Shown piece by piece: positions 1 through 64,000 of a stretch of DNA of 64,000 nt. The DNA lies in assembly GCF_900129295.1 (NCBI RefSeq), contig NZ_FQUU01000003.1, positions 1 to 64,000 on the forward strand, read 5' to 3'. A model generated the notes under the pieces. It made no database searches. It was not told the DNA's origin and was given only the letters and a program-made list of their open reading frames with translations. The first letter of the stretch is position 1. Each line of letters opens with the position of its first letter. This DNA comes from Flavisolibacter ginsengisoli DSM 18119 (GTDB lineage: Bacteria > Bacteroidota > Bacteroidia > Chitinophagales > Chitinophagaceae). The translations under genes and the position numbers were made by a program.

Positions 1-306
1 CAGAGCTGTATTGGCTAAAACAGCGTTATCCAATGACCTTTGTAGCTCAGTGATGTGATCAGATAATGAAAGATCCACAGCACCAGTTGGGGAGGACTGA
101 GTAACCATGTCGATAGCATTTGAACCTGCAAGTTCCTTACGAAACTGCTTAACCCATTCACCAACAGTTTTTACCCGCTTAATATTAAATAGCTCTGCTG
201 CCTCCAGGTAAGATAAACCCTTATCCAGAACAGTCCTTGCTAAATGCATCTTAAAAGTTGGACTCCATACCCACCGCTTGCCGTGTTTTTTAATGAACCT
301 TTCCAT
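1..306 (-). CDS. IS3-family OrfA-like transposase, helix-turn-helix subunit (partial)
   Basis: This reading frame starts at the ATG at 306 and stays open for 102 codons to the first base of the window, so its C-terminus is missing. The N-terminal residues are basic and Trp-rich (KKHGKRWVWSPTFK). A segment with LARTVLDKGLSYLEAAELF followed by VKTVGEWVKQF fits the helix-turn-helix layout of transposase OrfA proteins. The residues after about 85 are hydrophilic and helical, as in the leucine-zipper part of OrfA. In that family OrfA binds the IS ends and is joined to OrfB by frameshifting; OrfB would lie to the left and cannot be seen. An unrelated HTH protein is possible. Confidence 0.5.
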   Translation of the reverse strand, partial: MERFIKKHGKRWVWSPTFKMHLARTVLDKGLSYLEAAELFNIKRVKTVGEWVKQFRKELAGSNAIDMVTQSSPTGAVDLSLSDHITELQRSLDNAVLANTAL

Positions 307-350
307 AAAATTGACAGTTTGTCTGTAAACTTTTTCTGGAACGAGACACA
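1..350 (-). mobile_element. Right-hand part of an IS3-like insertion sequence, cut by the window edge
   Basis: A transposase-like reading frame runs off the left edge on the minus strand. Upstream of its start, on the minus strand, the sequence from about 350 back to 321 begins with TGTGTCTCGTTCCAGAAAAA, which has the TG start usual for an IS3-family terminal repeat. The outer limit near 350 is a guess: the matching end lies outside the window and no target duplication can be checked. Confidence 0.35.
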
Positions 351-461
351 ATAGTTAATCCTCTTCATTTCTGCAGATTAGAGTATAAGAGGAATTATCA
401 AAGCTGGAAGGGTAAGTATTGATACAGAACTTCTTGTCAAATTGTCAACAAATTCAACTCA

Positions 462-1439
462 TTAACCTTCTTTCCCAATTGTAACTTCTTTCCAATCGCT
501 TGCCTTATTTAATAGATTAATTGATGTCTGATCAAGCTGCAATTGAGCGGCTTCTATAAGGTCGTCCAGTTGTTCAATGCTGGTGGCACTGGCAATGGGA
601 GCCGTAATGGAAGGCCGCGCAATCAGCCAGGCAATGGCGATACTGGCGGGAGTGGTATTGTAATCTTTTGACACTTCATCCAGTGCGTTCAATATGCGCA
701 ATCCCCGGTCATTCAGGTAAGTCTTAACGACGGCGCCGCCCCTGGCACTTTTATCTACATCTTCTGCTGAACGGTATTTACCTGATAAAAAACCACTGGC
801 GAGCGCATAATAGTTAATGACCCCAAGGCCTTTTTCAAGGCAAAGCGGTTCATATTCCTGCTCAAATTTCTGGCGGTTATACAGGTTGTATTCGGGTTGA
901 AGGGTCTCATAACGAGGCAGGTTATGCGCTTCATTATATTGAATGGATTCGCTCAATCTTTCAGGGCTTAAGTTGGAAGCACCAATCGCCCTGACCTTTC
1001 CTTCCTTTACCAGTTCAGCAAATGTTTCTATGGTCTCTGCCACGGGAGTATCGAGGTCATCCCAATGGCTTTGATACAGGTCTATGTAATCTGTCTGCAG
1101 TCTTTGCAAAGAAGCATCCACAGCTTCCAGGATGTGCTCACGGGTGAGCGACTTTTTACCCCCGGCCACTGCGCCACCAACCTTTGTGGCAATGACCACT
1201 TTATCCCTGTTGCCCTTTTGCCTTAGCCATTTGCCTATAATGGTTTCTGATTCACCTCCCTTATTTCCTGGCTTCCAGTGAGAATATACATCTGCTGTAT
1301 CTATAAGGTTGAACCCTGCATCTACAAATGCATCCAGTAATTTAAAGGATGTTGCTTCGTCAATGGTCCAGCCAAAAACATTTCCGCCAAAAGCAAGGGG
1401 AGCGACGTCTATAGCGGAAGTTAATTTTCTATTGATCAT
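462..1439 (-). CDS. Aldo/keto reductase
   Basis: The 325-residue protein has the length and order of an aldo/keto reductase TIM barrel: LIDTADVYSHW near residue 46 supplies the catalytic Asp and Tyr, VVIATKVGG the Lys, and LYQSHWDD the His. IGASNLSPERL and the C-terminal APIASATSIEQLDDL are the usual NADP(H)-binding segments. It most likely reduces small aldehydes or ketones with NADPH in the cytoplasm; the substrate cannot be read from sequence. The gene lies 5 bp downstream of the zinc alcohol dehydrogenase on the same strand, so the two are probably co-transcribed and may act together in aldehyde detoxification. That joint role is inference. Confidence 0.9.
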   Translation of the reverse strand: MINRKLTSAIDVAPLAFGGNVFGWTIDEATSFKLLDAFVDAGFNLIDTADVYSHWKPGNKGGESETIIGKWLRQKGNRDKVVIATKVGGAVAGGKKSLTREHILEAVDASLQRLQTDYIDLYQSHWDDLDTPVAETIETFAELVKEGKVRAIGASNLSPERLSESIQYNEAHNLPRYETLQPEYNLYNRQKFEQEYEPLCLEKGLGVINYYALASGFLSGKYRSAEDVDKSARGGAVVKTYLNDRGLRILNALDEVSKDYNTTPASIAIAWLIARPSITAPIASATSIEQLDDLIEAAQLQLDQTSINLLNKASDWKEVTIGKEG

Positions 1440-1444
1440 TTTAA

Positions 1445-2491
1445 TTATTTAAGTGTAGCCATGTCAATCACAAAACGGTAACGCACATCGCCTCTCATCA
1501 TTCGTTCGTAAGCTTCATTGATATAATCGATATCGATCACCTCCACATCTGAAACAATATTGTGCTCAGAACAATAATCAAGCATTTCCTGGGTTTCAGG
1601 CAATCCTCCAATCAATGAACCACCAATGCTGCGCCTGTTGCCAATGAGATTAAAAGCAGGTACCTGCGCCGGAGCCGGTGGGGCGCCTACGCAGATCATA
1701 GTTCCATTGGTATTGAGCATGTTGAGGTAAATGTTATAATCATGCGGAGCTGAAACCGTATCAATGATAAAGTCGAAATAATTTTTAAGATCTTTTAGTT
1801 GCCCGGGGTCATTGGTTAAAGCAAAACGGTGAGCACCCAGTCTTTTGGCATCAGCTTCTTTAGCAGGAGAGTGACTAAGCATGGTCACCTCAGCGCCGAA
1901 GGAAACGGCAAACTTCACGGCCATATGTCCCAGTCCACCCAAACCTAAAATACCAACTTTATGACCCTTGCCCACTTTCCAGTAACGCAGGGGCGAGTAA
2001 GTGGTAATGCCGGCACAAAGTAGGGGTGCCACTGCTTCCAGGTTCAATTTATCCGAAACTTTTAATACAAAATCTTCAGTGACCACGATACGGTTGGAGT
2101 AGCCGCCATAGGTAATTGTTTTGCCATCTTTTTCATAGCTGTTGTAAGTGGCTACAGAACCATTTACACAATATTGTTCCAGTCCTTTTTCACAGTTGGA
2201 ACATTCCCTGCAGGAGTCAACCAGGCAACCAACACCAGCCAGGTCACCCTCTTTAAATTTCGTTACATGCGCGCCCACCTTAGTCACCCTGCCCACGATC
2301 TCATGGCCCGGAACAATAGGATAAACAGAGCCTCCCCATTCATTTCTCACCTGGTGTATATCGGAGTGACACACGCCGCAATATAATATTTCAATTTGTA
2401 CATCATGTAGTCCCGGTTCGCGCCGCTGGAATTCAAATGGCCCCAATGGGGCGGTATTATCCTGTGCTGCATATCCTTTCGTTGCTGTCAT
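1445..2491 (-). CDS. Zinc-dependent alcohol dehydrogenase, cinnamyl-alcohol/YahK type
   Basis: This 348-residue medium-chain dehydrogenase shows the catalytic zinc Cys in GVCHSDIHQVRNEWG (near residue 40), GHEIVGRV, the four-Cys structural zinc site (CLVDSCRECSNCEKG) near 90-105, and the Rossmann motif GLGGLGHMAVK near 180. This combination is typical of NADP-dependent YahK/cinnamyl alcohol dehydrogenases, which interconvert aldehydes and primary alcohols. It is the first gene of a two-gene unit with the aldo/keto reductase. A TACTTTTG element lies about 30 bp upstream of its ATG, facing it. The family call is secure; the physiological substrate is unknown. Confidence 0.92.
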   Translation of the reverse strand: MTATKGYAAQDNTAPLGPFEFQRREPGLHDVQIEILYCGVCHSDIHQVRNEWGGSVYPIVPGHEIVGRVTKVGAHVTKFKEGDLAGVGCLVDSCRECSNCEKGLEQYCVNGSVATYNSYEKDGKTITYGGYSNRIVVTEDFVLKVSDKLNLEAVAPLLCAGITTYSPLRYWKVGKGHKVGILGLGGLGHMAVKFAVSFGAEVTMLSHSPAKEADAKRLGAHRFALTNDPGQLKDLKNYFDFIIDTVSAPHDYNIYLNMLNTNGTMICVGAPPAPAQVPAFNLIGNRRSIGGSLIGGLPETQEMLDYCSEHNIVSDVEVIDIDYINEAYERMMRGDVRYRFVIDMATLK

Positions 2492-2519
2492 ATGGCTATT
2501 GTTTATTGATTTTGAAAGG

Positions 2520-2527
2520 CAAAAGTA
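2520..2527 (-). promoter_or_regulatory. Putative -7 element for the dehydrogenase/reductase pair
   Basis: On the minus strand this reads TACTTTTG, a full match to the Bacteroidota -7 consensus TAnnTTTG, and lies about 30 bp before the dehydrogenase ATG. No good TTTG box is found at the expected 19-20 bp spacing, so the call is tentative. Confidence 0.35.
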
Positions 2528-2572
2528 AGGCTTGGTACATTCAATAGATGGCTGAGGCTGCCATGTAGTTTG

Positions 2573-2602
2573 TTGTATTGAACATTTGATGCTTTAGTTT
2601 CG
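2573..2602 (+). promoter_or_regulatory. Putative promoter for the 157-aa protein gene
   Basis: A TTG at 2573-2575 is followed after 19 bp by TAGTTTCG (2595-2602), one base off the TAnnTTTG consensus. The ATG of the downstream gene is 20 bp further on. The spacing fits Bacteroidota sigma-A-type promoters. Confidence 0.45.
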
Positions 2603-2621
2603 CGGGGTAGATATTACAAAT

Positions 2622-3095
2622 ATGAAAGCTGCTTCGAGTAATGAGATCAAACAGGAATTAAAGGGATTGTCAAATGCAAAGCTGCTTGAACTTTGCCTGC
2701 GGTTGGCGCGCTTTAAAAAGGAAAACAAAGAATTACTGACCTATCTTCTGTTTGAAGCCGATGACCTGGAAACTTACCTTAAGAATGTAAAGGACGAAGT
2801 TGACGAGCAGTTCCTGGAAGTGAATACTACAAGTATGTATTTCGCCAAAAAAACGCTAAGAAAAATATTGCGTATAGTCAATAAGCATATCCGTTATACA
2901 GGGAGCAAACAGGCTGAAGCAGAATTACTGATCTATTACTGCAAAAAACTTAAAGCGTTAAAGATTCCTTTCCGTAAAAGCAATGTGCTGGACAAATTAT
3001 TTGATGCCCAGGTGAAAAAAATAAAAGCTGCTATCAATTCCATGCACGAGGATCTGCAATATGATTACATCAGGCAGCTGGAAGAGCTTCAATAA
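2622..3095 (+). CDS. Hypothetical helical protein, 157 aa
   Basis: I do not recognise a named family. The protein is soluble, has no signal peptide or membrane segment, and is rich in Lys, Glu and Leu. It is predicted by eye to be almost wholly helical, with heptad-like stretches (LKGLSNAKLLELCLRLARFKK; EAELLIYYCKKLKALKI). The ATG has a promoter-like element close upstream and the gene ends at an inverted repeat shared with the convergent DUF3078 gene, so it appears to be a single-gene unit. The codon use and a start well placed behind a promoter make a real gene likely; the function is unknown. Confidence 0.75.
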   Translation: MKAASSNEIKQELKGLSNAKLLELCLRLARFKKENKELLTYLLFEADDLETYLKNVKDEVDEQFLEVNTTSMYFAKKTLRKILRIVNKHIRYTGSKQAEAELLIYYCKKLKALKIPFRKSNVLDKLFDAQVKKIKAAINSMHEDLQYDYIRQLEELQ

Positions 3096-3104
3096 AATCT
3101 TTAC

Positions 3105-3136
3105 TTAATACAACGCTTATAGGGAAGCGGTATTAA
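3105..3136. terminator. Imperfect inverted repeat between convergent genes
   Basis: TTAATAC (3105-3111) pairs with GTATTAA (3130-3136), and inside it CGCTT (3114-3118) pairs with AAGCG (3125-3129). It sits between convergent genes and covers the stop codon of the minus-strand gene. It probably ends transcription on both strands, though it lacks a clear T-tract. Confidence 0.4.
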
Positions 3137-4056
3137 AATTTAGCCTGGAGTCCAATGCCTACCAATGATTTTAACTGCACTGCAGGGGATTTGCCATCAT
3201 TTCCAAATAAGCGAACATCATCATCATAGATAAGGTCAACATTCCAGCTTGCTGAAAGCAGCTTTGATAACTTCAATAACAACACATTCGTCATGAATAC
3301 ATCTATCTTTTCAGGATTGTGCTTATAGTTGGAAAAAAGATCCAGGCGTGCTTTATAGCTAACTGTTTTGTTGAATTCATTAAAGTAATTGGCAGAAACA
3401 AAGGCACCGAATTCAGACCTGGAATGTTTGCCGGGCTCAACGCCATACAGACCCTTTGCTGAAAGCGAATCATTCTTTACAAAGACCCACCTGGCAGCAG
3501 CCGGAGACATGAAAAGAGAAAAATGTTCACCGGGCTTATAATCCATACCAATACTGGCGAGTAAATAGCCAGGGGATAAGAAGTCAGAGGCAAGGGACTT
3601 TATATCATTGGCATAGGTGTATCCCTTGAAAAGCTGTGACCTGAAGTTCAACAACCCTGACACATTCCACTTTGGTGCCACAGACCTTCCATAGATAGAT
3701 AGCAGGTCGATCCTGTCATCATTTTTACGGCTACCCAGGCTCGTGGTATTTACATAACCAAGGTTGAAGTCAAGTGTATTGTCCCAGCTATGCTTGTCTT
3801 TTTTATAAAAGGAATAAAGATTTAATATGGAGCTTACAGCCAAAGAGAACTTGTCACCTCCTGCAGCCCAGTTGGTAAGGGACCCCTGGGATAGATTAAA
3901 ACTGTAAAGGCCACCTTTTCTCCATTCTTTTTGAATAGTATCCTCAGGTTTTTTGATGGTAACTTTTGTATCCTTGCTTAGATCTTTAATCGTTTGATCC
4001 TGTGCTTTTGCTGAAAATGCAGCTAACAGGATTAGGACAGTTAGTAGTTTTTTCAT
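3133..4056 (-). CDS. DUF3078 family outer-membrane-associated protein
   Basis: The 307-residue protein begins with a signal peptide (MKKLLTVLILLAAFSAKAQ) and has the DUF3078 layout: a WRKGG.YSFNLSQGSLTNWAAGG segment near residues 45-68, then alternating aromatic-polar strands such as NTLDFNLGYV and YKARLDLFSNY up to a C-terminal GIGLQAKF. A terminal aromatic residue and repeated amphipathic strands suggest a small outer-membrane beta-barrel. DUF3078 is common in Bacteroidota and has no established biochemical function as far as I know. It is monocistronic here. Confidence 0.82.
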   Translation of the reverse strand: MKKLLTVLILLAAFSAKAQDQTIKDLSKDTKVTIKKPEDTIQKEWRKGGLYSFNLSQGSLTNWAAGGDKFSLAVSSILNLYSFYKKDKHSWDNTLDFNLGYVNTTSLGSRKNDDRIDLLSIYGRSVAPKWNVSGLLNFRSQLFKGYTYANDIKSLASDFLSPGYLLASIGMDYKPGEHFSLFMSPAAARWVFVKNDSLSAKGLYGVEPGKHSRSEFGAFVSANYFNEFNKTVSYKARLDLFSNYKHNPEKIDVFMTNVLLLKLSKLLSASWNVDLIYDDDVRLFGNDGKSPAVQLKSLVGIGLQAKF

Positions 4057-4239
4057 ATAATAAAATTACTACAGCAGGAATAGATTATAGCATTTGTTCA
4101 TTTCATATGCACCTGGTACTTCATAGTAAAAATTTAGATCAGGACAGCTTCTCATTTTATAAAGCAATTGAAATTGGTTAAAAAAACCTTTTGCCTGTGG
4201 TATGGTTGGAAGTTTGCAGGGTTTCACTAAATTGTTTTT

Positions 4240-5304
4240 ATGGCTTCATTGTTTGAATCATTAACTATTCGTTCTGTCAGGTTAAAAAACAGGATCATTG
4301 TTTCGCCGATGTGTCAATATTCCTCTACAGATGGTTTTATCAACGATTGGCACCTGGTTCATTTGGGTTCCAGGGCGGTAGGCGGTGCTGCAGCAGTGAT
4401 GACTGAAGCAACAGCTGTATCACCCGGTGGCAGGATCTCTCCAGGAGACCTTGGCATCTGGAAAGATGAACATATTGAAGGATTGAAAAGAGTCACCGAT
4501 TTTATTGCAGCCCACGATGCTATACCGGGCATACAATTGGCGCATGCCGGGCGTAAGGCAAGTCACCAGGTACCATGGAAGGGTGGTGAAGCATTAACAA
4601 AGGAAGAAGGCGCCTGGCCAACCATAGCACCCAGTGCCATAGCTTTTAAAGAAGGCGAACCTGCTCCGGGGGAAATGTCCATTGAGGAGATCAGGGACTG
4701 TGTGGTGCAGTTTAGAACTGCGGCAGAAAGAGCATTAAGGGCCGGTTTTAAGATCATTGAGATACATGGAGCTCATGGATATTTAATTAATGAATTCCTC
4801 TCCCCTGCCAGTAATAAACGAAAGGATACTTATGGTGGATCCTTTGAGAACCGAAGCAGGTTCCTTGTAGATATTGTTGAATCTATCCGACAGGTATGGC
4901 CGCAGGAGTATCCCTTGATTGTTCGCATTTCAGCAACAGACTGGACAAGCGATGGTTGGAATGGAGATGATTCTGTGATGTTGGGGAAACTACTGGAAAC
5001 TAAGGGAGTTGACCTGTTAGATTGTTCTACAGGCGGTAATATCAGTGGCGTGCGCATTGAATTAAAACCTATGTACCAGGTTCCCTTTGCAGAAAGAATA
5101 AAGAAAGAAACTTCCTTGCTTTCAGGTGCGGTAGGCCTGATCACCACTGCTGCTGAATGTGAACAAATCATTGCACAAGGAAAGGCGGATGTGGTGTTCC
5201 TGGCAAGACAATTACTAAGAGATCCTTATTTCCCCCTCCATGCAGCAAAAGAGCTTGGGGTAGATGTACCATGGCCTGAGCAATACCAGCGGGCAAAAAA
5301 GTAA
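4240..5304 (+). CDS. Old yellow enzyme, YqjM/NamA-like NADPH dehydrogenase
   Basis: This 354-residue FMN-dependent TIM barrel belongs to the YqjM branch of old yellow enzymes. SPMCQYSS near residue 22 carries the Cys (C25) that tunes the flavin in that branch. QLAHAGRKAS near 100 and the HGAHGYLINEFLSP segment near 175, followed by SNKRKDTYGG, are signature FMN- and substrate-binding segments. The family reduces activated C=C bonds of enones with NADPH. It stands ahead of the nudK-like gene with a 58-bp gap and could be co-transcribed with it. The natural substrate is unknown. Confidence 0.92.
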   Translation: MASLFESLTIRSVRLKNRIIVSPMCQYSSTDGFINDWHLVHLGSRAVGGAAAVMTEATAVSPGGRISPGDLGIWKDEHIEGLKRVTDFIAAHDAIPGIQLAHAGRKASHQVPWKGGEALTKEEGAWPTIAPSAIAFKEGEPAPGEMSIEEIRDCVVQFRTAAERALRAGFKIIEIHGAHGYLINEFLSPASNKRKDTYGGSFENRSRFLVDIVESIRQVWPQEYPLIVRISATDWTSDGWNGDDSVMLGKLLETKGVDLLDCSTGGNISGVRIELKPMYQVPFAERIKKETSLLSGAVGLITTAAECEQIIAQGKADVVFLARQLLRDPYFPLHAAKELGVDVPWPEQYQRAKK

Positions 5305-5362
5305 TGCCTTGGGCGCTTATTATAAGTGCATAAAAATTGTATAGCGTATTGAAAGTGCAGTT

Positions 5363-5938
5363 ATGGGAGATGTTACAATAAAAAATTCTGAGACCTTATC
5401 TAAATGGAAACACGAATTAAAGAAGATACAATTTGAGCGGACCAGTAAATCAGGTAGTACTCAAAGCCAGGAACGGGAGGTATATGATCATGGTAATGCT
5501 GTTGCGGCCTTGCTATACAATAAGCAAAAGGGCACTGTATTGCTGACCCGCCAATTTCGCTTACCGGCATATTTAAATGATGGGGAAGGTATGTTATTGG
5601 AGGCCTGTGCTGGTTTGGTAGAAAATGGTGAGGAACCTGAAGCAACCATGAAGCGGGAGATCAAGGAAGAAATGGGATATGAAATTGAACAGCTTCAAAA
5701 GATATTTGAAGTGTATTCTTCGCCAGGGTCTTTAAAAGAATTATTGTTCCTGTTTGTTGGTGAGTATGATCAACAGCAAAAGGTGGCAGATGGTGGTGGA
5801 TTAAAAGATGAAGGTGAAGATATTGAAGTGGTAGAAATGCCGCTGGCCGAAGTGATTGAAAAAGCCAGCAGTGGACAAATAAGAGATGCAAAAACTGTCA
5901 TCCTTATTTTATGGTTACAACAAAAACAACTTGTTTAG
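5363..5938 (+). CDS. nudK: Nudix hydrolase, GDP-mannose pyrophosphatase NudK-like
   Basis: The 191-residue protein has a complete Nudix box (G-x5-E-x7-REIKEEMGY) at about residues 83-105, preceded by VLLTRQFRLPAYLNDGEGMLLEACAG, the segment typical of NudK and ADP-sugar pyrophosphatases. NudK hydrolyses GDP-mannose to GMP and mannose-1-phosphate; related enzymes take ADP-ribose, so the exact substrate is less certain than the family. The length equals the usual 190-200 residues. A strong terminator follows immediately. Confidence 0.82.
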   Translation: MGDVTIKNSETLSKWKHELKKIQFERTSKSGSTQSQEREVYDHGNAVAALLYNKQKGTVLLTRQFRLPAYLNDGEGMLLEACAGLVENGEEPEATMKREIKEEMGYEIEQLQKIFEVYSSPGSLKELLFLFVGEYDQQQKVADGGGLKDEGEDIEVVEMPLAEVIEKASSGQIRDAKTVILILWLQQKQLV

Positions 5939-5950
5939 GAACCGGCAATA

Positions 5951-5984
5951 AAAAAGGTAAATCATTACTCATGATTTACCTTTT
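5951..5984. terminator. Bidirectional intrinsic terminator
   Basis: AAAAGGTAAATCAT (5952-5965) and ATGATTTACCTTTT (5971-5984) are perfectly complementary around a 5-base loop, with an A-run and a T-run on the two sides. It serves the nudK-like gene and the convergent small gene at 6003. Confidence 0.85.
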
Positions 5985-6002
5985 ACCTGCTGCTTTGTGA
6001 GA

Positions 6003-6347
6003 TTACTCTTCTTTCACTTTAGGTTTTAATTGATCTTTGGTTACAAATACCCTTCCGCCCTTTTCATTGATCCAGTAATATTTTGTTCCATCATCTACAT
6101 AGATCTTTTGGCCTTCAGGACCAACCCATTCTGCTGATTCCTTGTCAGTAAGCTTTGCCTTTCCTTTTGTAGCAAGTTCGGCAGTTTCATTACCGACAGC
6201 TTTTGCGCCTTTTTTAATACCATGACCAGCTTTTTTAGCACCTTTCTTAATGCTGTGACCTACTTTGCTTGCCGTGCTTTGCGAGTAGGCAGGTGTAGTG
6301 AAACCAATAAAAGCGAATACGGCAATAATTGCCAGGATTTTTTTCAT
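6003..6347 (-). CDS. Exported basic protein with PBCV-type basic adaptor-like C-terminus
   Basis: The 114-residue precursor has a signal peptide (MKKILAIIAVFAFIGFTTPA) and then a low-complexity basic stretch of Lys/Gly repeats (SIKKGAKKAGHGIKKGAKA, about residues 32-52). It ends in a compact aromatic/Gly module (KIYVDDGTKYYWINEKGGR.FVTKDQL), like the PBCV-specific basic adaptor modules annotated in Bacteroidota. The role is unknown; the basic repeats suggest binding to an acidic partner such as nucleic acid or surface polymer, which is inference. It has its own upstream region and shares a terminator with the nudK-like gene. Confidence 0.7.
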   Translation of the reverse strand: MKKILAIIAVFAFIGFTTPAYSQSTASKVGHSIKKGAKKAGHGIKKGAKAVGNETAELATKGKAKLTDKESAEWVGPEGQKIYVDDGTKYYWINEKGGRVFVTKDQLKPKVKEE

Positions 6348-6547
6348 AGTGTTATGTTTTTTCAGTTTATACTCCGGAATGACAAGTAACTAAAAAGATG
6401 CCAGTTAAAACCCTGCAATAGTTAAAGTCCGTGACTTTTGTTTTGCCAACCAGAATCATATTTTTCTGTGCCTGAGGTCATACAAATTGGGAATTATCAT
6501 TTCTACCTTTTGAGTAGAAAAAATTCTTCAATTATAAAATAGCAGTT

Positions 6548-7129
6548 ATGAAATACTTGAGCATTTTAAGCTTTATGCTGCTGTGTACTCCAGGTTGGTC
6601 TCAGCAATGGGCTAAACAATATGATTATGTAGATGACTGGTATTGCGGTCTTTGCATAGTTGAGAAAGATGGAAAACATGGCTTTGTTGATAAGGAAGGC
6701 AATTTAGTTGTTCCTCTTATTTACCAGGAAGAGATGCATTTTAATGAAGGCATGGCTGCCGTGATGAAAGATGGAAAATGGGGTTTCCTGGACAGTACAG
6801 GGAAATTGGTGATCCCATTACAATATTCTGAAGTCTATACTTTTACTAATGGGCTTGGCCTGGTTATGAAGAATGATAAATATGGTTTTATTGATCCTTC
6901 AGGTAAAGCTGTCATTCCTTTAATATTTGATAATGCTTCAAGCTTTTCCGAAGGCCTTGCTGTAGTAAGTAAAAACGGGATGTGGGGTTTTATTGATACC
7001 CATGGTAAGGAAGTTATACCCATGAAATATAGTTATGCGGTTTCTTTTAATGAAGGTTATGCCAAAACTAAAAGGAATGGTAAGTGGTTATTGATTGACA
7101 AAAATGGAAAGGAATCTCCTGCTGAGTAA
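6548..7129 (+). CDS. Exported WG-repeat protein
   Basis: After a signal peptide (MKYLSILSFMLLCTPGWSQQ) the 193-residue protein consists of four full WG repeats and one partial repeat from about residue 35. Each has the form K-(D/N)-G-K-x-G-F-x-D-x-x-G-K-x-(V/I)-(I/V)-P-x-x-(Y/F), followed by a short F-x-E/N-G turn. WG repeats fold as beta-rich tandem units and probably mediate binding; no catalytic function is known. The last unit keeps NGKWLLIDKNGKE and then stops. The gene is flanked by a minus-strand neighbour on each side and looks monocistronic. Confidence 0.85.
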   Translation: MKYLSILSFMLLCTPGWSQQWAKQYDYVDDWYCGLCIVEKDGKHGFVDKEGNLVVPLIYQEEMHFNEGMAAVMKDGKWGFLDSTGKLVIPLQYSEVYTFTNGLGLVMKNDKYGFIDPSGKAVIPLIFDNASSFSEGLAVVSKNGMWGFIDTHGKEVIPMKYSYAVSFNEGYAKTKRNGKWLLIDKNGKESPAE

Positions 7130-7155
7130 CCTTACCATAAAAGGGTATTACTATC

Positions 7156-7941
7156 CTATAACAGAAGATAGATATTTCCGTTTGATTCCTCAAGCGTGTA
7201 AGTATCTATTTTTTCTTTTGCCGGTCCTGCTTTTACCTCTCCGCTGTTAGTGTCAAACTGGGATCCATGCCATGGGCATTGAACAGTGCCACAGATCATT
7301 GATCCATCGGCCAGTGAAGCACCCTTGTGGGAACAATGATCACTGAAGGCCACGTGTCCTTTTTCAGTATTACCAATAACGATCCTTTTGCCGTTAATGT
7401 GCATGAGCTTCATGGCGTTGATCTTTATTTCGCCTACCCTGGCAACCTTTATTTTTTTGTCTTCAGTGTTGATATATTCCTGGTTCCATTTGGCAGCATT
7501 GGCATAGCGGTGATCTATACCTATCTGGTTGCGGTGAACCAATGTGCCTCCCATCCATCCGGCAATAGATAACAATATTACGCCGATAGCTTCCAGGCCA
7601 AGAATAAGGTATGGATTGGCAGAAGCATCTCTACGGTAGAACCACACATACGTGAATATTCCAAGGTTGACAAGATTGATAATGGCATGCTGCGTGCCTC
7701 TTTTTTTGGCGGAACTTTCAGGAGGTATGGTCATAAAATAATCAATAGCTCCAGGAACAGCGGCTGCAAGCGCCCCGATAATACCTGCAATATCAAGGTA
7801 ATAGGCCACCAAAGAAAGGGCTGGCCTGTTAGAAATGACACCAAAAAGGTCAAAAACAAAGGCCCCGGTGAAGAATGCGATTGGGAACGATACTAAAATG
7901 GGGTGAAGAGGATGAGAAGCCAGGTGTGCTTTACTTTTCAT
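7156..7941 (-). CDS. Membrane protein with DUF2231-like domain and Rieske [2Fe-2S] domain
   Basis: From the ATG at 7941 the product has 261 residues; an upstream GTG at 7986 would add 15 residues, but the ATG directly precedes the conserved KAHLASHPLHPILVSFP segment. Residues about 1-145 form four membrane helices of the DUF2231 type. Residues about 160-261 form a Rieske domain with C-x-H in FSDHCSHKGASL and C-x2-H in GTVQCPWHGSQFD, so all four cluster ligands are present. Such fusions are thought to move electrons at the membrane; the partner is unknown. The gene stands alone on the minus strand. Confidence 0.85.
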   Translation of the reverse strand: MKSKAHLASHPLHPILVSFPIAFFTGAFVFDLFGVISNRPALSLVAYYLDIAGIIGALAAAVPGAIDYFMTIPPESSAKKRGTQHAIINLVNLGIFTYVWFYRRDASANPYLILGLEAIGVILLSIAGWMGGTLVHRNQIGIDHRYANAAKWNQEYINTEDKKIKVARVGEIKINAMKLMHINGKRIVIGNTEKGHVAFSDHCSHKGASLADGSMICGTVQCPWHGSQFDTNSGEVKAGPAKEKIDTYTLEESNGNIYLLL

Positions 7942-8142
7942 TCTTGTTAGTTTGCTGTACACAATCAAAAATCTTACCTCAACCACTGCTATTTATTGGT
8001 ACATCATATTAGAGATTTCTTCACTAGCCAGGTTTTTGGACAGCAACAGTTTGGAAAATATCTTTTCCATTTATCATAATAGTATGGTGTGGTAGTAGAT
8101 TGTATCTACCTTGTATGTCCTTTTCATCAAAACTTTTTTACC

Positions 8143-8520
8143 ATGACAACCAAAGAAGCAACAATGACAACCCAGGAAATTGCAGATCGTTTTTATGAAA
8201 TGACACAGCAAGGAAAATGGAATGAAATACAGCAGGAGTTTTTTGCTGAAGATGCGGAAAGTATAGAACCCGAACATTCTCAGGGTTTAAAGACTGTAAA
8301 AGGATTGGACGCTATTAAAAAGAAAGGTGAATCGTTCAACCAGATGGTAGAAGAAATGCATGGCGGTTACTGTAGTAAACCAGTAGTAGGCGGCAATTAT
8401 TTCAGCGTAGCCATGGGTATGGATGTGACCATGAAAGGCTCAGGCCGGACCAAGATGGATGAAATAGCCGTGTATGGTGTAAAAAACGGTAAGATCATTA
8501 GTGAACAATTCTTTTATTAA
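8143..8520 (+). CDS. NTF2/SnoaL-like protein
   Basis: The start at 8143 gives 125 residues; the ATG at 8164 is the other candidate, and a GTG further upstream is less likely. The sequence follows the NTF2-like alpha+beta cone: EIADRFYEMTQQGKWNEIQQ helices, then FFAEDAESIEP, a GLDAIKKKGESF helix and strands ending in MDEIAVYGVKNGKIISEQFF. This matches small SnoaL-like proteins of Bacteroidota. Members bind small hydrophobic ligands or act as isomerases, but many are uncharacterised and no catalytic pair can be assigned here. A strong terminator follows. Confidence 0.78.
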   Translation: MTTKEATMTTQEIADRFYEMTQQGKWNEIQQEFFAEDAESIEPEHSQGLKTVKGLDAIKKKGESFNQMVEEMHGGYCSKPVVGGNYFSVAMGMDVTMKGSGRTKMDEIAVYGVKNGKIISEQFFY

Positions 8521-8523
8521 AAC

Positions 8524-8556
8524 AAAAAAAGCGATAGGGTCACTATCGCTTTTTTA
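8524..8556. terminator. Bidirectional intrinsic terminator
   Basis: GCGATAG (8531-8537) pairs with CTATCGC (8543-8549), flanked by an A-run and six Ts. It separates the NTF2-like gene from the convergent helicase gene. Confidence 0.88.
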
Positions 8557-8574
8557 TTTTCATTACTATAGAAA

Positions 8575-9774
8575 TCAGGCTCTTGCCCTTCTTTTAAATC
8601 CTGAAGTGGATGTATTGGGTGTGGCAACTTCCTTTCCTTTAGATTCAAAAGGATGTTCAACTGCGGGGATCTTTAACCCAATCAGTTTATTGATGCCTCG
8701 GAGGTTGCTCATTTCTTCCCTGCCATCGCAAAAAGAAAACGCGCTTCCATCTGCTCCTGCCCGGCCTGTACGGCCAATGCGGTGTACATAGGTTTCAGGC
8801 ACATCTGGCAGATCAAAATTAATGACGTGTTCCAGGGCGTCTACATCTATACCACGGGCAGCAATATCCGTAGCTACAAGTACTTTCAGCTTACCTCTTT
8901 TAAAATTGGTCAATGCATTTTGCCTTGCTGACTGCGATTTGTTACCATGAATAGCATCTGCTCCAATTCCTGCTTTTTTCAGGTCTTTTGCAATTCTGTC
9001 TGCACCATGTTTGGTACGGGTGAAAACAAGTGTTCGCTTGATGTTTTTCTCCGTGAGCAGGTGAACCAGCAGTGTTAGCTTTTGGTTCTTCTCGATAAAA
9101 TATACATATTGATCGATCTTCTCAACAGTTGAAGATACCGGGGTAACTTCAACACGAACTGGTTGCTGCAATAAAGAACCTGCCAGCTCTGCAATAGCAG
9201 GGGGCATGGTAGCCGAAAACAAAAGTGTTTGCTTTTGCTTTGGCAGCTCGCGAATCACTCTTTTTACATCATGGATAAAGCCCATGTCAAGCATACGGTC
9301 AGCTTCGTCCAATACAAACATCTGTAAATGGTCAAGGTGAACATATCCCTGGTTCATCAGGTCTAACAACCTTCCCGGGGTTGCTATAAGTATATCCGTT
9401 CCATTGCGTAATGCTAATGTCTGGGTATGTTGTGAAACACCTCCATAGATCACTTCATGGGTAATACCAGTGTAACGGCCGTAAGCTTCAAAGCTTTCGC
9501 TTATCTGGATAGCCAATTCCCTGGTAGGAGTAAGGATAAGGCCCCGGGTATGTTTATATCCTTTACTGTTACGTAGTTCCTGGTGAAGTAGTTGGAGCAT
9601 GGGAATGGCAAAAGCTGCAGTTTTACCTGTGCCTGTTTGTGCCAATCCTAAAATATCTTTCCCTTTTAATACTACGGGAATGGATTGTTCTTGTATGGGT
9701 GTAGGTGTAGTATAACCCTCTTTCTTAAGAGCCTTTAAAATAGGCTCTATTAGACCTAATTGTTCAAATAACAT
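8575..9774 (-). CDS. DEAD-box ATP-dependent RNA helicase, RhlE-like
   Basis: The 399-residue protein has all core DEAD-box motifs: the Q motif [11 protein letters not shown] (23-33), motif I AQTGTGKT (45-52), PTRELA (83-88), TPGR (132-135), DEAD (156-159), SAT (187-189), and in the second RecA domain DIAARGIDV and [11 protein letters not shown] short tail ends in the basic sequence FKRRARA. The length and the absence of a C-terminal RNA-binding domain fit the RhlE group, which remodels rRNA and helps cold growth and RNA turnover. The 257-bp upstream region holds a 16-bp perfect palindrome 31 bp before the start. Confidence 0.93.
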
Positions 9775-9804
9775 GAAATAATTGATTCTTTTAATTTAAA
9801 AATA

Positions 9805-9820
9805 AAGCTCAGCTGAGCTT
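9805..9820. repeat. 16-bp perfect palindrome in the helicase upstream region
   Basis: AAGCTCAGCTGAGCTT is self-complementary and lies 31 bp upstream of the helicase ATG. It could be a 5' UTR hairpin or an operator. The rest of 9775-10030 shows nothing that I can support as a gene. Confidence 0.4.
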
Positions 9821-10030
9821 ATTTCTCATCATTAGGACCAGATGAGCTTCTACGGAATAGGGGAGAAATTTATCAAGTCTTTAATTCGAGTACATGGTAA
9901 AGATAGTATTTAGTTTGTAAAAGCTATGGTAAATGAACGGCTTCTAAAATGGTTTTATAATGAATATGAGCATGATATAAATAAATAATTAAGCTTACAT
10001 AGTAATTATGCCTGGTATAAGACGCTATAA

Positions 10031-11137
10031 TCAGGATGTTTTTGCATTTTTTGGAGCTCTTTTTAGCAAAGGCCATTTCATAGAACTAGCCTGGTTACGT
10101 TCATCACCCAATAAAAGCCCCCATTGTTTAAATTCCGTGGTACGATCAAAAACGATCTTCAGAACAGCAATAACGGGTAGAGACAAAAACATTCCTGAAA
10201 CTCCAGCAAGGGCCCCGGCTACAAAAACCCCAATGATCGTTATCAGGGCATTGATCTTTACCTTGGAACCAACGATACGGGGCATAAGAATATTATTATC
10301 AAGGAACTGAACAACTGCAATGGTTCCCAGAACTGCAAATATTGGCCATATTTCCTGGGAAGAGGAAATGGTTAATAATACGCCGATGATGTTTCCAAAT
10401 AAAGCGCCTATGTACGGGATCAGGTTCAATATGGCAAAAATTGCCCCAATAAGAATGGCATGTTTAATACCTATCAGCAGGAGTATGCCGCCAAGTAAGA
10501 TGGTTATATAAGAGATCTGTATTAATAGCCCGATAAGATAGCTTTTAATGATGGCTTCAGATTCTGTGATTACTTCTCCAACCTTTGAATGTTGGTTTTT
10601 AGGAAACCAATAATAGATGAACCTGATCAGTATATCCTTGTAATAAAGCAGGAGGAAAATATAAATAGGCAACAATCCAAGGAAAATAAGTATCCCGGTT
10701 ACTGAAGAGGCAGCACCACTGAGAATGCCAGCAGCATAATTGAGTAATTTATCATTTTGTTCATTGATGAGTTGGGCTTGTTTTTCAGTAGATAACTTTG
10801 TTTTTGCATCAATCCACTTGCTTAAAGTATTAAGGTGGAGCTGAACATTAGCTTTGATCTGCGGAAAGTCTGAAATAAGATTACTTATTTGGGAAGAGAA
10901 GAACCAAACGAGTAAACCCACAATAATGATGAGTGAGAATACCGCTAAGAATATGGCCAGTGATTCAGGTAATTTTCTTTTTCTGAAAAAACGATAAATA
11001 GGAAGAAGCATAATTGCCAGGAAGAAAGCCATTACAATAGGCGTAATAATATCCTTACCTACCAGTATGATCATTCCCAGGAAATAAAGGCCCATTAGTT
11101 CTATAGCTCTTCTTACGGTCAGGGGCAATTGTGTCAT
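10031..11137 (-). CDS. AI-2E family transporter
   Basis: The 368-residue protein has the two N-terminal hydrophobic hairpins, a polar loop of about 75 residues (NLISDFPQIKANVQLHLNTL), then the conserved C-terminal membrane half with LIPYIGALFGNIIG and DNNILMPRIVGSKVKINAL. These are hallmark motifs of the AI-2E/UPF0118 (TqsA, YdiK, PerM) family. Members export small molecules or act as Na+/H+ antiporters, so the cargo cannot be told. It is divergently transcribed from a related paralogue at 11273, with 135 bp between starts. Confidence 0.9.
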   Translation of the reverse strand: MTQLPLTVRRAIELMGLYFLGMIILVGKDIITPIVMAFFLAIMLLPIYRFFRKRKLPESLAIFLAVFSLIIIVGLLVWFFSSQISNLISDFPQIKANVQLHLNTLSKWIDAKTKLSTEKQAQLINEQNDKLLNYAAGILSGAASSVTGILIFLGLLPIYIFLLLYYKDILIRFIYYWFPKNQHSKVGEVITESEAIIKSYLIGLLIQISYITILLGGILLLIGIKHAILIGAIFAILNLIPYIGALFGNIIGVLLTISSSQEIWPIFAVLGTIAVVQFLDNNILMPRIVGSKVKINALITIIGVFVAGALAGVSGMFLSLPVIAVLKIVFDRTTEFKQWGLLLGDERNQASSMKWPLLKRAPKNAKTS

Positions 11138-11272
11138 GCAAGGATTTATATTATAAAAATAAGCACAGTAAAAATGCCTGGAATGTATTCGTGATTCCTA
11201 AGCCCAATTACTTAAAAATAGACCAACCTCAACAAATGGTACTGCTTTTGCATTTGGTATTCAAACCACCAG

Positions 11273-12454
11273 ATGGAACAAAGACAGGATTTCGAATTGT
11301 ATCCCTTTTATGTAAAGGCCAGCATTGTACTTGTTGGGTTGATAGCAGCTGTATTCATTTTATATGTACTATCTCCTGTTATTGTACCCCTGGCCTTCGC
11401 TGTACTGATCACTATTTTGTTGAACCGGTTGTATGTACAGCTTGAAAAGCGCATGCCAAAGGTTCTGGCGATCCTTGCCACAATACTCATTGCTATTCTA
11501 TTGCTGGCTGGTCTCTTTTATTTTCTGTCTACCCAGATAGCTGGTTTCATGCAAAGCCTACCTTTATTAAAGCAAAAGATATTTGCGCTGCTCCATGACT
11601 TACAGATCTGGTCCAAACATAAATTGGGCATAAATGTCGACAAGCAGGTTTCTTCCATTACCACTGGATTCAGTGAAGGAGGGGGTCAAATGATCACTAA
11701 TACCATAGGAACCCTGGTAGCAAGCCTGGGTGTGATCGTGTTGGTTCCCACGTATGTGTTCATGATGTTTTATTACAAACCTCTTATTCTTGATTTTATA
11801 TTCCAGGTTTTTAAAGAGGAAAATTCGCTGAGGGTTGCCGAGATTTTGAGTGAAACAAAATCGGCTGTTCAAAGCTTTATGCAGGGCTTAATGATCGAAA
11901 CGGCTATTGTTTGTATAATGAACAGTGTTGCCCTGTTGATCATTGGAGTGCCATCGGCCATAGTCATAGGAGTGATAGGAGGAATTCTGAATATCCTCCC
12001 TTATATAGGCGGTGTTGTGGCGATAGCCCTGCCGGTGCTCATGGTTACTATTACAAGTGAAGGATATACAGAACAGTTATTAGTAATAGGTGCTTATGCT
12101 ATCATCCAATTCATAGATAATAATATCCTTGTTCCAAGGATCGTTTCCAAGAAAGTGCAGATCAATGCACTGATGTCCATCATTGTTGTTTTACTTGGTG
12201 GTTTATTATGGGGCATACCAGGTATGTTCCTCTCTATTCCCTTTATTGGCGTATTAAAGATCATTTTTGACCGGATAGAAGACATGAAACCATGGGGTAG
12301 ATTGTTGGGCGATGAGATTCCAACAGAACATACAGGGTTGGTATGGCAAAAGCGATGGGACCGCATTTTCCGTCGTATGCAAAAGAAAAAGGAGATCGAG
12401 GAAAACCTTGCAGCTGCAGAGCAATCTGCGGGCGAAGACAAAACAACAAGCTGA
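11273..12454 (+). CDS. AI-2E family transporter (second paralogue)
   Basis: This 393-residue protein shares the architecture and motifs of its divergent neighbour: N-terminal hydrophobic hairpins, a periplasmic loop of about 75 residues, NILPYIGGVVAIALPVL and IDNNILVPRIVSKKVQINAL. It differs in a longer basic and then acidic C-terminal tail (RIFRRMQKKKEIEENLAAA). The two clearly arose by duplication but have diverged considerably. The start at 11273 (ATGGAACAAAGAC) places a short polar N-terminus before the first membrane helix. The substrate is unknown. Confidence 0.9.
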   Translation: MEQRQDFELYPFYVKASIVLVGLIAAVFILYVLSPVIVPLAFAVLITILLNRLYVQLEKRMPKVLAILATILIAILLLAGLFYFLSTQIAGFMQSLPLLKQKIFALLHDLQIWSKHKLGINVDKQVSSITTGFSEGGGQMITNTIGTLVASLGVIVLVPTYVFMMFYYKPLILDFIFQVFKEENSLRVAEILSETKSAVQSFMQGLMIETAIVCIMNSVALLIIGVPSAIVIGVIGGILNILPYIGGVVAIALPVLMVTITSEGYTEQLLVIGAYAIIQFIDNNILVPRIVSKKVQINALMSIIVVLLGGLLWGIPGMFLSIPFIGVLKIIFDRIEDMKPWGRLLGDEIPTEHTGLVWQKRWDRIFRRMQKKKEIEENLAAAEQSAGEDKTTS

Positions 12455-12545
12455 TCTGCTATATTTCTTTACTACTATGTATTTTTTTCAACCCGTAATG
12501 GAATTTGGCATCTTTTTTTCATAACCTAACCAAGGTAAAAGAGGT

Positions 12546-12719
12546 ATGAAAAAGCATTATAAATTCAGGTTACATCGTTTCAAGGTAAAAGGCATGAATA
12601 CAGTTCTGGCCTATGCTGCTTCTATGATGTTATCTGGAATACCTCCTGAAGTTTGCGAGTCTACAATATCTGGAGTATACTGCTCTGTCAAAAAATCCAT
12701 TGCCGGATTGCTCCATTGA
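12546..12719 (+). CDS. Small hypothetical ORF, 57 aa
   Basis: This ORF fills part of a 342-bp gap. It starts with ATG behind AGAGGT and reads M-KKHYKFRLHRFKVKGMN, then a hydrophobic stretch VLAYAASMMLSGIP, and a C-terminus with three Cys residues. A basic start followed by a short apolar helix could be a small membrane peptide. There is no independent support for expression and the ORF may be chance. The rest of the gap (12455-12545 and 12720-12796) holds nothing that I can identify. Confidence 0.3.
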   Translation: MKKHYKFRLHRFKVKGMNTVLAYAASMMLSGIPPEVCESTISGVYCSVKKSIAGLLH

Positions 12720-12796
12720 CATAACTGCCAATATTTCAATTTAATTTCTTTATTTAAAATTTACAGTAGCGGTACATTCGCCACTAAAAAAATTCA

Positions 12797-13126
12797 ATGG
12801 CCTGGATCTTATTGATTTTAGCAGGATTATTAGAGGTAGGGTTTACCACCTGTTTGTCCAAAGCAAAAGAAACCAGTGGAACAGCATTTTGGCTATGGCT
12901 TATTGGTTTTTTTATTTCAGTAGTATTCAGCATGTATTTTCTATACAAAGCCACTCAAACCCTACCTATGGGTACCGCGTATGCAGTTTGGACAGGCATA
13001 GGAGCTGCGGGAACTGCCATTATCGGGATCTTTTTATTTAAGGAGCCCGCAGGGTTATGGAGAATTTTTTTTATAGCCACCTTGATAGGATCTATAATAG
13101 GGCTTAAATATGTTTCCAGTCAATAA
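12797..13126 (+). CDS. SMR-family exporter, SugE/Gdx-like
   Basis: The 109-residue protein has four membrane helices and the SMR essential glutamate in the first (LAGLLEVGF, E13). TLPMGTAYAVWTGIGAAGTAI in the third helix is the typical SMR block, and the GLLEV form is closer to SugE/Gdx guanidinium exporters than to EmrE. SMR proteins work as dual-topology dimers coupling export to proton influx. Only one SMR gene is present and no guanidine riboswitch was recognised upstream, so cargo assignment is tentative; the fold is secure. Confidence 0.88.
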   Translation: MAWILLILAGLLEVGFTTCLSKAKETSGTAFWLWLIGFFISVVFSMYFLYKATQTLPMGTAYAVWTGIGAAGTAIIGIFLFKEPAGLWRIFFIATLIGSIIGLKYVSSQ

Positions 13127-13178
13127 GATGCTTTCAGAAAGGGTAGAAATGATATCTTGCCGCCCTTTATATTGACCT

Positions 13179-14228
13179 ATGATAGCAATGACAATAGATA
13201 CACCCTGCCTGAAAGCTGTTTGTATGCATTATGTGGGGAGTAAGAATAACATAGATGCCTTACATATTTCTCATGAATCTTTAGAGCTTGACGGTGATAG
13301 TATCAAATTATTACAAGATGGATTTCTGAACAAATTCAAAACTATTCCGGAGCAATACGCATTTCACCATACTGATTCACTCAAATTCAATGAAGTATAC
13401 ACCTACTGCAGGCAATTGTTTGAAGATCCTTCCAGCTTATCACAGGTATCAGGTGCCATAGCCAGGCATTTATATGAATCTTCCACACACCCTAAGGTAA
13501 AAGGTGGTGAATTCTATATTGCTTATTTTGATGGGTTGCCTATGCAAAGCAGGATGTACAAGGCCATTGGATTATTTAAGACAGAAAACAAATCAATTTT
13601 CCTGGATGCCAGCAGGCAGCACGGAAGTTTTCAGCTGGATATGAAGGAAGGAGTGGAGCTTTCTAAAATTGATAAAGGATGCCTGGTCATAAATACAAAA
13701 GAAGAACAAGGGTATGATGTAATGATATTTGATAACCAGAACAGGGGAGAAGAAGCACAATACTGGAAAGAAACTTTCCTTGGACTTACTGCCCAGCAAA
13801 ACGAATTTCATCACACCTCTCATTTTTTAAGTCTAACAAAACAATTTATTACTGAACAGCTTGAAACAGAACTAAAACTTCCTAAAACCGACCAGGTAGA
13901 ATTGCTGAACAAGTCCATTGATTATTTTAAAAGCAAAGAGTCTTTCGATATTGAAGAATTTCAGAATGAAGTTTTCACCAATGATGAGCTTATAGGTTCT
14001 TTCCGGAGTTTTGGATCAAGGTATATTGAATCTTCTGACTTTGATATTGCTTCTTCCTTTGAAATTTCACCTGAAGCTGTAAAAAAACAAGCAAGGATAT
14101 TTAAAAGTGTTGTTAAGCTGGATAAGAACTTCCACATCTACATACATGGGCGTACGGACCTCATTGAAAAAGGTGTAGATATGGATGGTCGAAAGTTCTA
14201 CAAGATATACTACCAGGATGAAGCTTAA
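13179..14228 (+). CDS. Nucleoid-associated protein, NdpA/YejK-like family
   Basis: The 349-residue protein resembles the 37-kDa nucleoid-associated family found across Bacteroidota. It has an N-terminal region with IDALHISHESLEL, a central GGEFYIAYFDGLPMQ segment near residue 110, and a C-terminal half with ELLNKSIDYFKSKESFDIEEF and a final FHIYIHGRTDLIEKG. It lacks membrane helices or a signal peptide, consistent with a cytoplasmic DNA-associated protein. In E. coli YejK co-purifies with the nucleoid and topoisomerase; its precise role here is unknown. Two ATGs (codons 1 and 4) could start it. Confidence 0.75.
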   Translation: MIAMTIDTPCLKAVCMHYVGSKNNIDALHISHESLELDGDSIKLLQDGFLNKFKTIPEQYAFHHTDSLKFNEVYTYCRQLFEDPSSLSQVSGAIARHLYESSTHPKVKGGEFYIAYFDGLPMQSRMYKAIGLFKTENKSIFLDASRQHGSFQLDMKEGVELSKIDKGCLVINTKEEQGYDVMIFDNQNRGEEAQYWKETFLGLTAQQNEFHHTSHFLSLTKQFITEQLETELKLPKTDQVELLNKSIDYFKSKESFDIEEFQNEVFTNDELIGSFRSFGSRYIESSDFDIASSFEISPEAVKKQARIFKSVVKLDKNFHIYIHGRTDLIEKGVDMDGRKFYKIYYQDEA

Positions 14229-14329
14229 ACAGATAAGGTTATTATAGCTTCCACATAATGGGGAAGGCTCAGTCTACTGGCATGCTTTATGAAATAATAT
14301 CAGTATTAATTCACTTAAAACTTAAAGTT

Positions 14330-14506
14330 ATGTTACGCTGGACAATCATTTTTTTAGTAGTAGCTATTATAGCGGCCATCTTTGGCTTTGGTGGAATTGC
14401 AGCTGGTGCTGCCGGTATTGCTAAGATTTTATTCTTTATCTTCCTGATCCTTTTTGTATTGAGCTTAATTGCTGGCAGAAGAGGCAGCGTTGGCGATGGT
14501 ATATAA
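14330..14506 (+). CDS. DUF1328 (YtjA-like) small membrane protein
   Basis: Starting at the ATG at 14330 the product has 58 residues and begins [20 protein letters not shown], then [19 protein letters not shown] and [10 protein letters not shown]: two membrane helices joined by the Gly/Ala turn that defines DUF1328. A longer frame from 14258 would add 24 residues not seen in the family. The family is common and stress-associated in some bacteria, without a known molecular role. A strong terminator follows 15 bp after the stop. Confidence 0.88.
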
Positions 14507-14521
14507 ACATCTAAATATTGT

Positions 14522-14558
14522 ATAAGTGCAATCCTTTTTAGGATTGCACTTATTTTTT
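14522..14558 (+). terminator. Intrinsic terminator of the DUF1328 gene
   Basis: A 13-bp perfect stem (14522-14534 with 14541-14553, core AAGTGCAATCC/GGATTGCACTT) closes a 6-base loop and runs into a T-tract. Confidence 0.9.
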
Positions 14559-14614
14559 AGCGTGTAAGAAGGGAACGGGAAATACCTTAAGAGAGGTCTA
14601 TTCTTATAAAGTAG

Positions 14615-14622
14615 TAAATTTG
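14615..14622 (+). promoter_or_regulatory. Putative -7 element of the 54-aa protein gene
   Basis: TAAATTTG matches the Bacteroidota -7 consensus TAnnTTTG exactly, 16 bp before the ATG. No matching -33 box is evident. Confidence 0.4.
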
Positions 14623-14638
14623 GTTAAAACAATACACT

Positions 14639-14803
14639 ATGGGATTACTTACACCTAAAGGCAAAAAGGGCGATAAAAAAGGATCTGCAGCACCAAAACA
14701 TGCAGCACAGGGATCAAAGTTCATCACTAACAAAAGCTCTAAAAGTGCAGGTGGTGGCTTTGTCAAAAAAGGTATGACAGGGGGATCTCAGCGGGGCAGT
14801 TAA
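14639..14803 (+). CDS. Small basic protein, 54 aa
   Basis: This short ORF is framed by a -7 element 16 bp upstream and an intrinsic terminator about 25 bp downstream, so it looks like a real one-gene transcript. The product (MGLLTPKGKKGDKKGS...GGFVKKGMTGGSQRGS) is rich in Lys, Gly and Ser, has no hydrophobic segment and a theoretical charge that is strongly positive. It may be disordered and could bind nucleic acid or ribosomes; that is inference from composition only. I recognise no named family. Confidence 0.6.
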   Translation: MGLLTPKGKKGDKKGSAAPKHAAQGSKFITNKSSKSAGGGFVKKGMTGGSQRGS

Positions 14804-14828
14804 TTACCCGGGGATCTAAAAATAATAA

Positions 14829-14855
14829 GGGGTTGCGGTGGCAACCCTTTTTTTA
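14829..14855 (+). terminator. Intrinsic terminator of the 54-aa protein gene
   Basis: GGGTTGC (14830-14836) pairs with GCAACCC (14841-14847) around GGTG and is followed by seven or more Ts. Confidence 0.88.
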
Positions 14856-14856
14856 T

Positions 14857-14884
14857 TAAAAAAGCGAGCCTGGTGGGACTCGCT
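14857..14884 (-). terminator. Intrinsic terminator for the minus-strand gene at 15103
   Basis: On the minus strand GCGAG (14879-14883) pairs with CTCGC (14864-14868) and runs into a T-tract. It lies about 220 bp past the stop of the MG2/TonB-plug gene, abutting the previous terminator. The stretch 14885-15102 shows only a short 8-bp inverted repeat (15050-15057 with 15078-15085) and no gene. Confidence 0.65.
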
Positions 14885-15102
14885 GATCAGGAAATTTTGG
14901 TTGCTCTTGCGACAAGATCTTTCGGTAAATGAGGATGGTGACGGCTTTTCTTTCAGATGGTAGACTTAAAAACGGGCTTTTTCAAAAGGATATATCGAAG
15001 ATAATGGGTTGTTAACCTCAAAGCATTAACTTATCGGCGAAGTCCATATAATCAACGTTGACCCGGTTTTGGAAAATCGTTGATTGATCATTTTAATAGA
15101 TC

Positions 15103-17496
15103 CTATTCTATAACCTCTTCATGATGCGTAACCAATCCTTCTTTAGAAATTCCTTCAATAACCACTCTAAAGGCCTTTGATACATCATTATTGTAAAACT
15201 GCAATTGTACTGATGTATTATTAGGCCTTACAAGGACTAAAGGGTTCCAGTAAAGAGTGGTTCTTACATCTGGTTGTTCATTTCTCTTGTCAAACCTTGA
15301 ATAATTTGGTGAATAAAATTCCCTGATGGGTGTGTAACCAATAATTGTATTGGTGTTCAGGCCACCAGGCTTTGACCTTGTATCATCTCCTTTACGTGTA
15401 TAAACTGCTATAGCTCCTCCGCTTCCATTGAAACCGCCCATGAAAGGAGGACGGAAAACTTTTACAAAAGCAATATCTGAAACAGGAATGGTATTCAGGA
15501 ATTCTGCATCTATTGGCATTTCATCAAGAAATAATTGAGGTGATCCACCCCGCCAGGATAAAGTGGGTGTACTTCCGGTAGAATTGATCTGCAGGCCTGC
15601 CACCTTTCCCTGGAGGTAATTGAATACATTCATTTGGCCTAAGGCCATTGGATCGTTGGCAAGGTCAAACTGGTAACCATCTCCACCACTGAACAAACCT
15701 TTTGTATATTTTTCATCCATTTGCTTTAACAAAGGCTTTGATTTCGCCGTTACAGTAATATTCTCCATCAATTTCCCTTTCTGCATTCTTTGAAGACGTA
15801 CTAATTCTGCTGCAAGCAGTGTATGCCTGTAAAAACCTGAAGTATCGTTGGTGGGTTTGAATTTTATAAAGTTTTTGCTGGCACTAAGGTAATTGGGAGT
15901 TGATAACCTGTCGGTCATGAACTTGGCTTCAGCACTGCTGAATAATTTTGATTTTAACTGGTAATAGACCTTTAGCGTATCAAAGAAAATAAAATCCGGT
16001 TCTTTAAAACTGCCATCACGGTTAATGGGTGTTAAAACAGTTTGAGTAGCTGAATCCTTTTGAGTCAGGAAAAGGAAAATGCTTTCTTTACCACTTAACT
16101 GGCTTTTAGTAACACCATACACCTTTCCGGAAAGCGAAAGGTAAGAGGTATCACGTGGTTGCTGTATCTCAGGAAGTTTGCCTTTAGTGATATCCTCCCA
16201 TTTAAATCTTCTCCATCCATGTGTCAGCATTACCAGGTCAAGATTGTTTAAAACTGAATCTGCCTTTGAGGAAAAGTAATAAGAAGGGTTATGCACATAA
16301 CCTTTAAGGTCACCCGTAAGCAGGAAGTGAGTGATAATGCTTGATGAACTATCTGCTTCAATGCCTGCATCAGTAATAGACACTGAAAGATTGGCTCCCT
16401 GTAAACCTGCGGGAACATTTAACCGGATATCATTTTGCGCTCTCTTATTCAAACCCCAGTGAACTACTTCCAGGCTGGTAGCAAAACTATAATCTCCATT
16501 ATCAATAAAAGTGATGCGTTCTGCAATGGCGTTCCAGTCAGCATCAAAAACTGTGATGGTAAGAATACCGGATGGTAGGTTTTCTGTTGGAATAACCTTT
16601 CTTGAAATTTTTGTGGCAACCAGGTTTACTTCAGACTTAAATGCAATGCCACCGTTCATAGTGCCAACTAGATGAAGCATTTTAAATTTATCCTCAACTG
16701 CATTACTTTGAATAGTCACAATACGTTTTTTCTCAGAAATGACAACCTGCAGTGATGCGCCAGATGTTTTAACAGGAGGCAATTCAGAGGTGTGTGATAT
16801 ACCTTTCCCATCTTTCCATTTTGCCAGATATATTGTGCCTGCAATGGGGGTGAATATAAAGCTGCCCATGCCATCATGCTTTGTGCGGAAAGAATCAATT
16901 AATGTTCCTTTGTTATCTTCTATAGCGCCACGTATATTGACAGGTAATCCATATTGGTCAGCAGCTTTAAAGGCCACCCTGTTAGATATACCTGCAATGG
17001 CATCTCCTCCCTCGGGAAAGAAATCCACTGTAGTTATGCTGGCAGTTGAATTAGTTTTTGCTGAGATGTTTTTGTTTAATATTCTTATATCCTTGCTATA
17101 AATAAATGAACTATCAAAGTTCAACATCCACTTTGTATAGCTTTTTACATGAATAAAGTTCCCGGTATAGTTATCGGGAATATCCAGCTGGCCATTAGAC
17201 GTACCTTCCACTACAGGGCTAACCGTATGTGCAAGCACTTCTCCATTATCGCCTACCCAATCAATATAGATTGTCTTGGTTTGCTGGGCAGGAAACAGGC
17301 CATCCATCAGGTACGCTTTAAACCAAATAGTTTCCCCTGCCTGGTAGACGTCCTTATCGTAGTGCAGCCATACCTTTTCAGGTTGATAGTTACGGTTGTA
17401 ATGGGCGAGGGTAGAATCGAGGGCCTGGGAACGTGCAATAGTGCTCATGGCCACAATGGCTGCCATGAATACCAGTTGTCGTAAATGTTTATCCAT
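15103..17496 (-). CDS. Exported MG2-domain protein with C-terminal TonB-plug-like domain
   Basis: The 797-residue precursor has a signal peptide (MDKHLRQLVFMAAIVAMSTI). An N-terminal macroglobulin-like MG2 domain follows (LHYDKDVYQAGETIWFKAYL near residues 45-64, and GNFIHVKSYTKWMLN), then several beta-sandwich modules. Near residues 600-705 lies a TonB-receptor plug-like domain (FNYLQGKVAGLQI, LFLDEMPID, VFRPPFMGG) without any beta-barrel after it. Such proteins are frequent in Bacteroidota and are probably periplasmic or surface-bound; the plug without a barrel may interact with SusC/TonB-type machinery. No catalytic site is evident. It is a single-gene unit. Confidence 0.8.
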   Translation of the reverse strand: MDKHLRQLVFMAAIVAMSTIARSQALDSTLAHYNRNYQPEKVWLHYDKDVYQAGETIWFKAYLMDGLFPAQQTKTIYIDWVGDNGEVLAHTVSPVVEGTSNGQLDIPDNYTGNFIHVKSYTKWMLNFDSSFIYSKDIRILNKNISAKTNSTASITTVDFFPEGGDAIAGISNRVAFKAADQYGLPVNIRGAIEDNKGTLIDSFRTKHDGMGSFIFTPIAGTIYLAKWKDGKGISHTSELPPVKTSGASLQVVISEKKRIVTIQSNAVEDKFKMLHLVGTMNGGIAFKSEVNLVATKISRKVIPTENLPSGILTITVFDADWNAIAERITFIDNGDYSFATSLEVVHWGLNKRAQNDIRLNVPAGLQGANLSVSITDAGIEADSSSSIITHFLLTGDLKGYVHNPSYYFSSKADSVLNNLDLVMLTHGWRRFKWEDITKGKLPEIQQPRDTSYLSLSGKVYGVTKSQLSGKESIFLFLTQKDSATQTVLTPINRDGSFKEPDFIFFDTLKVYYQLKSKLFSSAEAKFMTDRLSTPNYLSASKNFIKFKPTNDTSGFYRHTLLAAELVRLQRMQKGKLMENITVTAKSKPLLKQMDEKYTKGLFSGGDGYQFDLANDPMALGQMNVFNYLQGKVAGLQINSTGSTPTLSWRGGSPQLFLDEMPIDAEFLNTIPVSDIAFVKVFRPPFMGGFNGSGGAIAVYTRKGDDTRSKPGGLNTNTIIGYTPIREFYSPNYSRFDKRNEQPDVRTTLYWNPLVLVRPNNTSVQLQFYNNDVSKAFRVVIEGISKEGLVTHHEEVIE

Positions 17497-17599
17497 ACTG
17501 CAATTGAAAGCTGTTAAGATACTATAGTATAAAATAATAATACTGCTGGTTTAACAGATCAGCAACAATTGAAAACTTTCATATAGTGGTATAAATATA

Positions 17600-17623
17600 A
17601 AGGGCCCTTTTACAGGTGCCCTT
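17600..17623 (-). terminator. Weak inverted repeat after icmF
   Basis: AAGGGC (17600-17605) and GCCCTT (17618-17623) are complementary just downstream of the icmF stop. The stem is short and the flanking DNA is A+T-rich, so it is a weak terminator candidate. Confidence 0.35.
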
Positions 17624-17632
17624 ACAATATAA

Positions 17633-20600
17633 TTACATATTGCGCCGGTATTGTCCGCCTACTTCGTATAGCGCATGTGTTATCTGGCCAAGTGAACAAT
17701 ACTTGACAGTTTCCATTAATTCGGCAAATAAATTACCATTATTGATAGCTACCTCTTTCAGCTTTTGCAAAGCCTGGGTGTTTTTATTTTTATTTCGTTC
17801 CCAGAATGCATGCAGGTTTTGTATCTGTTGTTCTTTTTCTTCCCTGGTGGAACGGATGACCTCTCCGGGTAAAATAGTAGGACTGCCTTTTTTATTAAGA
17901 AAAGTATTTACTCCTATCAGTGGCAATTCACCTGTATGCTTTTGATGTTCATAATAAAGACTTTCTTCCTGTATTTTATTGCGCTGGTACATCCTTTCCA
18001 TTGCTCCAAGTACACCACCCCGTTCGGTAATGCGGTCAAATTCTGAAAGAACAGCTTCTTCCACAAGATTTGTCAATTCTTCAATAGCAAAGCTTCCCTG
18101 TATAAAGTTCTCTGTTTTAGCAGATCCCAGTTCCCTGTTGATGATCAATTGAATGGCCATAGCACGCCGTACACTTTCTTCAGTGGGTGTAGTAATCGCT
18201 TCATCATAGGCGTTGGTATGAAGGGAATTACAATTGTCATAAATGGCATACAGGGCCTGCAATGTGGTGCGTATATCATTAAAATCTATTTCCTGTGCAT
18301 GCAGCGACCTTCCGGAGGTTTGAATATGGTATTTTAATTTTTGTGACCGGTCATTGCCTTTGTATTTATATTTCATGGCCTTGGCCCATACTCTCCTGGC
18401 CACCCTGCCTATTACACTGTATTCGGCATCCATACCATTACTGAAGAAAAAAGAAAGATTGGGCGCAAAATCATCAATGTTCATACCCCTGCTCAGGTAA
18501 TATTCAACATAGGTAAATCCATTGGCAAGGGTAAATGCCAGTTGAGTGATGGGATTGGCGCCCGCTTCGGCTATATGGTAGCCCGATATAGAAACGCTAT
18601 AGAAGTTGCGTACTTTATTTTCAATAAAGTATTCCTGCACATCACCCATTAGCTTCAGCGCAAATTCAGTGGAAAATATACAGGTATTCTGTGCCTGGTC
18701 TTCTTTCAGTATATCAGCCTGCACTGTCCCTCTAACCTGGGAGAGCGCTTCCGCTTTTAGTTGAAGGTATATTTCGGCAGGAACCACTTCCTCACCTGAA
18801 AGTCCAAGCAGCTTCAGGCCGAGGCCATTATTACCATGCGGTAAGCGTTCAGGAGAGGATGGATCATAGTAAATAGGCTTTGGCAGGCGGCCATATTTTT
18901 TCTCAAGCACAGATTGTACCTCATTCCATTTGCCATTGGCTTCAATCCACTTTTCGCACTGCTGGTCAATGGCAGCGTTCATAAAAAAAGCAAGTAACAT
19001 GGGGGCTGGCCCATTAATGGTCATGGACACAGAGGTTTTGGGATCACAAAGGTCAAAGCCACTATATAACTTCTTTGCATCATCCACTGTGGCAATGCTA
19101 ACCCCGCTATTTCCTACTTTACCGTAAATATCAGGCCTGGGAGCAGGGTCTTCACCATACAACGTGACACTGTCAAAGGCCGTGGACAACCGTTTGGCAG
19201 GCTGCCCTTCTGAAACGTAGTGAAAACGTTTATTGGTGCGTTCAGGTCCTCCTTCGCCGGCAAACATCCTGGTGGGATCTTCACCCTGCCTTTTTAATTC
19301 AAATACACCCGCTGTATAAGGAAATTCTCCCGGGATGTTTTCCTGTAATTGCCATTTCAAAAGGTCACCCCAATCCTTATAAGCGGGTAAGACAACCTTT
19401 GGAATGTGTGTGCCGCTGAGAGAAATGGTGGTCAGTGATTGCCTGATCACTTTATCGCGGACCTGGTATTCAAAAAATTCCGAGGTATATTTTTTCACCT
19501 GCCCCGGCCATTTATCTATTAATCTTTTGCATTCAGGATGTAAAGCATCTTCCAATTGCCTCCGTAAAACATCAAGCTCATTATAGGCCGGTGATTCCTT
19601 CCCTACGGTTTCCAATACCCCATTTACCTGGTATAGTTTCGAAGCAATGGCAGATTGTTCGGTCACCCATTGATCATAGGTCCGGTTATTATCTGAAATT
19701 TCTGAGAGATACCTTATTCTTTTTGGGGGAATGATCTGGGATTTTGTTGAAGTATCTTTTATATGGGCATGCGTTTCAATGCCGGCGAATTCCTTTCCCG
19801 TCTTTTTTGAAATAGCCACAATTAGCTTTTCGAACAGCTCATTAACGCCAGGGTCATTGAACTGTGCTGCTATGGTTCCTACTATAGGTAATTCTTCATC
19901 TTTGGCAGTCCAAAGCTGGTGATTGCGCTTGAATTGCTTACGCACATCATGGAGGGCATCAAGTGCTCCCGCCTTGTCAAATTTATTGATGGCCACCACA
20001 TCGGCATAATCAAGCATATTGATCTTTTCCAATTGAGAAGCAGCACCATATTCAGGTGTCATTACGTATAGGCTGATATCACAATAGTCAAGAATAGAAG
20101 CATCGCTTTGCCCTACTCCTGCGCTTTCCAGGATAATAAAGTCAAAAGCTGCCTGCCTGCACACATCTATGGCATCCTGAACATATTCGCTGAGGGCCTT
20201 GTCGCTTTCTCTTGTTGCCAGTGAACGCATATAGGCTCTTGGTGATGAAATGGAATTCATGCGGATACGGTCGCCCAATAAAGCACCACCGGTTTTTTTC
20301 TTTGAAGGATCAACGGAGATCACTGCAATGGTCTTATCCCTGAAAGTGTTTAGGTAACGTCTAACGATTTCGTCCGTTACTGAAGATTTGCCTGCTCCGC
20401 CGGTGCCTGTAATGCCAAGTACAGGCGCATTAGCATTTAAGTTGTTGGCGGATATAGTCGTTTTGTTATTTGTAAAACCTGCTTCAGCCATTGTGATGGC
20501 CCGGGCTATACGCCGGATATCTTTTTTCTCGCCCAATGGCAATTTTCCATTCCATTTTTCAGAAGCTTTCCAAAAATCAGAATCTTTTTCACCTCCTTTG

Positions 20601-21031
20601 CCTTCATTTGTTTTGCACCTGTTGATGACGTCTTCAATCATTCCCTCCAATCCCATTTTTCTCCCATCATCGGGAGAATAGATGCGCGTGATTCCATAAT
20701 CCTGTAGCTCTTTGATCTCCTGCGGAAGAATGGTACCACCGCCGCCTCCGAATATTTTAATATGTCCACAACCGCTTTCATCAAGCAGGTCTTTTATATA
20801 TTTAAAGAACTCCACATGTCCACCCTGGTAAGAGGTGATGGCAATGCCCTGGGCATCTTCTTCAATGGCGCATTCCACTATTTCATGGGCGCTCCTATTA
20901 TGTCCCAGGTGAATGATCTCGGCACCTTTGCTTTGTAATATGCGGCGCATGATATTGATGGCAGCGTCGTGGCCATCAAAAAGTGAGGCTGCTGTAACGA
21001 TACGGACCTTTTGGGTTAATTCTTTATTCAT
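17633..21031 (-). CDS. icmF: Fused isobutyryl-CoA mutase IcmF
   Basis: The ATG at 21031 ([15 protein letters not shown]) gives 1132 residues; 11 more from an upstream ATG are possible. Order of domains: an N-terminal B12-binding domain with [10 protein letters not shown] and GGGGTILP (about 20-140), a MeaB-like GTPase chaperone with Walker [13 protein letters not shown] (about 206-217) and NKFD, and a C-terminal mutase TIM barrel with [13 protein letters not shown] and the acyl-CoA-binding segments. This is the IcmF arrangement, which interconverts isobutyryl-CoA and n-butyryl-CoA with adenosylcobalamin and self-repairs through its GTPase. Some IcmF proteins also take isovaleryl-CoA. It is divergent from the AmgK-like kinase gene, with 213 bp between starts. 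Confidence 0.95.
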
Positions 21032-21244
21032 ATAATTGGCAAATCGGGGTATAAAGGTAGCCAAGGCCTGATTAACGAAGGCCAGGCTATGTATTTAGAT
21101 ACCTGTTTAATTCTTGCAAAATAAAGGCTTCCGTGATTCTTTATGGCCAACCGGCTGAATTCTGTTTGTAAACCATTTTATGTCAGTTGAAAAGAATTAC
21201 CTTTCTTAGCCAACCCTTTTTAACCAGGAAGGTATTTTTGTTGT

Positions 21245-22720
21245 ATGCAGTCTATAATAGATTCCGTTTCGCATTTGTATAGAAGCTGGTCCGGGAAAGA
21301 TCCCCACCACGTTGATGTGTTGCCTCAATCAGGAAGTGAAAGAAGGTATTTCAGATTGTATAATGAACGTGGAGAGACCGTGATAGGTACCTATGGATTA
21401 AATGTCGCAGAAAATGAAGCATTCATTTATTTTTCAGGTCATTTCGCCAAAAGGGGATTGCCTGTTCCGCGTATTCTTGGTATCAACCATGACAGGATCG
21501 TTTACCTGCAGGAGGACTTTGATAATGTTTCTTTACTGGATATGCTGGAAAAGCATGGATTTACAGACCAGGTGTACAGTTTATTCAGGGAAAGCCTGCA
21601 CCAACTAGCAAGATTACAGGTATATGGCGACGAAGGATTGGATTATAATAAATGCCTGACCAATAAAGAATTTGGTAAGCAGGCCATCATGGCTGATCTG
21701 CTTTATTTTAAGTACTACTTTTTAGATGCTTTGCGCAAGCCTTATGATAAACAGAAACTGATAGATGATTTTGAGGCCCTGAGCAATTACCTCACACATA
21801 CAGAATATAAATACTTCATGTACCGTGATTGCCAAAGCAGGAATATCATGGTGAAAGAAGACAATTCTGTTCATTTTATAGATTACCAGGGAGGAATGAA
21901 AGGAGCTCCACAGTATGATGTGGCAAGTATGATATGGCAGGCAAGGGCCAATCTTCCTGATGACTGGAAAGCGAACCTCCTGGAAGATTATATGAACTCT
22001 TTTGAAAGCATCATCCAGGATTCTATCGATAAAGAAGTATTTCGCAGCCAGTATAATGGTTATGTCCTCATCCGGTTATTACAGGTATTGGGAGCTTATG
22101 GTTTTCGTGGATTGTTTGAACGCAAGGCCCAGTTTCTAACCAGCATACCTCTTGCACTTCAAAACTTAAGTTGGTTTATTGAAAACCATAGCCTGGGAAT
22201 TGTAGTGCCCGAATTCAGAAAGGTCTTGAATATTTGTATAGACCAGGAAGTAATGGAACGCTTCAATCCTGTGCAGGCAGATGAAGAGACTCCCTTGCTG
22301 GTAAAGGTCAGCAGCTTTTCCTACCGTAAGGGCATTCCTGAAGATTCCAGCGGTAATGGTGGAGGTTTTGTTTTTGATTGCAGGGGCATCGATAACCCCG
22401 GTCGACATGATATATACAAAGAGGTTCATGGCCGGGATAAACCGGTTATGGAATACCTGGAACGCCAGACAAAGATGGAAGACTTCCTGAACAGTGTTTT
22501 TGATATTGTCGACATTTCAGTGGAAGCATATATAAAAAGAGGGTTCACCAGCCTCTGCGTAAATTTTGGTTGCACAGGTGGCCAGCACAGAAGTGTGTAT
22601 GCAGCGGATGCATTGGCAAGACATTTGAAAACAAAGTTTAAGGTGAAAATAGAATTGACTCACCGGGAACAGGAGGCCAAAGACTGGAAGAATACGGTAG
22701 TTAAAAAGGAGGAATTGTGA
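21245..22720 (+). CDS. AmgK-like sugar kinase fused to a RapZ C-terminal domain
   Basis: The 491-residue protein has two parts. Residues about 1-330 form an aminoglycoside-phosphotransferase fold with the catalytic YRDCQSRNIM (193-202) and HFIDYQGG motifs, closest in style to AmgK, the kinase that makes the 1-phosphates of MurNAc and GlcNAc. Residues about 365-485 match the RapZ C-terminal domain: FVFDCRGIDNPG and NFGCTGGQHRSVYAA (near 440). In E. coli that domain binds glucosamine-6-phosphate and RNA. Its stop overlaps the GTG start of a MurU-like gene by 3 bp, so kinase and uridylyltransferase are translationally coupled. A role in peptidoglycan sugar recycling is strongly suggested; a sensing role for the RapZ domain is inference. 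Confidence 0.82.
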   Translation: MQSIIDSVSHLYRSWSGKDPHHVDVLPQSGSERRYFRLYNERGETVIGTYGLNVAENEAFIYFSGHFAKRGLPVPRILGINHDRIVYLQEDFDNVSLLDMLEKHGFTDQVYSLFRESLHQLARLQVYGDEGLDYNKCLTNKEFGKQAIMADLLYFKYYFLDALRKPYDKQKLIDDFEALSNYLTHTEYKYFMYRDCQSRNIMVKEDNSVHFIDYQGGMKGAPQYDVASMIWQARANLPDDWKANLLEDYMNSFESIIQDSIDKEVFRSQYNGYVLIRLLQVLGAYGFRGLFERKAQFLTSIPLALQNLSWFIENHSLGIVVPEFRKVLNICIDQEVMERFNPVQADEETPLLVKVSSFSYRKGIPEDSSGNGGGFVFDCRGIDNPGRHDIYKEVHGRDKPVMEYLERQTKMEDFLNSVFDIVDISVEAYIKRGFTSLCVNFGCTGGQHRSVYAADALARHLKTKFKVKIELTHREQEAKDWKNTVVKKEEL

Positions 22721-23430
22721 AAGCAATGATATTTTGTGCAGGATTGGGTACGCGTTTTAAGCCATGGACTGATACTCATCCGAAAGCATTAGCTATTGTC
22801 AATGGTAAAAGCCTCTTACAACGCAATGTAGAGTACCTGCAGAAATATGATATAATGGATTTTGTGGTGAATGTGCATCATTTTGCCGACCAAATCATAG
22901 ATGCAATTGATAAATCAAAAGGTTGGGGCAGTAATATCACTATAAGTGATGAAAAAGATGAAGTGCTGGAAACGGGTGGGGGATTGATGAAAGCAAGAAA
23001 ATTCCTGGAAGGGGATGCCTTTCTTACCATAAATGTGGATATACTAACGGATGCCAACCTGAAATATTTCCTGGCCACCCATCAACAGGAAAACTCATTG
23101 ATCACCCTGGCTATTACCAACAGGAAGACATCCCGATACCTGCTTTTCAATAAATATAATCGCTTATGCGGCTGGAGGAATATACAAACAAGGGAAGAAA
23201 GAATAGCACTGGAAGCAAAGGATATGTTTGAAAAAGCTTACAGTGGGCTTGCCATATTCGAACCGGGCGTTTTTGATTTGATAACATTACAACATAAGTT
23301 TTCACTGATTGATGTATATCTTTCCCTGGCGCATGATAATAAAATTGCAGGGTTCGACCATAGTGAGAGTAAATTTTTAGATGTAGGGAAGCCTGAAAGC
23401 GTGGAATTGGCGGAACGGCTATTCGAATAA
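22717..23430 (+). CDS. MurU-like sugar-1-phosphate nucleotidyltransferase
   Basis: The 237-residue protein starts with GTG at 22717 behind AAAAAGGAGG, an unusually strong Shine-Dalgarno for this genome. It has the nucleotidyltransferase loop FCAGLGTRFKPWT (6-18) and Lys in HPKALA, NVHHFADQI, the ETGGG motif (near 89) and NVDILTD near 108 for metal binding. This layout fits MurU, which makes UDP-MurNAc from MurNAc-1-phosphate, and its coupling with an AmgK-like kinase supports that. A hexose-1-phosphate guanylyl- or thymidylyltransferase is the alternative. Confidence 0.8.
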   Translation: MKAMIFCAGLGTRFKPWTDTHPKALAIVNGKSLLQRNVEYLQKYDIMDFVVNVHHFADQIIDAIDKSKGWGSNITISDEKDEVLETGGGLMKARKFLEGDAFLTINVDILTDANLKYFLATHQQENSLITLAITNRKTSRYLLFNKYNRLCGWRNIQTREERIALEAKDMFEKAYSGLAIFEPGVFDLITLQHKFSLIDVYLSLAHDNKIAGFDHSESKFLDVGKPESVELAERLFE

Positions 23431-23587
23431 CTTCACAAGCACATTTTATACTTATAAAGCATGGTTAGCTTTACAGTTTTTAACCAGACATTTAACAGCA
23501 GGAAATGCTAAAAAGGATTACTGTTGTAAGTACACTATACAACAACTCTATAAAAACATTTAATTTACAACCCTTATTCTTGACAAT

Positions 23588-25534
23588 ATGAAGAAACTTG
23601 CCCTGTTTGTAATGGCGAATAGCCTGGTACTGCTTGTATTTTCTCAATCTAATTACGACCATAAAAAATTATTCGATCCCCAGTTTTACCCTGTAGCTGC
23701 CAATGAGTTTCGTAGCTCAGGTGGTGAGCCCGGTCCAAAATACTGGCAAAACCGGGCAGATTATAAGATCAATAGTACGCTGGACACTGCCCAGCATAAA
23801 GTAACAGGATCTGTAGAGATCACTTATACGAACAACAGTCCTGATAACTTAAACTTCCTCTGGTTGCAAATGGATCAAAATATTTACAAGGAGGATTCAA
23901 GGGGCTCTGCTACTACCACGCAAACAGGTGGCAGATGGGCCAATGCTAATTTCACACAAGGAGATGTGATCAAATCAATTACTGTGGAATCTGAGGGGAA
24001 GAAATATACCCCGGAATATAAAACCACAGATACAAGAATGCAGGTGTGGTTGCAGCAATCTTTGAAACCTGCAGGTAGCAAAACAAAGATTACCCTCAGT
24101 TATGAATTTGTAATACCTGAATATGGTACAGATCGTATGGGTAGATTGAATACAAAGAATGGCTGGATATATGAAGTGGCGCAGTGGTTTCCCCGCATGG
24201 CTGTATATGATGATATCCAGGGTTGGAACACTTTACCTTATTTGGGAGCAGGTGAATTTTACCTGGAATATGGAGATATTGAGTATGCTATAACAGCTCC
24301 GGCCAATTTGATCATTGTAGGTTCAGGGGAATTGCAAAATGAAAAGGAAGTATTAACACCCGCACAGGTTAGCCGCCTTAGCAATGCACGCAATAGTGAC
24401 AAGACTGTTGTTTTGCGCAGTGCAGAGGAAGTTAAAGATCCAAAGTCGAGGCCTTCATCTGCCAACCTTACCTGGAAATTCAAGATCCAGAATACAAGGG
24501 ATGTGGCCTGGGCTGCTTCTAAGGCATTTGTATGGGACGCTGCACGTATCAATTTGCCAAGTGGTAAAAAATCTTTAGCCATGAGTGCTTACCCGGTAGA
24601 AAGCATAAAGAAGGATGGCTGGCAAAGAAGCACTGAAATGGTAAAAGCTTCTATAGAACATTACTCCAATCAATGGTTTGAATTTCCATACCCTGTTGCT
24701 ACCAATGTGGCAGGAATTGTAGGTGGTATGGAATACCCGGGAATTGTCTTCTGTAGTTCTTCAAGCATTGGTGGAGATCTTTGGGGTGTTACGGATCATG
24801 AATTTGGGCATACTTGGTTTCCTATGATCGTTGGAAGCAATGAGCGTAAATATGCCTGGATGGATGAAGGCTTCAATACATTCATTAATGATATCTCAAC
24901 TAAGGCTTTCAACAAGGGCGAATATGCACAGTTTTCTTTTTTCCCGGAGGATGAAATGATAAAGTCTGTATTTAATGAAAAGATGGATCCCTTGTGGGCT
25001 ACACCTGAAGTAATACAGCAGCCTAACCTGGGTATTGCGGCTTACCTGAAGCCCTCTATGATGTTGCATGCTTTAAGAGATGTTGTTCTTGGACCTGATC
25101 GGTTTGATAAGGCATTCAGAACCTATATAAGCCGCTGGGCATTTAAACACCCAACGCCATATGATTTCTTCAGAACAATGGAAAATGTGGGCGGGGAAGA
25201 TCTTGCATGGTTCTGGAGAGAATGGATATTCAACAACTATAAACTTGACCAATCAGTAGCAGGTGTAAAATATAATGATAATGTTCCTGAGAAGGGTGCA
25301 TCGATAACTGTAGAGAACTTACAGGAAATGGCTATGCCTGTAACCGTATTGGTGAAGGAAGCCAATGGTAAACAACAAAGGATCAATCTCCCGGTGGAAG
25401 TCTGGCAAAGAGGATCGGAATGGACGTTTAACGTAAACACTACCAGCCGCATTACAGATGTAGTACTGGATCCTGATAAGAATCTTCCGGATATTAACAG
25501 GAAGAATAATAGCCTGAATTCAAAAGGCTTTTAG
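23588..25534 (+). CDS. M1-family zinc metallopeptidase, exported
   Basis: The 648-residue precursor begins with a signal peptide ([20 protein letters not shown]). The N-terminal beta domain has the M1-like strands ([23 protein letters not shown]). The catalytic domain holds [10 protein letters not shown], the M1 exopeptidase-type motif, then HEFGH at 404-408 and the third zinc ligand in WMDEGFNTF some 20 residues later. A short beta domain ends the protein. It probably acts in the periplasm or on the cell surface as an aminopeptidase; the substrates are unknown. A strong terminator follows. Confidence 0.92.
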
Positions 25535-25553
25535 GAAGACATTTTAAAATAAT

Positions 25554-25594
25554 AATAGTAAGGCACCGTGTTAATTACATGGTGCCTTACTATT
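25554..25594. terminator. Bidirectional intrinsic terminator
   Basis: AATAGTAAGGCACC (25554-25567) pairs perfectly with GGTGCCTTACTATT (25581-25594). It ends the M1 peptidase transcript and overlaps the stop of the convergent phosphoesterase gene. Confidence 0.88.
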
Positions 25595-26696
25595 TGGTGC
25601 CATTAATTGTTTCCAATAATTCCTCAATAGGCGATTCTTCCAAAATGATCCTTTGTGCTGTTCCCTGTTTGGAATGCCATTTTATGAGCCGAAAACAATT
25701 CTCTTCTATCTCAATGCCCGTAATATCTCCATCACTATAACAACAGCAACCTGAATTAAAATAGGTTGGTTTTAAACGGAGGTAATCTTCTGAAATTTTT
25801 GAGTATTCAAATTTTCTAGCTTGTATTTCTTTTTCCAGGGCCTCAATCATGCCCTTGTCATTTAGTTTTTGTGCATACTGTAATTGCCGGTACAATCTTT
25901 CAATATGCGTTAATGCTTCAAAAACCGGCTGATGTGTGTGCCCTGTTATGAGGAAGAGGTCTTGTTGCTGAGCACTCCATTCATACATCATCTCATTATG
26001 CACGGTTTTTAATTGTGCATCGTAAGCAGGCGTATTTGGATTGATCTTTAAGTAAGATTGTAAAGGCCCCCAGATCCTGGATATAAAGAATTTACTCAGC
26101 ATATTTCCATCGCTTATTTCATCTCCCTGGTGGCCATGGGTGCAAAATATATTGATGGTCCTTTCATTGATCCTGGTCTGCAGGATCACACCCTCATAAA
26201 TAGGAACATCATAACCATAAGCTTCTTTTAATTGCATGCCTGCAAAAGGATCGTTATCCCAATAAAGATCATGGTTGCCAAATATCTTTATAAAGGCGTT
26301 TTTTGGAATGAAGCGGGCTTCTTTTTCGAATGAGGGCTGTTGCGCTTTCTTTACGGAAGGCCAAAGATTTTCCCAGAGTTCTTCACTATCTCCCAGGGCA
26401 ATAAAATGAAAGCCCTTTGTGTCATAGTAATCCAGTGCGGCCAGGTAGTTGGGCTCGCATAACATAAAATCATCTGCACCATTCCTTCGGCCCTTATGCA
26501 TGTCTGAAAATATGATAAACTTACCGGTGTGAATATCAAAAGGGATCACCAATCCTTTTTTTGTTTTTCCATTCAAAATACAGGATAAAAGATCACTGAG
26601 AGCGGTGAATACACGTTGCTTGTTTGGATGTGAAGAATATTTGGCACTAAACCACAACACTGGTTTCAACAATAATCGTCTCAGAAATTTTTGCAT
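25590..26696 (-). CDS. Metallophosphoesterase
   Basis: Starting at the ATG at 26696 the product has 368 residues; the upstream open frame begins only with TTG at 26753. Calcineurin-like motifs are complete: FSDMHKGRRNG (D-x-H), ALGDSEELWE (GD-x-x-E), FGNHDLYWD (GNHD), CTHGHQGD and LITGHTHQPVFE (GHTH). The variant resembles UDP-2,3-diacylglucosamine hydrolase-like and other lipid or nucleotide phosphoesterases, but the substrate is unknown. A Cys-rich SGCCCYSDGD segment lies near residue 325. It is a single gene convergent with the M1 peptidase. Confidence 0.85.
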   Translation of the reverse strand: MQKFLRRLLLKPVLWFSAKYSSHPNKQRVFTALSDLLSCILNGKTKKGLVIPFDIHTGKFIIFSDMHKGRRNGADDFMLCEPNYLAALDYYDTKGFHFIALGDSEELWENLWPSVKKAQQPSFEKEARFIPKNAFIKIFGNHDLYWDNDPFAGMQLKEAYGYDVPIYEGVILQTRINERTINIFCTHGHQGDEISDGNMLSKFFISRIWGPLQSYLKINPNTPAYDAQLKTVHNEMMYEWSAQQQDLFLITGHTHQPVFEALTHIERLYRQLQYAQKLNDKGMIEALEKEIQARKFEYSKISEDYLRLKPTYFNSGCCCYSDGDITGIEIEENCFRLIKWHSKQGTAQRIILEESPIEELLETINGTK

Positions 26697-26891
26697 TGCC
26701 CTGGAATAAATGGATTGATCTGTTGTTTCTTTTTTGAAATTAAGGAAAAGCAAGTGTCTTCAGGAAGTAACTTATATTTTATTAATGGATTTATAATTTC
26801 TGAAACTATCTATCAATACTTGTACTGCTATCCACTGGTAGTATTAATCTTCTTTAATAAATCGATAGTGTGTCCTTATGGTTACCATATC

Positions 26892-26983
26892 ATATACCCG
26901 TACTAAGTCCCTAGTATCCACGTACTATCGCAGTTGTTTCCCCGTACGTGAGCGGGAATCGTTCGGGGATGGTACGGGTATAT
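26892..26983. repeat. Nested inverted repeats in a 473-bp intergenic region
   Basis: A 12-bp perfect inverted repeat (ATATACCCGTAC at 26892-26903 and its complement at 26972-26983) encloses a second one of 7 bp (CACGTAC at 26919-26925, GTACGTG at 26944-26950) and an alternative CCCCG/CGGGG pair (26940-26944 with 26964-26968). It is more G+C-rich than its surroundings. It could be a structured RNA, an operator cluster or a remnant of a mobile element. The rest of 26697-27108 shows no gene. Confidence 0.55.
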
Positions 26984-27109
26984 AGCAGGGATACTCAGAG
27001 GAAAGCATCCTGTTGCCCTTCCGTTGGTCTAGCGTTACTATTTACCTTCAATTAAGATGGTTCATTTTAAATAATAGTTTTCTGAGTTATGCTAACTTCC
27101 ATACAAGTA

Positions 27110-27144
27110 AAAAAGGCTTTCCTGTAAATCAGTAAAGCCTTTTA
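27110..27144 (-). terminator. Intrinsic terminator downstream of the RidA gene
   Basis: AAAAGGCTTT (27111-27120) pairs with AAAGCCTTTT (27134-27143), with a T-tract on the minus strand, 25 bp past the RidA stop. Confidence 0.8.
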
Positions 27145-27169
27145 TAAATAGTTAGAGTGTTGTAATTAA

Positions 27170-27553
27170 TTACGCCTTCACGCCGATCATACTGATCTCT
27201 ACGTTCACAAATTTAGGAAGCGCAGATACCTGGACTGTTTCCCTTGCAGGAAAACTATCAGAAAAATATTTGCCATAGATCTCATTGATCTCGCTAAACC
27301 GGTTCATGTCGGTAATAAATATGGTGGACTTTACCACATCATTAAAGGTCATTCCGGCTTCCTGTAAAATAGCTTTAAGGTTTTGCATCACCTGGTGAGT
27401 TTCTTCCTGGATATCGCGATTTTTTAAATTTCCTGTGGATGGGTCAATGCAAACCTGGCCGGAAATGTAGATGGTGTCTTTGACCAGGATAGCCTGGTTA
27501 TAAGGGCCTATGGGTGCGGGAGCGTTTTTAGTAGTTATGATCTTTTTTTCCAT
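27170..27553 (-). CDS. ridA: RidA family enamine/imine deaminase
   Basis: The 127-residue protein has the RidA hallmarks: APAPIGPYNQAILVKDTIYISGQV at the N-terminus, THQVMQNLKAILQEAGMTFNDVVKSTIFITDM in the middle, and FPARETVQVSALPKFVNVEISMI at the C-terminus, including the Arg that holds the substrate carboxylate. RidA proteins form trimers and hydrolyse reactive 2-aminoacrylate formed by PLP enzymes. The length is standard. It is a single gene with its own terminator. Confidence 0.95.
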   Translation of the reverse strand: MEKKIITTKNAPAPIGPYNQAILVKDTIYISGQVCIDPSTGNLKNRDIQEETHQVMQNLKAILQEAGMTFNDVVKSTIFITDMNRFSEINEIYGKYFSDSFPARETVQVSALPKFVNVEISMIGVKA

Positions 27554-27624
27554 ACTACGAATTACATGATTTTATGTGGATTCCTGTAATAAATTTTAAA
27601 CCGCTAAGTCATGAATTTGTATAA

Positions 27625-28245
27625 ATGGATATAAATAAGGTAATTCGTGTGATGCAGATCGTAATTCTTACAGGTGAATCTTTGAAGGGAGAATTAGTTC
27701 AAAATGGCACAGAGCCTTCCCTTGAATGTATTTATGTGGATAGCGTTGGTGAAATGCTGAAGCATGAATATGCAGACGGTTTTGTGGACCTGCTTTTCGA
27801 ACCCACCAATGAAAGGATAAAAGCATTAAAAGGTTTATTACCAAAGCCTGTCATTATTAATAGTGTGATACATACATTAGGAATGCTTTCTGCAGACTTC
27901 ATTCGCATAAATGGTTGGCCAACATTTTTAGCGTCCGGGTTGGTTGAAGGGGCTGCTTCTGAATCTCAAAAAGGAAAGGGTGAAAATATATTGAATCAGT
28001 TTCGTAAACAGGTTTGCTGGGTGCCAGATATTACAGGGTTTGTCTCTGCCAGGGTAGTCTGTAAGATCATCAATGAAGCATGGTTAGCAGTGGAAGAAAA
28101 TGTAAGCACACCCGCTGAAATAGATCTTGCTATGAAATTAGGAACGAATTATCCTTATGGTCCACTGGAATGGGCAGAAAAGATTGGTATTAATAAGGTG
28201 AAGTCCCTGCTGGAGCATATGCAAACACATAAATCAACACTTTAA
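27625..28245 (+). CDS. 3-hydroxyacyl-CoA dehydrogenase C-terminal-domain protein
   Basis: Residues about 90-200 of this 206-residue protein match the helical C-terminal domain of 3-hydroxyacyl-CoA dehydrogenase: VPDITGFVSARVVCKIINEA, a THAEID-like region at VSTPAEIDLAMKLGTNYPYGPLEWAEKIG. The first 90 residues look like the late strands of a Rossmann fold (PKPVIINSVIHTLG) but lack the GxGxxG NAD motif. It is therefore either a stand-alone non-redox relative or a divergent dehydrogenase. A catalytic claim is not justified; the domain match is good. Confidence 0.72.
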   Translation: MDINKVIRVMQIVILTGESLKGELVQNGTEPSLECIYVDSVGEMLKHEYADGFVDLLFEPTNERIKALKGLLPKPVIINSVIHTLGMLSADFIRINGWPTFLASGLVEGAASESQKGKGENILNQFRKQVCWVPDITGFVSARVVCKIINEAWLAVEENVSTPAEIDLAMKLGTNYPYGPLEWAEKIGINKVKSLLEHMQTHKSTL

Positions 28246-28343
28246 TTTAAATGATCACCTATTTAGTGTGGATATTTTTTTGTTGGCATATGCTAAAATA
28301 ATTAGTAAATTGCAATAAGATTATTCACCCTTAAAAGGATAAT

Positions 28344-28958
28344 ATGGAACTTCCCGATCTGAAAATGGCAGGTTATCGTATAAACGAATACCAATTGGTT
28401 TTAAAACCTCATGAGGAATTGTGGAACCGGCTAAAAAAAATAAGGGGAGAGTTTGCTGAAACCTACCAGGTGCCTTTACCTAAAAATAATAAGCCACACA
28501 TAACAGTGGTACGTTTCTATGCTTTCGAGATGAATGAAGAAAGGATAATGCAGCGAATCAATACCATTGCCATGGGTTTTGCCCCTTTCAAAATAGAATT
28601 GAAGGATTTTGGAAGCTTTCCTTCCCATACCATCTTTATCAATGTACTGTCTAAACTTCCTATTAAAAAGCTATCCGTAGCATTAAAAGATGTGCAGCTA
28701 TTGATGAAGCCTGGCAAAGAGTTGAAGCCCCATTTTATTGATGATGCATTTATATCTGTAGGTTCAAAATTAAAACCCTGGCAATACGAAAAAGGATGGC
28801 TGGAATATTCACATCGTCATTTTACAGGTAGATTTATAGCTGACCACATGTTGCTGTTGAAGCGCAATGCCAATACTAAATTAGCTTTCCAGATAGCCAG
28901 GCGCTTTGATTTCCAGAACCTGCCTGTTATAACCAGGCAAGGTGCCTTGTTTGCCTGA
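28344..28958 (+). CDS. 2'-5' RNA ligase / 2H phosphoesterase family protein
   Basis: The 204-residue protein has the 2H phosphoesterase fold pattern. The first motif is intact (KPHITVVRF, residues about 50-58). The second aligns to LKPHFIDDAFISVG near 131, where the usual H-x-T/S appears as H-F-I. If that alignment is right, one of the two catalytic His-Thr pairs is degenerate. Family members act on 2',3'-cyclic phosphates or 2'-5' linkages in RNA. It is followed 36 bp later by the radical SAM gene and may be co-transcribed. Confidence 0.72.
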   Translation: MELPDLKMAGYRINEYQLVLKPHEELWNRLKKIRGEFAETYQVPLPKNNKPHITVVRFYAFEMNEERIMQRINTIAMGFAPFKIELKDFGSFPSHTIFINVLSKLPIKKLSVALKDVQLLMKPGKELKPHFIDDAFISVGSKLKPWQYEKGWLEYSHRHFTGRFIADHMLLLKRNANTKLAFQIARRFDFQNLPVITRQGALFA

Positions 28959-28994
28959 AATACTATTTCAACCCCTGTTATTTATTGAATTCTT

Positions 28995-30074
28995 ATGAAA
29001 GATTTTGACAAGGATGCTTTTGCCAACAATTATAAAAAGGGCAGGGGTGCACAGTTTAATACACCAAATAAGTTCCTTAAAACTGAAATAACCCGTGAGC
29101 ATATAGAAGGAATAGATGAATGGATAGAAGAAGGTATCCATACCCGGTATTTGGAGATATTTCCTAAAACTATTGTCAACAAAGTGGATAGTCCTGATGT
29201 GGGGATGTGGTACAGTATGAACCCCTACCAGGGATGTGAGCATGGATGCGTTTATTGCTATGCACGTAATTCTTTTGAATACTGGGGATATAGTGCAGGG
29301 GTGGATTTTGAAAGTAAGATACTGGTTAAAAAAGATGCGCCAAGGTTATTAAGAAATTTCCTGATGCATCCGAAATGGGAATGTGTGCCCATTGGCGTAA
29401 GTGGTAATACCGATTGTTACCAGCCAGCAGAAAAGAAATTTCGGATCACAAGGCAATTGCTGGAAGTATGTAATGAATTTAACCAACCTGTTGGCATTAT
29501 TACAAAGAATGCCGGCATACTCAGAGATAAGGATTTATTGGAAGAAATGGCCAGTAAGAACTTGGTGTCTGTACTGATGTCAGTCACCTCCTTCAATGAA
29601 GACCTGAGAAGGGCCATGGAGCCCAGAACTACAACCGGGCAACAAAGGATAAGGGTGATCCATGAACTCAGTAAGGTGGGGATACCTTCAGGTGTGATGT
29701 TAGGTCCAATGATCCCTGGCTTAAACGACCACGAAATGCCTGCAATTCTTAAAGCCGGAAGTGATGCAGGTGCTACCTTTTCAGCCTATACATTTGTCCG
29801 GCTGAATGGGAGTGTCAAGTTTTTATTCCATGACTGGTTGTATAAGAACTTTCCTGAACGGGCAGATAAAGTATGGCATATGATTGAAGATGGTCATGAT
29901 GGAAAAGTTTCTGATAGCCGCTACGGGGTGCGGATGAGTGGGGAAGGACACATAGCAAAGCTGATCAACGACCAGTACCACACATATACTCATAAATATG
30001 GGCTCGGCCATGAAAGGATGAACCTGGATTGCAGTGGTTTCAGAAGGCCAGGGGAGCAGGGTAAATTATTTTGA
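28995..30074 (+). CDS. PA0069-family radical SAM protein
   Basis: The 359-residue protein carries the [4Fe-4S] motif C-x3-C-x2-C in GCEHGCVYCYARNSF (C81, C85, C88), preceded by the family signature GMWYSMNPYQ. It continues with VSGNTDCYQPAEKKF and VLMSVTSFNEDLRRAMEPR, as in the PA0069/Rv2578c group, which is related to spore photoproduct lyase-like radical SAM proteins. C-terminal residues GLGHERMNLDCSGFRRPGEQG match the usual tail. The reaction is not known; DNA repair or nucleotide metabolism has been considered for the group. Confidence 0.88.
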   Translation: MKDFDKDAFANNYKKGRGAQFNTPNKFLKTEITREHIEGIDEWIEEGIHTRYLEIFPKTIVNKVDSPDVGMWYSMNPYQGCEHGCVYCYARNSFEYWGYSAGVDFESKILVKKDAPRLLRNFLMHPKWECVPIGVSGNTDCYQPAEKKFRITRQLLEVCNEFNQPVGIITKNAGILRDKDLLEEMASKNLVSVLMSVTSFNEDLRRAMEPRTTTGQQRIRVIHELSKVGIPSGVMLGPMIPGLNDHEMPAILKAGSDAGATFSAYTFVRLNGSVKFLFHDWLYKNFPERADKVWHMIEDGHDGKVSDSRYGVRMSGEGHIAKLINDQYHTYTHKYGLGHERMNLDCSGFRRPGEQGKLF

Positions 30075-30188
30075 ACGAATTAAAACCTGACTACATTGCC
30101 TGGGTTCACAAGCTGTCACATCATTGCATTTCATTTGGAAGTAGGTAGCAAAGGCTAATGGAATTTCAAAAAGAGTTAGATCTAGTAC

Positions 30189-31019
30189 TTAAGCAGCATT
30201 ATTGTAAGCTATTTTTAATTTAAAAAATTGGACAAGCCTATGCGTTTGGAGATTACTCAATAACAAAAATGCAAATAGTACACTGCAAAAAATAAAGCCC
30301 CATGATTGCAATACAAAACAGGATTTGTGAAATAAGGTGGCAACCGGTGCCGGGTCTGCATTAACCTTTCCGTATTTAGGATGAGAAACAGCTTCATGAA
30401 AATCCGCAATACTTTTTTCTGGAATCCTATAAACAGAATCAAACCTGTTACTTGTTAATAGTAATTGTAAGGATTCTCTTTTGTTATTGAAATCAGGTTC
30501 CAGGTTGGTGTCGAAGTATTGCCATTTGCCATCAATTTTGCCCTCCACAGTATAATGATTTGGGAAGCCAACTTTCCTAAAATCTATCCCTTTCCGTTTA
30601 AATATTTCCATCATGACAATGGCTTGTTGACTACAAGCGGCCATTGGGTGTTTCATAATATCGTCTGGAAGGACAATAGCAGATAAATGGTTCCAAACAA
30701 GAGTGCCTGCAAGCCAGGCAAAAATATTATCTGAAGCAGTATAATGTGAGTAGCCGTGATAAAAACGTTTACGCACTACTTCTGCTACAAAATTGAAATA
30801 GTTGAGATTATTTTTGCTTTGATCTTTAAAATGAAAATCGGAAGCCAGGATGATATCATTGACACTTTGAAATTTCGCAAAATAGGAGGTATCGAATTCT
30901 TCCCAGGCATGACCAAGGTTCCTGGAATGATCCTCTGAAGGTTTAGGTACAATCCGGCTGGCGAAGGCACAGCAGGCTATGAATAAGAGTAGATAAGCAA
31001 GGATGGACTTGGATTTCAT
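30189..31019 (-). CDS. Transglutaminase-like exported protein
   Basis: Starting at the ATG at 31019 gives 276 residues; an upstream frame begins only with TTG. The N-terminus (MKSKSILAYLLLFIACCAFA) is a signal or membrane anchor. A transglutaminase-like core is suggested by MAACSQQAIVMMEIF (Cys), NHYTVEG (His) and WQYFDTNLEPDF (Asp) in the right order and spacing for a Cys-His-Asp triad. A C-terminal hydrophobic helix (VLQSWGFIFCSVLFAFLLL) precedes a short basic tail. It may be a membrane-bound cysteine peptidase or an inactive relative. Confidence 0.6.
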   Translation of the reverse strand: MKSKSILAYLLLFIACCAFASRIVPKPSEDHSRNLGHAWEEFDTSYFAKFQSVNDIILASDFHFKDQSKNNLNYFNFVAEVVRKRFYHGYSHYTASDNIFAWLAGTLVWNHLSAIVLPDDIMKHPMAACSQQAIVMMEIFKRKGIDFRKVGFPNHYTVEGKIDGKWQYFDTNLEPDFNNKRESLQLLLTSNRFDSVYRIPEKSIADFHEAVSHPKYGKVNADPAPVATLFHKSCFVLQSWGFIFCSVLFAFLLLSNLQTHRLVQFFKLKIAYNNAA

Positions 31020-31165
31020 TTGGATGATTAGGATATTATTTACATATAAACCCTTAGGTGTTGACAAATATATATTGTACCGGCCATATATGCAACCAGG
31101 TTGAGAATGTTGTATAATATTACCTGCTTTTCAGTGGCAGTCTCCTTAAAAGCTATGTAATACAA

Positions 31166-32452
31166 TTATACTTTGATGTATATTTTTTTCTTATCCAGTA
31201 CATAACAAATAGCCCACATGAAAATGATCACAGTTAATGCAAATACCAGGGATCCAATTTCCGGCGGTCCTGGAATAAATTTATAGACGCTTTCATAGAT
31301 CCAGCTCCATGGACTTGTGTATAAAGCCTCCCCTTTGTCATTAAATCCGTTGGGTATTCGTATCAGGCGAAGTCCTTTTGGCAGGAAGGCACTCAACGCA
31401 AATACAAATAAGGCGTTTTTCCCAAAAACATCAAAGAACCTGGTAAGCCATCCACGCATACCTTTAACTTCTATAACATAGATAAGGGTGGATAATATAG
31501 CTATAGCCAACCCTGTTGTGGCCATTACATAGGAACTTGTCCATATTTTTTTATTGATGGGAAAACTAAGACCCCAAATATACCCGCTGATCAAAAAAGC
31601 CATGGCAGCCACAAATAAAACTGTAAGCGTTTGGTAGATCTCAAATCCTTTCACGGCATTATCAGCCAATTGCTGAACATGTTTTCCTCTCTTTACGATA
31701 TAGTCACCCACCAAATAACCAAAGATCACCTGTACAATGGCTGGTAAAGTGCTCATGAGACCTTCGGGATCAAATACAACACCTTCTCCATGGTACATAT
31801 GCTGATCATGCAAAATAGCAAGGTCCATATTGGTTCCAAACCAACCTTGTAAACTATAAGGATCGGAAGGATTGCCGATAAAACAGAATAACCAATAAAA
31901 AAGCAGGAAGATCAGGCCCAGCAAAAAGGCACCTCTTGCTTTTAAATAATACACAATGATGGAAGCAAAGAAATAACAAACGGCAATCCTTTGTAATACC
32001 CCGAAAATGCGAACACCCACCAATTTTCCCTGGCTATTTGTCCAGGTCCATCCATTGGCAAATAATTGATCACCTTCCCACCTGCTGAATGGCCACCAAT
32101 TTAAAAACAAGCCTATGGCAAAGATCAACAAGCTTCTCCTGATAACTTTTTTCCAAAATGTACTGTCCCCGGCTTCCTCCAGCCGTGGCATTACAAAGGC
32201 CATGGCATTACCCACTGCAAAAAGGAAAAATGGAAAAACAAGGTCTGTAGGAGTTAAACCATGCCAGGGTGCATGTTCCAATGGTGCATATATATGTGAC
32301 CAGGAACCTGGGTTATTTACCAATATCATCAGGGCAACGGTGGCCCCACGAAAAACATCCAGGGAATAATATCGTTGTTTCAAGTGGCTTATTTTGATAA
32401 ATGTAGCAATTTGATTAATAGCATGGAATCTATTGTCATCAAAATCAATCAT
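31166..32452 (-). CDS. HGSNAT-like (DUF5009/DUF1624) membrane acyltransferase
   Basis: The 428-residue protein has about ten membrane helices and the family signature SLDVFRGATVALMILVNNPG near residue 32, followed by HAPWHGLTPTDLVFPFFLF. These match the heparan-alpha-glucosaminide N-acetyltransferase-like family, in which the His of the HxPWxG segment carries the acetyl group from cytoplasmic acetyl-CoA to an amino sugar on the other face. It is divergent from the exopolysaccharide promoter, so it could modify amino sugars of that glycan; this link is inference from position. An internal start cannot be excluded. Confidence 0.85.
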   Translation of the reverse strand: MIDFDDNRFHAINQIATFIKISHLKQRYYSLDVFRGATVALMILVNNPGSWSHIYAPLEHAPWHGLTPTDLVFPFFLFAVGNAMAFVMPRLEEAGDSTFWKKVIRRSLLIFAIGLFLNWWPFSRWEGDQLFANGWTWTNSQGKLVGVRIFGVLQRIAVCYFFASIIVYYLKARGAFLLGLIFLLFYWLFCFIGNPSDPYSLQGWFGTNMDLAILHDQHMYHGEGVVFDPEGLMSTLPAIVQVIFGYLVGDYIVKRGKHVQQLADNAVKGFEIYQTLTVLFVAAMAFLISGYIWGLSFPINKKIWTSSYVMATTGLAIAILSTLIYVIEVKGMRGWLTRFFDVFGKNALFVFALSAFLPKGLRLIRIPNGFNDKGEALYTSPWSWIYESVYKFIPGPPEIGSLVFALTVIIFMWAICYVLDKKKIYIKV

Positions 32453-32542
32453 TTATAGAAGGCAATGCAAGGGTAAGTATTTTCCTTTATTGCAAAAGCT
32501 GTTTAATTGAGTAACTTATTCAAAATCTGTCAATTTTGAACA

Positions 32543-32573
32543 TTTGCCAGTCACAAGGCAACTGTTATATTTG
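32543..32573 (+). promoter_or_regulatory. Promoter of the exopolysaccharide locus
   Basis: TTTG (32543-32546) and TATATTTG (32566-32573) are separated by 19 bp, an exact match to the Bacteroidota TTTG-N19-TAnnTTTG promoter. Transcription should start near 32580, giving a leader of roughly 100 nt. Confidence 0.75.
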
Positions 32574-32579
32574 CACGGC

Positions 32580-32677
32580 AGGTTTGGCTTGGTCACAAAA
32601 AATTCCATGTGACTGAGAGGGCGAAGCCATGAATTTTTTAGCTCCCTTTGAAAGTTAATTGGTTAAAATACAAGTAG
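32580..32677 (+). promoter_or_regulatory. Structured leader with two mutually exclusive hairpins
   Basis: Structure A pairs GTCACA (32592-32597) with TGTGAC (32608-32613), and outside it GGCTT (32586-32590) with AAGCC (32624-32628). Structure B pairs AAAAAATTCCATG (32597-32609) with CATGAATTTTTT (32628-32639), leaving one bulged base and ending in six Ts. The two overlap and cannot coexist. B looks like a terminator. The next gene encodes a UpxY-like NusG paralogue, a class known in Bacteroides to antiterminate its own capsule operon through the 5' leader, so an attenuation switch is plausible. Confidence 0.6.
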
Positions 32678-33190
32678 TTGAGTTGTAAATGGTACGCCAT
32701 ATATACCCGTCCGAGGTGGGAAAAAAAAGTAAATACACTTTTGATCCAGAAGGGAATTGAAAGTTATTGCCCTTTAAATAAAGTGCACCGTAAATGGAGC
32801 GACAGGATCAAGATCGTGGATGAGCCTTTATTCAAATCTTATGTATTTGTGAAGGTTGGAGAAGAGGACAGGAGTAATGTGCGTATGACTGATGGCGTGG
32901 TGAATTTTGTATATTGGAACGGGAAGCCGGCCATAATAAAGGATAAAGAGATCATTGCCATTCAGCGTTTCCTAGACGAATACCATGATGTTGAATTGGT
33001 GAAAATGGAATTGGTGCCACAACAAAGAGTACGCGTCACAGCCGGGCCTATGATGGACCAGGAAGGAAGAGTATTGGAAATAAATAATAAAACGGCCAAG
33101 GTCTGTATAGATAGTCTTGGCTATATGTTAGTTGCCTATATTGATAAAAAAAGGTTGAGCTCGATACAACTTCCAAATCAAACTGAATGA
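32678..33190 (+). CDS. UpxY-like NusG-family transcription antiterminator
   Basis: The 170-residue protein starts with TTG at 32678: an in-frame TAG lies directly before it and the first in-frame Met is far inside. The N-terminal NGN domain reads WYAIYTRPRWEKKVNTLL and CPLNKVHRKWSDRIK, PLFKSYVFVKV, and the C-terminal KOW-like domain has VRVTAGPMMDQEGRVLEI near 125. This fits NusG paralogues of the UpxY/RfaH type placed first in capsule operons. It probably lets RNA polymerase pass the leader and read this long operon. Its stop overlaps the next start by 4 bp. Confidence 0.9.
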   Translation: MSCKWYAIYTRPRWEKKVNTLLIQKGIESYCPLNKVHRKWSDRIKIVDEPLFKSYVFVKVGEEDRSNVRMTDGVVNFVYWNGKPAIIKDKEIIAIQRFLDEYHDVELVKMELVPQQRVRVTAGPMMDQEGRVLEINNKTAKVCIDSLGYMLVAYIDKKRLSSIQLPNQTE

Positions 33191-33960
33191 GAATTTTTAC
33201 TTGTCTGTTCCTGGCAGGGATGATATGTTTAGCCACCTCTTGCAGGGTACAAAAAAGAACGTTTAGCAATTACTTAGAGAATGTTGCTGATACCACCCTT
33301 CCCATTCAGCAGAATATACCGGATCCACTGATCCAAAAAAATGATATTTTGTCAATAAGAGTTTATAGTATGAGTATAAATCCTGCCACGGATATTCCCT
33401 ATAATTTACCTGAACAGGCTGTAGCAGGAGGATCCGGGACCACTACTGCAGGTTTTTTAGTAGATCAGAATGGGAATATTGAGTATCCGCGTATTGGAAC
33501 TATTCATGCAGAAGGCTTGACCAAGGAACAGCTTTCCGATACTATCAAGGATAAATTGAAGGAACAGTTGACTCAACCTTCTGTAATAGTAAGGTTTGTC
33601 AATCACAGGATAACTATTTTGGGTGAAGTAAAATCTCCAGGAACGTATACTTTAACTACAGATAATCTAACTATTTTGGAAGGCTTGGGGCTTGCCGGAG
33701 ATATTACAGATTTTGGTAAGCGAAGCAATGTTAAGATATTAAGAGAAAATAATAACCAAAGAGAAATTGGAACAGTAAACCTTTCTTCCAAAGAAATGTT
33801 TACATCGCCTTTTTATCATTTACAACAGAATGATGTAGTTTTTGTGGAGCAGGAAAAACGTAAAATTCAACAACAAGAACGCCAAAATCTTGCTCAGCAA
33901 ATTGGTTTGGCAACAAGTATAATTACAACTATTGCTTTAATTCTCAATTTTATTAAATAA
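33187..33960 (+). CDS. Polysaccharide export lipoprotein, Wza-like
   Basis: The 257-residue precursor has a lipoprotein signal (FLAGMICLATSC, Cys19). It is followed by the polysaccharide export domain (IQKNDILSIRVYSM near residue 54; GFLVDQNGNIEYPRIGTIH) and an SLBB domain (ITILGEVKSPGTYTLTTDNLTILE near 140-165). A C-terminal membrane helix (LATSIITTIALILNFIK) matches Wza-type proteins whose terminal helix crosses the outer membrane. It should form the outer-membrane channel together with the Wzc-type kinase encoded 13 bp downstream. It overlaps the NusG-like gene by 4 bp. Confidence 0.92.
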   Translation: MRIFTCLFLAGMICLATSCRVQKRTFSNYLENVADTTLPIQQNIPDPLIQKNDILSIRVYSMSINPATDIPYNLPEQAVAGGSGTTTAGFLVDQNGNIEYPRIGTIHAEGLTKEQLSDTIKDKLKEQLTQPSVIVRFVNHRITILGEVKSPGTYTLTTDNLTILEGLGLAGDITDFGKRSNVKILRENNNQREIGTVNLSSKEMFTSPFYHLQQNDVVFVEQEKRKIQQQERQNLAQQIGLATSIITTIALILNFIK

Positions 33961-33973
33961 TCTAATATTCCTC

Positions 33974-36385
33974 ATGTTAGTGGAAGAACAGGTGCAACCG
34001 GCTAGATCTGAAACCGCAAATCTTAACGTTAAGGACCTATTCTATAAATATGTCCGGTTCCTTCCCTTGTTTGTCATTTCGGTGGCCTTATCGCTAATTG
34101 TTGCCTTTCTGTACCTGCGCTATGCTACCCTGGTTTACCAGTCAGTAGGCACACTCGTCATTAAAGATGATAAAAATTCAGGTGGTGGCAGCAATGATAA
34201 ACTGGAGCAATTATTAGTATCTGACGGTAAGGTTAATATTCAAAATGAGATTGAATACCTGCAATCACGTCCATTAATGGGAAGAGTGGTGCAGGCTTTA
34301 AACCTAAACTTTACCTACTTCGCAAAAGGGAATATAAAAGAATTAAATGTTTACAAATCCTGCCCGTTCAGGATTGAAGCTTTTCAAATCAATGATTCAG
34401 CTTCTTCATTTTCTATCAATATCAAATTTGAGGACGAGAATCGATTTACTATTAACCAGGAACCAGCAACTTTTCAATTTGGCCAGGTATTTAAAAACCG
34501 GAATGGAGTATTTAGGCTGGTAAGAAATTCCCTCGGGCAATTGGGAAGTGAATACCATGTTATTTGGAAACCTACCTCGGTAGCAGCTGGTGAACAAATA
34601 TCAAACCTGGTGGTGGCTCCCAAATCCGGTACTGGAATATTGGTGATTACCAAAGAGGCAACCAATCCACAACTAGCTGCCGATGTTATTAACCAGTTGA
34701 TGGAAGAATATAAAGGAGGTGTTATTGAAGACAAGAACGACGCCACACAAAAAACGATTGCTTTTGTTGACACCCGGTTAGCTGTAGTGCAGCACGAACT
34801 GGATAGTATAAACAGGCAATTGCTCGCCTTTCAGCAATCGAATAATATCATAGATCCTGAAGCACAATCTGGCAACTACCTTTCAAGAATTGAACAATCC
34901 AATAAGGAAGCTATTGATCAATCTCTTCAACTGAATAATGTAGAAATGATCCAGGCTTACCTGGAAGACAACCGAACAGGCCGGGACCCCGTGCCTACAT
35001 CTTTAAGCATTGCAGATCCAACCTTAACCGCAATGGTAGCGGCGTATAATCAATCACAAATAGAGTTAAAGGCGTTACAGGAAAATGCACCTGCTGGTAA
35101 TGTAGCTGTTCAGCAAAAGGCATTGGAGGCGAACCTGTTAAAAAATAAGATCCTCGAAAATCTAAAGACTGTTAAGTCAGCCTATAGTGCTGCACTGGGT
35201 TCAACCATGCATTCAAAGAACAGTGCACAGGGTGAAGTTAGGACCATGCCGTCAAAAATGCAGACCCTTTCTGATATTAAAAGGGCACAACAAACCAAGC
35301 TGGTAGTATACAATTCTTTATTGCAGAAGAGAGAGGAATCAGCAATTGCCCTGGCCTCTCAAATATCAAATACAAAAGTTTTACAGGATGCATCACCTAA
35401 TAGTACTCCTATTAAGCCCAACCGGAAAAATATCCAGATGCTTTCTATTTTTATTGGATTGCTGATTCCTGGTTTATTCATTTTTGTCATCGAATTACTA
35501 AACGATAAGGTAACCAGCCGTTCTGATATTGAACGTGTAACCGGGGCTACGATACTTGGAGAAGTAGGACATTCATTTGGGAAGGAAACATTGGTTGTTA
35601 CCAACAATAACCGGAAAGTGGTGGCAGAGCAGTTTCGTATGTTACGTTCCAATCTTCAGTATGTTTTAAATCATATTGATAGGCCGGTTATTTTAGTGAC
35701 TTCCTCTTTCAGCGGGGAAGGAAAATCTTTCATCAGTACCAATATTGGTGCAGTATTAGCGCTAACAGGTAAAAAAACCATCATTCTCGAATTTGATATA
35801 CGTAAACCAAAAGTGCTTGCTCATTTAAACCTGGGCAAGCGTCCGGGTTTGACCAATTATTTATTAGGCAAAGTTAAACTGGAGGATCTGCCTGTGCCAG
35901 TTCAGCAAAGTGATAACCTGTATGTACTGCCTTGTGGGCCGGTACCTCCCAATCCCGCAGAATTATTATTGGATCCAAAGCTGAATGAATTATTTGCTTA
36001 TTTAAAAGCATCATTTGACGTAGTGATCATGGACACTGCACCTGTTGGAATGGTGAGTGATGCATTGACGCTGAGCAAATTTGCAGATTGCACTTTATAT
36101 ATTGTCAGGCAGGGACATACTTTCAAAAAACAGATCACGTTGATCGATGAGTTTTACCAAACAGGCAAGCTTCCAAAGATCTCAATCATATTGAATGATG
36201 TTAAAGTAAGGTCCGGGTATGGTTATTATGGATATGGCCGTTATGCTTATGGCTATGGACATAGCCATGGCTCAGGCTATTTTGAAGCGGAAACGCCACC
36301 TGCCGGAAAACTTGAAAAATGGTTTGGCTGGTTAGATACAAAGAACTGGAACAAAAAGAATAAAAGAAAAAAGACAACAGTATAA
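33974..36385 (+). CDS. Polysaccharide co-polymerase and tyrosine autokinase, Wzc-like
   Basis: The 803-residue protein has an N-terminal Wzz domain with membrane helix (FLPLFVISVALSLIVAFLYL near 35-54), a long coiled periplasmic domain, a second helix near 495-515, and a cytoplasmic BY-kinase. The kinase has Walker A TSSFSGEGKSF (576-586), Walker A' LEFDIRKPK and Walker B VVIMDTAPVG (near 685). A C-terminal tyrosine cluster (GYGYYGYGRYAYGYG) near 757-771 is the expected autophosphorylation site. It should control chain length and export of the glycan. The next gene begins at the last base of its stop codon. Confidence 0.94.
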   Translation: MLVEEQVQPARSETANLNVKDLFYKYVRFLPLFVISVALSLIVAFLYLRYATLVYQSVGTLVIKDDKNSGGGSNDKLEQLLVSDGKVNIQNEIEYLQSRPLMGRVVQALNLNFTYFAKGNIKELNVYKSCPFRIEAFQINDSASSFSINIKFEDENRFTINQEPATFQFGQVFKNRNGVFRLVRNSLGQLGSEYHVIWKPTSVAAGEQISNLVVAPKSGTGILVITKEATNPQLAADVINQLMEEYKGGVIEDKNDATQKTIAFVDTRLAVVQHELDSINRQLLAFQQSNNIIDPEAQSGNYLSRIEQSNKEAIDQSLQLNNVEMIQAYLEDNRTGRDPVPTSLSIADPTLTAMVAAYNQSQIELKALQENAPAGNVAVQQKALEANLLKNKILENLKTVKSAYSAALGSTMHSKNSAQGEVRTMPSKMQTLSDIKRAQQTKLVVYNSLLQKREESAIALASQISNTKVLQDASPNSTPIKPNRKNIQMLSIFIGLLIPGLFIFVIELLNDKVTSRSDIERVTGATILGEVGHSFGKETLVVTNNNRKVVAEQFRMLRSNLQYVLNHIDRPVILVTSSFSGEGKSFISTNIGAVLALTGKKTIILEFDIRKPKVLAHLNLGKRPGLTNYLLGKVKLEDLPVPVQQSDNLYVLPCGPVPPNPAELLLDPKLNELFAYLKASFDVVIMDTAPVGMVSDALTLSKFADCTLYIVRQGHTFKKQITLIDEFYQTGKLPKISIILNDVKVRSGYGYYGYGRYAYGYGHSHGSGYFEAETPPAGKLEKWFGWLDTKNWNKKNKRKKTTV

Positions 36386-37350
36386 TGCGCATATTAATAA
36401 CAGGAGGAGCAGGCTTTATCGGATCAAACCTTACTGAGCATTTGGTTTCATTAACTGAAGTGGAAAAGGTGCGTGTATTGGATAATCTGTCTACGGGCAG
36501 CCTGAAGAACCTGGAAGCCTTGGTTAAAAATTCAAAATTTGAATTTATTGAAGGCGACATCAGGAATTATGATACCTGTTTGAAAGCTTGCACTGGCATG
36601 GACCTGGTTTCGCACCAGGCAGCCCTTGGCTCTGTACCTCGCTCCATCAATGAGCCGCTCACCACAAATGAAGTGAATATAACAGGCACCCTGAATATCT
36701 TTACGGCTGCGAAGGAAATTAAGATCAAAAGAGTGGTTTATGCAGCTAGTTCTTCTACTTATGGTGATCATCCGGGCCTACCAAAAGTTGAAGACAACAT
36801 AGGCAAACCCTTATCACCCTATGCGGTAACAAAATATGTAAATGAATTGTATGCCAGGGTTTATGCAGATGTATATGGTATGGAATTGATCGGCCTTCGT
36901 TATTTCAATGTATTTGGTCCAAGGCAAAATCCACAGGGACCGTACGCTGCAGTCATACCATTGTTTATTAAAGCTGTATTGAATAATGAGCCACCGGTAA
37001 TCAATGGTGATGGAGAACATAGTCGTGATTTTACTTTTGTGGGTAATGCAGTAGATGCCAATGTGAGGGCGCTTACAGTAGTTAATCCCGAAGCTGTTAA
37101 CCAGGTATATAATATTGCTTTTGGTGAACGCACCACTCTGAATGAGGTTTTTGAAAGTATAAAAGGAGTAGCAGGTAGCGATCTTGCACCTTTATATGGG
37201 CCTGAGCGCAAAGGCGATGTAAAGCATAGCCTTGCAGATATCTCCAAAGCCAAAAATTTGTTGGGCTACCAACCTTCGACCAGTGTGAAGGAAGGTTTAA
37301 AAACTGCCTTTGAATGGTACAGGGAGCAACATCATTTTAGTTACTCTTAA
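36385..37350 (+). CDS. NAD-dependent UDP-sugar epimerase, WbpP/TviC-like SDR
   Basis: The 321-residue extended SDR has GGAGFIGSN (6-14), LSTGSLKNL, the Ser-Thr SSSTYGD near 120 and catalytic PYAVTKYVNELY (Tyr and Lys near 147 and 151). The segment GLRYFNVFGPRQNPQGPYAAVIP is typical of UDP-GlcNAc or UDP-GlcNAcA 4-epimerases of the WbpP/TviC branch. It probably makes UDP-GalNAc or its uronate for the glycan. The start overlaps the kinase stop by one base, so translation is coupled. The exact sugar cannot be told. Confidence 0.88.
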   Translation: MRILITGGAGFIGSNLTEHLVSLTEVEKVRVLDNLSTGSLKNLEALVKNSKFEFIEGDIRNYDTCLKACTGMDLVSHQAALGSVPRSINEPLTTNEVNITGTLNIFTAAKEIKIKRVVYAASSSTYGDHPGLPKVEDNIGKPLSPYAVTKYVNELYARVYADVYGMELIGLRYFNVFGPRQNPQGPYAAVIPLFIKAVLNNEPPVINGDGEHSRDFTFVGNAVDANVRALTVVNPEAVNQVYNIAFGERTTLNEVFESIKGVAGSDLAPLYGPERKGDVKHSLADISKAKNLLGYQPSTSVKEGLKTAFEWYREQHHFSYS

Positions 37351-37360
37351 AAAAAATAAA

Positions 37361-37403
37361 CCGCTGCAGTAAATAAAAACCGCCGCGGACGCAGAGCCCG
37401 CGG
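37361..37403 (+). repeat. G+C-rich palindromic repeat, left outer unit
   Basis: CCGCTGCAG at 37361 is followed by CCGCGG at 37383-37388 and again at 37398-37403, enclosing ACGCAGAGC. The words resemble the better conserved units at 37446 and 37932 and stand out from A+T-rich surroundings just after the epimerase stop. Confidence 0.45.
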
Positions 37404-37445
37404 AGATTTATTTTTCTGAGCTATTCTTATTTTCAAAACACAAGA

Positions 37446-37473
37446 CGCTGCGAACACAGCGATCGCTGCGGTT
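37446..37473 (+). repeat. 28-bp hairpin repeat, copy 1 (left of the GxxExxY gene)
   Basis: The 28 bases are identical to those at 37932-37959. In the second copy, which has the fuller left arm, the unit folds as a hairpin with about 11-bp arms (AACCGCTGCGA / TCGCTGCGGTT, one T-T mismatch) around ACACAGCGA. This copy lies 27 bp before the GxxExxY start. Confidence 0.85.
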
Positions 37474-37499
37474 AAAATGTCAGACTGTTCTTTTCTTAT

Positions 37500-37877
37500 A
37501 TGAATGAAAACGATTTAGGAACCCTTGTTCTAGATGCGGCTTTTGAAGTGCATAAAACTTTGGGCCCGGGATTATTGGAAAATGCTTATGAACATTGCCT
37601 GGCATTTGAACTGCTTCAAAAAGAGTTAAATATTAAAACCCAATGTCCATTGCCTTTAGTTTATAAAGATGTAAAGCTCGATTGTGGATATCGTTTAGAT
37701 GTAGTTGTTGAAGATAAAATTGTTGTTGAAGTAAAAGCAGTTGAAGCATTAAACGATATACACCTTGCCCAGATGTTGACGTATTTAAAGTTAACAGGCT
37801 GTAAACTTAGATACCTGCTAAACTTTAATGTGCTTCTTTTCAAATCAGGGATCAGAAGAGTTGTCAATAACTTATAA
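37500..37877 (+). CDS. GxxExxY protein
   Basis: The 125-residue protein contains the naming motif GLLENAY (residues 24-30) after VLDAAFEVHKTLGPG. The later CGYRLDVVVEDKIVVEVKAV segment resembles a PD-(D/E)xK nuclease-like core (D, then E-x-K). Proteins of this family occur as isolated genes inside glycan loci and, with four-helix-bundle proteins, inside intervening sequences of 23S rRNA genes; their function is not established. Here the gene sits between two sugar genes and is bracketed by hairpin repeats, which suggests an inserted cassette. No Shine-Dalgarno is evident. Confidence 0.88.
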   Translation: MNENDLGTLVLDAAFEVHKTLGPGLLENAYEHCLAFELLQKELNIKTQCPLPLVYKDVKLDCGYRLDVVVEDKIVVEVKAVEALNDIHLAQMLTYLKLTGCKLRYLLNFNVLLFKSGIRRVVNNL

Positions 37878-37886
37878 AACAAAAAA

Positions 37887-37916
37887 ACCGCTGCGCACCC
37901 CTGCGTTCGCTGTGGT
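37887..37916 (+). repeat. Degenerate hairpin repeat right of the GxxExxY gene
   Basis: ACCGCTGCG (37887-37895) can pair with CGCTGTGGT (37908-37916) through one G-T pair. It resembles the reverse complement of the 28-bp unit and lies 9 bp after the GxxExxY stop, behind a run of seven As. Confidence 0.6.
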
Positions 37917-37931
37917 AAATTGAAAAAAAAC

Positions 37932-37959
37932 CGCTGCGAACACAGCGATCGCTGCGGTT
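37932..37959 (+). repeat. 28-bp hairpin repeat, copy 2 (right of the GxxExxY gene)
   Basis: It is identical to 37446-37473 and preceded by AAAAAAAACC, so the full hairpin with 11-bp arms forms here (37930-37960). It could also act as a terminator for the cassette. Confidence 0.85.
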
Positions 37960-38017
37960 TATCTTCTGGTAGTGGATATGGTGTTCAGTGGAACTTTTCA
38001 ACTTTTAAACCAATCTC

Positions 38018-38587
38018 TTGGCCTACTTTGCCCACCCCACAGCAGTTATTGATGATGGTGCTCAAATCGGAGATGAGGTAAAAATCTGGCATTTCTGCCA
38101 TATCATGACCGGTTGCCTCATAGGTGAAGGTTGTAGCCTTGGTCAAAATACCTTCGTTGCTTCCAACGTGGTGTTAGGTAAAAATGTACGCGTCCAAAAC
38201 AATGTTTCAATATATGAAGGTGTCATCTGTGAAGATGATGTTTTCCTGGGCCCTTCCATGGTTTTTACCAATGTGATCAATCCCCGTAGCGCCGTAAACC
38301 GGAAAAATGAATTCCGACAGACAATTGTAAGGCGCGGAGCCACCATTGGTGCTAATGCCACGATTATTTGTGGCAATGAAATTGGATCATTTGCCTTTGT
38401 GGGAGCAGGATCAGTTATTACCAGGCCTGTAGCACCCTATGCCTTAGTTTTAGGTAACCCTGCCAAACAAATTGGATGGGTAAGTGAATTGGGTCATCGT
38501 CTCCATTTTAACAAAGACAGCATAGCCATATGTGAAGAAAGCAATGAAATCTATAAGCTTCATAATAACACAATTATAAAACAATAA
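38018..38587 (+). CDS. WbpD-like UDP-sugar N-acetyltransferase
   Basis: The 189-residue protein starts with TTG at 38018: an in-frame TAA lies four codons upstream, and MAYFAHPTAVIDDGAQIG aligns to the N-terminus of the family. It is a left-handed beta-helix of hexapeptide repeats (IGDEVKIWHFCHI, VLGKNVRVQNNVSIYEGV) with GPSMVFTNVINPRSAVNRK, as in WbpD/WlbB enzymes that acetylate UDP-2-acetamido-3-amino-2,3-dideoxyglucuronate. The companion dehydrogenase and aminotransferase (WbpA, B, E) are not in the window except for possible matches among the later oxidoreductase and DegT genes. Confidence 0.85.
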   Translation: MAYFAHPTAVIDDGAQIGDEVKIWHFCHIMTGCLIGEGCSLGQNTFVASNVVLGKNVRVQNNVSIYEGVICEDDVFLGPSMVFTNVINPRSAVNRKNEFRQTIVRRGATIGANATIICGNEIGSFAFVGAGSVITRPVAPYALVLGNPAKQIGWVSELGHRLHFNKDSIAICEESNEIYKLHNNTIIKQ

Positions 38588-38635
38588 AATAGTTAGCAGG
38601 AGCCTGCTATCACTTAAAATTTTGTGCCTTTTAAA

Positions 38636-39709
38636 ATGAACAACGAGCAAACGATTATTATTACTGGTGGGGCTGGCTTTATCGGCTCACACGTGGTTCG
38701 GTTATTTGTAAAAAAATATCCTAATTATAAGATCATCAACCTTGATGCGCTGACTTATGCGGGGAACCTGGAGAACTTAAAAGATATTGAGGGTGCCACA
38801 AATTATGTTTTTGAAAAGGTTAATATCCTGGATGTTGCAGAGCTGGATCGCGTGTTTGAAACATACCATCCTGATGGAGTCATTCACCTGGCAGCAGAAT
38901 CACATGTGGACCGATCAATAGTATCACCACTTGACTTTGTATATACAAACGTTGTAGGCACTGTCAACCTTTTAAATGCTGCGAAAAAGCATTGGTTTGA
39001 TACTGACCCTACGCTAAACGCTAAACGTTTCTACCACGTATCCACTGACGAAGTTTATGGCGCCCTGGGAGATACGGGTTTTTTTACCGAAGAAACAGCT
39101 TATGATCCTCATTCTCCCTATTCAGCTTCAAAAGCTTCTTCCGATCATTTTGTACGTGCCTACCACGATACTTATGGTCTTCCGGTAGTGCTCACCAATT
39201 GTTCCAACAATTATGGTCCCAACCACTTCCCGGAAAAGTTAATTCCGTTAATGATCAATAATGTCATTCATAAAAAGCCGCTTCCGGTTTATGGTGATGG
39301 TTTATATACCCGTGACTGGCTTTTTGTGAAGGACCATGCGACCGCTATTGATGCAGTATATCATAAGGGAGCCAATGGCGAAACGTACAATATTGGGGGA
39401 TTTAATGAATGGAAGAATATTGATTTAGTAAAGTTGCTTTGCAAGCTTGCGGATGAAAAGTTGGGAAGAGAAGATGGAGAAAGTGAACAACTGATCACCT
39501 ATGTAAAGGATCGTCCGGGACACGATAGACGCTATGCTATTGATGCTACAAAGATCAATAAAGAGTTGGGCTGGAAACCCAGTGTGACATTTGAAGAAGG
39601 GTTATCCCAGACAATTGATTGGTATTTGCAAAATACCGATTGGTTGAATCATGTGACAAGCGGGGCTTACCAAAATTATTACGCTGAGCAATATGCTGAG
39701 AAAAGTTGA
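38636..39709 (+). CDS. rfbB: dTDP-glucose 4,6-dehydratase
   Basis: Starting at the ATG at 38636 the product has 357 residues. GGAGFIGSHVVR, the segment LAAESHVDRSI (near 85), the DEVYG motif and catalytic YSASKASSDH are all present, together with NCSNNYGPNHFPEKLIP, which is characteristic of RfbB. The enzyme converts dTDP-glucose to dTDP-4-keto-6-deoxyglucose. Its stop codon lies inside the left inverted repeat of the four-helix-bundle cassette. RfbC and RfbD are not in the window, so the product may feed a sugar other than rhamnose, or those genes lie elsewhere. Confidence 0.95.
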   Translation: MNNEQTIIITGGAGFIGSHVVRLFVKKYPNYKIINLDALTYAGNLENLKDIEGATNYVFEKVNILDVAELDRVFETYHPDGVIHLAAESHVDRSIVSPLDFVYTNVVGTVNLLNAAKKHWFDTDPTLNAKRFYHVSTDEVYGALGDTGFFTEETAYDPHSPYSASKASSDHFVRAYHDTYGLPVVLTNCSNNYGPNHFPEKLIPLMINNVIHKKPLPVYGDGLYTRDWLFVKDHATAIDAVYHKGANGETYNIGGFNEWKNIDLVKLLCKLADEKLGREDGESEQLITYVKDRPGHDRRYAIDATKINKELGWKPSVTFEEGLSQTIDWYLQNTDWLNHVTSGAYQNYYAEQYAEKS

Positions 39710-40297
39710 ATCGTTGTTATGATGGTTTAATGTAGTTTAATATTGTTGAAAATTGTTTAAAAGTTATTATTTCTGGTAGCACTTTTCAACCATGTTCCAC
39801 CATTTTAATCCTTAAACGTTCTACATGAATACTTATCAATTTTCATTTGAAAAGCTGGAGGTTTGGCAGTTATCCAGAACATTGGCAGTTGATATTTACA
39901 AACGAACCCAGTCATTTCCTCCAGAAGAAAAATATTCTCTTATTTCACAGATAAGAAGATCTGCTCTATCGGTTAGTGCGAATATAACTGAAGGAACAAC
40001 CCGGGCATCGGCTAAAGATCAGGCACATTTTACAACTATTGCTTTTGGCAGTTTGATGGAATTGTTTAACCACTTGGTTATAGCTAATGATTTAGGATAT
40101 ATAAACGAAGATGAAGTGTGTAAGTATAGGGAAAAAATTCAAACTTTATCAGTCAAATTGTCCAACCTGAAGGCATCACAAATTAAAAGGATTGGAGTGT
40201 TATCATTGCTATGGTTAATACTTTTTGCTTCGCACATTCACCAGCCACTTCAACCTTTTAACCATATTCAACCATTTTAAACAACGATTCAACTTTT
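39701..40297 (+). mobile_element. Cassette with 18-bp terminal inverted repeats carrying a four-helix-bundle gene
   Basis: Bases 39701-39718 (AAAAGTTGAATCGTTGTT) and 40280-40297 are perfect inverted copies. Similarity continues imperfectly inward for about 30 more bases on each side (GTTGAA/TTCAACC-rich). The left repeat covers the rfbB stop and the right one ends 3 bp before the rfbA start, so the element fills the rfbB-rfbA junction exactly. It holds only one gene and no recognisable transposase. No target duplication is evident. Confidence 0.65.
39825..40280 (+). CDS. Four-helix-bundle protein (S23/IVP family)
   Basis: The 151-residue protein has the family pattern [52 protein letters not shown] and four predicted helices to about residue 125. 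This family is known from ORFs inside 23S rRNA intervening sequences and as a relative of the Avd accessory protein of diversity-generating retroelements; its own role is unclear. The last 18 or so residues (from [12 protein letters not shown]) are translated from the repeat DNA at the cassette's right end and are probably not conserved. No reverse transcriptase is nearby. Confidence 0.88.
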
Positions 40298-40300
40298 TTC

Positions 40301-41161
40301 ATGAAAGGCATAATCCTAGCCGGGGGGTCCGGTACCCGACTTTATCCAATTACGAAGGCCATCTCTAAACAACTGATGCCTATATACGACAAGCCGATGA
40401 TCTATTACCCGCTTTCCATATTAATGATGGCTGGGATCAGGGAGATACTGATCATCACAACACCTGAAGATAATCCTTCTTTCAAGAGATTGCTGGGTGA
40501 TGGCAGCCAGGTGGGATGTAAGTTTGAATACGCCATTCAGGAAGTGCCTAATGGATTGGCGCAGGCTTTTGTGATCGGTTCATCCTTTATCGGAAATGAT
40601 AAGGTGGCTCTTGTGCTCGGTGATAATATATTTTATGGAACCGGGTTAGGAAGACAACTGCAGGCATTGAATGATATTGAAGGGGGTTATGTATTTGCTT
40701 ACCAGGTTAGCGATCCGGAGCGATATGGGGTAGTGGAATTTGATGATGATCATAAAGTGCTTTCAATTGAAGAAAAGCCTGGAAAACCGAAATCCAACTA
40801 TGCTGTACCAGGGTTATATTTTTATGACAACAATGTTGTTGATATTGCCAAAAATCTCAAGCCATCACCAAGAGGTGAGTATGAGATCACGGATGTAAAT
40901 AAAGTATACCTGGAACGCGGTGAATTAAAGGTAGCAATTTTGGATAGAGGAACGGCCTGGCTGGATACCGGTACATTTGATTCATTAAGTGATGCTTCAG
41001 AGTTTGTTAGAGTCATTGAAAAAAGGCAGGGAACGAAGATTGGGTGTATTGAGGAAGTGGCATATCGAATTGGTTTTATTGATAAAAAACAAATACTGGC
41101 TGCTGCTGACACACTGAGCAAGAGCGGATATGGAATGTATTTAAAAAAAATAGTTCAATAA
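40301..41161 (+). CDS. rfbA: Glucose-1-phosphate thymidylyltransferase
   Basis: The 286-residue protein has the signature [20 protein letters not shown] at the N-terminus, [28 protein letters not shown] near 110, and [20 protein letters not shown]; all are standard for RfbA. It makes dTDP-glucose from dTTP and glucose-1-phosphate, the substrate of the RfbB encoded upstream. The ATG lies 3 bp after the right inverted repeat of the cassette, so its ribosome-binding region is now cassette DNA. Length is typical. Confidence 0.96.
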
Positions 41162-41219
41162 CTAACCCGTTTTTCCTGTGCTTAAACTAAAAACCGAAAA
41201 TTTACTGCTTACTAATAAT

Positions 41220-42380
41220 ATGCCTATTAAAAGGTCTAGGGTTTTTTTCCCGAACCTCGATAGTTTGCGTTTTTTGGCTTTTTTATTAGTCTTCCTGCAA
41301 CATGGTTTTTATAATGCTTTTATCTCTTTTAAAGGCTCCAGCTATTTATCAGACCGTGCTATCAGTTTCTTGTTTAGCGGTGGGTCAACTGGTGTTCAGA
41401 TATTTTTTGTATTGAGTGGATTTCTGATTACTTATCTTTTACTCAATGAGCAAAAGAAAATGGGTCAAATTAACCTTGGAAAATTCTATTTACGTCGTAC
41501 GTTGAGGATATGGCCGCTCTATTATGCTACAGTAATTTTTGCATTTATTATCTATCCTTACCTGAAGTCATTTATTGGTATTGATTCAGGACTCTGCTCA
41601 AGACCTTGGTTTTATTTTACTTTCCTTGCCAATTTTGACTCTATCCATATAAGTCAGTATTGCCCGGGTCAGGATGCCATGACACAGGGAATCGTTTGGT
41701 CTGTAGCCATAGAAGAGCAGTATTATATTTTTTGGCCATTATTGTTTCGAATTTTGTCTCCATCCAGGCAGTGGGTGATTTTTCCCACAGTAATAGCGGC
41801 ATGTCTCATATTTCGGTATTATAATATAGACGCTCCAGGTAAGGTATTATACTTTCATACGTTTGCTGTGATGTTTGATTTAGCAATTGGCGGCCTTTTT
41901 GCCTATTTATGCATGAATAGCTATCTTTTTTTAGGGTGGATTAAGCAATTGTCCAAAACATCGATCTCATTCTTTTACTTTTTGGTTTTTACCTGCTATT
42001 TCTTCCAGGATCTTATATTTTCTCTGCCTGGCTCAGCAGTATATGGAAGATTGATTTTTGATTGTTTTTGGGCTTTTATTATTGTTCAACAATGTTTTAG
42101 CCGAAATAATGCATTTGCCTTAGGAAGAAATAAGCAGTTTTCAATTCTAGGAAAAATTTCATATGGTTTATACATGCTTCATCCCATAGGCATACTTATA
42201 GTCGATATCACTTTTCGTGTTTTAAAAATAAATTCGAATCTCCCTTTTGTTTTGATCATAATGGGTATGATAAGCCTTGCCATAAGCTTATTGATTGCAA
42301 AATTGAGTTACAAATGGTTTGAAGCACCATTTCTCAGGATTAAAGAGAAGTTTGCTCTTGTAAAAACACAAGTAGTTTGA
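41220..42380 (+). CDS. Acyltransferase family 3 membrane protein, OafA-like
   Basis: The ATG at 41220 gives 386 residues; a GTG 42 bp upstream is less likely. The protein begins with the acyltransferase-3 pattern FFPNLDSLRFLAFLLVFLQHG, where the His is the likely catalytic residue. It continues with FFVLSGFLITYLLL, LRRTLRIWPLYY and WSVAIEEQYYIFWP, and has about ten membrane helices. Members O-acetylate surface glycans using cytoplasmic acetyl-CoA. It is the last plus-strand gene before the minus-strand DUF4838 gene. Confidence 0.9.
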   Translation: MPIKRSRVFFPNLDSLRFLAFLLVFLQHGFYNAFISFKGSSYLSDRAISFLFSGGSTGVQIFFVLSGFLITYLLLNEQKKMGQINLGKFYLRRTLRIWPLYYATVIFAFIIYPYLKSFIGIDSGLCSRPWFYFTFLANFDSIHISQYCPGQDAMTQGIVWSVAIEEQYYIFWPLLFRILSPSRQWVIFPTVIAACLIFRYYNIDAPGKVLYFHTFAVMFDLAIGGLFAYLCMNSYLFLGWIKQLSKTSISFFYFLVFTCYFFQDLIFSLPGSAVYGRLIFDCFWAFIIVQQCFSRNNAFALGRNKQFSILGKISYGLYMLHPIGILIVDITFRVLKINSNLPFVLIIMGMISLAISLLIAKLSYKWFEAPFLRIKEKFALVKTQVV

Positions 42381-42603
42381 CAGATGTGAAGAGCTAAACT
42401 TTATAGCGCTATTATATGATTTGTATAGTCCAAAATATCTTTATTGCTTGAATCTTAATAGTGTGGGGTTATCCTTGCTTTATTGATTGTTATTTCACAT
42501 ATTAATTTGTGATCTAAAGTTTCGGCCCAAGTTACAAGCAAGTGCTTTGATTAAGGTTATGGAAGTTATTTGTCCAAGGTCAGAAATGTCGATAAATAGG
42601 TTT

Positions 42604-45099
42604 TTATTTTATTTCTAAAAAAAAATAGCGGTCAGGGATATTTACAAAACTATAATTAAAATTTCCCGAGATAACAGCTTTCAACAGTTTACCAGTTTCC
42701 TTTCCAGGAATTGAAAACTGCCTGATTTCAAATCCGCTTGTTTCAGTTCGTAATAGTTTAGAATCAATTTTCTTTTCCTGGGGAGTGAAAATCTGGAGCT
42801 GATTCAATTGTACTTTATAATCAACTTCTTTTGCACCAATAGGAAGGAAAATATACGAAGGAAAAAATTGGGGGTCATATGTATATAGATCTGTGGGGTC
42901 TTCAAATTTTTTGTAAAATGCAAGTATTTGACGGGGTGAGCCATCAAAGAACACCAGGCCATTGTCAATTTTTATGTTGAACCGGTAGGTTGTATAATCA
43001 GAGGCGTTCATGAAAATTGTGGTTTCACCTGCAGGTAGTTTAAGTGTTAGCTGACCTGTACTATTTTCAATAGAAATTGCTATTGGAGATAAATATTCTT
43101 TATCAATTCCGCTGATGATAACTTTTGGATTCTGCTTATTATTTGTAAGTGAATAGTTTATTTTCACTTCTGCAGTTTTTTCTGTGTAAATGCTGAAATA
43201 GCCTCTGTTAAGATAATTGCCACCAATATTAAATTCTTTTTTAGGTTTATATTTTCCTTTGATTGCTTCCATTGCAGAACTAAATGGATATGAGTAGCTG
43301 ACCGATGGAGTTGTATATTTTAGTTGAAGCAATTGAAAATCCTGATCTATCTTTTGTGTAGTAACGGATTGTGGTATTTTGCCCCAGGCTGCCTCCTTTG
43401 GCTGTGTTTCCGGAAACCATTCGAAATGCATTTTTTGATACAATTGGTATTCTGGTTCTGATTTAGGAATATTCAAAAATCCGTAACTGGCCAATTGCAT
43501 GATTCGGTAACTATCAATAATCCCCGATTCATAGATCTTCCAGGCATATTCTGTTACTGGAATAAGACGGTCCTTTATAGAACCATTGACCAAATCCCTG
43601 GAGTTGAATACTAAATGAACATAATAGAGATATTCTTTTAACTCATTTAACCTTGACAATACTTTGGAATCCCTGGTTTCCCCGCTAGTATTTTTTATTA
43701 TGCGAACACAATTAGTAAGGCTATTAAGGCTAAAATTAGGGTCATTATAAAAAAGATCAAATAACTGGCTAATAGATTGGTCTGCCTCCTGGTAAAGATC
43801 TTTTGTTAGACGGTTTAAGTTGTTTTCCCAGTTTGCATCGCCATCTGACAGGTATCGGCCCATGATCCACAAAGGAATTCCTGTTGAGAACTTACTATAA
43901 GAAGATTCATAAGTAGTGCCTTCTGATCCTTTTTTTATACTATATATCAACCTTTTCATTGTTTCCTTTAAGCTAGCTCCACCGGGCAAATCCCACTGAG
44001 CATCCGGATACTTAAAGTAATCGTAAACACCAAACCTTTTTACTTTATCAGCCCACATTATTATAAATGAAGGGCCAAAGGCAATATTTTGGAACTGGTA
44101 AGGAATGATCTGGACAAAGACGCGGGGATTTAATGGGAAGGTTGGCGGTTCGGCATGTGAACTATATGCATACAGGTTGACGCCAATGTTCGGGTTGTTC
44201 GGGAAAAGTTTATCGAGTTTGGCAGCGGCAACATTAGCAGACATAAAAACCTGGTCGCTTACCGAAGGTATTTTTTTCCCTGTCAAAAATCCACCACCAT
44301 CGGAAGGCTCCATAGAAACAAATTGTGTGACACCACTGGCAGGTAGTTGATAATCAGGATTTGTAAAAGGTTTTATGCTCCAGTTGGTATAAAATTCAAT
44401 TGCTTGTTTGTTGAGGTAATTTAATTTGGTTTCAGGATCAATTTTTCCATTGCTGATCTTTGGTGAAACCAACCAATCCAGATGTTGAAGTAACTCATTA
44501 TTGTTTTCCAGGATAAAATTTTCACCTCGATGGCCTGCAAGTTCGTAAGCAGTTCCAAACCCGTTGCGCACCCGCCAAAGATTCCAACTCTTTTGCACCG
44601 AATGATCATTATCTGAATTGCCAGACCCGAAGCCTCCTGTTCCAAAGAAATCACGTATTTGTGTAAAAGGTTGATCCATAGTTTTTCTCTTTAATCCAAA
44701 AATGTTGGAGATTTTGGGCGTTATAGTATAAAGATCACCAGGTAGGTAAAATTTAAAACCAAGAGATCGCAAGTATTTATAAATGCCAAATTCAAGACCT
44801 TCGATACCTAAGGACGAGATGATTATAGAATTTGAACCGTTACTTTCAATTTGAAAACCTTCTTTGGCTTTATAAGGTAACTTCGTGTTAGTTTGAAGGA
44901 TAATCCCTTTTTTTACTTCTTTTAGTGTTAAAGCTTTCTGCCATCGGTTTCCAGAACATTCATTAAGCAGGTGAATTACATCATCTGAAATCTCTTTCGG
45001 AAAACTAGGTGGGTTATAAAAACTGTAAGCATCATTCGTAATTTGTGCTAAAACAGAAATTGGAATAAAAAAATAAATAAGGAAGAATAGGCTTTCCAT
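42604..45099 (-). CDS. DUF4838 exported protein, possible glycoside hydrolase
   Basis: The ATG at 45099 gives 831 residues with a signal peptide (MESLFFLIYFFIPISVLAQ); an ATG 21 bp upstream is possible. The N-terminal part (LGIEGLEFGIYKYLRSLGFKF) resembles the alpha-glucuronidase-like N-terminal domain and the centre (LYAYSSHAEPPTF, FVQIIPYQFQ, IMGRYLSDGDANW) is the DUF4838 region. The C-terminal third looks like beta-sandwich domains. DUF4838 proteins of Bacteroidota are usually listed as carbohydrate-active without proven activity. It is the only gene on the opposite strand within the glycan locus, with its own upstream region. Confidence 0.78.
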   Translation of the reverse strand: MESLFFLIYFFIPISVLAQITNDAYSFYNPPSFPKEISDDVIHLLNECSGNRWQKALTLKEVKKGIILQTNTKLPYKAKEGFQIESNGSNSIIISSLGIEGLEFGIYKYLRSLGFKFYLPGDLYTITPKISNIFGLKRKTMDQPFTQIRDFFGTGGFGSGNSDNDHSVQKSWNLWRVRNGFGTAYELAGHRGENFILENNNELLQHLDWLVSPKISNGKIDPETKLNYLNKQAIEFYTNWSIKPFTNPDYQLPASGVTQFVSMEPSDGGGFLTGKKIPSVSDQVFMSANVAAAKLDKLFPNNPNIGVNLYAYSSHAEPPTFPLNPRVFVQIIPYQFQNIAFGPSFIIMWADKVKRFGVYDYFKYPDAQWDLPGGASLKETMKRLIYSIKKGSEGTTYESSYSKFSTGIPLWIMGRYLSDGDANWENNLNRLTKDLYQEADQSISQLFDLFYNDPNFSLNSLTNCVRIIKNTSGETRDSKVLSRLNELKEYLYYVHLVFNSRDLVNGSIKDRLIPVTEYAWKIYESGIIDSYRIMQLASYGFLNIPKSEPEYQLYQKMHFEWFPETQPKEAAWGKIPQSVTTQKIDQDFQLLQLKYTTPSVSYSYPFSSAMEAIKGKYKPKKEFNIGGNYLNRGYFSIYTEKTAEVKINYSLTNNKQNPKVIISGIDKEYLSPIAISIENSTGQLTLKLPAGETTIFMNASDYTTYRFNIKIDNGLVFFDGSPRQILAFYKKFEDPTDLYTYDPQFFPSYIFLPIGAKEVDYKVQLNQLQIFTPQEKKIDSKLLRTETSGFEIRQFSIPGKETGKLLKAVISGNFNYSFVNIPDRYFFLEIK

Positions 45100-45206
45100 T
45101 TTACTTGAATCTCTAATCATAACTCAATTCTCTTTAAGTAAAACTTAGAATAAATTATATTCATAAATTTTAATCAAAGCTGGTAAATAATTATTAAATA
45201 AAATAT

Positions 45207-46256
45207 ATGGCTTTAGATCTTAATGGGAAATCAATTCTGATTACTGGAGGCACAGGCTCTTTCGGTAAACAATTTACCCGTACCGTTTTACAAAAATGGC
45301 CTGGAATAAAAAGACTTGCTATTTATTCCAGGGATGAACAGAAACAGTATCAAATGGCCTTCGAATTCCCGGAGAGCGAGTATCCCATGATCCGGTTTTT
45401 TATTGGGGATGTGCGGGATTATGAAAGATTAAAAAGGGCTTGCAATGGCATAGATTATATTATTCATGCGGCTGCCATGAAGCATGTTCACATTGCAGAG
45501 TATAATCCTGATGAATGTGTAAAGACAAATATCGGTGGTGCAGAAAACGTCATACGTGCTTCCCTGGAAACAGCAGTACATAAAGTTGTTGCCCTATCCA
45601 CAGACAAAGCCTGCGCACCCATAAATTTATATGGTGCCACAAAGCTAACATCTGATAAATTATTTATAGCGGCCAATAATATTAGGGGCAACAGGGACCT
45701 GGTGTTTTCAGTTGTCCGTTATGGGAACGTTATGGGATCGAATGGTTCTGTGATGCCTTTCTTTATGAAAAAAAAGAAAGAAGGATTTTTGCCCATTACA
45801 GATACAAATATGACCCGGTTCAATATTTCATTAACTGAAGGCGTTGAAATGGTATTGCATGCATTGGAGTCTGCATGGGGAGGAGAACTATTTGTACCAA
45901 AAATACCTTCATACCGGATAACTGATGTTGCAGAAGCCATTGCTCCTGGATGTGAACACAAAGTAGTTGGAATAAGACCTGGAGAAAAAGTACATGAAGA
46001 AATGATCACAAGTTCAGATTCATTCACCACGTATGATCTTGGAAAATATTATGTGATTCTTCCTCAAAAAACTGCATGGAAGCTGGAGGATTTTATCAGC
46101 CATTTTAATGCTAAAAAAGTAAAAGAAGGTTTTAATTATAATTCGGGTGACAATGAAGAGTGGCTTTCGATAGAAGAATTGAGAGAACTCATTAAAATTC
46201 ACATGGATCCATCCTTTGAGATAAATGAAAACTATGAACCCTATACCGTACGGTAA
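45207..46256 (+). CDS. pseB: UDP-GlcNAc 4,6-dehydratase (inverting), PseB
   Basis: The 349-residue SDR has LITGGTGSFGKQFTRTVL (11-28), DVRDYERL, HAAAMKHVHIAEYNPDE and LSTDKACAPINLYGATK with the catalytic Lys. AAMKHV is typical of the inverting PseB/FlaA1 group. It converts UDP-GlcNAc to the 4-keto-6-deoxy-altrose-type intermediate, the first step to pseudaminic acid. It overlaps the pseC gene by 23 bp, pointing to coupled translation. Presence of all later steps in the same strand supports the PseB call over CapE-type relatives. Confidence 0.93.
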   Translation: MALDLNGKSILITGGTGSFGKQFTRTVLQKWPGIKRLAIYSRDEQKQYQMAFEFPESEYPMIRFFIGDVRDYERLKRACNGIDYIIHAAAMKHVHIAEYNPDECVKTNIGGAENVIRASLETAVHKVVALSTDKACAPINLYGATKLTSDKLFIAANNIRGNRDLVFSVVRYGNVMGSNGSVMPFFMKKKKEGFLPITDTNMTRFNISLTEGVEMVLHALESAWGGELFVPKIPSYRITDVAEAIAPGCEHKVVGIRPGEKVHEEMITSSDSFTTYDLGKYYVILPQKTAWKLEDFISHFNAKKVKEGFNYNSGDNEEWLSIEELRELIKIHMDPSFEINENYEPYTVR

Positions 46257-47388
46257 GCAATCAATAACACAGGAAGACATTAAAGCAGTAACCGAAACAC
46301 TGCAATCTGATTTTTTGACACAGGGCCCTAAAATCACTGAGTTTGAAAAGTCTTTCGCAAATTATATTGGTGCTAAATATGCAATTGCTGTGAGCAATGG
46401 AACAGCAGCTTTACATCTTGCAGCAATGGCACTGGGAGTTAATGAAAACACAAACGTAATAACAACACCTATCACATTTGCTGCATCTGCTAACTGTATT
46501 CGGTATTGCGGGGGTAATGTATATTTTGCTGATATTGATCCTGACACCTATCTTCTTGATATAAATAAAGTTGAAGAATTGATCCAATCTAAGCCAAACG
46601 GATTTTTCCAGGGAATTATCCCGGTTGATTTTGCTGGAAGGGCAGTGAACCTTGAAGCTTTCCGGAAGCTGGCTAATAAATATAAACTCTGGATTTTGGA
46701 AGATGCCTGCCATGCTCCCGGCGGTTATTTCACTGATTCAGACAATGTGCAACAATGGTGTGGGAATAGTCAATTTGCTGAAGCCGCTATTTTCTCTTTT
46801 CATCCTGTAAAACATATTGCCTGCGGGGAAGGAGGCGCGATTACAACCAATGATGAAAGAATATACAAAAAATTGTTATTGCTCCGCACACATGGCATTA
46901 CAAAAGATCCTGCATTGATGCTGGAAAACCACGGAGGATGGTATTATGAAATGCAGGAACTCGGATATAATTATCGCCTGACAGATTTCCAGGCTGCTTT
47001 GGGGCTTTCACAATTACAAAGAGCCAATGAAGGATTAAAAAGAAGAAGAGAAATCGCAAAAAAATATAACGAAGCTTTTAATGCCAAAAAAGGATTTAAA
47101 GGACAGTCTGGTTATGTAGAAGGGCATGCTTACCATCTTTATGTTATTGAAGTTGAAAACCGAGATTTGCTATATAACTTTTTACGGGAGAAAAAAATTT
47201 TTACGCAAGTACATTATATACCAGTTCATTTACAGCCGTACTACCAATCCTTAGGTTTTAAAAAAGGTGACTTCCCAAATGCAGAAGCTTATTATGAAGA
47301 ATGTCTAAGCTTACCAATATACCCTACGCTAACAGAGGAAGAACAGCAGTATGTTATTGATATATTAAACGATTTTTTTTATGAGTGA
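46234..47388 (+). CDS. pseC: UDP-4-amino-4,6-dideoxy-AltNAc transaminase, PseC
   Basis: The start at 46234 (MNPIPYGKQSI) gives 384 residues and fits family N-termini; an ATG 9 bp upstream is possible. This DegT-type PLP enzyme has NGTAALHLAAMALG, EDACHAPGG and the PLP Lys in FSFHPVKHIACGEGGAI (near 195). It transfers an amino group to C4 of the PseB product. Its end overlaps the following methyltransferase start by 8 bp. Confidence 0.93.
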   Translation: MNPIPYGKQSITQEDIKAVTETLQSDFLTQGPKITEFEKSFANYIGAKYAIAVSNGTAALHLAAMALGVNENTNVITTPITFAASANCIRYCGGNVYFADIDPDTYLLDINKVEELIQSKPNGFFQGIIPVDFAGRAVNLEAFRKLANKYKLWILEDACHAPGGYFTDSDNVQQWCGNSQFAEAAIFSFHPVKHIACGEGGAITTNDERIYKKLLLLRTHGITKDPALMLENHGGWYYEMQELGYNYRLTDFQAALGLSQLQRANEGLKRRREIAKKYNEAFNAKKGFKGQSGYVEGHAYHLYVIEVENRDLLYNFLREKKIFTQVHYIPVHLQPYYQSLGFKKGDFPNAEAYYEECLSLPIYPTLTEEEQQYVIDILNDFFYE

Positions 47389-48055
47389 TGGGAAGCAAAA
47401 AAGTGCCTTCCTGGAGTACGAGGCAAATCAATGGTTCAAAAGGAATTTTGAAGCTTTAAAGAATTATAGGGAGAAAGATGATAAGATCATATGCTTATTA
47501 AAAGATTATAAGATAGAACCAGTCCGGATACTTGAGATAGGGTGCAGTGCAGGTCATCGATTAAATGGATTAAAAAAAACGTATCCACTAACAGATGTTT
47601 ATGGCGGTAGAGCCATCAAAGGAAGCCATTGCGTATGGGGAAACACATTATCCAAATGTGCATTTTTTGAATGCAACTGCAGATGACATGAACAAGTTTG
47701 GGGACGAAAGTTTTGACGTTGTTATAGTAGGATTTGTATTTTACGTAATCAAAAGACGCTTGCTGTTAAAATCAATTTCTGAAATAGACAGGGTTTTAAA
47801 GGATAAAGGATATTTAATCATAATGGATTTTTTTACTGAAACGACAGTTAAAAAAACTATGTCCACATTAATGAGTTTTCAGCTTATTCTATTAAGGAGA
47901 ATTATGATGAAGTTTTTACGGCTACGCATTTGTATCATTTGATGGATAAGTCTTGTTACAACCACGAGACACTACAAAAAGATGGACAGGAAGATTTTCA
48001 AAATTTATATTCCATATCTCTGCTTAAGAAGGACCTGAATGCAAGCTATAAATAA
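47381..48055 (+). pseudogene. SAM-dependent methyltransferase, broken by two compensating frameshifts
   Basis: The first part (47381 to about 47605) encodes RILEIGCSAGHRLNGLKK, a SAM-binding motif I. At 47603-47607 (GGCGG) the frame shifts, and FGDESFDVVIVGFVFYVIKR and GYLIIMDF (motifs II and III) follow in another frame. At the seven-A run 47850-47856 the frame shifts again and continues as NYVHINEFSAY, then QNLYSISLLKK to a stop at 48053. One surplus base and one missing base restore a single protein of about 224 residues. It is either a recent pseudogene or two sequencing errors. The intact version would methylate a small molecule or sugar. Confidence 0.8.
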
Positions 48056-48911
48056 GATAATTTTAGGTACTGTTCAATTTGGTCTTTCTTATGGCATTAA
48101 TAATAATGCGGGCAAACCATCTTACGAGGAGGTAACGAAGATATTAGATAAAGCGTATGATTTCGGAATAAGTACATTAGACACAGCCGCTGCTTATGGG
48201 GATGCTATTGACATAATTGGAAAATATCATTCCGAGCGGGAACATCGATTTGCTATAGTCAATAAATTTCATGTCGATAACAATGATTTTAACCTTGAAA
48301 GCATTGTTCAACACAATCTTCAACGACTGCAAATAAAATCTTATCGGGCATATCTTTTTCATAGCTTTTCAGATTATTTGATCCATAAAAATTTGATTCA
48401 GAATTTATTAAAGTTGAAGGAAAGGGGTGCATTAGAACGTATTGGGGTTTCTGTTTATACTAATGAAGAATTGGAATCTTTGCTAACAGAGCCAGGCATT
48501 GACCTGATACAATTACCATACAACCTGCTTGATAATGATTCTCTTAGGGGTTATTGGTTAATGCAGGCAAAGCAAAAAGGAATTCTGTTGCATGTCCGCT
48601 CAGTATTTTTGCAGGGATTATTTTTTAAGCTTATAGATTCTTTCCCTTCCATTCTCCAGCCATTAACTCCACATATAAAAAAGCTGGAAGCCATTGCAAA
48701 AGAAGCAGGAACAAATATAGCTGCTCTGGCTTTGCAATATGTGCTGCAAAATACGTTAGTCGACGGCGTTTTAATTGGTGTTGATAGCCTTAATCAATTG
48801 CAAAATAATATTGACCTGCTGCAACATTCTATTGACAAAAATGTTTTTAGCGAAGTAAATAAAATCTCAGTAAAGGAAAAACAGTTACTTAATCCTGTTA
48901 ATTGGATATAA
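48039..48911 (+). CDS. Aldo/keto reductase of the pseudaminic acid locus
   Basis: The 290-residue protein is a short aldo/keto reductase: IILGTVQFGLSYGINN at the start, STLDTAAAYGDA (Asp and Tyr), IVNKFHV (Lys) and AYLFHSF (His) in order, and a NADP segment VDGVLIGVDSLNQL near the end. Members with this GTVQFG start are frequent in nonulosonic acid loci, where their step is not settled. It overlaps the end of the broken methyltransferase by 17 bp and is followed by a class III aminotransferase. Confidence 0.88.
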   Translation: MQAINKIILGTVQFGLSYGINNNAGKPSYEEVTKILDKAYDFGISTLDTAAAYGDAIDIIGKYHSEREHRFAIVNKFHVDNNDFNLESIVQHNLQRLQIKSYRAYLFHSFSDYLIHKNLIQNLLKLKERGALERIGVSVYTNEELESLLTEPGIDLIQLPYNLLDNDSLRGYWLMQAKQKGILLHVRSVFLQGLFFKLIDSFPSILQPLTPHIKKLEAIAKEAGTNIAALALQYVLQNTLVDGVLIGVDSLNQLQNNIDLLQHSIDKNVFSEVNKISVKEKQLLNPVNWI

Positions 48912-48938
48912 AACTTAAACGAAAGAAAATTAATCAAA

Positions 48939-50276
48939 ATGGATTTCAGGAATTCAATAAAATATAGGGAAGTCATCCACAAATTGGTTCCAGGTGGCGC
49001 GCATACTTACTCTAAAGGTGATGATCAATTTCCGGAATTAGCTCCGGCAGCAATTGAGCGGGGTAAAGGAGCCTGGTTGTGGGATATTGATGGCAATAAA
49101 TTTCTTGATTGCTCCATGGGGCTTACGTCAGTAAGTTTAGGACATGCTTTTGAGCCAGTTTTGGACCGGGTGAAAATAGAGCTTGATAAAGGCGTGAATT
49201 TTCAACGTCCCAGTGTGATTGAAAAGGAAATGGGGGAAACTTTTTTAGAACTTGTGCCACAGCACGACATGATAAAATTTGCAAAAAATGGTTCCATTGT
49301 AACCACAGCTGCGGTAAAATTGGCACGTGCTTTTACCAAAAGAAAATTGATTGCTTTTCCAGGTGACCACCCTTTTTATTCTTATGATGATTGGTTCATT
49401 GGTAAAACAGCCTGTGACAGAGGGGTGCCAGATGAAACAAAAGAACTGTCTGTAACATTCAAGTCTTGTGATATAAATTCCTTAAAAGCTTTATTTGAGA
49501 AGTACCCCGGGCAGATAGCTGGTGTTATTACAGAACCTGAGAAAAATTTTTGCAATAAGAATTGTGCCTGTGGGGGAGAACCCGGTACGTTTTTAAAGGC
49601 TGCTATAGAATTGGTACATCAGAACGGCGCACTTTTTATTCTTGATGAAATGATCACAGGTTTTAAAACAGGTTTTCCTGGTTCAATAGCAAAATATGGT
49701 TTGGAGCCTGATATGGCAACCTGGGGAAAAGGAATCGCCAATGGCTTTTCATTTTGTGCATTAACAGGTAAGAGGGCAGTTATGGAATTAGGGAGTATTG
49801 ATATACCTGGTCAGGAGAAAGTTTTCCTTATTTCTACTACTCATGGTGGTGAAACACATGGCATAGGTGCTTGCCTGGCTACCATAGACTTTTTTAAGAA
49901 AAATGAAGTAATTAAAAAGTTGCAAGAGACCGGAAAAACTATTATAGAAAAGTGCAGGGTGATTATTAAAAACGCTGACCTAAATGATTACATTATTGTT
50001 TCAGATTCGGAATGGATGCCTGCATTTGTTTTTAAAAATAGAAATGGGACTGCCGATATGGGTTACCGGACTTTGTTTATGCAGGAGATGATTAAAAACG
50101 GAGTTTTATTTCAAGGCATTTTTACATGTAGCTTCAGCCATAATTTGGATGAGATCAATGCCTTTACTTCTGCATTTAAAAAAGCTTCAGATGTTTACAA
50201 ACAAGCATTGGAGAATTCTTATAAGGACTATCTGGTGGGTAATGCAACAAAGCCTGTATTCAGGAAAATTGTTTAA
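48939..50276 (+). CDS. Class III aminotransferase, glutamate-1-semialdehyde aminomutase-like
   Basis: The 445-residue PLP enzyme has GGAHTYSKGDDQFPEL near residue 20, the class III NGSIVTTAAVKLARAFT, ALFILDEMITGFKTGFPG (Asp for the PLP nitrogen) and the PLP Lys in MATWGKGIANG near 268. A Cys cluster (FCNKNCACGGEPG) near 205 is unusual for plain glutamate-1-semialdehyde aminomutase. Haem synthesis is unlikely in this setting. It more likely acts on a sugar or on a substituent of the nonulosonic acid. Confidence 0.85.
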   Translation: MDFRNSIKYREVIHKLVPGGAHTYSKGDDQFPELAPAAIERGKGAWLWDIDGNKFLDCSMGLTSVSLGHAFEPVLDRVKIELDKGVNFQRPSVIEKEMGETFLELVPQHDMIKFAKNGSIVTTAAVKLARAFTKRKLIAFPGDHPFYSYDDWFIGKTACDRGVPDETKELSVTFKSCDINSLKALFEKYPGQIAGVITEPEKNFCNKNCACGGEPGTFLKAAIELVHQNGALFILDEMITGFKTGFPGSIAKYGLEPDMATWGKGIANGFSFCALTGKRAVMELGSIDIPGQEKVFLISTTHGGETHGIGACLATIDFFKKNEVIKKLQETGKTIIEKCRVIIKNADLNDYIIVSDSEWMPAFVFKNRNGTADMGYRTLFMQEMIKNGVLFQGIFTCSFSHNLDEINAFTSAFKKASDVYKQALENSYKDYLVGNATKPVFRKIV

Positions 50277-50278
50277 GC

Positions 50279-51280
50279 TTGAAGAGAAGAGTAATATTAC
50301 GCGCAGATGGAAACTCAAAAATTGGCTTGGGTCATGTCCATAGAATTTATGCATTAGCTCAAATATTAGAGCCTCATTTTGATTGCATCATCAATATTCA
50401 GGAACCATCAAGTTCAATTTACAATTTATTTGGAACAAAATTTATTGTGCATTCATTGCCAAATTCAATTTATGGATCTGAAGCATTTTATAATGAATTG
50501 GTAAATGAGGTAACTGATACGGATATTGTAGTATTGGATGGATATGGGTTCAACACAGAATATCAAAGAAGGTTAAAAGCAAGAGCATATAAACTGGTTA
50601 GCATCGATGACATCCATCAAACGCATTTTCTTTCTGATGTGATTATTAATCATTCAGGAGGTATTACAGATTCTGATTATGATTATGAACCAGATTCTGT
50701 TTTATTGCTTGGGCCTGCATATACTCTAATTAAAAAAGAATTCCTGCATTCAGTCAGAAAGGAAAATTTAAATCAATTTCCGCCCAGTATCTTAATTAAT
50801 TTTGGTGGTGCCGACCCTCAAAATAAAACCTTAACTACTCTGGAAAGCTTACTTAATAACTTTCTTGACTTTGGGCATTTGCATATAATTGTTGGTTCTG
50901 CTTATTTGTACTTAAAAGAACTTCAGCAAGTTATTAAATCAGCGGTACCTGCGGTTTTCTTACATACAGATTGTACCACAGAAGAAGTCATTTCCATAAT
51001 GCATCAGTGCAATGTGGCTATTTTGGCACCTAGTACCATATTATTCGAATATGTAACCATACGAGGTTTAGCTTTTATAGAACAAACTGCTGATAACCAA
51101 AAGGATGTTTATGATTATTTTATATCGTCACAATTGGCGCTGCCTGTATCATACCTAAATGAAATCTTGACGAGCGAAAAAGTTTATATGGCAAAGGCTT
51201 CCAAATTAATAGCTAATCAAAATAAAGTATTTGATAGGAAATCAGGCGATAGGCTATTAAAGATCTTTTTGAATTTATAA
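50279..51280 (+). CDS. pseG: UDP-2,4-diacetamido-2,4,6-trideoxy-altropyranose hydrolase, PseG
   Basis: The 333-residue protein starts with TTG two bases after the previous stop; RVILRADGNSKIGLGHVHR at its N-terminus is the expected PseG start and no in-frame ATG is suitable. ADGNxxIGxGHxxR is the catalytic and substrate loop of this GT28-like hydrolase, and ILINFGGADPQN near 170 and LAPSTILFEYV complete the GT-B fold. It removes UDP from the diacetamido sugar. The PseH gene starts directly at the next base. Confidence 0.92.
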   Translation: MKRRVILRADGNSKIGLGHVHRIYALAQILEPHFDCIINIQEPSSSIYNLFGTKFIVHSLPNSIYGSEAFYNELVNEVTDTDIVVLDGYGFNTEYQRRLKARAYKLVSIDDIHQTHFLSDVIINHSGGITDSDYDYEPDSVLLLGPAYTLIKKEFLHSVRKENLNQFPPSILINFGGADPQNKTLTTLESLLNNFLDFGHLHIIVGSAYLYLKELQQVIKSAVPAVFLHTDCTTEEVISIMHQCNVAILAPSTILFEYVTIRGLAFIEQTADNQKDVYDYFISSQLALPVSYLNEILTSEKVYMAKASKLIANQNKVFDRKSGDRLLKIFLNL

Positions 51281-51766
51281 ATGAACTTAAAACTAAGATT
51301 GGCACGGGCCACTGATTTACAGATGATATTTCGTTGGGCTAATGATCCTGTTGTTCGGGCCAATGCTTTTAATCCTCATCAAATTACTCTGGAAGATCAT
51401 ACAAAATGGTACAATGAAAAAATGAAAAACAGGAATACGATTTTTTTGATCTTGGAGATGAACGATGAACCAGCAGGTCAAATAAGGTATGAGTTGCAGG
51501 AAGATGAAATTATTATTAATTATATGATTGCCACAGAGTATCGTGGGCATGGACTTGGCAACGAGATACTTGGTCTTGGAGAAAAATATTTGGCGGTAAT
51601 TGAGCTTCCGGAAAACATACATAAGATTGTAGGATATGTAAAAAAAGAAAATATCGCATCGTTAAAAGCCTTTAATAAAAATAATTACCTCTGTTTGGAA
51701 AACGAGGGTCAAAACCATTCAGGGTCATTCAGATTCGAAAAATTAATTCAGAGAAATGCAGATTAA
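51281..51766 (+). CDS. pseH: UDP-4-amino-4,6-dideoxy-AltNAc N-acetyltransferase, PseH
   Basis: The 161-residue GNAT protein has LRLARATDLQMIFRWANDP at the start, AGQIRYE, and the acetyl-CoA loop IATEYRGHGLGNEILGLGEKY (near 90). Its size and position between PseG and PseI fit PseH, which acetylates the 4-amino group of the PseC product. It begins immediately after the pseG stop and overlaps pseI by 11 bp. Confidence 0.88.
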   Translation: MNLKLRLARATDLQMIFRWANDPVVRANAFNPHQITLEDHTKWYNEKMKNRNTIFLILEMNDEPAGQIRYELQEDEIIINYMIATEYRGHGLGNEILGLGEKYLAVIELPENIHKIVGYVKKENIASLKAFNKNNYLCLENEGQNHSGSFRFEKLIQRNAD

Positions 51767-52799
51767 TAATTACCAGATAAACACAGGAAATCAACCTTTC
51801 ATAATAGCAGAAATGTCTGGCAACCACAACCAATCATTAGACAGGGCATTGGCGATTGTAGATGCCGCCGCGGACGCAGGGGTTCAGGCAATCAAGCTTC
51901 AAACATATACGGCTGATACAATAACAATGGATGCAAAAGGGGGTGCCTTTGAAATTGATGATGCCAATTCATTGTGGAAAGGCAAGAATCTTTACCAGTT
52001 ATATAGGGAAGCCTATACTCCCTGGGAATGGCATCAGTCTATATTTGATCATGCAAAATCAAGAGGCTTGATTGCCTTTAGTAGTCCATTTGACGAAACA
52101 GCAGTTGACTTTTTGGAGAGCCTGGATGTTCCAGCTTATAAAATTGCATCTTTTGAAAACAATCATATCCCACTAATTAAAAAGGTGGCCCAAACAGGTA
52201 AGCCTGTTATTGTATCTACAGGCGTTTCTTCACTAAGCGACATAGAACTAGTGGTTACAACTTTAAGAAATAATGGATGCGAAAACTTTGCATTGTTAAA
52301 ATGCACAAGTACCTATCCGGCTTTGCCTACGAATACAAATTTGAAAACAATCCCTCATCTGCGCGAAATGTTTCATTGCGAAGTTGGTTTATCAGACCAT
52401 ACAATGGGAGTTGGAGTTTCTGTAGGAGCGATAGTGTTAGGGGCTACAATTATAGAAAAACACGTTACACTCAATAGGGCAGATGGCGGAGTTGATAGTG
52501 CTTTTTCATTAGAGCCACATGAATTAAAGGCACTGGTCCAGGAAACAGAGAGAGCATGGCAAGCATTGGGCAGGGTGCAATATGGAGTACAGGAAACAGA
52601 AAATAAGAGCATTTTATTTAAACGGTCTATTTATGCAGTAAAGGATATTGAGGCAGGTGAAATAATAACTGCAGAACATATTCGGGTTATCAGGCCGGGA
52701 AATGGATTGCACCCCAAATATTTTGAGGAATTAATTGGTAAAAAAGCCCAAAAGTCCTTCAAAAAAGGCTCTCCCTTTACCCATGAAGGCTTAGCCTAA
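51756..52799 (+). CDS. pseI: Pseudaminic acid synthase, PseI
   Basis: The 347-residue protein has the NeuB-type TIM barrel with PFIIAEMSGNHNQSLDRAL, AIKLQTYTADTIT, ALLKCTSTYPA and GLSDHTMGVGVSVGAI, and EKHVTLNRADGGVDSAFSL. EMSGNHNQ is typical of PseI rather than sialic acid synthases. A C-terminal SAF (antifreeze-like) domain spans about 285-347. It condenses the trideoxy sugar with phosphoenolpyruvate to give pseudaminic acid. Confidence 0.95.
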   Translation: MQINNYQINTGNQPFIIAEMSGNHNQSLDRALAIVDAAADAGVQAIKLQTYTADTITMDAKGGAFEIDDANSLWKGKNLYQLYREAYTPWEWHQSIFDHAKSRGLIAFSSPFDETAVDFLESLDVPAYKIASFENNHIPLIKKVAQTGKPVIVSTGVSSLSDIELVVTTLRNNGCENFALLKCTSTYPALPTNTNLKTIPHLREMFHCEVGLSDHTMGVGVSVGAIVLGATIIEKHVTLNRADGGVDSAFSLEPHELKALVQETERAWQALGRVQYGVQETENKSILFKRSIYAVKDIEAGEIITAEHIRVIRPGNGLHPKYFEELIGKKAQKSFKKGSPFTHEGLA

Positions 52800-52845
52800 A
52801 AGGACCGTTTAAATCAAAAGCATTATATTAATTTGTAAGTTTGAA

Positions 52846-53553
52846 ATGAAAGCAATCGCAATTATAACAGCAAGAGGTGGGAGCAAAAGAATACCCAGGA
52901 AAAATATAAAAAGATTTCTGGGTAAGCCAATTATTCTATACTCAATAGAAGCAGCCTTGCAGTCGGGCATTTTCGACGTAGTCATGGTATCAACTGACGA
53001 TTTGGAAATTGCTGAAGTAGCTAAGAAAGCTGGAGCTGAGGTACCATTTCTGCGCTCGGAAGCGACATCAACTGATTTCTCCTCTACAGCAGATGTTTTA
53101 GTTGAAGTATTGGAGAGGTTCAAAGCCGAAGGGAAAGAGTTTGAATATGCATGTTGCTGTTATCCAACAGCTCCTTTTATAACTCCTGAAAAATTGAAAA
53201 CAGCTTTTGAGATGCTCCAACATGCTGACGCGGATACAATATTGCCTATTGCTAAATACAGTGTTCCTATCTGGTGGGCACTTAAGTTGAATAACAATCA
53301 GGTATCCTTTCATTGGCCGGAAAATGAATTAAAAAGATCACAAGACCTGCCAGCTGCTTATTTCGATACAGGTCAATTCTATTTTTTTAGCGTACAAAGA
53401 TTTTTAAAGAGCAAAAGTATATTTACGAATAACACCATAGGTCTGGAAGTGCCGGAAACTGAAGTACAGGATATCGATAATGAGGAAGATTGGAATCTGG
53501 CGGAAATAAAATACAGGTGGTTACACGAAAAGCAAAATAAAAATGTCTTTTAA
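52846..53553 (+). CDS. pseF: Pseudaminic acid cytidylyltransferase, PseF
   Basis: The 235-residue protein has IAIITARGGSKRIPRKNIK (4-22), the CMP-NeuAc synthetase-type nucleotide loop, VSTDDLEIAEVAKKAG, CCCYPTAPFITPEKL and AYFDTGQFYFF. These fit PseF. It activates pseudaminic acid to CMP-Pse, closing the pathway. It overlaps the next gene by 11 bp. Confidence 0.94.
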   Translation: MKAIAIITARGGSKRIPRKNIKRFLGKPIILYSIEAALQSGIFDVVMVSTDDLEIAEVAKKAGAEVPFLRSEATSTDFSSTADVLVEVLERFKAEGKEFEYACCCYPTAPFITPEKLKTAFEMLQHADADTILPIAKYSVPIWWALKLNNNQVSFHWPENELKRSQDLPAAYFDTGQFYFFSVQRFLKSKSIFTNNTIGLEVPETEVQDIDNEEDWNLAEIKYRWLHEKQNKNVF

Positions 53554-54478
53554 GGCCCTTGTTATTGGGTGCGGCAATATAGGGTCGGGTTATGACTTTA
53601 GCAATGACCAGGTGCTAACCCATGCCAAAGCCTTTAGGTTAAATCCGGAGATTGAGTTTAGTGTCTCAGATGTTAATGAAAAGGCTGCAATTGAAACGGC
53701 AACTAAATATGGCGTTAGGTATTATACAAGGCTTTCAGATGAAGAATTAAAAGAGTTTAATATAATCAGTCTTTGTACCAGTACAAAATACCATTTTGAA
53801 TACCTAAAAAGAATATCCGGATTAAGTTCTCCTTTTATAATTTGTGAGAAGCCTGTGGTTGCTACTCTTAATGAAGTGAATGCTTTACGAACATTGGAAC
53901 TTGACCCTCAAAAAATTTTAGTTAATTATATTCGCCGGTTCCAACCCGGTTATCATTTATTGAAACACAGGCTTGCTGAAATATGCCACGTAGAGCAAAT
54001 CAATTTAATTAACTTAAAATACCACAGGGGCCTTTTAAACAGCGCAAGTCATGGACTTGACCTGTTAACATTTTTGCTGGAAAGGGAAGTAAGATTTGAC
54101 GAGGTTCAAATGCTTTCCAAGGGTTTTGATGCGTTTGAAACAGACCCAACTATTATTGGTAGCTTTTTGTTGAATGGTATACCGGTAATGTTGCAGGGCT
54201 TTATTGATAGTACGTATTCTATTTTCGAAGTGGAAATATATACTAAAAGTCAAAAGATACTTATTGAGAATAGCGGAGATACTATTAAGTATTACAAAAC
54301 TGTTGACGGAGTTTTATTTGAAGATCGGAACATGCGGCAAGAGGAGGTACTAAAGGACTATATGGTTGCTGTAGTAGAGAAAGCTTTAAGCTGTATGAAA
54401 GGGAACTCAGAAACAAATTTTTCAAGTGCTTTGCAATTAAATGAAGAAGTGCTCAAATTAATAGAAACAATCAAATAA
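53543..54478 (+). CDS. Gfo/Idh/MocA-family oxidoreductase
   Basis: The 311-residue protein has an N-terminal Rossmann domain (ALVIGCGNIGSGYDF) and the EKP motif in FIICEKPVVATLNEV near 108. The C-terminal alpha/beta domain is as expected for the family. Family members oxidise or reduce sugar hydroxyls with NAD(P). With the DegT aminotransferase directly downstream (1 bp between stop and start) it could make an amino sugar, for example a 3-keto sugar followed by amination. The gene pair is likely co-translated. Confidence 0.88.
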   Translation: MSFKALVIGCGNIGSGYDFSNDQVLTHAKAFRLNPEIEFSVSDVNEKAAIETATKYGVRYYTRLSDEELKEFNIISLCTSTKYHFEYLKRISGLSSPFIICEKPVVATLNEVNALRTLELDPQKILVNYIRRFQPGYHLLKHRLAEICHVEQINLINLKYHRGLLNSASHGLDLLTFLLEREVRFDEVQMLSKGFDAFETDPTIIGSFLLNGIPVMLQGFIDSTYSIFEVEIYTKSQKILIENSGDTIKYYKTVDGVLFEDRNMRQEEVLKDYMVAVVEKALSCMKGNSETNFSSALQLNEEVLKLIETIK

Positions 54479-54479
54479 T

Positions 54480-55787
54480 ATGGCTAAGCTAGCTTTAAAG
54501 GGCGGGAGCCCGATTCGTGAAAAACTATTTCCTGCTTATAATACAATAGGTGCTGAAGAGAAAAAAGCAGTAATGGAGGTGTTGGATACAGGTAATTTAT
54601 CACAATACCTTGGCGCTTGGGATCCAGACTTTTACGGTGGTCCCAATGTGCAGGCTTTTGAAGCAGCCTGGGCAGATTCTATTGGTGTGAAATACGGCAT
54701 TTCAGTAAACTCAAACACTTCAGGATTGTTTACATCTATTGGTGCCATTGGAATACAGCCGGGAGATGAAGTAATCGTATCTCCTTACACCATGTCGGCT
54801 AGTGCTATTGCGCCCCTAGTGTATGGAGGTATACCCATATTTGCTGATATTGATTCTGTAACTTTTTGCATGGATCCTAAAAGCATAGAGCAAAAAATAA
54901 CTCCAAGGACTAAAGCAATTCTGGTAGTGCACATCTTTGGGCATCCGGCTGATATGGATGCAATCATGAGCATAGCTAAAAAACACAATTTATATGTTAT
55001 AGAAGATTGTGCCCAAGCACCAATGGGGAAGTACAAAGGAAGATATGTAGGTACCATTGGTGATATTGGAGTGTTTAGCCTGAACTACCACAAGCATATT
55101 CATACAGGCGAAGGCGGAGTAATTACAACTAACAACCAGGGTTTGGCGGAGCGTTGCCAGATGATCCGCAATCATGCAGAAAACATCGTTGGTCCTAAAG
55201 AAATAAAGGATCTTACGAACCTGATAGGCTATAATTACCGTATGACAGAGATAGAAAGTGCCATTGGCATTGAGCAATTAAAAAAGCTGCCTACGCTATT
55301 GGATCAGCGACTGGAAAACGTTGCTTATTTAAACGAACAATTAGTTAGGTATCCTGCTTTGGAATTACAGCCAGAACTTAAAGATGGCTCAGTACATACA
55401 TATTATGTGCATCCAATTAAATTCAATAAAGAAATTGCAGGAATAGATCGAAACCTGTTTGTTGAAGCCTTGTCAGCTGAATTGCCCTCTGCTGTTTTAC
55501 GAGAAACGGCCCCTTTAATAGGTTCGGGTTATGTGAAGCCACTTTATTTGCAACCAATATACCAGGAAAAGGCAGCCTGGGCCTTTAACCCGGCACTTTA
55601 TAAAAATATTGTTGACTACAGCAAGGGGATTTGCCCGGTCACTGAGGAAATGCATTTTGAGAAATTATTTGGGCATGAATACATGCGACCAGGAATGACA
55701 AAGGGCGATTTAAGAGATGTGGTAAACGCATTTGACAAGATCTTTGAAAATATTAATGAACTGAAAGTTGAATGTATAACTGCTTAA
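54480..55787 (+). CDS. DegT/DnrJ/EryC1/StrS aminotransferase
   Basis: The 435-residue PLP enzyme has SVNSNTSGLFTSIGAIGI, GDEVIVSPYTMSASAIAPL, EDCAQAPMGKYKG and the PLP Lys in FSLNYHKHIHTGEGG near 208. It has an additional C-terminal region compared with PseC and a start (LALKGGSPIREKLFP) typical of sugar aminotransferases that act on keto sugars. It presumably aminates the product of the preceding Gfo/Idh oxidoreductase. It overlaps the next gene by 16 bp. Confidence 0.92.
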   Translation: MAKLALKGGSPIREKLFPAYNTIGAEEKKAVMEVLDTGNLSQYLGAWDPDFYGGPNVQAFEAAWADSIGVKYGISVNSNTSGLFTSIGAIGIQPGDEVIVSPYTMSASAIAPLVYGGIPIFADIDSVTFCMDPKSIEQKITPRTKAILVVHIFGHPADMDAIMSIAKKHNLYVIEDCAQAPMGKYKGRYVGTIGDIGVFSLNYHKHIHTGEGGVITTNNQGLAERCQMIRNHAENIVGPKEIKDLTNLIGYNYRMTEIESAIGIEQLKKLPTLLDQRLENVAYLNEQLVRYPALELQPELKDGSVHTYYVHPIKFNKEIAGIDRNLFVEALSAELPSAVLRETAPLIGSGYVKPLYLQPIYQEKAAWAFNPALYKNIVDYSKGICPVTEEMHFEKLFGHEYMRPGMTKGDLRDVVNAFDKIFENINELKVECITA

Positions 55788-56752
55788 AAGGAAATGGATT
55801 AATTGCATTTAGCGATCCGGCAGGTGCAAAGGCATGCCTGGGGTTAATTTCTATATTAAAACATATTCATAAAACAGGGGAATACACAGTTATCAGTAAT
55901 AAGGAGTATGATTTTTATAAAGATTGGGATATAGATATTTCTATACAAACCAGCTTTAATTTAAAACTTCAAGTAGATAAGCCAGATTGGATTTTTACAG
56001 GCACGTCACATCCTGAATCATCAGGCAGATTCGAGCTGGAAATAATAAAGCAAGCAAAGCGACTTTCTATTCCAACCTGGGCTTTTATTGATCACTGGAC
56101 AGCACTGGCTTTACGTTTTCAGGATAGAGATGGCTTTACCTGGCCTGATAAAATAATTGTATTAGACGACCATGCAAAAGCTTTAGCTATAGAAGACGGC
56201 ATATCCAATGATTTGCTATGCATTCATTCGAATCCTTATATAGATTATATCGGACAATATTGGAAGCCATCTCTACAGGCAAGTGAATTAAAGGAAAGTA
56301 TAGGAATAAAAGATAGATCTGCGACTGTTATTTTATATGCTCCAGATCCACTTTCTTTAAGGAATGAGGAAGAAGTTTGGGGTTTTAATGAAGGAATGGT
56401 TTTAAAAGAACTTTTAGAAATTTTAAAAGACATACCGAATGTGGTATTATTAATAAAAACGCATCCTTTACAACCAAAAGGAATAATGGAAGAGGTGAAT
56501 TTATATTCAGGTTATCATATACCCGTTCATTTTATCAATAATATCAATAACCTTGAACTAATTAATATTGCAGATCTAATCATTGGCTTTTACTCCAACT
56601 TCCTTATTGAAGCCGCAGCGCTTCACAAGAAAATAATTCGATATTTTCCTAAGACCGGGGAACTGGATCCAATTAAACATCTTGTTATTGGTGAACGCGC
56701 TACAAGCTGGATTCAATTTGCAAATTTGACAAAAAACGAACTACAAAAATGA
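55772..56752 (+). CDS. GT-B-like protein with HP motif, candidate nonulosonic acid transferase
   Basis: I do not know a named family for this 326-residue protein. Its layout is GT-B-like: an N-terminal half ending in WAFIDHWTALALRF, then a second Rossmann half with VILYAPDPLSL, VVLLIKTHPLQPKG (KxHP motif, near 230) and ADLIIGFYSNFLIEAAAL (near 270). K-x-HP followed by a Ser-containing loop resembles the HP and S motifs of bacterial sialyltransferases and polysialyltransferases. With CMP-Pse made by the genes upstream, a pseudaminyl transferase is plausible but not shown. It overlaps the next gene by 4 bp. Confidence 0.6.
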   Translation: MYNCLKGNGLIAFSDPAGAKACLGLISILKHIHKTGEYTVISNKEYDFYKDWDIDISIQTSFNLKLQVDKPDWIFTGTSHPESSGRFELEIIKQAKRLSIPTWAFIDHWTALALRFQDRDGFTWPDKIIVLDDHAKALAIEDGISNDLLCIHSNPYIDYIGQYWKPSLQASELKESIGIKDRSATVILYAPDPLSLRNEEEVWGFNEGMVLKELLEILKDIPNVVLLIKTHPLQPKGIMEEVNLYSGYHIPVHFINNINNLELINIADLIIGFYSNFLIEAAALHKKIIRYFPKTGELDPIKHLVIGERATSWIQFANLTKNELQK

Positions 56753-57306
56753 GCGATATAAAGTTTTTGGAAGGCGAAAGAATTTTATTGCGGCCGTTAG
56801 AGGAAAAAGATTTAAATAAAACCTACCTGCAATGGCTGAACGATGAAGAAGTTTGCCAATTCAATTCGCATGCTATTTTCCCATATACTTTGGAGAGGAT
56901 GCAAGCCTATTATAATAGTTTAAAGCTAAACTATCAATCTGATGTAGTATTGGCTATAATAAATAAATCCAATACTGAGCATGTTGGCAACATATGCTTG
57001 CAAAGCATCGATTGGATAGCCAGGAATGCAGAATTTGCTATCTTATTAGGCAATAAAGAGTACTGGGGGAAAGGTATTGCTCAAGAGGCAGGCTTATTAA
57101 TATGTGATTATGGATTTAAGCGTTTGAACTTGCATAGAATCTATTGTGGTACATCAGCGCGGAATACTGGTATGCAAAAATTAGCTACGAAATTAAGGAT
57201 GAAACAAGAAGGAATTAGAAGAGAAAGTATGTTTAAGAATGGTGCTTATATGGATATCGTTGAATACGGTGTTTTAAAAAAAGAATTCTATAATACCCAA
57301 TTTTAA
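56749..57306 (+). CDS. GNAT-family N-acetyltransferase, RimJ/RimL type
   Basis: The 185-residue protein has GERILLRPLEEKDLNKTYLQW, VGNICLQSIDWIARNAEFAI, the acetyl-CoA loop GNKEYWGKGIAQEAGLL near 105 and NLHRIYCGTSARNTGMQKLA. These are standard for RimJ/RimL-type N-acetyltransferases. In glycan loci they usually acylate amino sugars. It follows the Gfo/Idh and DegT pair, so acetylation of that amino sugar is a reasonable guess. Confidence 0.85.
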   Translation: MSDIKFLEGERILLRPLEEKDLNKTYLQWLNDEEVCQFNSHAIFPYTLERMQAYYNSLKLNYQSDVVLAIINKSNTEHVGNICLQSIDWIARNAEFAILLGNKEYWGKGIAQEAGLLICDYGFKRLNLHRIYCGTSARNTGMQKLATKLRMKQEGIRRESMFKNGAYMDIVEYGVLKKEFYNTQF

Positions 57307-57329
57307 CGAACCAGGGCATTGCTTCAAAA

Positions 57330-58553
57330 ATGAAAATATTAGTTGTAGTACCTCCGGAAAGGTTTGACTTTTACAATTATTTGTCAAAACTTGTCAATCA
57401 CAAATTTGTATTGTTGTGGCATATAGATCATAACGAAATGCAATTGCCATTAGATGACCTGCCATTAAAATTTGATAAAATAATTTTTTGGAACCAATTT
57501 ACTACCCCAAAAAAGCTGCTACAAAATATCCGGCCCGATAAGATAATCTTCTTTGAAATTATCGATCTGCGCCAAATAGCTTTAATTGTAGCAGCAAAAA
57601 GCTTTGGAATTTCAACTTTTTATTTGGAACATGGAGCTGCTGGGAACAGAGATGCGGCTATTATTCGATGGAATGAGCAAACTTTTACAAAGCACAAATT
57701 GCCATACCTGGCTAAACGTTTAAAGAACAATCTTTATGATATCGTAAAAGCGAAATTATTTTATTATAGTAATGTAAATGGGTTTGAAACATTAGATTCT
57801 TATAAAAGGTATTTCATTACACCTTTCCAAATGCTTAGATCCCTTCCAAATAAAGTTCTTTCGAAAAATAGATTTAGGGAGAGGGTTCCAAAGTATTCTA
57901 TAGTTTTTAATCAAATTAATTTCGAACAATACGAATTATATACTGGCATTTCAAAAATGGAGGCTCTTTTTACTGGACTGCCTCATTTTGATAATTTCTA
58001 TTCAAATCAACATATAGAAGAAGATTATGTAATTTATATTGATCACCCTTATTTAGAGGAAGGGATTTTGAACTGGACACCAGAGCACCATAAAAATATT
58101 TCTGAGGTGCTTTCAAGATTTGCTGAAAGTAATAAAGTAAAAGTTTACATAAAACTACACCCCATTTCAAATAAAAAAAATTGGCAATATTATAATTTTA
58201 ATCCAGATTTTATTAAGATAATTCAATTCGGGGATTATACCGACCTATATCTAAAAAGCAAATTAATATTGGGTTTTAGTTCAAGCTTAATTACTGGTTT
58301 TTTGTGTGCAAAGAAAAATGTCGTGTTATTGGGATGGCATCCCACACCTCATATTTTTGGAATGGATTTCTCTAAGTCTGGTTTATGTCATACATCTTTT
58401 GATCTTGATGACTTAAATAATAAATACAATCATTGGATAAATGAAAATAAATGCACTGACTTAAATAAATATGAGGCTTTTCTTAAAGAATGCAACTATC
58501 CTTTTGATGGAAAAGCTACAGACCGTGTGCTTCAGGCAATACAAGAATTATGA
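57330..58553 (+). CDS. GT-B-like glycosyltransferase with sialyltransferase-type HP and SS motifs
   Basis: This 407-residue protein has no signal peptide. It has an early ILVVVPPERFDFYNYL strand and FYLEHGAAG near 100, then YVIYIDHPYLEEG, VYIKLHPISNKK (KxHP motif, near 275) and LYLKSKLILGFSSSLITGF (SS motif, near 315). The HP and SS motifs are those of GT-B bacterial sialyltransferases (GT38, GT52, GT80 types). That and the CMP-Pse pathway make it the better of two candidates for the pseudaminyl transferase. The gene is visibly A+T-rich. Confidence 0.65.
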   Translation: MKILVVVPPERFDFYNYLSKLVNHKFVLLWHIDHNEMQLPLDDLPLKFDKIIFWNQFTTPKKLLQNIRPDKIIFFEIIDLRQIALIVAAKSFGISTFYLEHGAAGNRDAAIIRWNEQTFTKHKLPYLAKRLKNNLYDIVKAKLFYYSNVNGFETLDSYKRYFITPFQMLRSLPNKVLSKNRFRERVPKYSIVFNQINFEQYELYTGISKMEALFTGLPHFDNFYSNQHIEEDYVIYIDHPYLEEGILNWTPEHHKNISEVLSRFAESNKVKVYIKLHPISNKKNWQYYNFNPDFIKIIQFGDYTDLYLKSKLILGFSSSLITGFLCAKKNVVLLGWHPTPHIFGMDFSKSGLCHTSFDLDDLNNKYNHWINENKCTDLNKYEAFLKECNYPFDGKATDRVLQAIQEL

Positions 58554-59449
58554 GGACATATTTGGAAAGTGGCGCTCTTTGGTCAATTGGGATTTTTGCT
58601 GAAGATATAGGGTTTAGATTAAATGAGCCTCTCAGGAACTCTATAAAGATTTTTGATGCAAAGCAAATAAGGCATACAAGGAAACATGTGCATAGTTATG
58701 CAGATCCTTTTTTATATGTTTATAAGGATGCCTTATACTTGTTTGCCGAACTTCAGGAAATAGATGGCAAAGGATATATTAATGTGTGGCGAACAACTGA
58801 TCTGATTCAATGGGATGATCTTGGGCCTATAATCAAAGATAAATTTCATCATTCTTACCCTTTTTTGTTTCGGGATAATGCCAAAATTTACATACTTCCG
58901 GAGTCAAGTGAAATGGGAAAAACATTTTTATATGAATTTGAAGACTTCCCAACTAAACCTATAAGGAAAATTCAACTATTAGAAGGGAATTTCGCAGACA
59001 GTAATATAATTTGTTGGGAAGGAATTTATTACCTGATTACTACAAATTTAGACACAGACGAACTTGAATTATTTTGGTCAGATAATTTGATAAATAAAAG
59101 TTGGTCAAGACATCCCTGCAGCCCCCTTACACAAGATAAAAAAATTAATAGAAATGGCGGGGGATTTATAGAATTAAATAAAAAGCTCTACAGAGTTGCT
59201 CAAAATTCCAGTTCATTTTATGGTGAAGGAATTGTTCTTTTAGAAGTGCTGATTCTTAATAAAGAAATCTATAAAGAAATCTTGATTAATCAGGATTATA
59301 GGCCAATTGAAAATCATAAATGGCAATATGATGGCAGACATCATTTAAGCACCGTACAATATATGGGTAAAACCATTATTGCCATGGATGGTTTGCAAAG
59401 AGACTTCCTGATCAATAAATTAATCAATTTCTTCTATAAAATATTTTAG
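58550..59449 (+). CDS. Five-bladed beta-propeller protein, GINT1/GH43-like
   Basis: The 299-residue protein resembles the propeller domain of glucosamine inositolphosphorylceramide transferase 1-like proteins and GH43-type enzymes: HSYADPFLYVYKDALYLFAE near 50, WRTTDLIQWDDLG, FHHSYPFLFRDNAKIYILPE near 97-116, and NRNGGGFIELNKKLYRVAQN near 205. ADPF resembles the first-blade Asp of GH43-like propellers. The protein has no signal peptide, so it acts in the cytoplasm, more as a transferase accessory or transferase than as a hydrolase. It overlaps the previous gene by 4 bp. Confidence 0.7.
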   Translation: MRTYLESGALWSIGIFAEDIGFRLNEPLRNSIKIFDAKQIRHTRKHVHSYADPFLYVYKDALYLFAELQEIDGKGYINVWRTTDLIQWDDLGPIIKDKFHHSYPFLFRDNAKIYILPESSEMGKTFLYEFEDFPTKPIRKIQLLEGNFADSNIICWEGIYYLITTNLDTDELELFWSDNLINKSWSRHPCSPLTQDKKINRNGGGFIELNKKLYRVAQNSSSFYGEGIVLLEVLILNKEIYKEILINQDYRPIENHKWQYDGRHHLSTVQYMGKTIIAMDGLQRDFLINKLINFFYKIF

Positions 59450-59450
59450 T

Positions 59451-60341
59451 ATGAATTATAAGATTCATCCGGTCGATATTAAAAACCCGGAGATAGAAGA
59501 AAAGCTTAGAATGCTTATTAAAGATGCTTTTCAAACAAAGGAGCCCATCCCACCGGGTCATTTATTAAAGAATACAACTACCCCTAAAGCTTCTAAGGAA
59601 ACTGTTTTTCTTGCAGCTTTCGAAAATGGTGAAATGATTGGATGTAATGGTTTTATGTCCACAGATTTCGTTTATAATGGTAAAATCTCCAGTTGCTACC
59701 AAAGTTGTTGGTCAGCAACTCATCCTAAACACCAGGGGAAAAAAGTTTTTGTAAACATTATAAACGAAGGGAAAAATGTGCTGAAAGAAAAAGGAGCCGG
59801 CTTTATATATGGTGTGCCCAACAATAATTCGCACCCCATTTTTACAAAAAAGCTGGGATTTAAGGAGATCCCATCTGTAATGATTAAAATTCCAAATATT
59901 CCCTATTTACGCGACAGCTATTTTACAAAAAAAACTAAAAATATTGAGTCCTTTAAATCGGCAACATTTTATCCTTTAGAAGATCAAATTATTGATTTGA
60001 AAAAAAACATGCCTGGAGAGGATGTAATTGAAATTACTGAGAATAGAAGCATTTTGTGGGGTAAATTAAAAATCAGTCCAAGTAAATTTGGAATCAAGCT
60101 TAACTATTTTTATGTAGGCGGTATGGAATTATTTGATACCAAAGATCTTAAAAGGATGTTAGACCAGGTGTTTAGAAAATTCAATGTTAGGTATATTCAG
60201 ATCGTATCTTGTAAGAGCAACCTCTATAATGGCCTGGTTAAGGGTTGGAAGCCAACCGCAATGAATGGATTTATATTTTATGAATTAAATGCGCCAGTTG
60301 AAAATGTAAATATCTTTTATGGTGTGATTGATGTTTTTTAA
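59451..60341 (+). CDS. GNAT-like acetyltransferase
   Basis: The 296-residue protein has a GNAT-like half: VFLAAFENGEMIGCNGFMS, SCYQSCWSATHPKHQGKKVF near 85-104 and GAGFIYGVPNNNSHPIFTKK, which places the acetyl-CoA loop and the beta-bulge. The C-terminal half has no recognised domain. Proteins of this length with GVPN-x-x-S occur in glycan loci and probably acylate a sugar amine. It starts 1 bp after the previous stop. Confidence 0.72.
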   Translation: MNYKIHPVDIKNPEIEEKLRMLIKDAFQTKEPIPPGHLLKNTTTPKASKETVFLAAFENGEMIGCNGFMSTDFVYNGKISSCYQSCWSATHPKHQGKKVFVNIINEGKNVLKEKGAGFIYGVPNNNSHPIFTKKLGFKEIPSVMIKIPNIPYLRDSYFTKKTKNIESFKSATFYPLEDQIIDLKKNMPGEDVIEITENRSILWGKLKISPSKFGIKLNYFYVGGMELFDTKDLKRMLDQVFRKFNVRYIQIVSCKSNLYNGLVKGWKPTAMNGFIFYELNAPVENVNIFYGVIDVF

Positions 60342-60399
60342 TAGTATTTTATTCCTTCTTTTTTTCGTATAGCTTTTCAGCCTTAGGATTTATATTTCC

Positions 60400-61680
60400 A
60401 TGAAATTTCTTAAACAGCTTTCTCTTTATACACTTGTTGGCGTATTGGCGGCAGGCATTAATTTTTTTGTCATGCCTGTATTGTCACATTATCTTTCTCC
60501 CTCTGACTATGGTACTTTGTCCTTATTTAACTCATACATAACTATATTAATTCCCTTAATTAGTTTATCAGCTAATAGTTTGTTAAACGTAGAATATTTT
60601 AAGGGGAAAAGTAAGGATGAGTTTTCACGACTATTTTCTTCTATACAGGTTATTCCTTTTTTTACTTCTGCTATTCTTGCAATATTAAGCTGGCAATTCT
60701 TTACTCAGGTTAATAATGAAATGGAGCTTCAGAATGTTGGAAAGAATTGGGGTTATATAATGATAGCCATAGCTTTTTTTACCATTTATTGTGATCAATT
60801 CAGTGTATTCTTAATCCTTGGTAAAAAAGCTGGTCAATTTACTTTGTACAGCTTATTTAAACTTTGCATAGAAATATCTCTAACTCTTTATTTTGTTATA
60901 GTCAAAGGTTGGGAATGGGAGGGCAGAATTTATTCTTCATTGATCACAACTGGTATATTTTTTTGTGTCAGTTTAGTTTATTTCCACAAGCAAGGTTTCA
61001 TAAATGGAGTAATTCGGATCCAATTACTTAAAGAGGGTTTATTCTTTGGAGCGCCATTAATTCTGCATGAATTAGGAAAATTTGTAGTTAATCAATCTGA
61101 TCGGTTATTCATTGCAAAAATGGTTTCTTTAAGCGAGGCGGGTATTTATAATATTGGTTATACTATTGGTTCAATGGTAATGATCATAATTAATGCATTT
61201 TTTAATTATTATAGTCCTTTTTTGATGGAGCGTTTGTCAAATCTTACAGATGACAATAAATTGCAGATAGTAAAAATGAGTTATCTATATGCTTTGGGGT
61301 GTATTGTAATACTAGTGGGAATACAACTTTTTTCGTCCTTATTTTTCAGATGGTTTATTGATGGTCGTTATGTCACCGGAAATCGATATGTATTTTGGGT
61401 AGCTTTAGGATACTGTTTCTGGGGTACATATATGTTATTTACCGGCTTTGTTACTTTTTATAAGCGAACAAAAGTATTGGGATGGCTTGCTTTATTTAAT
61501 ATTTTCACAAACCTTGGTTTTAATTATTGGTTTATCGGACTTTTTGGTGCTATAGGTGCAGCTTATGCAACAGCACTATCATTTTTATTACTTTGCTTAA
61601 TAGTTGGTTATAAAGCAAATCAACTGGTAGCTTTGCCATGGTTTAGTTTTCAAAAGATAAAAATAACCAGGCTTGTGTGA
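60400..61680 (+). CDS. Oligosaccharide flippase, Wzx-like
   Basis: The 426-residue protein has about 12 membrane helices and the MOP/PST pattern: LYTLVGVLAAGINFFVMPVL, LSPSDYGTLSLFNSY, RLFIAKMVSLSEAGIYNIGY near 235 and a last helix pair up to FLLLCLIVGYKAN. Such Wzx proteins move lipid-linked repeat units across the inner membrane. Together with Wza- and Wzc-like proteins it points to a Wzy-dependent system, although no Wzy is seen here. It overlaps the next gene by 4 bp. Confidence 0.92.
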   Translation: MKFLKQLSLYTLVGVLAAGINFFVMPVLSHYLSPSDYGTLSLFNSYITILIPLISLSANSLLNVEYFKGKSKDEFSRLFSSIQVIPFFTSAILAILSWQFFTQVNNEMELQNVGKNWGYIMIAIAFFTIYCDQFSVFLILGKKAGQFTLYSLFKLCIEISLTLYFVIVKGWEWEGRIYSSLITTGIFFCVSLVYFHKQGFINGVIRIQLLKEGLFFGAPLILHELGKFVVNQSDRLFIAKMVSLSEAGIYNIGYTIGSMVMIIINAFFNYYSPFLMERLSNLTDDNKLQIVKMSYLYALGCIVILVGIQLFSSLFFRWFIDGRYVTGNRYVFWVALGYCFWGTYMLFTGFVTFYKRTKVLGWLALFNIFTNLGFNYWFIGLFGAIGAAYATALSFLLLCLIVGYKANQLVALPWFSFQKIKITRLV

Positions 61681-62795
61681 AAGTGAAGTTACTGATGAAA
61701 ACAAAAAAGCCAATAATACTTCATACGATTGATTCCCTTTCTGTTGGTGGAGCTGAAATATTACTTAATAATACGATCAAACTACTTCCAGAATTTGATC
61801 ATATTGTAGTTTATCTATTTAAACAAAATGAACTTAAGCTATCTATATTGGAAGATGGTGTTGAACTGATTTGTTTAGAATATAAGGGCTGGTCAAATTT
61901 GCTACCTGTAGTATTAAAACTTAAAAAGACTATTCAGGAAAAAAAACCCTTTTTAGTTCATTCACATTTGTTCTATAGTACTATTTGTACAAGGCTTGCA
62001 GTACCTTCTTCTGTGCCATTGGTATCAACTTTACACAGTTTGTATAGCAAAGATGCATTTGAAAAAAATATACAAAGCATTTGGGCAGAGCGTTTCTTAT
62101 TAAAGAAAAAACATGCTTTGATAGCTGTTTCGAAATTTGTTTTGGACGACTATTTACTCCACATTCCTTTTTCTGGAAAGCGTTATGTATTGTATAATTT
62201 CTTGCCAGATAATATGTTCAATTTAAAAACATATATTGAATCGAGCATCCCTATTAAATGCGTGGCTCTGGGTAATTTAAAGGAAGCGAAAAATTACCGA
62301 TACCTGCTTGAAATATTCAAATGCTTGAAGAATTTAAATGTAAGCCTTGATATTTACGGTGTTGGTACAGAGGAAAACGAATTGGCAGAGATGATTACGA
62401 GCAATGCTTTAAACGTAAAGCTTTGCGGAGCTGCTAACAATATTGTTGAGATTTTGCAATCTTATGATTTATTTATTCAGGCTTCATCTCATGAAGGATT
62501 TGGAATTTCAGTAATTGAAGCTATGGCAGTTGGAGTTCCTGTAATTCTTTCTGACATCCCTGTATTTAGGGAAATTACCCAGAATAGGGCTCAATTCTTT
62601 CCATTAGATGATGCTTGTAAGGCTGCAGAGATAATTAAAGAAGTAATGGGTAATATGGAACGAAACCAAGCAATTGCCCTCAAAGCTTATGATTTTGCAT
62701 TGATGAACTATTCATCAAAAAAATATAAAGAACAATTGCTTCATATTTATGAAGACATCACCCGACAAAAACTTATCAACGAATGTGCGGCATAG
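61677..62795 (+). CDS. Glycosyltransferase family 4
   Basis: The 372-residue protein (372 from a GTG that overlaps the flippase stop; an ATG at 61695 is possible) has ILHTIDSLSVGGAEILLNN near 15, typical of GT4. It also has VHSHLFYSTICTRLA, CVALGNLKEAKNYRYLLEIF, VSLDIYGVGTEENEL and the donor-site motif SSHEGFGISVIEAMAVGVP near 265 with E-x7-E. It likely adds one sugar from a nucleotide donor on the cytoplasmic face. The sugar cannot be told. Confidence 0.92.
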   Translation: MKVKLLMKTKKPIILHTIDSLSVGGAEILLNNTIKLLPEFDHIVVYLFKQNELKLSILEDGVELICLEYKGWSNLLPVVLKLKKTIQEKKPFLVHSHLFYSTICTRLAVPSSVPLVSTLHSLYSKDAFEKNIQSIWAERFLLKKKHALIAVSKFVLDDYLLHIPFSGKRYVLYNFLPDNMFNLKTYIESSIPIKCVALGNLKEAKNYRYLLEIFKCLKNLNVSLDIYGVGTEENELAEMITSNALNVKLCGAANNIVEILQSYDLFIQASSHEGFGISVIEAMAVGVPVILSDIPVFREITQNRAQFFPLDDACKAAEIIKEVMGNMERNQAIALKAYDFALMNYSSKKYKEQLLHIYEDITRQKLINECAA

Positions 62796-64000
62796 CAGGA
62801 TTTATAGATTTTAAAAATCGCAGCACGGAAGATGTGCTTTCAGAAATGGCTGCAGCGCTGTCTCACCGCGGCCCTGATGGACAGGGTACCTATTTTCAAC
62901 AGCTGCAATATGCACAACTTGGCCTGGGCCACCGACGCCTTTCCATAATTGACCTGAGTCATGCTGCAGATCAGCCAATGCATTATGATGGCCTTCACAT
63001 CATTTTTAATGGTGAAATATATAATTACAATGAGATAAGGGATCAGCTTATTCAAAAAGGCCATCAGTTCCAAACCCATTCTGATACAGAAGTGATACTG
63101 CATGCGTGGCGTGAATGGGGAGAGCAGGCAATTGAACAATGGCATGGAATGTTTGCCATTGCCTTGTTTGATGAAAGAAGTAATGAGCTGATTTGTATTC
63201 GGGACAGAGCTGGAGTAAAGCCATTTTATTACTATTGGAAAGATGATACTTTCTTATTTGGATCAGAGCTGAAATCCCTGATAGCCCATCCTGCTTTTAT
63301 AAAGCAAATTGACAGGGATGCTGTTGCCTCTTACTTACAGTATGGATATATAGCACACCCGAATTGTATTTACAGTAATACCTATAAACTACCAGCTGGC
63401 CATTTATTAAGGCTTGAATTGGATTTAAAACTGGTTAATACTGTTCAGTACTGGAACGTGTATGACCATTATAATAAGCCTAAACTCCAGATAGATCTAC
63501 CAGAAGCTATTGAAGAGACGGAAAAGATCCTGGAAAAAGCCTTTCAATTTCGTATGGTGGCTGACGTGCCTGTTGGTGTATTTTTAAGCGGTGGTTATGA
63601 TAGCACCTGTGTTACAGCATTATTGCAAAAGAACAGTACGGAAAGGATCAAAACATTTACCATAGGTACTACAGATAATAAACTGGATGAAGCACCTTTT
63701 GCCAAACAGATAGCGGATCAATTGTGCACTGACCATACTGAATATTACTGCACCCCCAAAGAAGCATTGGATATCATTCCGGGACTTCCTTATTATTATG
63801 ATGAGCCATTTGCAGATAGCAGCGCCATCCCTACAATGCTGGTCAGCAGGATGGCCAGGCAAAATGTAACGGTTGCTTTATCTGCCGATGCAGGTGATGA
63901 AATTTTCGCCGGGTATAATCGGTACGATTATATATTCAGGTATGGGCGAAAAATAAATGCACTTCCCAGGCCGGTACGTCAATTAGCGGTTGCTGCTATG
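62783..64000 (+). CDS. asnB: Asparagine synthase (glutamine-hydrolysing)-like, partial
   Basis: The frame starts at ATG 62783 and stays open to the right edge (406 codons), so the C-terminus is missing. The N-terminal glutaminase domain begins MCGIAGFIDFKN with the catalytic Cys2, and has ALSHRGPDG, LGHRRLSIIDLS and FNGEIYNY. The synthetase domain begins near residue 240 with the PP-loop LSGGYDST and ADAGDEIFAGYNRY. In glycan loci such enzymes amidate uronic acids or similar sugars, as does WbpS-type protein, so a glycan role is as likely as asparagine synthesis. It overlaps the GT4 gene by 13 bp. Confidence 0.92.
   Translation, partial: MCGIAGFIDFKNRSTEDVLSEMAAALSHRGPDGQGTYFQQLQYAQLGLGHRRLSIIDLSHAADQPMHYDGLHIIFNGEIYNYNEIRDQLIQKGHQFQTHSDTEVILHAWREWGEQAIEQWHGMFAIALFDERSNELICIRDRAGVKPFYYYWKDDTFLFGSELKSLIAHPAFIKQIDRDAVASYLQYGYIAHPNCIYSNTYKLPAGHLLRLELDLKLVNTVQYWNVYDHYNKPKLQIDLPEAIEETEKILEKAFQFRMVADVPVGVFLSGGYDSTCVTALLQKNSTERIKTFTIGTTDNKLDEAPFAKQIADQLCTDHTEYYCTPKEALDIIPGLPYYYDEPFADSSAIPTMLVSRMARQNVTVALSADAGDEIFAGYNRYDYIFRYGRKINALPRPVRQLAVAAM

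Follow-up and report, generated by a model that had tools for sequence, protein, structure and literature searches.

The window (the whole 64-kb stretch of DNA that was analysed) contains a gene for a four-helix-bundle protein between two genes on the same strand, which were recognised from sequence rather than by family search and are presumably rfbB and rfbA (Table 1). The sequence-only reading had described a perfect 18-nt inverted repeat bracketing this gene, and a repeat search recovered the pair in exactly that place, as the sole perfect 18-nt inverted pair no more than 1.2 kb apart in the window. This core lies inside arms of 22 nt (39697–39718 and 40280–40301) that are 95% complementary, and gapped alignment widens them to the arms listed in Table 1, in agreement with the imperfect complementarity reported beyond the core. 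The gapped arms score 47, a value well above the 29 that was the best of 1000 shuffles preserving dinucleotides, and among the 57 genes called in the window only the PF05635 gene has a flank score of at least 28.

Table 1. Features of the unit between rfbB and rfbA and its two neighbours (window positions).
Feature	Coordinates	Strand	Remarks
rfbB-like host gene, upstream	38624–39709	+	Frame opens at 38624; likely start is an ATG slightly inside
Left arm	39697–39740	+	Perfect 18-nt core 39701–39718; holds rfbB stop codon 39707–39709; repeat search and gapped alignment
Degenerate tandem array, in and after left arm	39722–39765	+	Units of about 10 nt, GTTTAA/GTTGAA; sole such array in the window at lags 5–11
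Extra right-arm copy upstream of gene	39781–39808	+	86% identical to 40253–40280
Four-helix-bundle gene, 151 aa	39825–40280	+	PF05635 23S_rRNA_IVP / TIGR02436 by profile; predicted fold matches 2GSC and 2RLD, more weakly Avd 4DWL
Right arm	40257–40301	+	Perfect 18-nt core 40280–40297; encodes the last eight codons of the gene
rfbA-like host gene, downstream	40301–41161	+	Open reading frame

The borders run as had been proposed: the rfbB stop codon lies within the left core, and the right core stops 3 nt short of the rfbA ATG. The helix-bundle gene is the only gene between the arms; its C-terminal codons are arm DNA, and the final base of its own stop codon (40278–40280) is the first base of the right core. 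Insertion exactly between rfbB and rfbA holds in that the gene with its arms occupies this junction, but the unit overlaps the end of rfbB and is not strictly intergenic, since rfbB ends in QYAEKS in this genome and in QYAE in one congener (locus L011). The extra right-arm copy lies just 5' of the gene. This inner, reversed copy may be compared with locus L110, where very long heptamer arrays (TCGTGAA) in both orientations lie to either side of the gene and give the impression of a hairpin at each flank.

The window protein is a member of the PF05635/S23 four-helix-bundle family, with profile matches of 118.7 bits to PF05635 (curated cut-off 33.8) and 107.4 to TIGR02436 (cut-off 24); the PF05635 domain ends at residue 113–117 of 151. 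The protein matches 2gsc with an E value of 2.5e-19, and its structure model (pLDDT 90.7) has the fold of 2GSC and 2RLD, with a weaker likeness to Avd (4DWL and 8UB7 among the matches). Each solved structure entry of the family contains five chains, and these proteins are presumably pentamers. PF05635 proteins are under purifying selection, with a median pN/pS of 0.22 over 111 pairs of 70–97% identity in which pS is near saturation. Their genes are frequent in Chitinophagaceae, structurally solved and functionally unexplained.

As DNA, the 597-bp unit is present in a single copy in its own genome; the further copies anticipated from the window do exist, but as members of the protein family, with eight PF05635 matches in that genome, seven of them above the cut-off. 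Several of these other genes also have inverted flanks, each with a different sequence. PF05635 was found in 28 of 40 Chitinophagaceae genomes, with up to 16 matches per genome, and 137 loci were taken as the stronger, fuller ones among the matches listed; removal of one duplicate and four short-flanked loci left 132. Each upstream flank was compared with the reverse complement of the downstream flank, and the 99th percentile of cross-locus flank pairs was used as the threshold. Inverted arms were detected at 91 of the 132 loci and 41 fell below the threshold, compared with 13/132 that passed the same test in a direct-repeat control. Because these 91 loci exceed cross-locus pairing, the arms match within a locus but seldom between loci. 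A terminal inverted repeat does recur at other helix-bundle loci, but no single repeat is common to all copies. The arms, as a rule built from 7-nt units, are peculiar to a locus or to a protein subfamily. The loci differ in this respect from classical IS elements and MITEs, which have one terminal repeat common to all copies; here, flanks rarely align across loci, and unrelated proteins have no arms in common. An Rfam scan of ten other helix-bundle loci gave no match. With its own inverted arms around a PF05635 gene, the window unit belongs to the same class. These results support the reading of the unit as a cassette and make it wider than first proposed.

Across the 91 armed loci, identity was 0.62 at lag 7, 0.60 at lag 14 and 0.55 at lag 21, compared with 0.31 after shuffling, and lags 6 and 9 were at background. 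A clear period was present at 76 loci (7 nt at 62, 8 nt at 11, 9 nt at 2 and 12 nt at 1), as against about 7 such loci from shuffled arms. The window arms have a 10-nt period only, with neither the 7- nor the 8-nt period of the class; the window locus is an outlier among the family loci, and this copy is atypical within its class. Stop codons in every frame were considered as a cause of the 7-nt period and rejected, as they occurred in the first 21 nt of 15/88 left arms, compared with 12.6 expected when positions within the heptamer were permuted. Stops in all three frames are mostly a by-product of the period.

A scan for relatives covered the best 80 of 583 confirmed ones, and eight of 16 plasmid records were read. 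Among the 87 named loci, 23 passed a strict threshold of 48, a value raised by clades with common arms: 14/63 Bacteroidota-like loci, 6/8 from cyanobacterial plasmids and 3/16 others, the last being metagenome bins named Phycisphaerae, Acidobacteriales and Bryobacterales. The period was 7 in 20 of the 23, and lag-7 arms were found at 6/8 cyanobacterial plasmid copies. In two cyanobacteria, on plasmids of Pseudanabaena and Anabaena (L323 and L328), a helix-bundle gene lies between cas6 and cas4 of CRISPR operons; because of its heptamer arms, it is probably a cassette and not a CRISPR component.

The armed loci are strongly oriented. Counting long open frames as neighbours, 76 of the 91 lie in sense between two same-strand genes, 4 are antisense and 11 are arranged otherwise; in the named set at a score of at least 30, 54/63 are sense and three antisense, two of these three in cyanobacterial plasmids. 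In 74 of 83 cases, no more than 23 nt separate the outer edge of the left arm from the stop codon of the upstream gene; in 45, the arm runs into that stop or past it. Placement by the stop codon and the sense bias may reflect selection for harmless, expressed insertions. A bias of 76:4 nevertheless exceeds expectation for a DNA element that does not need expression and counts against the explanation preferred below, tempered by the 2/8 cyanobacterial plasmid copies that are antisense.

Four operon junctions were compared across genomes of the window's genus; the host-gene names nuoF, nuoG, sppA, amylase, arginase and nucleotidyltransferase are likewise presumed from sequence. At rfbB–rfbA, where 11 of the 15 rfbA loci of the genus were readable (own included), the helix-bundle gene is present in the window's genome only. 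Of the other loci, one contains a broken GxxExxY gene, another has rfbC, and a third, that of G004, has a spacer that lacks a gene but shows 8-nt periodicity; the remainder have short or overlapping junctions or other spacers. The sequence-only reading had named a pattern that would speak against mobility, namely the same gene and flanks at this junction in all relatives, no other copies and no arms elsewhere; instead, 10/10 other readable loci are free of the gene, the family has many copies, and arms are common at them. At nuoF–nuoG (16/17 orthologous loci read), the gene was found in three (one a remnant), gene-less heptamer spacers in three, GxxExxY in two, a nucleotidyltransferase-like gene in two, another gene in one and clean spacers in five. 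At sppA–ABC (11/17 read), two loci have the gene, three have gene-less heptamer spacers and six have neither. The amylase–arginase junction (12 read of 13, from 20 loci) has the gene in one locus and heptamer periodicity in five others, with inverted repeats beyond shuffles in only three of these five periodic gene-less cases. Gene-bearing, gene-less and clean states thus coexist at the same junctions within a genus.

Comparison of related copies at different sites indicated where the unit ends. Loci L116 and L124, both in G004 but 1.3 Mb apart with unrelated neighbours, share DNA similarity that, at either end of the unit, breaks off no more than 9 nt from the arm edge. This is an old pair (dS about 1.9), with a weak arm at L124 (score 25), and its age suggests that it does not speak for present-day activity. 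More generally, 109 pairs were assembled in which the proteins are at least 60% identical and no flank proteins are homologous, and 73 of them have arms in both members. At 30/146 left and 35/146 right edges, the end of the similarity coincides with the arm edge to within 25 nt; at the others it falls inside the unit, and the similarity never extends more than 25 nt past the arm edge; distant non-homology is partly by construction, and the pairs share loci. Absence of homologous flank proteins was itself a selection criterion for these pairs, which leaves the stop at the arm edge as the one informative feature.

The arms also follow the protein. In ten pairs with proteins at least 70% identical and unrelated flanks, the arms are 86% identical (229/266 positions in left arms and 200/233 in right arms), compared with 35% at fourfold sites (63/178); the same lenient alignment gives 68% for arms whose proteins are unrelated. 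These are ten of 12 eligible pairs, two having been dropped for weak arms, and they represent three groups: Mucilaginibacter, Pseudanabaena with Calothrix (cyanobacteria), and G004 with G043. At non-homologous sites, arm similarity climbs with protein identity and is at background below about 55% identity. That arm similarity tracks protein identity and exceeds that of fourfold sites is the ground for linking arms to protein, and suggests that the arms are functional and kept together with their protein well beyond neutral sites. Covariation was given little weight because both loci of each pair were picked for good arms: 139 double changes keep pairing, compared with about 33 expected, and 91 break it (88 pairs), while in 28 non-overlapping pairs 37 keep and 27 break pairing. 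A mobile unit of gene plus arms with no transposase of its own, as first proposed, is supported by the arm-to-arm homology of related copies, the junction comparison and the arms at most sampled loci. Taken together, the sequence comparisons make it very probable that the unit is mobile from arm to arm and belongs to a wide class.

Some heptamer arrays have no gene with them. The 400 kb sampled from G004 contain 30 lag-7 and 15 lag-8 arrays, with no more than two at every other lag from 5 to 12. Across the family, 74 lag-7 arrays in 864 kb of twelve gene-positive genomes compare with 1 in 339 kb of nine gene-free genomes (nine of the twelve in the family sample), and the lag 7+8 densities differ with a Mann–Whitney p of 0.001, uncorrected for phylogeny; no lag-7 array was present in the part sampled from G026, nor in the window, which represented its own genome, although both genomes are gene-positive. 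G002, the sole genome of its genus without PF05635, has eight lag-7/8 arrays in 400 kb, whereas six congeners together have 89 in 800 kb; the binomial p is 8e-9, for arrays that are not independent, a single gene-free genome in the genus and G004 in both the family and the genus comparisons. An inverted partner accompanies 30/89 arrays in the congeners and 1/8 in G002; G017 has one at 0/12 arrays despite its 16 PF05635 matches. No recognisable helix-bundle gene lies within 600 nt of the counted arrays in the sampled stretches. When the 45 gene-less arrays of G004 were matched to arms, nine resident ones (score at least 25) gave a mean of 22.1, compared with 17.7 for equal draws of foreign arms; only 7/1000 draws were as high, with base composition uncontrolled. 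This suggests that gene-less arrays resemble the arms of resident gene-bearing copies. G002 additionally has 12 arrays with an 11-nt period in 400 kb, and the six other congeners have 0 to 4 each.

We propose that the unit is a transposase-less DNA hairpin element whose helix-bundle protein recognises its own arms and whose mover is supplied in trans, a reading to which we give a probability of roughly 0.6 on the sequence comparisons above. On this view, small mobile DNA elements of this kind would be widespread, and the 597-bp unit would be one of them. Recognition of the arms by the protein is, taken by itself, somewhat favoured: the protein would bind its cognate arms when these form a hairpin or cruciform in DNA and, once bound, could help the arms to be copied or moved. 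Because we know of no catalytic site in the PF05635 family, cutting and joining are proposed to be carried out by an enzyme in trans, for which a Y1/HUH transposase, host recombination and template switching are candidates. Loss of the gene would leave empty hairpins that the resident protein could still use, and an insertion overlapping a stop codon would do little harm and allow the host promoter to express the gene. MITEs and REPINs offer a precedent, as gene-less hairpins acted on by their partner proteins.

The unit could alternatively be an RNA element, that is, an mRNA intervening sequence whose stem is cut by RNase III. Its spread would then depend on reverse splicing or on reverse transcription, and the Avd-like protein would be the partner of a reverse transcriptase. 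The plan of the 23S rRNA intervening sequence, with a terminal stem, an S23 ORF in the loop and heptamers (PMC4990558), is a point in its favour, as are the sense bias, the Avd-like fold and the folding of the window transcript, which is better than all 20 shuffles (z −4.0). We nevertheless regard it as unlikely. The 122-nt gene-less rfbB–rfbA spacer of G004 folds as RNA no better than shuffles (z 0.15), contrary to expectation. Arm mismatches at 154 loci comprise 156 A-C, which are wobble pairs on the other strand only, and 165 G-U, and single-side arm changes in locus pairs are 125 vs 116. RVT_1, the sole reverse transcriptase family searched, had no match at E 0.001 in 7/12 gene-positive genomes, including two with 14 and 16 PF05635 matches, and the match in the window's own genome (28.4 bits) is below the cut-off of 29.6. 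Because G-U pairs are not in excess on the sense strand and RVT_1 is missing in these genomes, the RNA intermediate entertained in the sequence-only reading is disfavoured, and the comparisons point to DNA as the likely route.

Other explanations place the cause outside the helix-bundle protein. If the arrays were primary, slippage of the polymerase together with template switching would expand 7-nt arrays where genes of an operon meet, with the gene as a passenger that tolerates such sites. This would account for gene-less arrays outnumbering genes (45 compared with one in the same 400 kb of G004), for the 59/89 congener arrays that have no inverted partner, and for heptamer arrays published with no mention of a helix-bundle gene in the relevant sections of PMC4679880 and PMC4476775. 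It fits poorly with the rarity of arrays in gene-free genomes and with arms that travel with the gene between sites and follow the protein subfamily, and we consider it improbable. A Y1/HUH transposase of the REP/RAYT kind might instead move the hairpins with the helix-bundle gene as cargo only; such enzymes act on DNA hairpins, and PF01797 (Y1 transposase) is found in 12/12 gene-positive genomes (41 matches) and in 6/9 gene-free genomes (7 matches), counts that include fragments and are uncorrected for phylogeny. Cargo, however, would not need arms that follow it, and this scenario appears more doubtful still. The gene might also be a normal member of its operon, passed on vertically, with a hairpin resembling a terminator or attenuator; purifying selection on the gene is consistent with this, as are the many named loci that are vertically inherited, with homologous flanks. 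Such a gene would not be expected at just one of 11 readable rfbB–rfbA loci and three of 16 nuoF–nuoG loci, or with unrelated neighbours around related copies; at the loci examined, the junction comparison already contradicts this account, which is very improbable.

Among known systems, the cassettes resemble pairs of REPIN and RAYT or of MITE and transposon in having abundant gene-less hairpins that look like the termini of a more complete, protein-coding form found in the same genome. They differ in that their protein is a helix bundle and not a transposase, and in that their arms are degenerate tandem heptamers that vary from locus to locus. Cyanobacterial STRR are heptamer repeats as well. 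Further heptamer units are the TAACTGA repeats of PMC4679880 and the P6b stems of the Nostoc trnL intron, which have 7-nt units on both sides of the stem (PMC4476775); together, these repeats share the 7-nt unit with the cassettes and come from cyanobacteria and Bacteroidota, but the passages concerned in the two papers state no connection to a helix-bundle gene. By analogy, the Nostoc trnL stems and the TAACTGA arrays look like the gene-less form of the cassette.

The 23S rRNA intervening sequence described in PMC4990558 has a 28-bp terminal stem and an S23 ORF that is preceded by two to three heptamers in tandem. It shares with the helix-bundle cassettes terminal inverted repeats that form a stem, a sense S23 ORF between them, heptamers, a similar size and the lack of a transposase. 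It differs in sitting in 23S rRNA, from which it is excised by RNase III in vitro, whereas the cassettes, the window unit among them, lie between protein genes; they occur many to a genome with gene-less arrays beside them, and their arms bear no sign of selection on sense RNA. The authors of PMC4990558 restate older ideas that these units are remnants of transposition or that the ORF serves mobility, and call their role and origin unclear 25 years after discovery. PF05635 is termed Avd-like in a passage of PMC10053308, and the Avd proteins of diversity-generating retroelements have a similar fold, but a resident reverse transcriptase does not regularly accompany the cassettes, as judged by RVT_1. 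A search of the open-licence literature found no published link between PF05635 genes outside rRNA and heptamer arms, which is weak evidence of absence.

We suggest tentatively that PF05635 proteins may confer specificity on a large class of mobile DNA that has no transposase and has gone unrecognised. It would be made of 7-nt-phased hairpins at junctions within operons, and would occur in Bacteroidota, in Cyanobacteria and, judging from single loci in metagenome-assembled genomes, in Planctomycetota and Acidobacteriota, with the 23S rRNA intervening sequences, cyanobacterial heptamer arrays and Nostoc trnL stems as possible members or relics. If the protein does recognise its own arms, both the function of PF05635 and the reason why heptamer repeats occur in these lineages could be tested by simple binding, and a class of mobile DNA with neither a transposase nor a fixed terminal repeat would become cataloguable.

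Small genes of another family, GxxExxY (PF13366), occupy the same junctions and have inverted flanks, 17/33 loci scoring at least 30 compared with 2% of cross-locus flank pairs. Their arms, unlike those of the helix-bundle genes, are not heptameric (0.275 at lag 7, with a maximum of 0.37 at lag 9), and several loci have similar arm sequences. One such gene lies in the same operon of the window (37500–37877), with GC-rich palindromic repeats on both sides (about 37446–37473 and 37932–37959) that resemble each other as direct copies; its relatives are found at rfbB–rfbA in one congener and at nuoF–nuoG in two others. At nuoF–nuoG of further congeners (L332, L338 and L346), ATPase-like and nucleotidyltransferase-like genes are present in different species, and because unlike small genes occupy this junction across species, it has the look of a place that accepts small cassettes in general. 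A different kind of repeat was observed at rfbB–rfbA of G001 (L024), where the 197-nt spacer contains an inverted repeat of the CATTGCGAGC type.
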